This document shows positions 1 through 45,225 of a stretch of 45,225 bases of DNA, piece by piece. A program made the translations under genes and the position numbers. Below the pieces are notes generated by a model. It did no database searches. It was not told the origin of the DNA and was given only the letters and a program-made list of their open reading frames with translations. The DNA is from an uncultured Verrucomicrobiota bacterium (GTDB taxonomy: Bacteria > Verrucomicrobiota > Verrucomicrobiia > Palsa-1439), in NCBI GenBank assembly GCA_903825435.1, contig CAIKAP010000109.1, forward strand, positions 1-45,225, given 5' to 3'. Each line of letters begins with the position of its first letter. The stretch's first letter is position 1.

Positions 1-1
1 C

Positions 2-442
2 GAACCGTTCATCGCGCGCTGGCCCGGTGAGATCAAACCCGGCACCGAATCCTCTGAACTTATTGGTCTTGTTGACATGATGGCCACCTTCGCCGCCGTT
101 GCGGGTGTTGAGATGCCAAAGGATGGTGGCCCCGACAGCTTTAATGTTCTTCCCGCGCTCCTAGGTGGAAAATCGCCACGTGACCATCTCGTCGTCCAAA
201 GTAATGGCGTCGAGCGCCAAGCTATCCGCGTCGGCGAGTGGAAATACATCCCTGGCAAACCCGCCGCCCATGCTCGCGCTGCCGGTGGCGGACTCTACAG
301 CACTAGTCCGAATGTTCAGCTTTACAATCTCGCCAACGACATCAGCGAGGAAAGCAACCTTGCCGAGAAAAATCCCGGCAAGGTGAAGGAATTCCAGGCG
401 TTGCTCGATAAGATCAAAACTGACGAAAGGAGCCGACCATGA
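2..442 (+). CDS. Sulfatase (arylsulfatase-type), C-terminal part; start lies outside the window
   Basis: Open frame from the first bases to TGA. The visible end has the usual layout of the sulfatase C-terminal subdomain: a 'FIARWPGEIKPGT' strand, 'LVDMMATFAAVAG' (family consensus is close to D-x-x-P-T-L/F-x-x-x-A-G), an 'LLGG' helix, a 'RVGEWKYI' strand and 'LYNLANDISEESNLAEKNP', the typical 'LYDL..DP.E..NLA' ending. Family members hydrolyse sulfate esters, often on sulfated polysaccharides or glycans, and are usually secreted. The formylglycine (C/S-x-P-x-R) site and any signal peptide would be upstream and cannot be checked. The stop overlaps the ATG of the next gene by four bases (ATGA), so it is co-translated with a glycosidase. 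Substrate is unknown. Confidence 0.85.
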   Translation, partial: EPFIARWPGEIKPGTESSELIGLVDMMATFAAVAGVEMPKDGGPDSFNVLPALLGGKSPRDHLVVQSNGVERQAIRVGEWKYIPGKPAAHARAAGGGLYSTSPNVQLYNLANDISEESNLAEKNPGKVKEFQALLDKIKTDERSRP

Positions 443-1599
443 AATACATTCTGCCCGCCATCCTCCTCGCTGCCGTTGCGTGTTACGGCGAAACACCGGT
501 GCCCGACGGCTTCGGCATTAATATTCACTTCACCGACCCGCGACCCGGCGAAATGAAGATGATCGTCGACGCTGGGTTCAAATGGGTCCGCATGGACCTG
601 AACTGGGGCGGCACTGAGCGCGAGAAGGGCAAGTACGACTTCCGCGCCTATGACCGGTTGATGACCGCGCTCGACGAACATGGCATCCGCGCGCTGTTCA
701 TCCTCGACTACGCGAACCGCCACTACGACAACGGCCTCTCGCCGCACACCGACGAGGGCCGTGCCGCGTTCGCGCGCTGGACTGCTGCTGCGGTCGAGCA
801 CTTCAAGGGTCGCAACGTGCTCTGGGAAATGTGGAATGAACCCAACCTCAAACAGTCTTGGAAATCCGAACCGAATGTCACCAACTACACAGCGCTCGCT
901 ATCGCTGTCGGTAAAGCCATCAAAACCGTTGCGCCCCGCGAAAAATATTGCGGCCCCGCGGTCTGTGAGATTAACCTGAAATTTCTCGAAGCTTGTTTTC
1001 AAGGCGGCGCGCTGGAGTATTGGGACGCCGTTACGGTTCACCCTTACCGGGGGATATCACCACCGGAGACGGTCTTACCGGAGTACGCGAAGCTGCGCAT
1101 ATTGATCGACAAGTATGCGCCGAAAGGCAGGCGCATCCCAATCCTTTCCGGCGAGTGGGGCTACTCGACCGTGCAGAAGAATATCGACGACGAGAAACAA
1201 GGCAAGTATCTATCACGCCAATTCCTTATGAACCTTCTTGCCGGTGTGCCGCTTTCGATTTGGTACGACTGGCACGACGACGGCACCGACCCGAAGGACA
1301 AGGAACACCATTTCGGTATCGTTCGCCATCAGTTCTTTAAGGAGAGGGATCCCGTTTACGACACCAAGCCTGCGTATGCCACGTTGCAGGTGCTCGTCGC
1401 CAACCTGCGCGGCTACCGCTTCGACAAGCGCATCGAGACCGGCAGCCCCGACGACTTCGTCTTGTTGTTCCGTAAAAATTGGCAGACGAAATTCGCGGCG
1501 TGGACCGTTGCCGCGCCGCACGAAGCCGTCGTTGGCGGAGAGCGGATGACATTGACCGGAGCGGTGCAGTACATCGAGCCGAAGGAGACGCCCCGTTAA
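439..1599 (+). CDS. Secreted glycoside hydrolase, clan GH-A (GH39/GH5-like)
   Basis: 386 aa with a signal peptide ('MKYILPAILLAAVACYGE'). The (beta/alpha)8 clan GH-A pattern is visible: 'MIVDAGFKWVRMDLNW' on an early strand, 'WEMWNEPN' with candidate acid/base E134, and 'IPILSGEWGYST' with candidate nucleophile E239. These two glutamates follow strands 4 and 7 in retaining clan GH-A enzymes. A 'TVHPYRG' strand lies between them. It overlaps the preceding sulfatase by ATGA, so both probably act on one sulfated or decorated polysaccharide. It is a paralogue of the next gene: both share 'GxKWxRxxxxW', 'GKYDF' and 'NRHY'. The exact GH family and substrate cannot be read from sequence alone. Confidence 0.85.
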   Translation: MKYILPAILLAAVACYGETPVPDGFGINIHFTDPRPGEMKMIVDAGFKWVRMDLNWGGTEREKGKYDFRAYDRLMTALDEHGIRALFILDYANRHYDNGLSPHTDEGRAAFARWTAAAVEHFKGRNVLWEMWNEPNLKQSWKSEPNVTNYTALAIAVGKAIKTVAPREKYCGPAVCEINLKFLEACFQGGALEYWDAVTVHPYRGISPPETVLPEYAKLRILIDKYAPKGRRIPILSGEWGYSTVQKNIDDEKQGKYLSRQFLMNLLAGVPLSIWYDWHDDGTDPKDKEHHFGIVRHQFFKERDPVYDTKPAYATLQVLVANLRGYRFDKRIETGSPDDFVLLFRKNWQTKFAAWTVAAPHEAVVGGERMTLTGAVQYIEPKETPR

Positions 1600-1630
1600 A
1601 ACGCAGCTTACCGCTGTTGCTATTGTCGCT

Positions 1631-1763
1631 GTCGTTGTCAGTCGTGCTGGCGACGTTGGTGCTGAGCAAACTGACGATTTCGTCGCGCGCGACGGACAAT
1701 GATACATCCGCCACCGCCACAGTGCCGTTGAAGATGTTTGACTTGGACAATTGCTTCGCTCAT
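1631..1763 (-). pseudogene. Possible ghost of an ABC-transporter ATPase N-terminus (antisense to the gap between two glycosidases)
   Basis: Read on the minus strand from an ATG at 1763, the sequence gives 'MSEAIVQVKHLQRH'. After one frameshift near 1724 it gives 'VAVADVSLSVARDEIVSLL', followed by 'STNVASTTDND'. This resembles the start of an ABC ATPase ('...VxVDDVSLSVARGEIVxLLGPNGAGKTT'). Each departure in the Walker A stretch (G to S, P to T, G to V, G to S, K to T) is one base away from the consensus codon. The rest of the gene is absent. The same DNA reads on the plus strand as a hydrophobic run (LPLLLLSLSLSVVLATLVL) with no start codon, so the resemblance could be accidental. Confidence 0.35.
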
Positions 1764-1899
1764 AGCCTCGGTGACGAGGCCACAAGCCGTATCCACGACC
1801 AACCGCCCACCGCTCCGCGTGATTTCGAAATTGACCACGTCCGCATCTGTGGGCCACAATGAAATCAATCGTACAACATTCCTCACCAAGAGACTCGCT

Positions 1900-3390
1900 A
1901 TGAACCGTCGCACATTTCTGAAAGCTGCCAGCCTCGCAGCCATGCCGTGGCCCGCATTACGCGCGCTCGGCACTGAACCAGCAAATATGCCACCAACAAA
2001 CTGGATCAGCGAGAACGGCCTCACGCGCCTCGGCACGCTCAAAACGAAAAGTTCGCGGCAGATTACGCAATCGCGGTTCTCCATCGGCTGCGAGTGTCTC
2101 GACCGCAAGATGTGGAATTTCGATAAAGCCTATCCGCACATCGCCGCACTCGGCGCAAAATGGGCGCGCGTGCAGACCGGCTGGTCGCAGTGCGAGAAAG
2201 TGAAGGGCAAATACGATTTCGCCTGGCTCGACGCCATCGTGGACAAACTCCTCGCTGTCGGCATCCAGCCGTGGTTCAACGTCGGCTATGGCAACCGGCA
2301 TTACACGCCCGACGCCCCACACGAAACCGCCGTCGGCTGGACGCCTGTGTACGACCAAGCCGCACGCACCGGCTGGGAAAACTTCGTCAAAGCACTGGCA
2401 CGGCACTACCAACTCCGGGTCGCGTATTACGAGGTGTGGAATGAGCCGGACATCCGTCCATTCTGGACGCCGCACGAGCCGTCACCAGAAATGTATACTG
2501 ACCTCGTGGCGCTGACTTCACGCGCGATCCATAGCGTGTTTCCAAAGGCAAGAATCATCGGTGGGGCGATTTCCGATGCCCTCAGCCAACAACGCGGGTT
2601 CTCCTACGTCGAACGTTGTTTCGAGCACGGAATGGGCCAGCACATTGATGCGTTTTCCTACCACCTCTACCACCCAACGCCGGAAGGCTACTACGACCGG
2701 CAACTTGCGACGCTCCGCGCATTGGTCCATCGCTACCGGCCCGGCCTCCCGCTCTGGCAAGGTGAGTCCGGCGCGCCATCGATGGCGCAAAAAGGCCAAG
2801 CGCTGGACAACTACGAGTGGGACGAATCCAAGCAGGCCAAAAACGCCGCGCGCCGCTTCCTGCTCGATCTTGCGCTCGACACACCGTTCATCTCTTGGTT
2901 TCACGCCTCGGATTTCATGTTCTACATCATCAAGAACGAGATCGTGAACAAGCAGTACTACTTCGGCCTGCTCGGCGGCGGCGAGTACCGCCCCAAGCCG
3001 GCCTACTCCGCCGTCCAGACCATCTGCACGCTCTTCGCCGGTGACGCACACCGCACCGACGAAGTGAACCTCCGCCTGTCGGCCCGGGACAAAGCGGATA
3101 GCGCGTTGGTCGCCGACGCACGCGCCTACGCGTTCGCGACCGGCTACGGTACCGTGATCGCCTGCTGGCAACCGCACAACCTGATGGAACCGTTCACGCT
3201 GCGGCGCATATTGTTGGCCGCTTGGATGCCACAGACCCTCGCGTGGAAAGAGCCGGTACTCATCGACCCGTTGACACAAACCGTTTACGCCCTTGCGCGC
3301 TGCGAAACCAAAGGCGGCGTCAAGCAAATGGACGTGCCGCTCACCGACTGGCCACTGTTACTCGCCGACAGGAACGCCATCCCGATTTAA
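1900..3390 (+). CDS. Tat-exported glycoside hydrolase, clan GH-A, paralogue of the gene at 439
   Basis: 496 aa from the ATG at 1900, chosen because it begins with a twin-arginine signal ('NRRTFLKAASLAAMPWPAL'); the longer open frame upstream adds nothing recognisable. Candidate acid/base E182 lies in 'YEVWNEPD' and candidate nucleophile E289 in 'PLWQGESGAPS', the clan GH-A arrangement. 'GAKWARVQTGW', 'KGKYDF' and 'GNRHY' match the paralogue upstream. The C-terminal 130 residues look like an added beta domain. Tat export suggests the protein folds, or gains a cofactor, before transport, unlike its Sec-type neighbour. The substrate is unknown but presumably belongs to the same degradation pathway as the upstream sulfatase and glycosidase. 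Confidence 0.85.
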   Translation: MNRRTFLKAASLAAMPWPALRALGTEPANMPPTNWISENGLTRLGTLKTKSSRQITQSRFSIGCECLDRKMWNFDKAYPHIAALGAKWARVQTGWSQCEKVKGKYDFAWLDAIVDKLLAVGIQPWFNVGYGNRHYTPDAPHETAVGWTPVYDQAARTGWENFVKALARHYQLRVAYYEVWNEPDIRPFWTPHEPSPEMYTDLVALTSRAIHSVFPKARIIGGAISDALSQQRGFSYVERCFEHGMGQHIDAFSYHLYHPTPEGYYDRQLATLRALVHRYRPGLPLWQGESGAPSMAQKGQALDNYEWDESKQAKNAARRFLLDLALDTPFISWFHASDFMFYIIKNEIVNKQYYFGLLGGGEYRPKPAYSAVQTICTLFAGDAHRTDEVNLRLSARDKADSALVADARAYAFATGYGTVIACWQPHNLMEPFTLRRILLAAWMPQTLAWKEPVLIDPLTQTVYALARCETKGGVKQMDVPLTDWPLLLADRNAIPI

Positions 3391-3435
3391 CTCCGAAAAA
3401 TGCGTTCGGGATACAAATCTCAGACTTAGTGCCGC

Positions 3436-3953
3436 GCCCGCGCGGCGGTTGGTGTTGGTGCGGCATCGGGTCAACGAACGGGACAAGCGCGGCGGCAAGA
3501 AGTTGCTGGATGTGCCGGAGTATCAGTTTCAGGCATTGGTCACGAGCCTGCCACCGACACAGATGTCAGGATTGGCGCCGTGGCGGTACTACAATGGGCG
3601 CGCCGACTGCGAGAATGTGTGATCAAGGAACTGCAGCAGGGCTTCGCCTTGCCGTCGCTGTGCCTGCGGTCGTTCTGGGCGACGGAAGCGGCGTTGAGTC
3701 TGGCGGCGCTGACGTACAACCTGACGCCGTTGTTCCAACGGCATCTGGGCTGCAACAGAAGGTAACAGTGCAGTCGTTGCGGTACTGGTTGTTTGTGACG
3801 GCGGAAGTACTGAGTCATCCCGCCGGGCGCACGACAATCAAGCTCGCTGTCCCCTCACGAGAGCGAACTTGGTGGCAGCGGTTATGGGAGAAGATTCTGA
3901 TCCCGATTCCCAACTGCCATGCAGTAGAAAATCGCCCCGCCTTCAACAGCTAA
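3436..3953 (+). pseudogene. IS1380-type transposase, C-terminal remnant with two frameshifts
   Basis: Only the last ~170 residues of a DDE transposase remain, spread over three frames: 'LVLVRHRVNE...YQFQALVTSLP...YYNGRADCENV', then 'VIKELQQGFALPSLCLRSFWATEAALSLAALTYNL', then 'KVTVQSLRYWLFVTAEVLSHPAG...ILIPIPNCHAVENRPAFNS'. 'YNGRA.CENVIKEL' and 'SFWATEAAL..AALTYNL' are hallmarks of the IS1380 group. The first shift is a two-base GT duplication near 3617; the second is a one-base loss near 3752. The N-terminus and left end are missing. It lies directly downstream of a pump-less efflux operon, so the insertion or its later excision may have removed neighbouring genes. Confidence 0.85.
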
Positions 3954-3979
3954 AATGAACTCCTACTGCATCGTTCCGA

Positions 3980-5122
3980 CTAAGGCTGGTGCTTTATCCC
4001 GGCCAGAGCGGCCTTCAACTGCGATTCGGAATCCACGAGAAAGTTCGCACTCGTCACGACCTTGGCGCCTTCCTTCAACCCATCGAGCAACTCGAACCAG
4101 CCATCAGCGCGCGCGCCGAGCTTGATCTCGACTGGTATCAGATGATCCCCTTCGCCGGTTTTGAAGGCGTAGGTGCGTTCGCCGGTGCGCATAACGGCGG
4201 CTTCGGGGATGGCAAGCCGTTCGCCGAGTGGATTGAGCAGGCGGGCGGTCGCCCACATCTCGGGCTTCAGCTTCAGGTGGGGATTTGAGATTTCCATTCG
4301 CACCTTCACGGTGCGCGTGTCGGCGTCAATGGTCGGCGCGATAAAGCTGACACGGCCGGTAAATATCTGGCTGACGATCATGATCTCAGCCGGCTCGCCG
4401 ATTTTCACGAACGACAAATCGGCTTGGTACACGTCGGCGTCGGCCCAGACGTTCGACAGATCGGCCAACACGAGCAGTGGTTCGCCCGCCGTTACTCTGT
4501 GACCGGTCGCGATCAGCCGCTCCAACACCCAACCGCTGGCAGGCGCATATACCGTGATGGTTTTGTTGATCTGTTTTGTCTTTTCCAGTTGCTGGATCTG
4601 TTCGTCAGTCATGTCCATGAGTTGGAGGCGGCGCCGCGCCGTCGGGCGCATCGCGTCGTTGGCACTGAGGTGTTCGGCCTGCGCGGACATCAATGACGGG
4701 CTGTAGATGGTCAATAGCGGGGCGCCTTTGTGAACGAACTGGCCGGTGGTGGCGACAAACAGTTGCTCGACCCAGCCATCCACCTTCACGTTGACGTGGT
4801 AGAGCTTCGTCTCGTCGACGACGATCCTAGCCGGGGCGCGGATCTCGCGTGCCAGCATGCGTTTCTCGACTGTGCCCAGCGTCAATCCCATCCGCTGCCG
4901 GATTTCCGGCGTAATTGCAATCATGCCATCCGACTTCATTTCTTGCCCGGCTAGCACCAATTTCATTCCGCAGATCGGGCAATCACCCGGCTTGCCCGAC
5001 ACAATCGCCGGATGCATCGGGCAGATGTATCGCGTGGCGGCGGCTTCGTGGGTCACCGGGAGGCCGCACCCGGTGAAGATCGGCATCCCGGCGAGCAGGA
5101 AGATGAGTGCGACAAACTTCAT
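3980..5122 (-). CDS. Heavy-metal efflux RND adaptor (CusB/CzcB-type membrane fusion lipoprotein)
   Basis: 380 aa from the ATG at 5122, which gives a lipoprotein signal ('IFTGCG', lipid site C19) and overlaps the upstream gene by ATGA. Residues 32-53 are a heavy-metal-binding domain: 'YICPMHP' followed by 'CPICGMKL'. The membrane-fusion core follows: 'VKVDGWVEQLFVATTGQFVHKGAPL' and 'VYAPASGWVLERLIATGHRVTAGEPL' are the lipoyl half-motifs flanking a hairpin, then beta-barrel ('ADVYQADLSFVKIGEPAEI') and membrane-proximal domains. Such proteins bridge an RND pump and an outer-membrane channel and help collect Cu/Ag or Zn/Co/Cd. No cusA-like pump or channel gene is present; an IS1380 remnant follows the stop instead. 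Confidence 0.88.
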   Translation of the reverse strand: MKFVALIFLLAGMPIFTGCGLPVTHEAAATRYICPMHPAIVSGKPGDCPICGMKLVLAGQEMKSDGMIAITPEIRQRMGLTLGTVEKRMLAREIRAPARIVVDETKLYHVNVKVDGWVEQLFVATTGQFVHKGAPLLTIYSPSLMSAQAEHLSANDAMRPTARRRLQLMDMTDEQIQQLEKTKQINKTITVYAPASGWVLERLIATGHRVTAGEPLLVLADLSNVWADADVYQADLSFVKIGEPAEIMIVSQIFTGRVSFIAPTIDADTRTVKVRMEISNPHLKLKPEMWATARLLNPLGERLAIPEAAVMRTGERTYAFKTGEGDHLIPVEIKLGARADGWFELLDGLKEGAKVVTSANFLVDSESQLKAALAGIKHQP

Positions 5123-5553
5123 GGTTGGTGTAACCTTATCACGCAGGGACCGCTGAGTTGTTTCTGGACCAGCGTGGTGTAGCGCTGCTGCTGCGGGAGC
5201 GTCAGCAGGGTACGAACGCGGAGGATGTGGTCGAGCGCCGCCTTCTCGGAGTCGGCCTGTGCGGCGCACATCCGCTGGCAGCAATCAGCCGCCTTCGTCG
5301 GGTCGCTGAGCGACTCGCCCAGGTCAGTGCGCGCGGTGCAGTGCGCGGTGCAGCAGTCGGCAAGCTTCTTTTGGAAATCGGCTTCGAGCTTGGCGACCTC
5401 GGCGCCTTGCGCGTCGGTGAGGTTCAACTCGTGCTGGAGCCAAACGGTGTCATGCAGTTCAAGCGGACGCGCTCGGAGCCAGCGCGCGACGCCAAACGCC
5501 AACATCGCTACCAGCGCGGTCACCACCAATAAAGCGAGAATAGTTCTCTTCAT
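5119..5553 (-). CDS. Periplasmic heavy-metal sensor/resistance protein (CnrX/Spy-like), Cys-rich
   Basis: 144 aa. One N-terminal membrane anchor (about residues 4-23), then a helical periplasmic domain: 'WLQHELNLTDAQGAEVAKLEADFQ' resembles the LTxxQ helices of CnrX/Spy-type metal sensors. Two Cys clusters, C67-C68-x3-C72 and C91-C92-x3-C96, lie on successive helices and are a plausible metal site; a close homologue would settle whether they bind metal. The stop overlaps the adaptor gene start by four bases, and an anti-sigma-like gene lies just upstream. This suggests a CnrYXH-style signalling unit controlling metal export, but no ECF sigma factor gene is present here. Confidence 0.75.
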   Translation of the reverse strand: MKRTILALLVVTALVAMLAFGVARWLRARPLELHDTVWLQHELNLTDAQGAEVAKLEADFQKKLADCCTAHCTARTDLGESLSDPTKAADCCQRMCAAQADSEKAALDHILRVRTLLTLPQQQRYTTLVQKQLSGPCVIRLHQP

Positions 5554-5556
5554 AAT

Positions 5557-5898
5557 TTACCTCTGAGTCAGTCGAACGTACGTGCCGGCGAGCGTGTCGG
5601 GTGCGATCAAACCGAGGCCGCCCGGCGGCGATGGCGCAGAGAACAGGCCACTCGACGCGCCGATGACCGCACCGACGATGACGGCGGCAGCGAGCGCAAA
5701 CACCGGTTGCGGCAGCCAGCCGCGGAGCCAATCAGCGACCGTCGGCGAATGTTCCGGTTTGCCGAGGACGGCGTCTCGCTTCGCTCGGCTTGTTCCGGTA
5801 ATCCGGCGCCAGACCTGCGCGTCAAAGTTACTGGCGGGTTCAACCTCCTTCCATTGCTGGAGGAGCCGGTGAAGTTGGTCGTCCTGATTGTTCATCAA
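5557..5898 (-). CDS. Anti-sigma-factor-like single-pass membrane protein
   Basis: 113 aa. The N-terminal ~45 residues ('LHRLLQQWKEVEPASNFDAQVWRRI') resemble the cytoplasmic part of small anti-sigma-like proteins in metal-response operons. A single membrane segment follows at about residues 68-88 ('PVFALAAAVIVGAVIGASSGL'), then a short periplasmic tail. It ends three bases before the next gene. Family logic predicts that it binds an ECF sigma factor and passes on a signal from the Cys-rich sensor encoded next. The expected sigma gene is not upstream; a divergent nucleotidyltransferase starts 76 bases away. The function is inferred from pattern and position only. Confidence 0.55.
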   Translation of the reverse strand: MMNNQDDQLHRLLQQWKEVEPASNFDAQVWRRITGTSRAKRDAVLGKPEHSPTVADWLRGWLPQPVFALAAAVIVGAVIGASSGLFSAPSPPGGLGLIAPDTLAGTYVRLTQR

Positions 5899-5974
5899 CC
5901 AGTGATACGACGGCAGCGGGAAAATCCCTCGCAGATTCTTGCGTTTGAAACCGTGTCATCTTATAAGACGACGC

Positions 5975-6880
5975 ATGAAACCGACACTTTTAGTGCTGGC
6001 CGCCGGGATGGGGAGCCGTTACGGCGGTTTGAAACAGGTGGACCCCGTCGGGCCAAACGGCGAAACCATCATCGATTATTGCATTTACGACGCGATGCGC
6101 GCCGGGTTCGGCAAGGTCGCGTTCGTGATCCGACACGACATCGAGGCGGCGTTCCGCGAGGCCGTCGGCGCGCGTTTCGAGAAGCGCCTGCCGGTCGAGT
6201 ACGCCTTCCAGGAACTGAACAAGGTCCCCGCCGGGTTCGCCGTGCTGGCGAGCCGGAAGAAGCCGTGGGGCACGGCGCACGCCATTCTCGTGGCCGAGGA
6301 CGTGGTGCGCGAGCCGTTCGCGATGATCAATGCGGATGATTTTTACGGCGCTGATTCGTTCCGCGTGTTGGGCGAGTTCCTGTCGAAGGCGCGCGTGGAC
6401 AGCGCGGACTACTCGATGGTCGGGTTCATCCTGCGCAACACACTCAGCGAGCACGGCACGGTGTCGCGCGGCGTCTGCCAGGTGGACGAGAAGCGGATGT
6501 TGAAGCAGGTTGTCGAGTTGCTGAAGATCGAGAAGCACGGCAACGCGGCCCGCAACCTCGACGGCAAAGGCGGCTTCGAGCCGTTGACCGCCGACGAGTA
6601 TTGCTCGATGAACATGTGGGGATTTACGCCGACGTTGTTCGGTTTCCTGCGCGAGGAGTTCGCGAAGTTCCTGAAAGAGCGCGGCCAGGAAGAGAAGAGC
6701 GAGTGCCTGATCCCGACGGCGGTCAACCATCTCGTCACCAACCGGCGTGCGACGGTGAAGGTGTTGCCGACGAAGTCGTCGTGGTTCGGTGTGACCTACC
6801 AGGAAGACCGTCCGATAGTGATGGAGAGCGTCCGCGCGCTCATCCGGCGCGGGGAGTATCCAGAGAAGCTCTGGACGTAA
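5975..6880 (+). CDS. Sugar-phosphate nucleotidyltransferase family protein
   Basis: 301 aa from the ATG at 5975; the longer upstream frame lacks family sequence. It opens with the nucleotidyltransferase P-loop-like signature 'LVLAAGMGSRYGGLKQVDPVGPNGETIIDY' (G-x-G-x-R, with the Lys that contacts phosphates). 'AFQELNKVPAGF.....KPWGTAHAI' and 'PFAMINADDFYG' follow; the aspartates in 'NADD' probably hold Mg2+. Relatives activate sugar-1-phosphates with UTP, dTTP or similar; the sugar and nucleotide cannot be told here. Its 3' end overlaps the convergent hprT gene by 41 bases. Confidence 0.82.
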   Translation: MKPTLLVLAAGMGSRYGGLKQVDPVGPNGETIIDYCIYDAMRAGFGKVAFVIRHDIEAAFREAVGARFEKRLPVEYAFQELNKVPAGFAVLASRKKPWGTAHAILVAEDVVREPFAMINADDFYGADSFRVLGEFLSKARVDSADYSMVGFILRNTLSEHGTVSRGVCQVDEKRMLKQVVELLKIEKHGNAARNLDGKGGFEPLTADEYCSMNMWGFTPTLFGFLREEFAKFLKERGQEEKSECLIPTAVNHLVTNRRATVKVLPTKSSWFGVTYQEDRPIVMESVRALIRRGEYPEKLWT

Positions 6881-7415
6881 TCTCGGGTTTCAGGACGCCG
6901 ACGCAGGGCAGGTTGCGATACTGCTCCTGGTAGTCGAGTCCGTAGCCGACGACGAATTTGTCGGGAATGCGGAACCCGGTGTAATCAGCGCGGAATCCCG
7001 CGTGGTGCGGGATTTCCTTTTCGAGAAAGACGCAGAACTTCAGGCTGCGCGGCCGGAGCGTGGCGATCAGGTCGCGCACGCGCACCAGCGTCAAGCCGGT
7101 GTCGAGGATGTCGTCCACCACGAGCACGTCGCGGTCGCACACGTTGAGCTGGAGCGCCTTCGTGATGTGGATGTCACCCGAAGACCGAGTTTCGCCGTGG
7201 TAGCTGGAGACCCCGAGAAAATCCAGCCGCAACGGCCCCGGTACCCGGCGCAGCAGGTCGGCAACGAACATCACGCTGCCGGTCAACAGCGGCACGAGCG
7301 TGAGGTCCTTGTCGGTGTAGTCGCGCTGGAGTTGCGCAGCCAATTCGTCGATCCGTTGTTGGATCTGCGCCTCGGTCAGCAACACTTCCTGGAGATCGTC
7401 GCGAAGCGAACTCAT
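6840..7415 (-). CDS. hpt: Hypoxanthine phosphoribosyltransferase
   Basis: 191 aa, slightly longer than the usual ~180. It converts hypoxanthine (and often guanine) with PRPP to IMP/GMP in purine salvage, in the cytoplasm. 'LVPLLTGSVMFVADLLRR' is the N-terminal substrate loop, 'DFLGVSSYHGETRSSGDI' the flexible lid, 'VLVVDDILDTGLTL' the PRPP-binding motif with its acidic pair, and 'KFVVGYGLDYQEQYRNLPCVGVL' the C-terminal base-binding region. The last ~14 residues ('TSRASLDTPRAG') are encoded by DNA shared with the convergent nucleotidyltransferase gene and are probably not conserved. Confidence 0.93.
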   Translation of the reverse strand: MSSLRDDLQEVLLTEAQIQQRIDELAAQLQRDYTDKDLTLVPLLTGSVMFVADLLRRVPGPLRLDFLGVSSYHGETRSSGDIHITKALQLNVCDRDVLVVDDILDTGLTLVRVRDLIATLRPRSLKFCVFLEKEIPHHAGFRADYTGFRIPDKFVVGYGLDYQEQYRNLPCVGVLKPEITSRASLDTPRAG

Positions 7416-7459
7416 GGGCGGACTCTACCGCACCGGTACACGCGCCGGAAAGCAAAAGC

Positions 7460-7488
7460 TTGACGGAAACCCCGTAGATGCGTATGTT
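7460..7488 (+). promoter_or_regulatory. Candidate sigma-70 promoter for coaE-rho
   Basis: TTGACG (7460-7465), 17-base spacer, TATGTT (7483-7488), in the gap between the divergent hpt and coaE genes, about 55 bases before the coaE ATG. It matches 5 of 6 bases at -35 and 4 of 6 at -10, with optimal spacing. Consensus match and position only. Confidence 0.4.
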
Positions 7489-7542
7489 GCCGCCGTCGTA
7501 AACAGTTTCCCGTTCCGAATCACCCCATTTAACGCCATTCGT

Positions 7543-8181
7543 ATGCGTTCATCCCCTCGCCTCACCCGCGTCGGTCTCACCGGCGGCATTGCAGCCGGCA
7601 AATCGGCGGTCGCGGAGCTTTGGCGCGCGAAAGGCGCGGTGGTGATTGATTCCGACGCGCTGGCGCACGAGGCGCTGGCGCCGGGCACGCCGACAAACGC
7701 GTCGGTCGCGCGGGAGTTTGGCAGCGGCGTGGTGAACGCCGACGGCTCGATCAACCGGGCCGCGCTCGGCGAGATCGTGTTCCGCAACGAAGCGCGACGG
7801 CTGGTGTTGAATGGATTGGTGCACCCCGCCGTCCGTCAGAAACGACGGGAGGCGTTCGCCGCGCTGGAACGCGCGGGCGACGACACCGTGGCGGTGGCGA
7901 TGATCCCGCTGCTGTACGAAGTCGGTGAGGAGAAGGAATTTGACAGCATCGTGGTCGTGGCGTGCAGCGAAACGACGCAACAAGCGCGGCTGGCGGCAAA
8001 AGGATTGAACGAGAGCCAGGCGCGTGCACGGCTCGCGTCGCAATGGCCGTTGGCGAAGAAGATGGATCGTGCTGATTACGTAATTTGGAACGACGGCTCG
8101 CGTCGCACACTAGCGGAGCAGGCCGACACAATTTGGAAAAACATCAAGGAGACACACCATGCGGCGAGGCAGACCCAATAG
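7543..8181 (+). CDS. coaE: Dephospho-CoA kinase
   Basis: 212 aa from the ATG at 7543, close to the family's usual ~200; an upstream in-frame start would add 43 unrelated residues. It phosphorylates dephospho-CoA with ATP, the last step of coenzyme A synthesis. The P-loop '[11 protein letters not shown]' is at about residue 10-20. '[13 protein letters not shown]' carries the conserved substrate-site aspartates, 'HPAVR' starts the CoA-domain helix, and '[19 protein letters not shown]' is the conserved core strand. The gene overlaps rho by 23 bases. coaE next to rho is also seen in chlamydiae, supporting a PVC origin. Confidence 0.93.
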
Positions 8182-9637
8182 ACGAGACAGAGACAGAGGC
8201 CCAAAGGTCCCAAGAATCCCGAAAGAACACCTACCGGCCGATATTCCCGAGCCGGACGAGGTGATGACGGCGGCCACAGCAACCACTGCACCGCCCGTAC
8301 CGGTCAGCCAGCTTCCGTGCACTCTGCCGTCGGAGACACCGGTGGAGGGACAGGACATACCGAAAGTGGAATTGCCGCCGGGCGAGACGATGTATCTGGG
8401 CGATTTGCAGGCGATGAGCATGGCGGACCTGCAGCAGAAAGCGCGCACTTGGTGCGTGGAAGGTATCGCAGTCCTCAAGAAACACGAGATCATCTTCGAC
8501 ATCCTCAAGAAGAACGCACTGCGTAACGGCTCGATGTTCGGCGACGGCGTGCTGGAGGTGTTGCCCGATGGGTTTGGCTTCCTGCGTTCGCCCGCCTACA
8601 ACTACCTGCCTTGCCCCGAAGATATTTACGTGTCGCCCTCGCAGATCCGCCGGTTCGAGTTGCAGACCGGCGACGGGATCTCCGGCCAGGTCCGTCCGCC
8701 GAAGGACAAGGAACGTTTCTTCGCGATGCTCAAGGTGGAGACCGTCAACCACGAGAGTCCGGAGAAGGCGAAAGAGAAAGTCATGTTCGACAATCTCACG
8801 CCATACTTCCCGACATCGCGGTTCATCCTAGAAACGAATGCCGAGGAGGTCAACACGCGCGTGCTCGACCTGTTCTGTCCCGTCGGCAAAGGCCAGCGTG
8901 GCCTCATCGTCGCGCCGCCGCGCACGGGCAAGACGATCCTGCTCCAGAAAATCGCCAACGCGATCATCCACAACAATCCCGAAGCCATCGTCATCGTGTT
9001 GCTCATTGACGAGCGCCCCGAGGAAGTGACCGACTTCAAGCGGACCGTCAAGGCCGAGATCGTCAGTTCGACCTTCGACGAACCGCCCGAACGCCACGCG
9101 CAGGTCGCCGAGATGGTCCTCGAAAAAGCCAAGCGCCTCGCAGAACACAAGAGGGATGTCGTCATCCTTCTCGACTCCATCACCCGGCTTGCACGCGCCT
9201 ACAACACGCTCGCCCCGCACAGCGGCAAGATCCTCTCCGGAGGCGTCGACGCCAACGCGCTCCACAAACCAAAGCGTTTCTTCGGCGCCGCCCGCAACAT
9301 CGAGGAAGGCGGCTCGCTCACGATTATAGCAACTGCGCTCGTGGACACCGGCTCGCGCATGGACGAAGTCATTTTCGAGGAGTTCAAGGGCACCGGCAAC
9401 ATGGAGTTGTGTCTCGACCGCCACCTCGTGGACAAACGCATCTTTCCGGCCATCAACATCGAGAAGAGCGGCACCCGCAAGGAGGAGTTGCTCTACCATC
9501 CCGAGGAGTTGAACCGCATCTACATCCTCCGCAAGGCCCTCGCCGGTGTGCCGCCGGTGGAGGCGATGGAATTGATCGTTGAGAAACTCAAGAAGACCAA
9601 GTCTAACGCCGAGTTCCTGCTCTCAATGAAGTTCTGA
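8159..9637 (+). CDS. rho: Transcription termination factor Rho
   Basis: 492 aa hexameric RNA-dependent ATPase that ends transcription at unstructured C-rich RNA. Residues 1-80 are an Arg-rich then Pro/Thr-rich, probably disordered extension not found in E. coli Rho. A Rho-N helical domain follows ('[20 protein letters not shown]'), then a cold-shock-like RNA-binding domain with '[15 protein letters not shown]', then the RecA-like motor: P-loop '[11 protein letters not shown]', '[13 protein letters not shown]', Walker B '[16 protein letters not shown]', Q-loop region '[43 protein letters not shown]' and C-terminal 'IYILRKAL'. All key motifs are intact. It starts inside coaE, so its translation is coupled. 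Confidence 0.97.
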
Positions 9638-9645
9638 AAAAGGAC

Positions 9646-9672
9646 AGGGGCGACGACCCTATCGTCGCCCCT
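9646..9672. repeat. Inverted repeat just after rho
   Basis: AGGGGCGACGA (9646-9656), 5-base loop, TCGTCGCCCCT (9662-9672): a perfect 11-base stem starting 9 bases after the rho stop. No T-run follows on the plus strand; on the minus strand it is followed by GTCCTTTTT. Its arm shares AGGGGCGACG with the palindromes inside uvrA (25964, 29909), so it may be a diverged member of that repeat family rather than a terminator. Confidence 0.7.
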
Positions 9673-10126
9673 CCCGCCCTTGTCCCGCATCCCTGTTACC
9701 TTCACTGCGGGTCAAGTGGGCGGCACCAACAGCACGGGAGTTCCCTGTCGTGCGTGCGTACGGTGAGGTCACGCGCATTGGGTAGGAGCGCGGAACCAGG
9801 AGAGAACAACGCACACCCGATCACGGCACTCCCGCTGTTGATGCCGTCCACTTCGCCCGCCTTTGTCGCAATGCTTTTCGTCGTCTTCATCGCAACATCC
9901 ACAGAAATGACACTATCGTCACCACCATGACGCTCAAAAGCATCCAAATCATCAAGGCAGTCCTATCGCTTGCAAAAACCTTGTCATTGTTGTTCATTTT
10001 CCGAGGCCGTTTGTACCCAAAGCGGCTGGCGCTCACAATCGGCACACGCCTGAATCTCGTATCAGGGAAAGTCCTACACCACTTGCGACCTTGCTTTCAA
10101 CCGTCTGGCCGCACATCATACTGCCG
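9673..10126. other. Intergenic gap, no supported gene
   Basis: About 450 bases between rho and the DUF362-like gene. Short frames exist on both strands (one of 81 codons on minus, 9702-9947), but none has a convincing ribosome site, domain or codon pattern. It may hold promoter signals for the next gene or eroded sequence; I can identify nothing specific. Confidence 0.5.
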
Positions 10127-11098
10127 ATGAATCGATACCTCGCCATCACCGCCGCGTTGTTGATCGGCACCGCGTGCGACGCCGCTAGCCGGGTCATTGC
10201 CGTGCACGACCCACAGGCTGCTGCCAACGTCCGCACCATGGTCGCCACAGGTATCAAGACATTGGCCGGTCCGCGCGACGAGGCGGCCGCTTGGCGCGCG
10301 TTGTTTTCCAGCAACGATGTCGTCGGCATCAAGATCAACACCCAAGCCGTGCCGTTGCTCGCCACGCACCGCGCAGTCGTGGACGCCATCGTTGCCGGGT
10401 TATGTTCCGGTAATGTTCCGCCCGAAAACATCTGGATTTTCGACCGCGACTTACAAAAGATGCGCGACGCCGGGTTTGCGAAACCGGGCGCGAGCCGCGA
10501 GGTCGCGATAGTCGACGAGTCGGGTTGGGACGCTGGCGCGTTCTACGAGAGCAAGCTGGTGGGCCGCTTGATCTGGGGCGACCTGTTGTTCCGCCCGAAC
10601 AACGAACAGCTCAGCACACGCTCGCATCTGCCGAAGCTGTTGACGCAGACAATCACCAAGCTTATCAACGTCCCTGTACTCCTGAGCCACGATGCCTGCG
10701 GCTTGTGCGGTTGCCTTCACAATGTGTCACTTGGGATGATGGACAACACCCGCCGGTTCGAGTTGTACGGCCAGAACGGCGACCCGGCCATCGCCGAGAT
10801 TTGCGCCCTGCCATCCGTGCGTCGCAAGCTGGTGCTGAACGTGATGGACGCGCTCACTGCCGGCTACGCCGGCGGCCCGGCGTTCCGGCCGCAGTATTCG
10901 TGGCAGCCGAACACGCTATATTTCAGCTTCGACCCGGTGGCGTTGGACGCGACCTGCTTGCAACTATTGGAGGCGAAACGCAAGGAGGCGAAAGTCTCGC
11001 CGCTCGGCGAACGTGCCGGCCATGTCGCCACCGCAGCGCAACTCGGCCTCGGACGGAATGACCCAAAGCAGATTGAAGTGATCGAGCTTGCGCCCTGA
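10127..11098 (+). CDS. DUF362-like secreted protein
   Basis: 323 aa from the ATG at 10127, which starts a hydrophobic signal ('MNRYLAITAALLIGTACDA'). The body resembles DUF362-type proteins: 'NDVVGIKINTQ...ATHRAVVDAIVAGL...PENIWIFDR', 'LINVPVLLSHDACGLCGCLHNVSLGMMD', and near the end 'LYFSFDPVALDATCLQLLEAKR' ('.D.VALDA.g...l'). The C-x2-C-x-C stretch sits where the family has a conserved GV/GVTG-like loop and could bind metal or a cluster. The biochemical role of the family is poorly defined. A TGTTCCG-N4-TGTTCCG motif lies inside it at 10403-10420 and encodes 'CSGNVP'. The next gene converges on it with no gap. Confidence 0.7.
   Translation: MNRYLAITAALLIGTACDAASRVIAVHDPQAAANVRTMVATGIKTLAGPRDEAAAWRALFSSNDVVGIKINTQAVPLLATHRAVVDAIVAGLCSGNVPPENIWIFDRDLQKMRDAGFAKPGASREVAIVDESGWDAGAFYESKLVGRLIWGDLLFRPNNEQLSTRSHLPKLLTQTITKLINVPVLLSHDACGLCGCLHNVSLGMMDNTRRFELYGQNGDPAIAEICALPSVRRKLVLNVMDALTAGYAGGPAFRPQYSWQPNTLYFSFDPVALDATCLQLLEAKRKEAKVSPLGERAGHVATAAQLGLGRNDPKQIEVIELAP
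10403..10420 (+). repeat. TGTTCCG-N4-TGTTCCG direct double motif, copy 1
   Basis: Two exact heptamers, TGTTCCG, spaced 11 bases start to start, inside the DUF362-like gene. The same arrangement occurs at 30796-30813 and, inverted, at 38712-38729. Confidence 0.8.
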
Positions 11099-11875
11099 TT
11101 ACTTCGCCGGTCGCGTTTCTTTTTTCTCTTCCTTCGGCGCGGGCTTGGGGTTGGGCGCCTCGGCGGGTGCTTGCTTGGCGGTCTCGGCAATGTCGGCAGC
11201 GGGCACGATCACAGTCCATGTCTCGCCCTTCGCCGTGCGTTGCAAAAGGAGTTGGCCGATGAACTTGCCGTCAAGCGCGAACACGGCGGAGCCGGGTCCG
11301 CTGTTCTGAAGCGCGGGCGTACCGACGTAGAACAAGCGCGGCTTGTCCACAATAGCGGCGATGCGCCCGTCAGTCAGGATCGGATCAAGACGGGGCGTGC
11401 GGTTGGAGCGGGCCAATGCGAGCACCTGATCCATCACCTCCGGTTTGGCCGCGTCATTCAACGGCACAACAACGGCAGCCTTCGGCAGTTTTTCGGTCGG
11501 GCGCAGGAACGCGAGGTCGAGATCTTTATCGCGCAACACCAGCGCTGCCGCCACTTCGGTGCGGTCAGCTAATATCAATTTCAGGTCAGTGACTTCAGCT
11601 TGGATATCGCTGCCTATCGCCCGGCTGAGCACTTCGCTCGGCTCGACGATCCGTAATGACGCCACTGTCAGCCCTTTCGCGTCGAGCACGATGCCGACGG
11701 CGTCCACTTTCACTTCCTGCGTGGACTCACGGCCGGGGATCGCGACCTTGGCGACGACCTTCACGCCGATAACGGCCTCCTGGTATTTCTTCAGTAGCGC
11801 GCGTCCTGCATTGGCGACTTCATCAGCACGCGCCGACATGGCGAATGCGAGCAACAGGCAGAACAGAGGTTTCAT
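11099..11875 (-). CDS. Trypsin-like serine protease homologue lacking the catalytic residues
   Basis: 258 aa with a signal peptide ('MKPLFCLLLAFAMSARADE'). The fold of DegP/HtrA proteases is recognisable: 'VDAVGIVLDAKGLTVAS' stands where active enzymes have 'GSG.ivs.dG.ilTN.HV', 'DKDLDLAFLR' matches the catalytic-Asp strand, and 'NSGPGSAVFALDGKFIG' replaces 'GNSGGPL.n..G.viG'. The catalytic His is gone and the Ser loop is altered, so it is probably not a protease. There is no PDZ domain; the tail is Pro/Lys/Glu-rich. It overlaps the end of the active DegP-type gene by four bases, so it is likely co-expressed as a partner, adaptor or inhibitor. That role is inference. Confidence 0.72.
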   Translation of the reverse strand: MKPLFCLLLAFAMSARADEVANAGRALLKKYQEAVIGVKVVAKVAIPGRESTQEVKVDAVGIVLDAKGLTVASLRIVEPSEVLSRAIGSDIQAEVTDLKLILADRTEVAAALVLRDKDLDLAFLRPTEKLPKAAVVVPLNDAAKPEVMDQVLALARSNRTPRLDPILTDGRIAAIVDKPRLFYVGTPALQNSGPGSAVFALDGKFIGQLLLQRTAKGETWTVIVPAADIAETAKQAPAEAPNPKPAPKEEKKETRPAK

Positions 11876-13920
11876 GATTTTTCTTTTGTGGCGGCAGAAC
11901 CGTTTTGGTTCCAGTCCGGTTCGAGTTCGAGGAAACGGGAATGGATCCCGCGTTGGATGCGCAGCACCACCTGCTTGGGACGGTCCTGCGCGAGTCGTTT
12001 GAGGATTCTCTCCAGCGCCGCCACGTCGGCGACCGACTCGCTGTTGACAGCCACGATGAGGTCGCCGCCGCGCAACTCGCCGACCGCTGCCCAGCCGCCG
12101 TCGGCGACCTCGCTGACGATCACACCCGGCTGACCTTCGGTCCTGCGGACGACGAGTCGGTCGTAGTAGGTCAGATCGCGCACGGTGAATTCGAAGTTCG
12201 GGTCGTGGTAGCGGCGCATTTCGCGTTCTGGTTTCGGTGCCGGTGTCAGCTCGACCTTGAGCGTGAGTTTCTCCTTGCCGCGCAGGATGCCGAAGTCGGC
12301 TTTCGTGCCGATCCGGTACTGGCGGATCATCTGGACGAATACCTCCTCGTCGCCGGGCTGGCTGACGAGGATTTTCTCGCCGTCGAGCGATACGATCAAG
12401 TCGCCGACCTGCAGTCCGGCGGCGGTGGCGGCGCTGTCCGGATAGACCTGCGTGATGCGCACGCCGGTGATGCCTTTGTGGCCAAGTTGGATGGACATCT
12501 CGCGGCTGATGGCCTGCACCGAGGCGGCCAGCGACGCTTTGCGTGCCTCGACGCCCGGCTCTTCAAGTTCCTTCAGGCCGATCTTGACGACGGTGAGCGC
12601 GTTGTCGCGCTGCCGGTCAAACGACACCAGCGCCGGTACCGGTTCAGTACTGCCCGTGGTGAGTTGCTCGGTTGCTCTAAACAATTCGGCGACGTTGTGC
12701 ACCGGGTACCCGGCAACATCGCGGAGAACGTCGCCGCTTTGCAACGGCGGTTTGGCTTCACCGCCGGGGCCGCCGCTGCGGACGCTCGTGACGAGCACGC
12801 CGTTGATGTCGGTCAGTCGCAGTTCCTTAGCGGCGATGAAAGAGATGTCGCGCACGGTGATGCCCCACGACTTCAACTCGCGCGTCTTCGGCTCCATCAA
12901 CGGACGCTCCGTCGTCACCAGCTTGAGCGTCTTCTTCTGTCCGTCGCGCCACACCGTCGCCTCGATTTCTTTACCGACCGGCAGAGAAGTGATCAGTTGC
13001 GTCAACGGCGGAATCTCCTCGGCGTGATGAACGTTGACTTTGCGGTCCGCCAGCGAGACGAGCACGTCGCCCGCTTGCAATCCCCCGCGCGCCGCCGGCG
13101 AATCCGTAATAACGCCGGAGACCAGCGTGCCGTTCTTCACAATGCCGCCTTTCAGCAACGGCTGGATCTCGATGCCAAGCCATGCGCGGCGAATGGCGCC
13201 GCGCTCGATAATTTCGTCGCAGACACGCTGGGCGAGGTTGCCGGGGATTGCGCCGCCGAGACCTAAGCTGATCTCGTTGATGCCGACGATCTCGCCGCGG
13301 AGGTTCACCAGCGGTCCGCCGGAGTTGCCGGGGAAAATAGCCGCGTCGTGGGCGATCCATCGGACCAGTCCGCCGACGTCCTCGCCGTCGAGCGTGAACC
13401 CGCCCGCGCCGCCGAGCGCGCGCGACATGATGAGCTTGGTATTGCTGACGATGCCTCGCGTGACCGATTGCGACAGCGCGAGCGGGCTACCCATCGCCAG
13501 CACCGTGTCGCCGACCTTGAGTTCGTCGGAATCACCAAACGACACGGCGGGAAACGTGCGGGCCTTGTCCGGTTTGAGATGGAGAACGGCGAGATCGGAA
13601 AGCGCGTCGGTGCCGACCAGCTCGGCCTCGATCTCCTCGTTGCTGCTGAGGATGCAGACCAGCCGCGTCGCGTGTCCGGCAACGTGGTGGTTGGTGAGGA
13701 TGTAACCGTCCTTGCGGACGATGACGCCGCTGCCGCCCGTTTCCTGTTTGACGGCGCGGCCACTTTGAAAACGGGTGCTGACGACTTCAATGCGCACCAA
13801 TGCCGGCGTCACGCGGGCCACGGCGCGGTCCACTGTGGCTGCCGAGCCGCCGAGCCACTCGGCGGCAACCGATACCACCGCCGCTAACAAAGAACTGAGA
13901 ATCGCAAGTGATTTTATCAT
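11872..13920 (-). CDS. DegP/HtrA-type periplasmic serine protease with four PDZ-like domains
   Basis: 682 aa from the ATG at 13920, which gives a signal peptide ('MIKSLAILSSLLAAVVSVAA') and a TGATG junction with the upstream gene. The protease domain covers about residues 30-240, with the triad H79 ('ILTNHHVAGH'), D109 ('DALSDLAVL') and S200 ('PGNSGGPL'). PDZ-like units follow: 'AWLGIEIQPL...SPAARGGLQAGDVLVSL', 'WGITVRDIS...GEAKPPLQSGDVLRDV', 'REMSIQLGHKGITGVRITQVYPDSAATAAGLQVGDLIVSL' and 'RDLTYYDRLVVRR...GWAAVGELRGGDLIVAV'. Family members degrade or refold damaged envelope proteins. Four PDZ units are more than the usual one or two. The protease-dead homologue is encoded directly downstream. 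Confidence 0.9.
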   Translation of the reverse strand: MIKSLAILSSLLAAVVSVAAEWLGGSAATVDRAVARVTPALVRIEVVSTRFQSGRAVKQETGGSGVIVRKDGYILTNHHVAGHATRLVCILSSNEEIEAELVGTDALSDLAVLHLKPDKARTFPAVSFGDSDELKVGDTVLAMGSPLALSQSVTRGIVSNTKLIMSRALGGAGGFTLDGEDVGGLVRWIAHDAAIFPGNSGGPLVNLRGEIVGINEISLGLGGAIPGNLAQRVCDEIIERGAIRRAWLGIEIQPLLKGGIVKNGTLVSGVITDSPAARGGLQAGDVLVSLADRKVNVHHAEEIPPLTQLITSLPVGKEIEATVWRDGQKKTLKLVTTERPLMEPKTRELKSWGITVRDISFIAAKELRLTDINGVLVTSVRSGGPGGEAKPPLQSGDVLRDVAGYPVHNVAELFRATEQLTTGSTEPVPALVSFDRQRDNALTVVKIGLKELEEPGVEARKASLAASVQAISREMSIQLGHKGITGVRITQVYPDSAATAAGLQVGDLIVSLDGEKILVSQPGDEEVFVQMIRQYRIGTKADFGILRGKEKLTLKVELTPAPKPEREMRRYHDPNFEFTVRDLTYYDRLVVRRTEGQPGVIVSEVADGGWAAVGELRGGDLIVAVNSESVADVAALERILKRLAQDRPKQVVLRIQRGIHSRFLELEPDWNQNGSAATKEKS

Positions 13921-14408
13921 CAAGCCACTCGCGCGAACACCACCAGGAACAACAGCGCCAGCACTCCCGCCAGCACCGCAAAGTTCAACTGCACGCTCGT
14001 TTGGTGGAGTTCCTTCCACTCCTTCTCCCAGTGCGGCTCCGGGAGTTTGCCGCTGCCGATGACGGGCGTCTTGCGCTCGCGCAATTCATTTAGCCGCGGC
14101 ACCACTGCCATCAACAGCCAGCCGTCCGTGCCGCCCGTGCTCGCCAACAACAGCAGACTCAGGATGCCCGGCCACTTACCGAACCACGCCCGGTCCGCCA
14201 GCAGCCAGCCGACACACACAATCCCGACCGCCGCGCACACCAAGCCGAGCAGATAGTAGCGCGGGAAAATAGCACGCTGCAGTTTCGCCGCGTCGTCCGA
14301 TGGCAGCGTCTTGAACACCGTTGGCGCGACCACCGCGCTGAAAAAGACAATGCTACCGATCCAGACCGACAAGGCCAGCAGATAAAACCATTTTACGAAT
14401 GGCACCAT
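13920..14408 (-). CDS. DUF4149-like integral membrane protein
   Basis: 162 aa from the ATG at 14408 ('MVPFVKWFYLLALSVWIGSIVFFSAVVAPTVF'); a start 12 codons earlier is also open. The pattern 'WiGsivFFsavvaPtvFktL' followed by 'YY..G' is typical of the DUF4149/TMEM205 group. Four membrane segments: about 6-28, 54-72, 80-98 and 142-160. No enzyme motif; function unknown. It heads the run with the DegP-type protease (one-base TGATG overlap), so it may be co-regulated with envelope quality control. Confidence 0.75.
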   Translation of the reverse strand: MVPFVKWFYLLALSVWIGSIVFFSAVVAPTVFKTLPSDDAAKLQRAIFPRYYLLGLVCAAVGIVCVGWLLADRAWFGKWPGILSLLLLASTGGTDGWLLMAVVPRLNELRERKTPVIGSGKLPEPHWEKEWKELHQTSVQLNFAVLAGVLALLFLVVFARVA

Positions 14409-14462
14409 GCTGCTCAGACTAGCAACGCCGCACACAAACCGCAAGCGCAGCGTTGCCCGCCG

Positions 14463-15112
14463 TCAGTTTAGCGGCTGAATGCAATCTTCCGTCACCAATG
14501 CGGCGGCGTTCGGGTGGCCGGGCGGGATACCGGGGGCAGTGACGAGCTGACCGGCCTCGATCTTGGCGGCGACGGCGAGGTTCAACGCCAGCAGTTGGGC
14601 GAGCAAATCTTTCTTGGCGTCGAAGCCGTAGGCGGCGAGCACGGCGGCGTCGAGGGCGGCGTGGGCGTCTTTTAATGGATTGGCGCCGGGCAGTTCCAGC
14701 GTCCGGTAGAGCGCGCGCAGGCCGCCTTTCAACTTCGTCACCGCCTCCGCCCGGATGCGCCGCACTTCCCGGCCCGCCGCCGCCACCGCGGCGATCTGTT
14801 GCGCCGTCGGCGTCTGCGGCCACGGGAATGTGTTGAAGATGGAACTGGACGTGTACGTGAAACGCTCGGTTAGCCTCGCGGACTTTCGCTGAAACCATTG
14901 CCAGTGAATACCGGAAGACAACACACCGAAACTGTAATCGTCAGCGAGAACGAACGCCTGCAAGAGATTGCTCGGACGAATTACCGAACTCACGAAAACA
15001 ACGATTGGACGTTTGCTCACCAGCGAAATCACCAAGTAGCGTGGCAGTTTCGCAATCAGCGAAATGAGTTCGGTACGACCGAAGGACAGCAGCCACCACC
15101 GAAACCAACAAC
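14463..15112 (-). pseudogene. Truncated C-terminal copy of the restriction-modification gene at 17805
   Basis: Reading begins after an in-frame TAG near 15136 and runs 'WWLLSFGRTELISLIAKLPRYL', then 'SKRPIVVFVSSVIRPSNLLQAFVLADDYSFG', 'FNTFPWPQTPTAQQIAAVAAAG' and on to 'LVTEDCI'. This is colinear with the last ~210 residues of the intact gene at 17805-20675 ('WWQHFRCRKELIDAVRQLPRYL...'). No methyltransferase or nuclease motif is present, and the only start would be a TTG (15035) inside homologous sequence, so it is a fragment. The 5' part is diverged while about 190 bases (14641-14832 against 17995-18178) are nearly identical. Confidence 0.85.
14641..14832 (-). repeat. Direct repeat copy A (restriction-modification 3' end)
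   Basis: Near-identical to 17995-18178 in the same orientation; by eye I find about four to seven differences. The two copies flank the eRF1-like/grpE/cbpA/cbpM cassette about 3.3 kb apart, so recombination between them could delete or circularise it. Confidence 0.8.
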
Positions 15113-15275
15113 TAGAAACCGTCAGTGCATCCTAAAACCACACCTTATTCTACGTTCCAGCTTGTCCGACTACTGCTGAAGGTATACAGTCTGAACAAAC
15201 CTATGACTGCCGTCGGGATGACAGCGAACAGAAAATGCCCGTTGTCCTGTCAGGCAGTCGCACAAGGAGAATGAT

Positions 15276-15680
15276 ATGCACACGACCGCCGGTTTGTGGA
15301 TTGATCACCGGAAGGCGGTGATCGCGATTGTCTCCGCCGAAGGGGAAGAGACGTTGGAGATCAAATCCAACATCGAGAAACAGCCGGGCCGTTTTGCGGG
15401 CGTCCGTTCGACGACCCCCTACGAAGCACAACAGGCTCAAGCTGATGATAGCCGCGAGCGGGATTTTACGGGACAGCTCCACCGCTTTTACGATGTGGTG
15501 ATTGCGGCAATTCGCGATGCTGAATCCATTCTGATCTTTGGTCCGGGCGAGGCCAAGGGTGAACTCACGAAGCGTCTCGAGCATGCCAAACTCGGGGGAC
15601 ACATTATTGCCAAGGAAACGGCCGACAAGATGACGGATCGTCAGATCGCGGCGAAAGTCCGCGAGTACTTTCACAAATAG
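15276..15680 (+). CDS. Small eRF1-domain-like 'translational machinery' family protein
   Basis: 134 aa. The start is supported by AAGGAGAATGAT before the ATG. The pattern 'AGLWIDHRKAVIAIVSAEGEE' at the N-terminus and 'RFYDVVIAAIRDAESILIFGPGEAKGELTKRLE' near the C-terminus matches a family of small proteins related to the C-terminal half of eRF1/Dom34, often found in stress gene sets. Family members are suspected to act on ribosomes or peptidyl-tRNA; the exact role is not established. It is the first gene of a plus-strand cassette with grpE, cbpA and cbpM, which points to proteotoxic stress. An inverted repeat (GACTGCC ... GGCAGTC, roughly 15205-15260) lies upstream and could be regulatory. 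Confidence 0.6.
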   Translation: MHTTAGLWIDHRKAVIAIVSAEGEETLEIKSNIEKQPGRFAGVRSTTPYEAQQAQADDSRERDFTGQLHRFYDVVIAAIRDAESILIFGPGEAKGELTKRLEHAKLGGHIIAKETADKMTDRQIAAKVREYFHK

Positions 15681-15752
15681 AGTCCGGCCATCGGATGGAG
15701 ATCCGAACCACCCAACACAGTGCGGCAGCAAGATTCTGTTGGTGATATCATC

Positions 15753-16355
15753 GTGAACTCGAAGAAGAAACGTGGCGTTCAACCAGAAGGTCGCGCCGCG
15801 CCAACCATCAATCCCGAATCTCCAAGCCCGGCGACCGATTCGCCGAATGCGCCCGTTGCCGTCGCTGCCTCGGCGTCGGCTGACCCAGCCATACTCCAGC
15901 AGGAGTTGGCCGCACAGAAGAACGATTACCTGCGTCTCGCCGCCGACTTCGACAATTTCAAGAAGCGCACCCGGCGCGATTCCGAGCAACAAGCCGCAGC
16001 CGAAAAGGAAGCATTTATCGGCGACTTGCTGCCGGTTCTCGACAATCTTGAACGCGCCTTAACGTCCGAGCAATCCACTGACTCTGAACAGTTGCGGCAG
16101 GGTGTGACGATGACGTTGCAACAGTTGGGCCAGTTGCTCCAGCGCCACGGCATCGAGGCCGTCGAGGATCTTGGTCGGCCCTTCGATCCCCACCGGCATG
16201 AGGCCGTTTCTGTACGGCACGACTCCAGCCAACCCGATCAGATTATCCTCGAAGTCATCCAGCGAGGTTACTGCCGCGGCGACAAAGTGTTTCGTCCGTC
16301 CAAGGTCATTGTGAATGATCTAAGCCATTCCCCCGGAGTCCGCCATGCCGGTTGA
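15753..16355 (+). CDS. grpE: GrpE, nucleotide exchange factor for DnaK
   Basis: 200 aa from GTG at 15753; another GTG at 15720 is also in frame and cannot be excluded. Residues 1-45 are a disordered Pro/Ala-rich lead. A long dimerisation helix follows ('[33 protein letters not shown]'), then the four-helix part ('[12 protein letters not shown]') and the C-terminal beta wing with '[21 protein letters not shown]' and '[17 protein letters not shown]'. GrpE releases ADP from DnaK in the cytoplasmic chaperone cycle. There is no dnaK in this cassette, so it must work with a chromosomal DnaK elsewhere. It overlaps cbpA by 11 bases. A 35-base block of it recurs after cbpM. Confidence 0.92.
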
Positions 16356-17307
16356 ATTCAAGGACTACTACGACGTTCTCGGCGTGGCTCGTAATGCGAG
16401 CGACACGGAAATCAAGAAGGCCTTCCGCAAGCTCGCCCGCAAGTATCACCCTGACGTTGCCAAGGACAAAACCACGGCCGAAGACAAGTTCAAGGAACTG
16501 AATGAGGCCAACGAAGTCCTCAGCGATCCAGAGAAGCGGCGCAAGTATGATGAGTTGGGTGCGAACTGGAACCATACGGAACGGCAGCCGACACCGCCGC
16601 CGGGCGGATTCGGTCGCGGTTACGAAGAGGCTTCCGAATTTCATTTCGATGGCACGGGCTTCAGTGATTTCTTCGAACAGTTCTTTGGCAGTCGTGGTCG
16701 CCCCGCCGGTGGTTTCGGTCAGACGCGGGGCGAAGGTGGAACATTCGCCCAGCGCGGCCAGGACATCGAAGGCGACATCTTGGTAACGCTTGACGAAGTG
16801 TTGCACGGTTCGACGCGCACGATCAACTTGCAGCGGATCGATCCGCGCACCGGGAAATCGTCCGTGCAGACCTTGCGGGTGAAAATCCCACCCGGCGTTC
16901 GTGAAGCACAGCTCATCCGTCTCGCCGGTAAAGGCCAGGAAGGCATCGGCGGCGGCGACTCCGGCAATCTCTACTTGCGTGTGAAGTTCGCTCAGCACCC
17001 CGACTTCCGTGTGCGCGGTGCCGACCTGTATTACGATTTGGAGTTGGCACCATGGGAAGCGGTGCTCGGTGCCACTGTTCACATCCACACTCTGGATGGA
17101 ATGGTGTCCTTGAAAATTCCAGCGGGCACAGTGGCGGAACAACAATTTCGTTTACGCGGGAAGGGATTGCCCACGGGCAACGGAATGCGGGGCGACCTGT
17201 ATGCCATAGTGTCCATCCAAGTCCCGGCGCATCTGACGCCGGAACAAAAAGTCTTGTGGGAGCAATTGGCCGCAAAATCGACATTCAACCCGAGGAAGAC
17301 CTCATGA
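16345..17307 (+). CDS. cbpA: CbpA-type DnaJ (Hsp40) co-chaperone
   Basis: 320 aa. J-domain at about residues 5-70 with the HPD motif ('[11 protein letters not shown]') and '[12 protein letters not shown]'. A Gly/Phe-rich linker comes next ('GGFGRGYEE...[20 protein letters not shown]'), then the two-part DnaJ C-terminal substrate-binding domain ('[21 protein letters not shown]', '[22 protein letters not shown]', '[26 protein letters not shown]', '[22 protein letters not shown]'). There is no CxxCxGxG zinc finger, which makes it a class B/CbpA protein rather than DnaJ. It stimulates DnaK's ATPase. The stop overlaps cbpM by ATGA, the classic cbpA-cbpM pairing. Confidence 0.94.
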
Positions 17308-17642
17308 AGAAACAAACCGCACCTGACCGCCCAGTGTGCCTTTCCATTGAGGTGTTTCAACCGAAGCCAAACGTTTTCTACAGCCTCGATGCGACTGCAC
17401 ATCTCGCAGGTGTCCCTCGCCGTTCCATTCTGATTTATTGTCGTGCCGGCTTGGTGCAACCGGTCGTTCAGCCACCGTATGGAATGATGGAATTCACGGA
17501 AGAGGCGATTTACACCGTGCGGCGAATTGAGCACTTGCGAACCGTTCACGGCCTCGATTTGGCCTGGCTCAAAGCCCTGTTCGATCTCCTAGATGAGGTG
17601 GAACGCCTGCGCGCCGAGTTGCGCTTTTTGCGCCACCATTGA
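17304..17642 (+). CDS. cbpM: CbpM-like chaperone modulator, MerR-type fold
   Basis: 112 aa from the ATG at 17304, overlapping the cbpA stop by four bases. '[29 protein letters not shown]' is a MerR-like winged-helix pattern, followed by '[43 protein letters not shown]', a helical segment like that of CbpM. In enterobacteria CbpM binds the J-domain of CbpA and inhibits it, so this protein probably tunes the partner encoded just upstream. A DNA-binding role is less likely but cannot be excluded from sequence. Confidence 0.82.
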
Positions 17643-17644
17643 AA

Positions 17645-17773
17645 ATGGTGAACACACCTCAGGCTGCTCCAGCCGTTCTCCAGCAGGATTTGGCCGCACA
17701 GAAGAACGATTATCGGTGCCTTGCCGCCCTTCAACCTTCAGCCAATCCAGGCGCCCGCCACCCGTCCCAGTGA
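17645..17773 (+). pseudogene. Truncated 5' fragment of a second grpE-like gene
   Basis: 42 codons from the ATG at 17645. The middle reads '[20 protein letters not shown]' and matches GrpE '[18 protein letters not shown]'. At the DNA level 17678-17712 matches 15894-15928 of grpE with one mismatch in 35. The frame then runs into unrelated sequence and stops. It lies directly after cbpM, so the cassette or a relative of it was duplicated and cut here. Confidence 0.7.
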
Positions 17774-17804
17774 GCGAACTTCCGTTCGTTCTGTTGACAG
17801 TTGC

Positions 17805-20675
17805 TCATCGCCTCTCTGGCACGATGCAATCTTCCGTCACCAGCTTGCTCGCGTCGGGATAACCGGTCGGAATGCCGGGCGCGGTGACGGGGTGACCGGC
17901 TTCGATCTTACCGGCGACGGCGAGGTTCAGGGCCAGCAGTTGGGCGAGTAAATCTTGTTTCGGGTCGAAGCCGTAGGCGGCGAGGACAGCGGCATCGAGG
18001 GCGGCGTGGGCGTCTTTCAATGGATTGGCGCCGGGCAGTTCCAGCGTCCGGTAGAGCGCGCGCAGACCGCCTTTCAACTTCGTCAACGCCTCCGCCCGGA
18101 TGCGCCGCACTTCCCGGCCCGCCGCCGCCACCGCGGCGATCTGTTGCGCCGTCGGCGTCTGCGGCCACGGGAACGTGTCGAAAACGGATTCGGGCGTGTA
18201 GCGGAAATCGGATTTGAACTTGCTGCACTTCGTCACGAACCAAAGCCAGTGCGCGCTCGATTGCAGGATGCCGAAACTGTAATCGTCGGCGAGGACGAAC
18301 GCCTCCAAGGTATGGTCGGGGCGAATGTCGGGATGAACGAAACAGAAGATGGGGCGCTTGGTGACTTCGCAGCAAGCGAGGTAGCGCGGCAGTTGGCGCA
18401 CGGCGTCGATGAGTTCTTTCCGGCAGCGGAAATGTTGCCACCACGTCTTCAGCCATTGCTGATCTTGACCGGTGGCTTTGCCGGACTTCGTCTGCTCGGC
18501 TCCGGCCATCCCCATGATGTGCGGCAACACCGTCTGCTCGACATGGCGAAACGGCGCTTCGTACCGGTGTGCTTCCAGTAGATTCATTTTCTGGAAGTCG
18601 ATCACCCAGCGTTGCGGCGCGCCATGGACGAGCATCTCCGCCCCGATAAAGAACGGATGCACGACCTCACGATTCGCGGGGTCTTTGGCGATGAGTGCCT
18701 GCGCTTGCGATGGCTCAAGAACAAAACCATGATGGCGCGGGAATTGTCCGTTGTAAATGCACGGCGGCTCGATGTTGCACTTGAGGACTATAGCCCCGGC
18801 AACATCGGTTTGATCGGAGAGCGCGGAATTGATGACGGCGCATTCGTGGCAATCGAGTTCGTAAGTCTTGTCGGCACGAACGCCTTTCGTGTGTTTGCTA
18901 CTGCCTTGCACTTTGAACCAGAGGCGGCGCGTTTTCGGCAGGAGCGCGGCGTCTTGCGTCTTGATCCAGTTGACGATCGAGACGTGGACGTTGGCTTCGC
19001 CGGACCACGGCTGGTTGTCCACGGCTTCGACAATCGTGCCGGTTTTGACCACGTGGTCGAGGCCGCCGACGCGGGATTGGTTGTTGCGGACGTTTTGCGT
19101 GCCGACCAGCCCGGCGCGGCCAGCGACGGGATCGGCGACGGTGCAGGCCGGCAGGTGGTCGTGCGCTTTGCGGAACCAATAGACGCAGTAGTCAGCCATG
19201 CCGGGCACGGCGGGATAGGCGGCGCGCACCTTGTTGACGTAGTCGGGACCGTGTTGCGGTTTGAGCAGCTTGGCGCCGATGAACGGCGGGTTGCCGATGA
19301 TGACATCGACTTTCGGCCAGTCGGTGAACAGCGCATCAGCGCAGCGGAAATTGGTGTCGAGATTGTCGAGCGGCAAATCCGGCTCGGAGATGTGGAGTTC
19401 CTCGATGGCGAGCTTGCGCCCGATCATCATCGTGACCTTGGCCAGTTCGACGGCGAGCGGGTTGATGTCGAGGCCGAAGAAATTTTGGGCGCTGAGGAAA
19501 CTGAGTTGGCGCTGGTCCGGCTCAGCGCGGCTGGGGAATTCGGTGTTGATGCGGTCCACGATCCGGGCTTCGAGGCGTTTGAGTTCGCGGTAGGCGATGT
19601 AGAGGAAGTTGCCGGAGCCGCAGGCGGGATCGAGGACGCGGAAGTTGTGGAGCCGCTCGCGGAGTTCGCCAAGCCGCTTGAGGGTCTTGGCGGATTCAAT
19701 CTGATCGCGCCACGGCTCGACGATGGTGGGCCGGACGATTTTCATGATGTCCACCGGCCGGGTGAAATGCTGGCCGAAGGCGCGGCGTTCGTCGGTGCTT
19801 TGCTCGAAGAGCGTGCCGAAAATTTCCGGTTGAACCTTGGACCAGTCGGCCTTGGCGAGTTCGCGGAACGCGACGATTTCGGTGTCGGTCAACTCGATGC
19901 GGGCGGGCTGCGCGAAGAGGCCGCCGTTGAAATAGCGGACGCCCTTGAACCGGCCGCCGCTGACCGGCGGGGTGGTGTTCATCGCGGCGAACAGGTCGCC
20001 GAGGAGGTTGTAGGAATGCGCGGCAGGGTTGCACTGGTCTAGCAGTTCAGTGAGAAAGTATTTGGGGAGCAGGTCGATGTCTTCGGCGAAGAGCGAGAGG
20101 AGCATCTGGAGCGTGAAGCGTTGCGCGAGCACCGGCTCGACACCGCGTTTGACCATGCGCTTGTGAATATCGGCAAGCTTACCGGCGGCTTGGCGCGTGA
20201 CGGATTCGTGGTCGTTGCCGAACACCGGCTGGTGCTGGTCGCCGTACAGAAATGCCAGCGGCCCCCAACGCTCCGCCAGTTCCGCCGTCTTGACGGTGTC
20301 TTTCGGCGTGTACGGTTGCGTCTCGAAGTCGTAGACCCAAAACTCGTCGAAGTTGCAGAGGACGACGTAGCGCGGACGGTTCGGGTAGAGGTTCCACCAG
20401 TAATCCTTCGCCTGATTGTAATGCTTCTCCAGTTTCTCGCCGCGCGATTTCATCTCGAACAGCGTGTGTCCCGGCCAAGCGAAGTCCGCGAACTTCGTGT
20501 GCCCATCCGTCATCCGAACGCGATACTCGAAGCTCGCACCAGAAGGTAGCTTGCCGCCGTGACCGAACACCGCGAGCAGATTCAGCAGGAACGGCTGCGC
20601 CTCGCCTTTTTCGTCGCCGGTGACGCTTTGCTGAACCCACGACACGAACTTGGAAAGCGTATCCTTGTCTGGCAT
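17805..20675 (-). CDS. Single-chain restriction-modification enzyme (MmeI-like, fused nuclease and N6-adenine methyltransferase)
   Basis: 956 aa. The N-terminus carries a PD-(D/E)XK-type motif, D64 ... E74-M-K76 in 'FADFAWPGHTLFEMKSRG', with 'NQAKDYWWNLYPNRPRYVVLCNF' after it. SAM-binding motif I 'FRVLDPACGSGNFLYIAYRELKRLE' is near residue 345, and catalytic motif IV 'NPPFIGAK' near 459, the N-P-P-F form of amino-methyltransferases. The C-terminal ~350 residues ('YSFGILQSSAHWLWF...FDTFPWPQTP') form the target-recognition and end region. The order nuclease-methylase-recognition in one chain is that of MmeI-like type II enzymes. The start is supported by AGGTG upstream. A broken copy of its end lies at 14463. 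Confidence 0.88.
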   Translation of the reverse strand: MPDKDTLSKFVSWVQQSVTGDEKGEAQPFLLNLLAVFGHGGKLPSGASFEYRVRMTDGHTKFADFAWPGHTLFEMKSRGEKLEKHYNQAKDYWWNLYPNRPRYVVLCNFDEFWVYDFETQPYTPKDTVKTAELAERWGPLAFLYGDQHQPVFGNDHESVTRQAAGKLADIHKRMVKRGVEPVLAQRFTLQMLLSLFAEDIDLLPKYFLTELLDQCNPAAHSYNLLGDLFAAMNTTPPVSGGRFKGVRYFNGGLFAQPARIELTDTEIVAFRELAKADWSKVQPEIFGTLFEQSTDERRAFGQHFTRPVDIMKIVRPTIVEPWRDQIESAKTLKRLGELRERLHNFRVLDPACGSGNFLYIAYRELKRLEARIVDRINTEFPSRAEPDQRQLSFLSAQNFFGLDINPLAVELAKVTMMIGRKLAIEELHISEPDLPLDNLDTNFRCADALFTDWPKVDVIIGNPPFIGAKLLKPQHGPDYVNKVRAAYPAVPGMADYCVYWFRKAHDHLPACTVADPVAGRAGLVGTQNVRNNQSRVGGLDHVVKTGTIVEAVDNQPWSGEANVHVSIVNWIKTQDAALLPKTRRLWFKVQGSSKHTKGVRADKTYELDCHECAVINSALSDQTDVAGAIVLKCNIEPPCIYNGQFPRHHGFVLEPSQAQALIAKDPANREVVHPFFIGAEMLVHGAPQRWVIDFQKMNLLEAHRYEAPFRHVEQTVLPHIMGMAGAEQTKSGKATGQDQQWLKTWWQHFRCRKELIDAVRQLPRYLACCEVTKRPIFCFVHPDIRPDHTLEAFVLADDYSFGILQSSAHWLWFVTKCSKFKSDFRYTPESVFDTFPWPQTPTAQQIAAVAAAGREVRRIRAEALTKLKGGLRALYRTLELPGANPLKDAHAALDAAVLAAYGFDPKQDLLAQLLALNLAVAGKIEAGHPVTAPGIPTGYPDASKLVTEDCIVPERR
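17995..18178 (-). repeat. Direct repeat copy B (restriction-modification 3' end)
   Basis: The partner of 14641-14832 in the same orientation, inside the intact gene. It is far more similar than the flanking homologous sequence, which suggests recent duplication or gene conversion confined to this block. Confidence 0.8.
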
Positions 20676-20781
20676 GGCGCACCTTTTACCCGAAGGAAGC
20701 GCGGTTGTCAGTAGCGCAGAATAGGGAAACGACGTCGAACAGCATTGTTGTGAGCATCATCAGGCGGGACTTATCGACCGG

Positions 20782-21171
20782 TCACCACAGGCGATGGTGC
20801 AAGGGGTTGGTCTGCGAATAGTACTGCCAGAACGTCACGGCCAGCACCATCACCAATGCGCAGGTCGCCCACGTCAGGAACAACATCAGGTAGTACAACG
20901 TTGGCGTGCGGCCCTTGGAAGCAACGATCTCCTTGTAGTCGCGCAGGTCGCGGAAATAGCGCCACGGCATCAAGCCCGTCGGGAACCGCGCGCCGTGCAT
21001 GTACAGCACGACGCAGACAACGAACCAGTACAGCAGCAGCGTCAACGCCGCTACACCGGCCGCCGCCGTCCCCAGCCCCCAAATCATCCACGTGTTGGTC
21101 ATCACAACACTGTGCATGTAACATAACTGCATCGCTCTCTCAACGCTTTTATCAGAGCCGGTTGCATTCAT
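20782..21171 (-). CDS. Two-pass membrane protein of unknown function
   Basis: 129 aa. The ATG at 21171 is preceded by AAGGTGCT, a good ribosome site. There are membrane segments at about residues 30-56 ('MIWGLGTAAAGVAALTLLLYWFVVCVVL') and 92-116 ('YYLMLFLTWATCALVMVLAVTFWQY'), joined by a basic loop ('RFPTGLMPWRYFRDLRDYKEIVASKGR'). No known motif recognised. It is transcribed away from the small membrane gene at 21199 and sits upstream of the restriction-modification gene, separated by about 105 bases. Confidence 0.65.
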   Translation of the reverse strand: MNATGSDKSVERAMQLCYMHSVVMTNTWMIWGLGTAAAGVAALTLLLYWFVVCVVLYMHGARFPTGLMPWRYFRDLRDYKEIVASKGRTPTLYYLMLFLTWATCALVMVLAVTFWQYYSQTNPLHHRLW

Positions 21172-21198
21172 AGCACCTTGCGCTACACTGCGGCCTGC

Positions 21199-21582
21199 AT
21201 GCTCAAACGAATTAGCATACTGTTGATGAAGCTAGCCGTCAACGCCTTGGCGTTGCTGGTGGTGGACCGGCTCTTTACCTGCATCAGGTTCGATACGCCC
21301 GGCGCGACGCTGGCGGCGGCGGTCGTGTTGGCGCTGGTCAACACGTATGTGCGGCCGATGGTTCTGGCGTTGACGCTGCCGATCGGCTGCCTGACGCTGG
21401 GGTTGTTCACGCTGGTCATCAACGCCGGGATGTTGAAGCTGGTGAGTTGGATTATTCCCGCGTTTCATGTCGAGGGGTTCTGGACCGCTGTCGGCGGCGC
21501 GCTTGTTCTGAGCATCGTCAGTACACTGCTGAACTGGCTTCTTTCACCGCCAAAAGTGCGGGTCCAGATGTGGCGCCGGTGA
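21199..21582 (+). CDS. Small membrane protein of the phage-holin-like (4TM) superfamily
   Basis: 127 aa from the ATG at 21199; a TTG at 21178 in frame is possible. Four hydrophobic segments. 'ALVNTYVRPMVLALTLPIGCLTLGLFTLVINAGMLKL' matches the widespread bacterial family in which 'aN..irPil..lslPl..lTlGLF.lviNa..l' is conserved. Despite the family name, most members are chromosomal and unrelated to lysis; their function is unknown. Its stop overlaps the HAD phosphatase start (GTGA), making a translationally coupled pair. Confidence 0.78.
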   Translation: MLKRISILLMKLAVNALALLVVDRLFTCIRFDTPGATLAAAVVLALVNTYVRPMVLALTLPIGCLTLGLFTLVINAGMLKLVSWIIPAFHVEGFWTAVGGALVLSIVSTLLNWLLSPPKVRVQMWRR

Positions 21583-22223
21583 AACATTTTTCCGCCATCA
21601 TCTTCGACATGGACGGCGTCCTCGTGGACAGCGAGCCGGTTCACGACTGTGCGTGGCAGGCGCTTTTTGCAGAACTCAACCTCGCGCACAATCACGGCAT
21701 CGTCTTCGCTGACTACATCGGGCGGTCTGACCGCGTCCTGTTGCGTGACCTCATCGCGCGCCACCAACTCACGCACAGCATCGACGACCTCATCCAACGC
21801 AAACTCCACCACCTCCTCAAACTGCTCCGCGCCCACCGCATCGAGTTTCGCGAACTCCACGACCTGCTCCCCGCGCTCGCCAAACACTACAAACTCGGCA
21901 TCGCCACCAGCGCCCCGCGCATCGCCATCGACGTTGTCATGGAAGTCACCGGCCTCCGCCCGCATTTTCAAGCCATTGTCGGTCGCGAAGACGTCCAACA
22001 CGCCAAGCCCCAACCGGAAGTTTATCTCACCGCCGCCGCGCGCCTCGGCATTTCCCCGGCCGACTGCTGCGCCATTGAAGACACCCCGGTCGGCATCGAA
22101 GCCGCCAAAGCCGCCGGCATGACCGTCATTGGCCTCACCACCAGCCTCCCGGCCGCCAAACTCGACCGCGCCGACCACATCGCGCACCACCACATCGAAC
22201 TCCAACAATTTTTTCTCGCATGA
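21579..22223 (+). CDS. HAD-superfamily hydrolase (beta-phosphoglucomutase/phosphatase-like)
   Basis: 214 aa from GTG at 21579, which overlaps the preceding stop and leaves only four residues before the catalytic strand. Motif I 'IIFDMDGVLVDSEPVH' contains the nucleophile Asp and the acid/base Asp two residues later. An alpha-helical cap follows ('DYIGRSDRVLLRDLI...'), then motif II 'LGIATSAPR', motif III Lys in 'HAKPQPEVYL', and motif IV 'CCAIEDTPVGIEAAKAAGM'. This is the subfamily of beta-phosphoglucomutase and related small phosphatases. The substrate is unknown. It is part of a coupled three-gene run with the membrane genes on both sides. Confidence 0.88.
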   Translation: MKHFSAIIFDMDGVLVDSEPVHDCAWQALFAELNLAHNHGIVFADYIGRSDRVLLRDLIARHQLTHSIDDLIQRKLHHLLKLLRAHRIEFRELHDLLPALAKHYKLGIATSAPRIAIDVVMEVTGLRPHFQAIVGREDVQHAKPQPEVYLTAAARLGISPADCCAIEDTPVGIEAAKAAGMTVIGLTTSLPAAKLDRADHIAHHHIELQQFFLA

Positions 22224-22657
22224 CCCTGCACCAATTCAACCCCGCCGTTCCGCGTCACTGGCTGCTGGAAATCAGCGGCTTTCTGTGGAGTGCCGTCGGC
22301 ATCATGCTCAACGTCCTCGCCGTTCATTGGCTGCTGCACATCGGCGGACAGCTCGCCCTCATCCTCAGCGCCACCGGTATTGTTATTGCCATCATCGCCT
22401 ACCGGTTCATGTTCATCAAAATCGCCCACCGAAATATCGCCCGCATCGATCAACGCCCGCCGAAAACCTGCCTCTTCGCGTTCCAACCGTGGCGCAGCTA
22501 CGGCCTCATGCTATTTATGATTGCCCTCGGCATCACCCTCCGTCACTCCGCCACACCCCGCAGCTATCTCGCCGTCATCTACACCGCCGTCGGCGGCGCC
22601 CTCTTCCTCGCCAGCCTCAGCTATCACGCCCGATTCTGGCAGAGTCGTGCTTGCTGA
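22220..22657 (+). CDS. Small integral membrane protein, unknown function
   Basis: 145 aa, overlapping the phosphatase stop by ATGA. Four hydrophobic segments (about 16-36, 40-62, 88-106, 112-132) with a basic loop 'KIAHRNIARIDQRPPKTCLFAFQPWRSYGLMLFMIALGITLRHS'. The 'I..RP...CLF.FQ.W.SY.LM..MI.LGI.LRHS' layout is conserved in small membrane proteins of several phyla, but I know of no assigned function. Confidence 0.65.
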   Translation: MTLHQFNPAVPRHWLLEISGFLWSAVGIMLNVLAVHWLLHIGGQLALILSATGIVIAIIAYRFMFIKIAHRNIARIDQRPPKTCLFAFQPWRSYGLMLFMIALGITLRHSATPRSYLAVIYTAVGGALFLASLSYHARFWQSRAC

Positions 22658-22731
22658 TTTGTCGCCGCGAAAAATTCTACCGGTGACCACCCCAGCGCAC
22701 AGTCGAACCGCTACCGCTGGTTCCCGACAGG

Positions 22732-23045
22732 TTAGGGAATTTCAAGAACCCGAAAATCGCCAGGACGCATTGTGGCAACAGCCGTTTGGATGAGTGCGGC
22801 AGCCGCTTCCAGCCGGCGTACATCATTCGTGGACAGTTCCAGAATCGGAATGCGCCGACTCGCAAGATTCTGTTGGTAACGGATGTTCTGGTCAGCAGTA
22901 ATGAACAAATCGAACTCACCCTCCGCCAAGCGAATCAGGTCGCCATTCTGAATCCCGCGCCAACCGCGTGGGGCGTAGCGCACGTATGCCCAACCAACCG
23001 CCGGCGCAGCGGCCACGGCACACATTCATCCAGCAGAATGTTCAT
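22732..23045 (-). pseudogene. DUF5615 PIN-like toxin, frameshifted
   Basis: Starts 'MNILLDECVPWPLRRRLVGHT', the typical acidic-site opening of DUF5615 (Mut7-C/PIN-like) toxins, then leaves frame. The other frame carries 'VRYAPRGWRGIQNGDLIRLAEGEFDLFITADQNIRYQQNL', the expected continuation, including the second acidic strand. One lost base near 22985 joins the two parts. The ATG overlaps the antitoxin stop by four bases, as in an intact operon. Either the toxin is inactivated or this is a sequencing error. Confidence 0.78.
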
Positions 23046-23260
23046 ACCGATGCCGGCGTCAACAACGCTGACTCGGAACATTCCAACATTTGGTGCGCCA
23101 TCTCCCGGGTCACGGACGGGAAACATTCGAGAAACTCATCGAGCGTGTAGTTGCGTTCCAAGTAGTCGAACAACGTCTTGACCGGCACGCGCGTGCCCTT
23201 GAACACCGGCGTGCCGCCGAGAATCTCCGGGTCAACCGTGATCAGTTCTTTTCCGCTCAT
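23042..23260 (-). CDS. DUF433 antitoxin
   Basis: 72 aa. 'ITVDPEILGGTPVFKGTRVPVKTLFDYLERNYTLDEFLECFPSVTREM' is the standard DUF433 pattern (winged-helix fold; 'GG.P.I.GTRipV..l...l..g.s.dEfLe.fP.vt'). These genes normally precede a DUF5615 toxin, neutralise it and repress the pair. That arrangement is present here, though the toxin is frameshifted. The antitoxin itself is complete. Confidence 0.9.
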   Translation of the reverse strand: MSGKELITVDPEILGGTPVFKGTRVPVKTLFDYLERNYTLDEFLECFPSVTREMAHQMLECSESALLTPASV

Positions 23261-23334
23261 GCCAAAAGCCTAGCTTCGTAACGCCGGCAAGTCAACGCGG
23301 ATTGAGCGTGCCTCAACGCGCAGAACGGAATGAC

Positions 23335-24570
23335 TCACGGCCTGTCACTACTCGGACTGCCGCCTTCTCCTTGCCCCTTTAAGGCTTTGGTGGCGATGTC
23401 ACTGAGACTCTTGATCAGTTCCTTCAGTTCTTTGGCAAAGTCGCCGGAAAGAATCGCGGCCATGGTGTCGTCGTTCCAATTCCGGCGCTGAATCCAATAC
23501 GCCGACGCGGGCCAGTACTTGTTGGGGGGATCCAGGCTGAATTGCGCCTGGCTGAATTCCGCCCTAAAGAGCCGGTCAATCTGCGAGTTCAATGGGCTCT
23601 CTTGATCGTGGTCAATGGAGGCGAATCCAATGAAACAATCGCGGTAGTCTGAGACTCCGCACCCGAAGCCAAATTTCAAGTTCTGGGCCTTGAGATCAGG
23701 GGTCGTGAGAAGGCATTCTTCATCCTTATCTCCGTTACCTGAGAGTTTGTCCACCATCTCCAAACCAAGTTCTTGCGCGATAGGTTGCAATTGTTCATCC
23801 AACTTGGCAACGATCGCTTTTCGGATTTCCCAGTTTACATTTCGCAGGTTGGCATAGGCCAAATAGGTTTCCCCAGACTGGTCCTGGGTGACTGCGTTAA
23901 TAATTTCTTGGTTCATACGTGTGCTCGTGTTTTGTTGGGTGAGGCGTTTGATGAGGTGGATATATTGGGTGATGGCCTCCCGCACGCCGGGCGCGGTGGC
24001 GGCCTCTTTGCGGCATGCTTCCAACCATCGCACAATGTTGGTCTTGTAGGAAACTTTCTGGAAGACCTTATTAAATGATTCGATTTTGTAGGCGGGATTC
24101 GTTGCCCAGTCTGCTGGGTCATCATTGTACAAAGTCAGGAACAACAGATGGGCTTCGGGTTTATCCTCATGGTAGCGTCCTAATTGATTTTCCTGTAAGC
24201 CGGCGTAAATCTTGTTCTCGATGAAAATGGAGCGGCGTTTTCCGTCGATTATCACAATATCGAGGCGACCAAGCTCGCGGATGGAAACTTCAGTGTCCAC
24301 CTTGGCCGATTCGGCGTCGAAATCGTCGATTTCAAGCTCGGTGAGGAAACGCTCCAAAAAGACGGCTCCCTGTCCGTGTGATCCTTTGGGATTGAGAAGC
24401 TCCGCCAGCATCGGCGAGTGGGTGCGAACCTCGTAATGTCCCACATGGAGAATATCGAAGAGGTTGAACCGTTCGCCGGTGGCCTTAGTCAGCGCCTCTT
24501 CATAGCGGCGAATAGTTCCTGCCAAGGAGAGCAGGTGCCGGCCGCGCGTCTGGAGGTTGACATCGCTCAT
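23335..24570 (-). CDS. PD-(D/E)XK nuclease family protein
   Basis: 411 aa. The nuclease core is at about residues 85-135: D104 in 'GRLDIVIID', E118 and K120 in 'SIFIENKIYAG', then 'QENQLGRYHED' (Q-x3-Y helix). This is the pattern of the PDDEXK_4 group, often found as a lone gene in defence or mobile regions. 'HSPMLAELLNPKGSHGQGAVFLERFL' upstream of the core is also characteristic. The C-terminal half (about 220-400) has no motif I recognise and may recognise the target. The start overlaps the hicA stop by four bases, so it is expressed with the toxin-antitoxin pair. Its role as a defence effector is inferred from location. Confidence 0.8.
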   Translation of the reverse strand: MSDVNLQTRGRHLLSLAGTIRRYEEALTKATGERFNLFDILHVGHYEVRTHSPMLAELLNPKGSHGQGAVFLERFLTELEIDDFDAESAKVDTEVSIRELGRLDIVIIDGKRRSIFIENKIYAGLQENQLGRYHEDKPEAHLLFLTLYNDDPADWATNPAYKIESFNKVFQKVSYKTNIVRWLEACRKEAATAPGVREAITQYIHLIKRLTQQNTSTRMNQEIINAVTQDQSGETYLAYANLRNVNWEIRKAIVAKLDEQLQPIAQELGLEMVDKLSGNGDKDEECLLTTPDLKAQNLKFGFGCGVSDYRDCFIGFASIDHDQESPLNSQIDRLFRAEFSQAQFSLDPPNKYWPASAYWIQRRNWNDDTMAAILSGDFAKELKELIKSLSDIATKALKGQGEGGSPSSDRP

Positions 24571-24779
24571 AAAAACCGTCGGAATTCGTCCGGGGTCAGA
24601 CCGGCGTCGCGGGCAATGCTACCCATCGTGTACGGGTCGATCGGATTGGCCCGCGGGATGATCAGCCGTGTTTCACCGTTGGACATGACGATGTGTCCGC
24701 CTTGCCGGAGGATGCGATAGCCGAGCTTTTCAAATGTGCGAATGGCGTCTTGATGGCGGATGCCGGGAAGCTTCGGCAT
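24567..24779 (-). CDS. hicA: HicA-family mRNA interferase toxin
   Basis: 70 aa. 'RTFEKLGYRILRQGGHIVMSNGE' is the double-stranded RNA-binding-like fold of HicA, with the catalytic His in 'GGHIV' (families show G-S/G-H). It ends 'PRANPIDPYTMGSIARDAGLTPDEFRRFL', the normal C-terminus. It would cut mRNA when free of its antitoxin, encoded one base upstream. The gene order is antitoxin first, then toxin. Confidence 0.9.
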   Translation of the reverse strand: MPKLPGIRHQDAIRTFEKLGYRILRQGGHIVMSNGETRLIIPRANPIDPYTMGSIARDAGLTPDEFRRFL

Positions 24780-24780
24780 A

Positions 24781-24981
24781 TCAAACCATCACTTCGGCTT
24801 CGCTCACCTTGAACATTTTCGACTCTTCGGCTTCCGCCGCGAGCCATTCCTGAATCGCCTCGCGGATGTTTTGCAAGGCTTCCTCGCGCGTGCGGCCCTG
24901 TGAATGGCAGCCTTTGAGCGCAGGACAACTCACGGAAACACCGTCGGCATGTTCAATCAATGTGACGCGGTAGGTGCTCAT
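24781..24981 (-). CDS. hicB: HicB-family antitoxin, short form
   Basis: 66 aa from the ATG at 24981 ('MSTYRVTLIEHADGVSVSCPALKGCHSQGRTREEALQNIREAIQEWL'); an ATG five codons upstream is possible. This is the partial RNase H-like HicB domain. It lacks the C-terminal DNA-binding domain of longer HicB proteins, so autoregulation may work differently. It pairs with the hicA gene that follows. Confidence 0.9.
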   Translation of the reverse strand: MSTYRVTLIEHADGVSVSCPALKGCHSQGRTREEALQNIREAIQEWLAAEAEESKMFKVSEAEVMV

Positions 24982-25103
24982 GGCTGAAGAATACATTTTC
25001 GGTTAATCGAAATCAAGTCGGCGGCGTTGGCGCTTTCTTTGCCTCCAAACAATTGCGTTCGACTGCCGACCTTTTGCGTTAAGTGCTCACTTTAGAAATC
25101 TTT

Positions 25104-30356
<5,253 letters not shown>

Positions 30357-30423
30357 AGTTGCCGGGCCACTGTAATCAAAATGACTTGCCTCCGCCACCG
30401 GCAAAGATGAATCTGACGGCGTC

Positions 30424-31302
30424 ATGACAATTGGACGGCTCGCTCCCACGCCCAGCGGCGGATTGCACCTCGGCAACGCGCGCACGTTTCTCGTCGCGTG
30501 GCTCTCGGCGCGCGCGGCGGGCGGGCGTGTGAAACCGGGTTACGTCGAACAGGCGCTGGAGGACTTGCGCTGGCTCGGTCTCGATTGGGACGGCGAGCCG
30601 CTTTACCAAAGTTGTCGTAGCGACGCGTACGCGGCAGCGCTCGAAAAACTCCGTGTCGCCGGGCTGGCGTATCCGTGCGTTTGCAGCCGACGCGAAATCG
30701 AGTTGGCCTCGCGCGCGCCGCACGCGGGCGAGGATGAGCCGGTGTATTCGCGCGTGTGCCGGGGAAAATTCCGGGACGCGTCGCACGCGCAAGAATGTTC
30801 CGGCCGTGTTCCGGCTTGGCGGTTCGCGGTGCGCGACGAGGAACGGAGTGTCGCGTTTGACGATGCGTTGCACGGTCGCTGCGAATTTGGCGTGGATGAC
30901 TTTGTGATTTTCCGCAACGACGGCGTGTCGGCGTATCAACTCGCGACGGTCGTGGACGATTATTTTCAGGGCGTGACGGAAGTGGTGCGTGGCGATGATT
31001 TGTTACGCTCGACGGCGAGGCAGGTGTTGTTGTTCCGGGCGTTGAATTTACCGGTGCCAAAATTTTTACACGTGCCGCTCGTGCTCGACGCGACGGGCGA
31101 GCGGATGGCGAAGCGGCGCGATTCGGCGCGGCTGGCGGCGTTGCGCGAGGCCGGTGTTGCAGCGGCGCGTGTTGTCGGCGCGCTGGCGGCGAGTTGCGGT
31201 TGGGCGAAACCCGGTGAGTGCGCGATGCCGAAGGAGTTGGTTGGGCGATTCAATCTGGCGGTGTTGCCACGCGAACCGGTGCGGATTACACTCGGCGCAT
31301 GA
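30424..31302 (+). CDS. gluQ: Glutamyl-queuosine tRNA(Asp) synthetase-like protein with an internal deletion
   Basis: 292 aa class I synthetase core without an anticodon domain. 'GRLAPTPSGGLHLGNARTFLVAWL' is the HIGH-type ATP site, C85-x-C87 ... Y108-x3-C112 the zinc site of GluQ proteins, 'VVDDYFQGVTEVVRGDDLL' the conserved core, and 'GERMAKRRDSARL' the KMSKS-type loop. GluQ attaches glutamate to queuosine in tRNA(Asp). The usual '.vLRiEDlD..R' segment after 'ARAAGGR' is missing: residue R35 runs straight into 'VKPGYVEQALEDLRWLGLDWD', a loss of about 12 residues without a frameshift. Activity is doubtful. It starts 67 bases from the divergent uvrA start and overlaps the next gene by ATGA. Confidence 0.85.
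   Translation: MTIGRLAPTPSGGLHLGNARTFLVAWLSARAAGGRVKPGYVEQALEDLRWLGLDWDGEPLYQSCRSDAYAAALEKLRVAGLAYPCVCSRREIELASRAPHAGEDEPVYSRVCRGKFRDASHAQECSGRVPAWRFAVRDEERSVAFDDALHGRCEFGVDDFVIFRNDGVSAYQLATVVDDYFQGVTEVVRGDDLLRSTARQVLLFRALNLPVPKFLHVPLVLDATGERMAKRRDSARLAALREAGVAAARVVGALAASCGWAKPGECAMPKELVGRFNLAVLPREPVRITLGA
30796..30813 (+). repeat. TGTTCCG-N4-TGTTCCG direct double motif, copy 2
   Basis: Two exact TGTTCCG heptamers with an 11-base period inside gluQ; encodes 'CSGRVP' at about residues 125-130, in the same reading phase as copy 1 ('CSGNVP'). Confidence 0.8.
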
Positions 31303-33629
31303 AGACTCTGAGTTTGTTGGCGTGCTTGTTGTCGGTTTCTTGTCTGGCGGTGGAGTGCAATGTCGTAGTGCTCGGCAGTAGCGCTTTCAGTTCAGAATCA
31401 CCTGTTATTCCTGTCGGGAGTGACGCGTACCGAATGTGGGAGCGTTGGCCTATCCAACGCATTGGGGTGCGGGCTTACATGCGCAGCACCTACGATCGCA
31501 GAGGTGGAAATGATTTTGCTGACGCGAGCCACTTTCTTTATCAGTTGACTGATGATTTCAACGTGTCGCTGGATGTCGCGGGGCCGGGCGTGCTTTACTT
31601 CACTCGCTTCAACCACTGGCATGGCAGTCCGTGGCATTTCGAAGTAGATGGCGTGGACCACATCGTACGCGAAACGGGCACAGCCAACCCAGTGAATGCC
31701 AAGAAAACCCTCACGAAAACTGTTTTTATTCCCGAAGCTCTTTTCCTCAATCCACTCACATGGACTTGGTCTACTACCAAAGGAGCCGACCTAATATGGG
31801 TGCCTGTGCCATTCGAGAAATCATTCCGCATGGCCTATTCTCGGACCCATTACGGCACCGGCTACTATATTTACCACCAGTTTGTCTCTGGAGCGCCGTT
31901 GTCGCGGCCAATCCAGTCTTGGGACGGCAAAACGCCACCGGACCGCGACGTGTTGGAATTAACCGCACGCTCCGGCACGGACCTCGTACCGCACGACAAA
32001 TCACCCGAAGGCCTTCGGATGGAGTTGAGAGAGCAATTCGGTAGCGTCACGTTGCCCGCGCAACAAGCCGTGACGGTTTTGGATCTGACGCAAGCACCGT
32101 CAACAATCCGTACTTTGGAATTTGACGTGCCACGGGAGCAAGCGTTGGCGTTTGGTCGCGCTACGCTGCGCGTGACATGGGACGGACGGTCCGAACCATC
32201 TATCTCTGCACCCGTGGCGCTGTTCTACGGCGCCGGCACGCTGTACAACCGGGACAACAAGGAATACCTGGTCAAGGGTTTTCCCGTTTACATCCGTTAC
32301 ACGGACAAGCGGGTGCATCTCGCCTGCTTCTTCCCGATGCCGTTCAGGCGGTCGGCGCGCGTGGAACTGGTCAACCCGGCCGGCAACGCCATCACGGACA
32401 TTCAGTGGAGCGTGCGTTCTCAGCCCTGCAAGGAGACGGCCGTCTATCTCGGGTTTTTTCACGCGAACTACCGAGACCACCCTAATCCTAAGCGTGGTAA
32501 AGATTTGGTCTTGCTCGATACGCGAAAAACCGAGGGCGGCGGCGATTGGTCTGGTAGTTTCGTGGGCACTTCTTTCATTTTTTCCGACCGGGCGGCACTT
32601 GGCACTCTCGAAGGCGACCCACGATTCTTCTTTGACGACAGCCAGACCCCGCAAGCGCAAGGAACCGGTACCGAGGAATGGGGTGGTGGCGGCGATTACT
32701 GGGGTGGCTTGAATATGACGTTACCATTCGCCGGCCATCCCGTCGGTGCAAGATCGGCAGACACAGCGGTGTGCGACGAGGACAAAATCGAGTCGGCTTA
32801 CCGGTTCCTCCTCGCGGACCTTATGCCATTTGGAAAGAACGCCTTGATCTGTCTTGAACACGGCGGAGAGAATCAGTCCACCGATCATTACCAAACGGTA
32901 ACCTATTGGTATGGTCGCCCCGGTGCTACGCTCGTTAAGACTGATGAGTTAAAAATCGGAGACGCTACCAGTGAAGCTGCCCACCACTATGTCTCGCCGC
33001 AGGCGTCTGATCCCTACGAGATTACTTCACGCTACGAATGGGGGCCGGATTCCTACAAGCAGGGCAGGGACAAGTCGTCCAACGCCACATGGCCAAAGAG
33101 TACGAGTGCCAACGGTGCGGTGGAAGCCAGCGGCAAATACAACGCACCTCCGGTCACGACGGTGGTAGAGATTTACCCCGCGCACACCGATCGCGGCCGC
33201 AAGACCACTGGTACTTCAGAATTCACTCTCCGTCTCGATCCGCGGAACCGCGGCGTGATGTTGCGTCGTAAACTCGACTACGCATTCCCTAACCAACGGG
33301 CGGAAGTATTCCTCGCTGATGAAACGGGTAGCGATTGGAAATCAGCCGGCGTCTGGTATCTCGCTGGGGCCAATACTTGTGTCTTTTCGTCTCCTAGCGG
33401 CGAACTCGGGGGTGCCCAGCACATTGTGCAGACATCGAACCGCCGCTTCCGCGACGACGAGTTTCTCCTGCCACGCAAACTCACCGACTGCCGGAATGCG
33501 ATCCGAGTTCGCGTGAAGTTCACACCTACCAATATTTCTCTCTTCCCTGGTCGCCCGCTCGATGAGCAGGCATGGAGCGAAATCCGTTATGATGCTTATT
33601 GCTGGGTGCTTGATACAAAATCACAATAA
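31299..33629 (+). CDS. DUF2961-family secreted protein (probable carbohydrate-active enzyme)
   Basis: 776 aa from the ATG at 31299, which overlaps the gluQ stop (ATGA) and begins a signal peptide ('MKTLSLLACLLSVSCLAVEC', possibly a lipoprotein). 'FTRFNHWHGSPWHFEVDGVDHIVRE', 'YFPMPFRRSARVELVNPAG'-like strands and 'QGTGTEEWGGGGDYWGG' near residue 450 fit DUF2961 proteins ('GTGTED...G.w.f'). Characterised relatives include glycoside hydrolases acting on difructose/fructan-type or arabinan substrates; the substrate here is unknown. The C-terminal third looks like a beta-sandwich ('RDKSSNATWPKSTSANGAVEASG...'). Coupling to gluQ looks incidental. Confidence 0.75.
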   Translation: MKTLSLLACLLSVSCLAVECNVVVLGSSAFSSESPVIPVGSDAYRMWERWPIQRIGVRAYMRSTYDRRGGNDFADASHFLYQLTDDFNVSLDVAGPGVLYFTRFNHWHGSPWHFEVDGVDHIVRETGTANPVNAKKTLTKTVFIPEALFLNPLTWTWSTTKGADLIWVPVPFEKSFRMAYSRTHYGTGYYIYHQFVSGAPLSRPIQSWDGKTPPDRDVLELTARSGTDLVPHDKSPEGLRMELREQFGSVTLPAQQAVTVLDLTQAPSTIRTLEFDVPREQALAFGRATLRVTWDGRSEPSISAPVALFYGAGTLYNRDNKEYLVKGFPVYIRYTDKRVHLACFFPMPFRRSARVELVNPAGNAITDIQWSVRSQPCKETAVYLGFFHANYRDHPNPKRGKDLVLLDTRKTEGGGDWSGSFVGTSFIFSDRAALGTLEGDPRFFFDDSQTPQAQGTGTEEWGGGGDYWGGLNMTLPFAGHPVGARSADTAVCDEDKIESAYRFLLADLMPFGKNALICLEHGGENQSTDHYQTVTYWYGRPGATLVKTDELKIGDATSEAAHHYVSPQASDPYEITSRYEWGPDSYKQGRDKSSNATWPKSTSANGAVEASGKYNAPPVTTVVEIYPAHTDRGRKTTGTSEFTLRLDPRNRGVMLRRKLDYAFPNQRAEVFLADETGSDWKSAGVWYLAGANTCVFSSPSGELGGAQHIVQTSNRRFRDDEFLLPRKLTDCRNAIRVRVKFTPTNISLFPGRPLDEQAWSEIRYDAYCWVLDTKSQ

Positions 33630-33903
33630 CGATAGTCTTCAATGTTTAAATGATTGTATTGTGTGCTTTCGGGCGCTTGTCCAATATAGACGACACTAAG
33701 AAATAGCTCTCATGCTACGGCAAGCCGATATTCAGTGGCACGCGAAGATGTAGGAAGTACAGTAGCGCATTAGAAATCAACACCGACTCTGCTCTACTCA
33801 TTCGTTCGGTAAATCAGTTAGCGTGCGCTCGACTGGCTAGAAACACCTATTGCCGATGGGCACAGGCTTGTGATAGTTAATGCACCCGCTAACGCGTTGG
33901 CCA
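33630..33903. other. AT-richer intergenic gap, no supported gene
   Basis: About 270 bases between the DUF2961 gene and scpA. No convincing frame, stem-loop with T-run, or RNA gene is visible. It presumably carries the promoter of the scpA run; I can point to no clear -35/-10 pair. Confidence 0.5.
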
Positions 33904-34632
33904 ATGGAATCCGACTACAAAGTCAAACTGGATGTGTTCGAGGGACCTCTGGATCTGTTGCTCTACCTCATTAAGAAAGAAGAGGTGGACATCTACGATA
34001 TTCCCATCGAGCGGATCACCAACCAGTACATGGAATACCTCTCGCTGATGCAATTGCTAAACCTCGAAGTCGCCGGGGAGTTCTTGGTGATGGCGGCGAC
34101 GCTGATGTACATCAAGAGCCGGATGCTGTTGCCCGCCGACCAGCAGGTCACTGACGCCGAGGCCGAGGAGGGCGAGGACCCGCGCTGGGAGTTGATCCGG
34201 CAGCTCGTCGAGTACAAGAAGTTCAAGGAAGCCGCCGTCCAGCTTGCCCATCGCGAGGAGGAACAGTCGAAATTGTTTACCCGCACCGGCGACAGCGGAA
34301 TCGAAGTCGAGGCGAAGGATGTGCCGCTGGCCGAGGTCAGCATCTTCGATTTGATCGCAGCGTTCAACGAGGTGCTCAAGAAGGCGAATGCCCGCGAGGA
34401 CTTTCACGAGATTTACGAGGAGCGGTTCACTGTTAGCGACAAGATCGAGGAAATCCTCTATACTCTGCGAGAACGTTCGGCAATCGGGTTTCTGGAACTG
34501 TTTTCCGAGACCGCGAGCCGCGTCGAGGTGGTGGTGACGTTCCTGGCGTTACTGGAATTGATCCGGCTAAAACGACTGCGCGTTCGCCAGGAATCGGCGT
34601 TCGGTGAGATCAACGTGGTGAAAGTATCATAA
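33904..34632 (+). CDS. scpA: ScpA, kleisin subunit of the SMC-ScpAB condensin
   Basis: 242 aa from the ATG at 33904; 'MESDYKVKLDVFEGPLDLLLYLIKKEEVDIYDIPI' is the classic ScpA start (an in-frame ATG eight codons earlier is less likely). 'EFLVMAATLMYIKSRMLLP' follows, and the C-terminal winged helix 'FLELFSETASRVEVVVTFLALLELIRLKRLRVRQE...GEINVV' binds the SMC head. It links the SMC heads and organises chromosome arms. Its partner scpB normally follows directly; here two unrelated genes (34652-36175) lie between them. Confidence 0.95.
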   Translation: MESDYKVKLDVFEGPLDLLLYLIKKEEVDIYDIPIERITNQYMEYLSLMQLLNLEVAGEFLVMAATLMYIKSRMLLPADQQVTDAEAEEGEDPRWELIRQLVEYKKFKEAAVQLAHREEEQSKLFTRTGDSGIEVEAKDVPLAEVSIFDLIAAFNEVLKKANAREDFHEIYEERFTVSDKIEEILYTLRERSAIGFLELFSETASRVEVVVTFLALLELIRLKRLRVRQESAFGEINVVKVS

Positions 34633-34651
34633 ATAGTTAAGAGGTAATTTG

Positions 34652-35392
34652 ATGAAAACGCTAATTATAATAATTGGACTCCTACTCATATTGTTCACTG
34701 ACGCTAGAGCTAAGGATCTCGAAATCGAACTGGAACCAGCATGGGAAAAGACCGCAGTTTACTTCGAAGGAAAAAGTAACTTACCGGAGGGAACGCAGCT
34801 GGACCTTGTACTCTTCCGCAGTGGCAAAAAGACGGCCGTTGGTGGGGATGCGTATGTGGTGATTCGCAATCAGAAGTTCAAGAGCAAGAGTTTCGTGGGC
34901 AAGGAAGCTCCCTTGCAGGGCAAGTATCGAGTTCGATTAATGGCGTATTTTTCGAACAAGCAACTGGGAGACTATTCAAGCCCCTACCTCAAATTGGAAA
35001 ATCCCGACCTCGTCGATTCAGACAAAGTATTTCATTACGAGAAAGAGTTCGATCTGCAACCAAAGATAGACGAGGCTGAGACAGCAATACAAATAGTGAA
35101 AGGGTTCTACCTCGTCCGAGACGGCAAAAAGTCGGCTTGGACAGTCGCGAAATCTCTGGATGATTTCGTTGAGGGGTTAGAGATCGGGGTGGGTAAATCT
35201 AACGTAAAGCGGAGCGGCTGGCGGGCTGTACCTGTTGAAGGCAACAGTGGTGTCTATAACGTCTATTATACGTATGACTATGTGGAAAAGCCCGCCGCCC
35301 CAAAGCACTGCGAATCGTGGTTTGAGTGTGACGTTACAGCTAAACAGGTGCGATGCAGAAATAAAGCGGCCTACGATGGATGGGTTCAGTAG
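34652..35392 (+). CDS. Secreted protein of unknown function, AT-richer than neighbours
   Basis: 246 aa from the ATG at 34652, with GAGGT eight bases upstream. Signal peptide 'MKTLIIIIGLLLILFTDARA'. The mature part is beta-rich: 'KTAVYFEGKSNLPEGTQLDLVLFRSGKK', 'KYRVRLMAYFSNKQLGDYSSPYLKLEN', and later 'GWRAVPVEGNSGVYNVYYTYDYV' with a C-terminal Cys pair (C in 'HCESWFEC', and 'VRCRN'). I do not recognise a family. Codon use is clearly less GC-rich than in scpA and scpB on either side, which suggests acquisition. It begins 19 bases after the scpA stop. Confidence 0.7.
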   Translation: MKTLIIIIGLLLILFTDARAKDLEIELEPAWEKTAVYFEGKSNLPEGTQLDLVLFRSGKKTAVGGDAYVVIRNQKFKSKSFVGKEAPLQGKYRVRLMAYFSNKQLGDYSSPYLKLENPDLVDSDKVFHYEKEFDLQPKIDEAETAIQIVKGFYLVRDGKKSAWTVAKSLDDFVEGLEIGVGKSNVKRSGWRAVPVEGNSGVYNVYYTYDYVEKPAAPKHCESWFECDVTAKQVRCRNKAAYDGWVQ

Positions 35393-35410
35393 ATCTTTGG
35401 TTTCAACCAA

Positions 35411-36175
35411 ATGCCGATGAACACGATCTTGGAGATTCTAGACGAGCGCGATCCATACGAGAATCTGCATCTACTCGCGCTTGGTACAATCGGGCACTTG
35501 CGATGTGGCGACTGTGGACACATTCATAACGACTGGGATGACCGAATGCACATGCCCTGTCCAACTTGCGGTGTCATGTGTGAGTGTAGGGAGGTTTTTT
35601 TCGCCAACGGCGAACACTGTTTGTTAGAGGCGATCTTCGAATGCTACCTAAGCAAGGGTTCACGGCAAGTTTGCATTGCGTTGTTTTGTGCCATGCTAGA
35701 ACAGCACTTGGAGAAGTTCTTGGTCAGTCGTTGTCGTCGTCTAGATATTGATTGGAAGAAAATTAGCGACCTTCTCAAAAAGAACTGGCTTGTCGGAAGT
35801 CGCTTACAGCTTTTTGAAAAGCTCTGCGGATGTTCACCCCAAGATGCGCTTGCCGGGACAAACGTGAGTCACTGTTTTTCAGAATACCGGAAGCTATCGG
35901 CAACAAGAAATAGAATTGTACATGGCAAACCAAATATCGGATACATGGTCAACGACGAGGAAGTGCGTACGGCTGTCAAATTGGCCACGGATTCGTTTTC
36001 AGCCTTTACATTTCTTCATAACACGTATTGTTCTGTAAACGCGGTTTTGCTCTCGACAGAATTATTAGACGAAGTCCTCTTGGTAAGAGCGGCAATTGAG
36101 ACAGTGCCTAAGCGAAGCGAAAGGCTTCGGCCCAGTCAGACAGAGATTCTTCGCTGCGCTCAGAATGACAAGTGA
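35411..36175 (+). CDS. Unknown protein with zinc ribbon and HEPN-like motif
   Basis: 254 aa. N-terminal zinc ribbon: C32-x2-C35 ('RCGDCGH') and C50-x2-C53 ('PCPTCG'). The rest is helical ('RQVCIALFCAMLEQHLEKFLVSRC', 'WLVGSRLQLFEKLCG') and contains R166-x4-H171 in 'SATRNRIVHGKPN', the R-x4-6-H pattern of HEPN domains, many of which are RNases in toxin-antitoxin or defence systems; others are non-catalytic. The order 'Y.kl...RN.ivHG' is typical. The last ~22 residues ('KRSERLRPSQTEILRCAQNDK') come from a dispersed-repeat-like sequence. AT-richer than its neighbours and wedged between scpA and scpB. A function in RNA cleavage is only a possibility. Confidence 0.6.
   Translation: MPMNTILEILDERDPYENLHLLALGTIGHLRCGDCGHIHNDWDDRMHMPCPTCGVMCECREVFFANGEHCLLEAIFECYLSKGSRQVCIALFCAMLEQHLEKFLVSRCRRLDIDWKKISDLLKKNWLVGSRLQLFEKLCGCSPQDALAGTNVSHCFSEYRKLSATRNRIVHGKPNIGYMVNDEEVRTAVKLATDSFSAFTFLHNTYCSVNAVLLSTELLDEVLLVRAAIETVPKRSERLRPSQTEILRCAQNDK
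36108..36174 (+). repeat. Repeat-like sequence forming the 3' end of the HEPN-like gene
   Basis: CCTAAGCGAAGCGAAAGGCTTCGG followed by a segment with arms ATTCT ... AGAAT around TTCGCTGCGCTC, ending AGAATGACAAG. This 'seRLRPsQTEILRCAQNDK' style ending is familiar from dispersed repeats in many genomes; it is read in frame into the stop codon here. Recognised by pattern only. Confidence 0.55.
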
Positions 36176-36187
36176 CGGAATAACAAC

Positions 36188-36865
36188 ATGACATTGGAAT
36201 TGAAACGAATCATTGAAGCGATGTTGTTCGCGGCGGAACGTCCGCTGACGACCAGGGAGATGCGTTCCATCTTCGCCGAGGCGACCGACGAGGAACAGCC
36301 CGGCGTGGCGGAGGCGTTTCGCAACGTGCGCGAGGCGCAGATCGTCGCCGTCCTGGAAGAACTCAAGATCGAACTAGAGACGCAGCCGCGCGCGTTCCAA
36401 CTCGTCGAAATCGCCGGCGGGTGGAGGCTGGTGAGCCGCGCCGAGTACGCGCCGTGGTTGAAAAAGCTGCTCGACGAAGCGCGCCCGCACCGGCTGTCGC
36501 AGCCGTCGCTGGAGACGCTTTCGATCATCGCGTTGCGCCAGCCGATTTCGCGTGCCGACATCGCCGCCATCCGCGGCGTCGAGGTGGACGGCGTGATCAA
36601 GACGCTTTTGGAGCGCGACCTCATTACCATCGTCGGCCGCAACGAAAGCGTCCTCGGCAAACCGCTCTTGTACGGCACGACGCAGCGGTTCCTGGAGCAT
36701 TTTGGCCTGCGCGGACTTGACGACATGCCGAAAGCCGCCGAGCTTCGCCTCCAAGCCGCGGCGTTGCGCACGGCGGAGCAGAAAGCGGAAGTGAAAAAGG
36801 AAGAACCGGCGGAAGCGAAAGCCATCCATGAAGAACAAGCTAAAGAACCTGCGCAGTCGAATTGA
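36188..36865 (+). CDS. scpB: ScpB, SMC-ScpAB condensin accessory subunit
   Basis: 225 aa. Tandem winged helices: 'LELKRIIEAMLFAAERPLTTREMRSIF' and 'HRLSQPSLETLSIIALRQPISRADIAAIRGVEVDGVIKTLLERDLITIVGRNESVLGKPLLYGTTQRFLEHFGLRGLDDMP', the highly conserved second half. It dimerises on ScpA and regulates SMC. The Lys/Glu/Ala-rich tail is not conserved. It overlaps pheA by 38 bases, so the two are coupled. The genes just upstream are foreign-looking and separate it from scpA. Confidence 0.95.
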   Translation: MTLELKRIIEAMLFAAERPLTTREMRSIFAEATDEEQPGVAEAFRNVREAQIVAVLEELKIELETQPRAFQLVEIAGGWRLVSRAEYAPWLKKLLDEARPHRLSQPSLETLSIIALRQPISRADIAAIRGVEVDGVIKTLLERDLITIVGRNESVLGKPLLYGTTQRFLEHFGLRGLDDMPKAAELRLQAAALRTAEQKAEVKKEEPAEAKAIHEEQAKEPAQSN

Positions 36866-37898
36866 CACGATTGACGAGCGGCTGGTGCGGCTCTTGAACG
36901 AGCGCACCCATCGCGTACTGGAGATCGGCAAGATCAAACAAGCGGCGGGCGAGGAGATTTACGCGCCCGAGCGCGAGGAGGCGGTGTTGCGCCGGGTGAC
37001 AGACAAGAACCGCGGACCGCTCATGAACGAGTCGTTGCGGGCGATTTACCGTGAAGTCATGTCGAGCGCGCTGGCGCTGGAGAAGCCGCTGGTGATCGCC
37101 TACCTCGGCCCCGAAGCGACCTACTCGCACCAGGCGTCGGTCAGGAAATTCGGTTCCAGCCTGCGCTATGAGCCGCTGCCCAACATCGCCGACGTGTTCA
37201 CTGCGGTCGCCAAAGGGCGCGCGGACTACGGCGTCGTGCCGATTGAGAACTCCACCGAGGGCGCCGTCACGCACACCTACGACATGTTCATCCACAGCGA
37301 ACTGAAGGTGTGCGCGCAGATGCTGATGCGGATTCGCCACAACCTCATGTCAGCAGGCCGGCGCGACCAGATCAAGAAGCTTTACTCGATCCCACAGGTC
37401 TTCGCCCAATGCCGCCAGTGGCTTCAGCTCAACATGCCGCACGCCGAACTGGTCGAAGTTTCCAGCAGCTCCCGCGCGGCGCAAATCGCGAAGGAAGACC
37501 CGACCGCGGCCGCGCTCGCCAGCGAGCTGGCAGCGAACATCTACAGGTTGACCATTCACGACAGCCACGTCCAAGACTCCAGCGAGAACGTCACCCGCTT
37601 CCTCGTCATCGGCCGCAAATCCCCGCCGCGCACCGGCGACGACAAGACCTCGATCATGTTCAGCGTCCAGGACCGGGTCGGCGCGCTCCACGATTGCGTT
37701 GCCTCATTCAAAACATTTAAGATCAACATGACCAAGATCGAGTCCCGACCGAACCGGCAGAAGGCGTGGGAATATTTCTTCTTCGTGGATTTCCTTGGCC
37801 ACTCGGACGACGCTCGCGTGAAGAAGGCGCTGGCTGAACTGGCAAAGCACACGATGTTCGTGAAGATTCTCGGTAGCTATCCGAACACCAACGGCTGA
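36828..37898 (+). CDS. pheA: Bifunctional chorismate mutase / prephenate dehydratase
   Basis: 356 aa. Chorismate mutase (AroQ) at about residues 1-85: 'LRSRIDTIDERLVRLLNERTHRVLEIGKIK' and 'YAPEREEAVLRRV'. Prephenate dehydratase at about 88-270: 'IAYLGPEATYSHQASVRKFG', 'YGVVPIENSTEGAVTHTYDMF', 'VPQVFAQCRQWL'-type strand and 'SENVTRFLVIGR' with the conserved T-R-F. ACT regulatory domain at about 275-356, with 'GALHDCVASFKTFKINMTKIESRP' (GAL and ESRP motifs that bind Phe), implying feedback inhibition. It turns chorismate to phenylpyruvate for phenylalanine synthesis. A TGATG junction couples it to hisC. Confidence 0.95.
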   Translation: MKNKLKNLRSRIDTIDERLVRLLNERTHRVLEIGKIKQAAGEEIYAPEREEAVLRRVTDKNRGPLMNESLRAIYREVMSSALALEKPLVIAYLGPEATYSHQASVRKFGSSLRYEPLPNIADVFTAVAKGRADYGVVPIENSTEGAVTHTYDMFIHSELKVCAQMLMRIRHNLMSAGRRDQIKKLYSIPQVFAQCRQWLQLNMPHAELVEVSSSSRAAQIAKEDPTAAALASELAANIYRLTIHDSHVQDSSENVTRFLVIGRKSPPRTGDDKTSIMFSVQDRVGALHDCVASFKTFKINMTKIESRPNRQKAWEYFFFVDFLGHSDDARVKKALAELAKHTMFVKILGSYPNTNG

Positions 37899-38986
37899 TG
37901 AACTACACCGCCCTTGTCAACCGTTTCATCTGCGACGTGCCCGTGTACGAGCCGGGCCGCCCCATCGAGGAAGTCGCCCGCGAACTCGGACTGAAACCGC
38001 AGAACGTCATCAAGCTCGCCTCCAACGAGAACGCGCTCGGCCCGTCGCCGAAAGCCGTCGTCGCGATGCGCTCGGCGTTGAAGACCGCGCACCTCTATCC
38101 TGATGGCAACGGCTTCTACCTGCGCCGGGCACTAGCGAAAAAGCTCGGCGTCGAGAAAGAGAACATCATCCTTGGTTGCGGCTCCAACGAAGTCATCGAG
38201 TTCCTCTACCACACCTTCGTCGCGCCGGGCGACGAAGTCGTCGCGGGCAATCGCGCCTTTGTGATCTACGCCATTATGGCGAAGATGTTTCAGTCCCGGT
38301 GCGTGGAAGTGCCGTTCCGCGACCTGCACACGCACGACCTCGACGCGATGCGTGAAGCGATCACGGCGAAGACCAAGCTCGTCTTCGTTGCCAACCCGAA
38401 CAACCCGAGCGGCACGTGCGTTAGCAACGCCGCGCTGGACCGGTTCATCCGCAGCCTGCCGCCGCACGTCGTGTGCGTGCTCGACGAGGCGTACTACGAG
38501 TTTCTCGACGATCCGCCGCCGTCCATCGCGTACGCGATGAATCGCAACGTCGTTGTGTTGCGGACGTTTTCGAAGATCGTCGGCCTTGCCGGGCTGCGCA
38601 TCGGCTACGGCGTGGCGCAGAAGGACTGCATCGCTCTGATGCAGCGCGTCCGGCAGCCGTTCAACGTCAACGCCGTCGCGCTCGCGGGCGCGCTGGCGGC
38701 GGTTTCGGACCCGGAACATATACGGAACACAAAGCGGATGACGCGCCAAGGACTGCGCTACCTGTACCGTGAGTTTGACCGGCTGAAACTGGAATACGTG
38801 CCAAGCGCGGCGAATTTCGTGCTGGTGCGCGTGGGTGACGGCGCGACGGTGTTCCAGGCGTTGCAGCAGCGTGGCGTGATCGTGCGCCCAGTCGGCGGCT
38901 ACAAACTGCCGGAATGGATTCGCGTGACCGTCGGTCTGCCGGAGGAGAATCGCCGGTTTATCCGGGCGTTGTCGCAATGCGTGTAG
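37898..38986 (+). CDS. hisC: Histidinol-phosphate aminotransferase family enzyme
   Basis: 362 aa fold-type I PLP enzyme. 'VIKLASNENALGPSPKAVVAM' is the typical start, 'GCGSNEVIEFLYHTFVAPGDEVV' the cofactor region, 'FVANPNNPSGTCV' and 'VVCVLDEAYYEFLDD' carry the Asn and Asp that contact PLP, and 'LRTFSKIVGLAGLRIGYG' holds the Schiff-base Lys. In bacteria HisC acts in histidine synthesis and can also transaminate phenylpyruvate or hydroxyphenylpyruvate. Placement after pheA suggests it completes phenylalanine synthesis here. A reverse-oriented TGTTCCG-N4-TGTTCCG motif lies inside. It overlaps the following glycosyltransferase by 10 bases. Confidence 0.93.
   Translation: MNYTALVNRFICDVPVYEPGRPIEEVARELGLKPQNVIKLASNENALGPSPKAVVAMRSALKTAHLYPDGNGFYLRRALAKKLGVEKENIILGCGSNEVIEFLYHTFVAPGDEVVAGNRAFVIYAIMAKMFQSRCVEVPFRDLHTHDLDAMREAITAKTKLVFVANPNNPSGTCVSNAALDRFIRSLPPHVVCVLDEAYYEFLDDPPPSIAYAMNRNVVVLRTFSKIVGLAGLRIGYGVAQKDCIALMQRVRQPFNVNAVALAGALAAVSDPEHIRNTKRMTRQGLRYLYREFDRLKLEYVPSAANFVLVRVGDGATVFQALQQRGVIVRPVGGYKLPEWIRVTVGLPEENRRFIRALSQCV
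38712..38729 (-). repeat. TGTTCCG-N4-TGTTCCG direct double motif, copy 3
   Basis: Appears as CGGAACA-N4-CGGAACA on the plus strand, with an 11-base period, inside hisC (encoding around 'PEHIRNT'). Opposite orientation to copies 1 and 2. Confidence 0.8.
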
Positions 38987-40161
38987 CGTGGCTAGCGCCG
39001 TATCCGGTCGAGATGTTGGCGCCGTCGTTGAAGTTGACGCGGCAGAAGAGATCGCACCCGTGCAGCTGGATCGTGGCGTTGTCGGAATCGCTGGTGCAGC
39101 GGACAGACATCGAGTTGCATCTGGTGACGGAAAGCCAATTAGTTTCTGAGTCTCAGACGGTGACGAGGAACAACATCACGTTTCACGTCTTGCGGGAGGC
39201 TGTACCATTCACGAACCGAGGTTGGCCACCGTGGCTGCCGTGGAGCGCGCTGACGGGCTGCGACAGACTGAGCCGGCGATTCGTAGGGAAACTGCGGCAA
39301 ATTGCGCCGGATGTTGTCCATGCGCACGGTGTGGAACACGTGTACGGGTCGGCGGGTATGCGCAGCGGCTTGCCATGCCTGATCTCGATCCAGGGGATAC
39401 TCGGCGAATACCAGAAGGTCATACCGACATTCGGGGGGCGATTTCTTTCACACTGGGAACGGCAGACGGTGCAACGGGGTCGGTATTTTACATGCCGGAC
39501 GGCGTTTGATTCCGGTTTTGTGCGGTCGGTAAATCCGCAGGCGCGCATTTTCATGATCCACGAGGCGATGAACCCGGTGTTCTTTCAGAACTACTGGGAG
39601 CCGCGGGACGAGGACTCGATGCTGTATGTCGGGTCGCTGGAGCCGCGCAAGGGGCTGGACACGCTGTTGGAAGCGCTGGCGTTGCTGCGCGCACAACGCC
39701 CGTCGGTGCGGTTGCGGGTGGTGGGCGGTGGCGTGCAGGAGCCGTGGCGGGCAATGTGCCGACGGTTGGGGATCGAGGAGGCGGTGGAATTCATTGGGTT
39801 TCAGCCGGCGGAGGCGATTGCCCGTTGTCACCGGGAGGCGCAACTGTTCGTGTTGCCGTCACGGATCGAGAACAGTCCTAATACGCTCGCCGAGGCAATG
39901 GTGTCGGGGATGCCAGTCGTGGCAACGGCTGTGGGCGGTGTGCCGTCCATGCTCGAGGATGGCGTTACGGGAATGCTGGTGCCGTGCGATGACGCAACAG
40001 CATTGGCAAGAAATATAGTGACATTGCTGAAACAACCGGAAAAAAGGACGCGCTTCGGTAACAATGCCCGGCGCATCGCCCGAGAGCGGCACGCTCCCAC
40101 CAATGTCGCCACTGCGACCCAAAAGGCGTATCAGGAGATTGTTAAGGCTAGACCAAATTGA
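38977..40161 (+). CDS. Glycosyltransferase family 4 protein
   Basis: 394 aa from the ATG at 38977 ('MRVAWLAPYPVEML'), ten bases inside hisC. GT-B fold: N-terminal acceptor domain with 'PDVVHAHGVEHVYG', C-terminal donor domain with 'SMLYVGSLEPRKGLDTLLEALALL', 'VEFIGFQPAEAIARCHREAQLFVLPSRIENSPNTLAEAMVSGMPVVATAVGGVPSMLEDGVTGML' (the E-x7-E donor motif). It moves a sugar from a nucleotide donor to a surface-glycan precursor in the cytoplasm. It opens the glycan cluster. Near the C-terminus, 'RERHAPTN' is encoded by a GAGCGGCACGCTCCCACC stretch that resembles half of a palindromic repeat. Confidence 0.92.
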   Translation: MRVAWLAPYPVEMLAPSLKLTRQKRSHPCSWIVALSESLVQRTDIELHLVTESQLVSESQTVTRNNITFHVLREAVPFTNRGWPPWLPWSALTGCDRLSRRFVGKLRQIAPDVVHAHGVEHVYGSAGMRSGLPCLISIQGILGEYQKVIPTFGGRFLSHWERQTVQRGRYFTCRTAFDSGFVRSVNPQARIFMIHEAMNPVFFQNYWEPRDEDSMLYVGSLEPRKGLDTLLEALALLRAQRPSVRLRVVGGGVQEPWRAMCRRLGIEEAVEFIGFQPAEAIARCHREAQLFVLPSRIENSPNTLAEAMVSGMPVVATAVGGVPSMLEDGVTGMLVPCDDATALARNIVTLLKQPEKRTRFGNNARRIARERHAPTNVATATQKAYQEIVKARPN

Positions 40162-40253
40162 ATTTGAAGATGCGTCTTCCCTATGAGCAAGAGCCACTGT
40201 TTGCCATAGGACTGATTGACGGTCGCAGGCGAGTTGTGTATCAAGCCCGACGG

Positions 40254-40904
40254 ATGATGAGAACACACCACAAAAGTTTCACAACAACGGAGTTGCTTGT
40301 CGTTCTGGCACTGTTAGCCATCATTTTTTTATTGTTGGTGCCGGCAATTAATACACAACGCGTGAAGCGGCATCGCACGTTGTGCGCACAGAACTTGCGA
40401 ATGATTGGCGCAGGGATGTTGGCCTACTCATCGGATCATGGGGGGAATCTTCCCACGGTTCGCGAAAACCATAAAGGGATATGGGATGAGGCATTGTTGG
40501 TGGGACGATACGTGTCGGGTGAATCCGTGTTTCATTGTCCTGCTGATCGTGTCCAACGAGAACAAGGATGGCCACGTTCATATACATACACGATTAATGT
40601 GGAACCCATCGGGCGATTCTGGATTGAAGGTTCGCGGCTGCCGTGCCGGTATTTTCCCGCGACGGCTGAGGTGGTGATTGTCACGGAGAGCGTTTTCTCA
40701 TGTAATGTGATCGGGGAGTTGTGTTGTTCCTATCATCCCAATCGGTCCGGTGGGCGGTCGCAACACACAGGCAGTCGCGGAAGCAGCACCGCTTCGCCAT
40801 CGAACTATCTGTTCATGGATGGGCATGTGGAATGGGCAGACATACCTTCCAGTAATTGGTTTCCCGTTCCGCCTGCAGGAGCGCCGTTTTGTCCTTGTCC
40901 TTGA
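40254..40904 (+). CDS. Pseudopilin-like secreted protein with prepilin N-terminus (DUF1559-like)
   Basis: 216 aa from the ATG at 40254; a TTG at 40158 would add 32 residues but make an unusually long leader. The N-terminus is a type II/IV pilin-like signal: 'HHKSFTTTELLVVLALLAIIFLLLVPAI' with Glu at position five after the cut. 'CAQNLRMIGAGMLAYSSDHGGNLP' and near the end 'NYLFMDGHVEWAD' are the landmarks of the large PVC family of 'prepilin N-cleavage' proteins with an H/F..DGHV ending. Such proteins are numerous in Planctomycetes and Verrucomicrobia; function unknown. It lies between two glycosyltransferase genes. Confidence 0.78.
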   Translation: MMRTHHKSFTTTELLVVLALLAIIFLLLVPAINTQRVKRHRTLCAQNLRMIGAGMLAYSSDHGGNLPTVRENHKGIWDEALLVGRYVSGESVFHCPADRVQREQGWPRSYTYTINVEPIGRFWIEGSRLPCRYFPATAEVVIVTESVFSCNVIGELCCSYHPNRSGGRSQHTGSRGSSTASPSNYLFMDGHVEWADIPSSNWFPVPPAGAPFCPCP

Positions 40905-40967
40905 CCGACGCAAGGATCGAACCTAGCGGTTGCAAAACAGTTTGTGTTTCCCTATCGTGCTGTTCCA

Positions 40968-42125
40968 ATGAACAACTCGGTACAAGCCTTATTGGTTACC
41001 TCAGCGGCTTGGCATATGGATTGGACCGCCAAGGCATTCTCTGAACGTGGTGCCTTGGCACAGTTGTGGATGTCGAGTCGTCCGTGTGTGGATCTGCCTC
41101 CGGAAAAATTTCGTCGCAGTTGGGTGTTTCATGCGGCGGTCAAACCATTCTACGAGCTGGCGCCCAAACACTATTGGGAGCCTGCATTCTATGCACTCAC
41201 TCCCATCTGGACCCGGTGGGTGCGGTCGCAACCGCTTCCTGAATGCAATGTGGTACAGGCGATTATGGGTCTTGGAACGGAAATTTTCAATCGTGCGGAA
41301 CAAATGGGAGCGTTGAAGGTGCTGGATTGCCCCACCAGCCACCCAACAACCTTCTATGGGTTTTGGCAACGCGAGTGCGACATTTGGTGTCCTGGCGAGA
41401 AGATTCCGATTCCTCGCTGGATGTTTGCCCGTATGAACCGAGAATTGGAACGGGCCGATTTGATAATCGTTCAATCTAAGTTTTGCCGGGAGTCGATGCT
41501 GCTCAATGGAATACCCGAACATAAGCTAATAGTGAATCCGATGGGCGTGAATACTACGGTGTTCAAGCCGCGCCAGACGGTCCCTATTAAGCCGCGATTT
41601 ATCTGCGTGGGCGCAATCCGTCTGCTTAAAGGGCATCAATACCTCTTTCGCGCGTTTCAGATTGTCAAACAAACGCTTCCTAACGCGGAGTTGATCTGCG
41701 CTGGCCGATACAAGCGCGACTTCCGCCTAGAGCGACCGAAATGGGAGCACACCTTTACCAACTGTTATCTTAATCATATACAATTAGCTGAACTCATGCG
41801 GAGTTGTTCAGCATTTGTCTTCCCCTCACAACAAGAAGGGGTTGGCCGCGCACAGGTAGAAGCGATGGCATGCGGACTACCTGTGATTGGCACGCACCCT
41901 GGCGGGACGACGACCCTTGTTGACGACGGTGTCGAGGGATTCGTTGTCAATGGACGTGATCCGCAAGAAATCGCGACAGCGATGATCAAATTGGCCACTG
42001 ATCGCGAACTCAATAAGCAGATGGGTGAAGCTGCATATCGCCGGGCTGCCATCACCAATACGTGGCAGGATTATGGTGACCGGTTACTGGCTGAATACGA
42101 ACACCGACTAGCGCACCAACGATAA
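40968..42125 (+). CDS. Glycosyltransferase family 4 protein
   Basis: 385 aa from the ATG at 40968 ('MNNSVQALLVTSAAWHMDW'); an in-frame GTG lies eight codons upstream. N-terminal domain with 'VVQAIMGLGTEIFNRAEQMGALKVLDCPTSHPTTFYGFWQREC', central 'ADLIIVQSKFCRESMLLNGIPEHKLIVNPMGVNTTVFKP', and donor domain 'RFICVGAIRLLKGHQYLFRAFQIV', 'SAFVFPSQQEGVGRAQVEAMACGLPVIGTHPGGTTTLVDDGVEGFVV' with the E-x7-E motif. The donor and acceptor sugars are unknown. The DNA is less GC-rich than in the housekeeping genes, as is common for surface-glycan loci. Confidence 0.92.
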   Translation: MNNSVQALLVTSAAWHMDWTAKAFSERGALAQLWMSSRPCVDLPPEKFRRSWVFHAAVKPFYELAPKHYWEPAFYALTPIWTRWVRSQPLPECNVVQAIMGLGTEIFNRAEQMGALKVLDCPTSHPTTFYGFWQRECDIWCPGEKIPIPRWMFARMNRELERADLIIVQSKFCRESMLLNGIPEHKLIVNPMGVNTTVFKPRQTVPIKPRFICVGAIRLLKGHQYLFRAFQIVKQTLPNAELICAGRYKRDFRLERPKWEHTFTNCYLNHIQLAELMRSCSAFVFPSQQEGVGRAQVEAMACGLPVIGTHPGGTTTLVDDGVEGFVVNGRDPQEIATAMIKLATDRELNKQMGEAAYRRAAITNTWQDYGDRLLAEYEHRLAHQR

Positions 42126-42139
42126 ATTTCCGACTGATT

Positions 42140-43687
42140 ATGACGCGTCTACAACGTTTCCTGCACTCAGTTGCCTCCTCGTATGTGCGGCTGGTGGCCG
42201 ACTCGGTGTACCAGCTTGCGTCGGTGCCGCTGGCCCTACATTACTTGAGCAAGGAGGAGTTCGGACTGTGGATCCTGATTCTGCAGATGACCGGCTACCT
42301 AAAATTGATTGACTTCGGGATGACCAGCGCGGTGGCGCGCAAGTTGATTGATTACAAAGACCAGCGGGATGGCGGCGAATACGGCAGCTTGTTGCAAACC
42401 GGCGGGCTGGTCTTCGCGATACAAGGCATCTTCATTCTGCTGGTCGGGTTGCTTCTCAGTCCCTCTCTGGCCGCGCTACTTCGCATCCCCGAGACGCTGC
42501 GTCCCGAATTCGTGGCTTTGATGCGATGGTATTGTGTGCTGCAGGCCCTAACGTTTGGCACCCGGATTCTTGATCCAGTGTTGTTCGCCCACCAACGCGT
42601 CGATGTAAGCAACTACGCGATAGCCCTACAACAACCGGTCTGCTTTTTGATTGTGTGGGTGAGTCTGCGTGAAGGTCAGGGTTTGAACAGCATTTTGTGG
42701 ACAACTTTGGCCGGCTGGCTGCTGCTGGTGGCAGTACAAGGAGGCAGTTGCGCACGGTTAAAGTTGTTGCCGCGGCGGGGTGCGTGGGGCCGCGCATCCT
42801 GGCAGAAGTTTCATGGACTATTCAGCTTCGGGCGGGATGCGTTTCTGGTTGGCGCAGGCCAGCAACTTCTGATGGCCAGTCAGACCTTCATCATCACTCG
42901 CCATATGGGATTGGCCGTCGCCGCAACTTGGTCGATTTGCACCAAAGCGTACGTTTTAACGAATCTACTGGTTAGTCGCATGGCGGATTTTTCTATGCCA
43001 GTATTCTCGGAAATGTTGGTTCGCGGAGAACGGGACAGGCTCCGTAAACGTCTGCAAGAACTCCTCATCTTGAGCGGCACCATGGCCGGCGCAGCGGGCG
43101 TGTTGTTCGCGTTGTGTAACCAACCGTTTGTGACGGTCTGGACCAAGGGCCGCATCGCTTGGTCGGTCAGCAATGATGTGCTCTTAGCCGGCGAAATCGT
43201 GCTGCTCGCCTTGTCGCGCGGGCATTGTTCATTCATTCCAGCAACTGGTCGGTTTGGCTTTCTTCGCTATGTTTACCTCATCGAGGGATTGGTATTCGTC
43301 GTCATAGGCAGTCTCGGAGTCCGTCTGATCGGTATCCCCGCCCTCATCGTGGCGTCGATGGTATGCACCGTGAGCTTCAGCGGCCTCTATGGGTTCTGGC
43401 ACACCGCACACTATGGAGGTTTTTCGCTTCGGGACGTCTTGGTGCGTTGGCAAATCCCAATGCTAAAAGTAATCCTGTTTCTGGCTCCGCTCGGGCTCAT
43501 TGCATGGTGGCTCTGCCGATGCTTATCACCGGCACTGCGCCTGTTGGTAGAGGGATTTTGGGGCGTCATAGTCGGGTGTTATGTGCTCGTGCGTTACGGC
43601 ATGCCACGGTCACTCCAGGAGGAGCTCGTGAACCGCCTTCCGTCTCGTATTCGCGGAGTCCTCCGACGCTGGGTCGTAGTTCCCTAA
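42140..43687 (+). CDS. Polysaccharide flippase (Wzx/MATE-like, lipid-linked oligosaccharide exporter)
   Basis: 515 aa with about 12-14 hydrophobic segments. The opening 'SYVRLVADSVYQLASVPLALHYLSKEEFGLWILILQMTGYLKLIDFGMTSAVARKLIDYKD' is the standard N-terminus of Wzx/PST exporters ('..y.g.e.yGlw.l......l.ldlGl..a..r'). It would flip undecaprenyl-linked oligosaccharides made by the neighbouring glycosyltransferases across the inner membrane. The stop lies 9 bases from the end of the convergent methyltransferase gene. Confidence 0.9.
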   Translation: MTRLQRFLHSVASSYVRLVADSVYQLASVPLALHYLSKEEFGLWILILQMTGYLKLIDFGMTSAVARKLIDYKDQRDGGEYGSLLQTGGLVFAIQGIFILLVGLLLSPSLAALLRIPETLRPEFVALMRWYCVLQALTFGTRILDPVLFAHQRVDVSNYAIALQQPVCFLIVWVSLREGQGLNSILWTTLAGWLLLVAVQGGSCARLKLLPRRGAWGRASWQKFHGLFSFGRDAFLVGAGQQLLMASQTFIITRHMGLAVAATWSICTKAYVLTNLLVSRMADFSMPVFSEMLVRGERDRLRKRLQELLILSGTMAGAAGVLFALCNQPFVTVWTKGRIAWSVSNDVLLAGEIVLLALSRGHCSFIPATGRFGFLRYVYLIEGLVFVVIGSLGVRLIGIPALIVASMVCTVSFSGLYGFWHTAHYGGFSLRDVLVRWQIPMLKVILFLAPLGLIAWWLCRCLSPALRLLVEGFWGVIVGCYVLVRYGMPRSLQEELVNRLPSRIRGVLRRWVVVP

Positions 43688-43695
43688 CTCGACTG

Positions 43696-44739
43696 TCAAC
43701 ACTCCGAAAAGACCGACCGTAATTGTGGCTGCCGGCTATCATGGCAGGCGAAGATGTTGAGGTCATATTGATGGACAAAACGCTCCCGCGGTTCGAGAGG
43801 GATTAGAGCAAAACAGTCTTGTGGCTCGATCACTTGCATGCGGTGGATTTCCTGTTGAAAACCGCAAGGCAGGAAGTAATCGAAAGACCCTGAGCTCCTG
43901 CGTAACGACGGAATGTACAGGCGATAACCGAGTTGTGTGAGGAACGTTAACGGGTCTAGTGTCTTGGCAGGTACGTCGTAATCCCGCTGGTTCTCGAAGA
44001 TAAGGAACGGCCAGGAAGTCTGCAACGTTTCACGCCCGCCTCTGAACACCTCGATCTCGTGCCCTTCCACATCCATCTTGATCAGGTCCGGAGGCGTCAA
44101 CCGTAATGAGTCGAGACGCCGGGTCAGAATCCGTGTGGCGCCTGCCTCCGTCGAGAGTTTGGCTAAACCACTGTGCATCTGATCAGGCAACCAGATGGAA
44201 GATTCACCGTCCTGATTAGATAGGGCACAATTGTGAGACGTAACGAAATCCGCAAGGCCGGCTTGCTGGACACAATTAACCAGGTCAGCGTACGACGAGG
44301 GAAACGGCTCAAAGGCGTGGATGGCCAGATGGGTGTGGTTGCTGGCAGCGTAAAGCGTGAAGGAACCCCAGTTACTACCAATGTCGTAGAAGGTGCCGCC
44401 TTCGGGCAAAAGTAGGTCAATCAACACGGCGTTTTCCTGTTCGTACCCATGTGCGTACGTGACGGAATACAGGGCGTGGAACTGAAGATTACCTGCATTG
44501 AATCGCACCGTCCTGCTTTGGTTGAAACGCTGATAGGAAAAGGCGCCACATTGTGGGACCCGGTACAATTGACGGCATATTCGAAAGAGTTTTTGCAGCG
44601 GTAAATGCAGCAATAACTCGGCACGACGGGTGGTTTGTTGAGGATGAAAGGCACACCGGTACAGACGGGTGAGCCACGGCAGCCGACGGATGGCCATCGG
44701 CATGCGGGTGCGTATGTCAGTGATCAGAACTTTGTTCAT
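43696..44739 (-). CDS. FkbM-family SAM-dependent methyltransferase
   Basis: 347 aa. 'GGTFYDIGSNWGSFTLYAASN' is SAM-binding motif I, 'HAFEPFPSSYADLVNCV' motif II, and 'DLIKMDVEGHEIEVFRGG' the FkbM signature (k.DvEG.E). 'PFLIFENQRDYDVP' continues the core. FkbM proteins O-methylate sugars or polyketides; in a glycan cluster it most likely methylates a sugar residue. The N-terminal ~95 residues are an extra helical region. It is the only minus-strand gene in the cluster. Confidence 0.9.
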   Translation of the reverse strand: MNKVLITDIRTRMPMAIRRLPWLTRLYRCAFHPQQTTRRAELLLHLPLQKLFRICRQLYRVPQCGAFSYQRFNQSRTVRFNAGNLQFHALYSVTYAHGYEQENAVLIDLLLPEGGTFYDIGSNWGSFTLYAASNHTHLAIHAFEPFPSSYADLVNCVQQAGLADFVTSHNCALSNQDGESSIWLPDQMHSGLAKLSTEAGATRILTRRLDSLRLTPPDLIKMDVEGHEIEVFRGGRETLQTSWPFLIFENQRDYDVPAKTLDPLTFLTQLGYRLYIPSLRRSSGSFDYFLPCGFQQEIHRMQVIEPQDCFALIPLEPRERFVHQYDLNIFACHDSRQPQLRSVFSEC

Positions 44740-44839
44740 AATACAGACTGTTGATGATGCAGTTCCTTGTGGCTGCGAGGTGGTTGTTTATGCGTCTACA
44801 CATCCTTTGCGGCAAGTGTTTTGTTGCCTGCAAACATCA

Positions 44840-45061
44840 TTTATAACACCACCGCGCTGGGGCGCGACCGTCGCGGTGGTGGCGATGTTAGCGGCGGAGT
44901 TGATTTGGTTCCTTGTGTGATTTCTCGATGGCACACTTCTGTTGCGCGTGCCGCTGATGCGGGCGTTGTACTTGGCCGGGCTGGTCCTTACCCGCGCCGT
45001 GACTGGTGCGGAACTAGCGAAACTCTGGCGGGGGCTGCTGCGGCAGTCTCCAACAGCTTGA
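44840..45061 (+). pseudogene. Fragment of an integral membrane protein with an in-frame stop
   Basis: In one frame the sequence reads 'PPRWGATVAVVAMLAAELIWFLV', a TGA at 44918-44920, then 'FLDGTLLLRVPLMRALYLAGLVLTRAVTGAELAKLWRGLLRQ' and a second stop. The part after the first stop has the look of a C-terminal membrane segment and amphipathic tail, as in polysaccharide flippases, but the resemblance is general. No start or upstream domain is present. Probably the decayed end of a membrane gene from an older glycan cluster. Confidence 0.4.
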
Positions 45062-45167
45062 ATGCGTTTGCGGAGCCTCTCGTTCTGGTGTTGCCAGTAA
45101 GTGTGATCCCAAACATCTGGCTACCCCTGGTGACTCAGCAAAACGTGACGAAGGACAACGAAACTGT

Positions 45168-45195
45168 TTGAACAGGGAAAAGAGCTGGCTACAAT
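45168..45195 (+). promoter_or_regulatory. Candidate sigma-70 promoter at the window edge
   Basis: TTGAAC (45168-45173), 16-base spacer, TACAAT (45190-45195), in non-coding sequence and pointing to a gene beyond the window. The -10 matches 5 of 6 bases, the -35 only 4 of 6. Pattern only. Confidence 0.35.
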
Positions 45196-45225
45196 TCGCG
45201 CCTGAAAACCTATAAAGCCACCCAA

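Follow-up and report, generated by a model that had tools for sequence, protein, structure and literature searches.

The window, that is the whole stretch of 45,225 nucleotides analysed here, carries the condensin genes scpA and scpB, whose identities are certain from profile matches to PF02616 and PF04079 (Table 1). As the sequence-only reading had pointed out, they are split by two genes running in the same direction: 1,555 bp (47% G+C) separate the end of scpA from the start of scpB and contain ORFs 34649-35392 (gene 1) and 35411-36175 (gene 2). Better starts are the ATG at 34652 for gene 1, with AGAGG upstream, and the ATG at 35417 for gene 2, where its relatives begin; the two genes lie 18-24 bp apart inside one insertion. 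Gene composition was compared by total G+C. Gene 1 (0.476, z about -3.2) and gene 2 (0.468, z about -3.4) have the lowest values of the window, whose 26 other genes average 0.590 (sd 0.036), and the AT-richness claimed for both is thus real.

Other features of the window include a MmeI-like restriction-modification enzyme (17805-20672), a PDDEXK_4 nuclease of lower G+C (23335-24567) and a 1,792-aa protein (25104-30482) that looks like a doubled UvrA, combining UvrA interaction and DNA-binding domains with several ABC ATPase stretches.

Table 1. Features at the scpA-scpB junction (window coordinates)
Feature	Position	Strand	Basis
scpA	33904..34632 (likely start 33904; ORF extendable to 33880)	+	PF02616 3.5e-41
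Inserted segment, about 1.55 kb	34630..36187	+	absent from G001 and remaining same-family genomes
Gene 1, secreted protein	34652..35392	+	Sec-type signal peptide (MKTLIIIIGLLLILFTDARA/KD) read from sequence
Gene 2, zinc ribbon + HEPN-like protein	35417..36175 (ORF from 35411)	+	relatives, model, fold comparison
Zinc ribbon CxxCGH...PCxxCG (C32, C35, C50, C53)	35504..35572	+	4 Cys invariant in 3 members
R166-N-R-I-V-H171, HEPN R-x4-H motif	35906..35923	+	R, H invariant in 3 members; end of predicted helix 155-171
Dispersed palindromic repeat, ~70 bp (pattern GTCACCCTGAGCGAAGCGAAGGGTCTC...GATTCTTCGCTKCGCTCAGAATGAC)	36104..36172	+	copy counts; full-length copies compared by eye
scpB, start codon kept	36188..36865	+	PF04079 4.8e-50; TIGR00281 above cut-off

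A clean insertion at the scpA-scpB overlap

We detected scpA in 10 of 11 same-family genomes, the source genome of the window included. The adjacency of scpA and scpB in relatives, which the sequence-only reading had proposed to check, was found: scpA and scpB share 4 nt (ATGA) in G001, of the same genus, and in six further genomes of the family (G003, G005, G006, G008, G009 and G010), and are separated by about 30 bp in G007 and about 75 bp in G004. Wherever the junction could be read in the family's other genomes, the site is either empty or holds only a short spacer. By blastn, G001 DNA aligns with the window at 85% identity up to 34625 and at 83% from 36186, the alignments stopping and resuming at G001 positions 9636 and 9638. 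Since G001 DNA aligns on either side and the genes of relatives overlap, the 1.55 kb was inserted in the window's lineage; the insertion is clean and lineage-specific, in an arrangement known from one genome.

The insertion at the overlap has left both condensin genes intact. The scpA stop is now TAA (tcaTAA), provided by the first bases of the insert, instead of the TGA overlapping scpB that junction comparison reveals in relatives. CAT is found at each edge (tCAT/aa ... aaCAT/gac), which is compatible with a 3-bp target duplication without proving it. The idea of a self-mobile element was rejected, as neither an integrase nor a transposase is encoded. Farther out in the class, other families usually have a scpA-scpB gap below about 350 bp, and no scpB could be detected beside scpA in G018 and G049, two genomes of one family; adjacency is therefore a strong tendency rather than a law.

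The upstream side of scpA is rearranged as well, since a DUF2961 gene (31218-33626) stands immediately upstream, in the place taken by trpS in several relatives and by another gene in G001. The bin contains a second trpS-scpA-scpB contig (L034; C74 of G000, 3245 bp), which shares 82-83% DNA identity with G009 and about 76% with the window and probably comes from a contaminating relative of another species.

Over its final ~70 bp the insert consists of a dispersed palindromic repeat, from which the gene 2 ORF takes its last ~20 residues (PKRSERLRPSQTEILRCAQNDK); this C-terminal tail is missing from the gene 2 relatives. The right half of the repeat occurs in 7 copies in the source genome, in 2-10 copies in each of six same-family genomes and in none of four genomes from other families. 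The palindrome (GTCAYCCTGAGCGAAGCGAAGGGTCTC...GATTCTTCGCTTCGCTCAGAATGAC) is thus dispersed in seven genomes of the family (loci L044-L073), and four of its typical half-sequences had no match in the papers searched. The ~75-bp spacer of G004 is another dispersed palindrome, present as repeat alone and without genes. That a different palindrome fills the same junction indicates that the site tolerates insertions and, together with the repeat at the insert edge, that repeats settle at this junction.

Gene 2 and its probable HEPN-like domain

Gene 2 has two relatives in other genomes of the class. One with about 40% identity (E=1.8e-45) was found in G013, and again on a verrucomicrobial contig from Lac Pavin (JAPLTX010000048.1). 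A second one, in G019, has 24% identity (E=2.2e-5 in a search by two-member profile; the match covers residues 22-146, leaving the motif region outside); the full G019 protein retains C-x2-C...C-x2-C, FC-x3-E and R-N-x3-H. The zinc-binding Cys, E97, R166 and H171 are invariant across the three proteins, in agreement with the zinc ribbon that had been read from the sequence. Short patterns and sampled genomes gave no relatives other than those of G013 and G019 among genomes, plasmids, phages and viral contigs. Matches limited to the zinc ribbon (E 0.004-0.1) were not accepted as relatives, and weak Pfam matches to herpes tegument and metallothionein were discarded.

The R-x4-H motif occurs once in gene 2, at 166-171 (RNRIVH). 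By itself it is weak, because shuffled gene 2 proteins contain any R-x4-H in 52% of cases and R[NDH]x3H in 9%; it is strengthened by its invariance in the two relatives and by the fold match. The R-x4-6H form that marks HEPN proteins is thus conserved across the three members, although identity falls as low as 24%. The residue following the Arg, polar (N, D or H) in HEPN proteins, is N in gene 2 and G019 and C in G013.

HEPN domains are defined by an R-x4-H that closes a helix and by an acidic residue, likewise conserved, in a long helix that precedes it (PMC3710099). The AlphaFold model of gene 2, built from two sequences, has a mean pLDDT of 57, rising to 70-78 over much of the helical core; in this model R-x4-H closes helix 155-171 and E97 lies within helix 82-110, both in agreement with that definition. 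The highest target TM-scores among the 50 PDB matches listed all belong to HEPN proteins: 2hsb (0.70, probability 0.96), 1wwp (0.49), 8xeh (0.43), 5yep (0.42) and 8xdj (0.42). None of the matches listed has E < 0.3. The profile search that had been suggested gave sub-threshold matches located at the motif, to HEPN RiboL-PSP for gene 2 (PF18735, E=0.069) and to the HEPN model CSX20 for the G019 relative (0.064); no curated HEPN model reached its cut-off with gene 2, and PADLOC gave nothing. Profile comparison of gene 2 with HEPN_RiboL-PSP placed R-x4-H in register, with a probability of 2.5%. Taken with the invariant R and H, the low-confidence model makes a HEPN-like domain around R166-H171 likely, as first suspected, and we consider a genuine HEPN fold quite probable.

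Gene 1 and the partners of gene 2

Gene 1 carries a Sec signal peptide, evident from its sequence, and gave no significant family match in Pfam, NCBIfam, PADLOC or PHROG, consistent with the secreted protein of unassigned family described earlier. No credible relative was found in 236 genomes of the class, plasmids or viral contigs. A match in G138 (E=0.003, 74 aa) was judged a chance one, being short and in a frame that overlaps a longer antisense ORF, and a structure search with the gene 1 AlphaFold model (pLDDT 41) returned no useful match. Because of the signal peptide, the product, if exported, would be no conventional cytoplasmic antitoxin.

The two genomes with gene 2 relatives, G013 and G019, gave no match to gene 1. 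In G013 the relative is followed after 3 bp by a gene for a 303-aa protein with an RNALLH motif and a sub-threshold match to an RT-associated HEPN model, and the two genes (L035:8539-10122) may be a tandem HEPN pair. A protein with a long stretch of short repeats (NGCSVGIHGYSVGAYEVCVG...) is encoded nearby (L035:10573-11511). In G019 the relative overlaps a predicted membrane protein gene by 4 nt and is flanked by two genes of sugar/lipopolysaccharide type (gmhB-like and kdsB-like, as read from sequence), so that it too sits among housekeeping genes. Since the partners of gene 2 differ in G013 and G019, the pair seen in the window is no conserved unit. Gene 1 is probably an unrelated co-passenger.

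Origin and possible role of the insert

Our preferred explanation, which we hold as a whole with reasonable though not strong confidence, is that the window's lineage, once separated from its same-genus relative, acquired an AT-richer segment of ~1.55 kb precisely where scpA and scpB had overlapped. This segment would have brought gene 1, for a secreted protein, and gene 2, for a cytoplasmic zinc-ribbon/HEPN-like protein, with the dispersed palindrome at its end. In the likeliest mechanism, the C-terminal helical domain of gene 2 would dimerise as HEPN domains do, creating an R-x4-H ribonuclease site that would cleave RNA without metal, with the zinc ribbon recognising RNA or gating the activity, upon stress or invasion. 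For RNase activity as such we see the chances as even; a role in defence appears possible, on the unlikely side. The promoter/terminator scan gave nothing above chance, so read-through from the scp operon would be the simplest supply, and constitutive expression from that operon is plausible.

The sequence-only reading had offered a toxin or defence pair as one possibility and a neutral passenger as another. In its fullest form the former would have an HEPN-like RNase and a secreted protein cooperate, for example by sensing at the envelope and cleaving RNA inside. The two genes share a strand, a short spacing and one insertion, and the restriction-modification gene and PDDEXK_4 nuclease lie 10-18 kb away; yet the signal peptide places the gene 1 partner outside the cytoplasm, neither gene matched PADLOC, NCBIfam or PHROG profiles significantly, the insert has no antitoxin-like or defence gene next to it, and the G013 and G019 copies neighbour other genes in genomes where gene 1 is unmatched. 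Such a module is improbable, and the pair is not supported. Of the two findings that were to weigh against it, no co-occurrence elsewhere and no HEPN fold, the former was obtained, whereas the fold comparison leans, at low confidence, towards HEPN. The earlier reading thus stands in part: for the insertion, its G+C, the secreted protein, the zinc ribbon and the HEPN-like domain, without the pair. An HEPN-like passenger is supported, and the insert is better described as a probable opportunistic passenger than as a demonstrated defence pair.

A strictly neutral passenger in a tolerant, well-transcribed gap, where neither protein is selected and the HEPN-like domain may bind RNA but be inactive, seems to us a minority possibility. 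It would fit an insert found in a single genome, a repeat running into the gene 2 frame, a G004 junction holding only a repeat and the lack of a visible dedicated promoter. Against it, both frames are intact, and conservation of catalytic-type residues and zinc Cys at 24-40% identity indicates that gene 2, at least, was under selection before its transfer. A contig misjoined at the dispersed repeat is very improbable: the multi-copy repeat at the right end and the second scpA contig of the bin would allow it, but no repeat at the left junction (scpA-gene 1) exceeds the length expected by chance, the exact 25-mer is single in the genome and both flanks are 83-85% identical to G001.

The preferred reading, an acquired segment with an HEPN-like gene 2, makes the locus a natural clean case in which foreign genes have opened a condensin operon with translational overlap and left its genes intact, and points to a small zinc-ribbon/HEPN family missed by current HEPN and defence models; otherwise the insertion is ordinary genome flux. 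A bolder proposal, which we regard as rather unlikely, is that gene 2 represents a small Verrucomicrobiota family, as yet undescribed, of stand-alone zinc-ribbon/HEPN RNases, travelling as a short mobile cassette and acting as RNA-targeting immune or stress effectors without a dedicated antitoxin. Its members would enter tight housekeeping arrays, with varying partner genes, and use the promoter of the host operon.

Among known systems, HEPN toxins of HEPN-MNT toxin-antitoxin pairs (8xeh, 5yep, 7bxo, 8xdj) have a helical bundle that is among the best fold matches of gene 2, whereas gene 2 bears a zinc ribbon and adjoins gene 1 and scpB instead of an MNT nucleotidyltransferase antitoxin. Some DUF4145-type HEPN proteins (PF13643) are joined to a zinc ribbon (PMC3710099 Table 1), as is the HEPN-like domain here; in contrast to them, gene 2 has no PF13643 match at E<=1 and no restriction-modification gene adjoins the insert. 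Compared with the Ribo L-PSP-HEPN branch (PF18735), gene 2 scores 13.5 against a cut-off of 28.4 bits and has an N-terminal zinc ribbon without L-PSP fusion, but resembles it in R-N-x3-H followed by G at a helix end and in an all-helical domain with an acidic residue in an earlier long helix.
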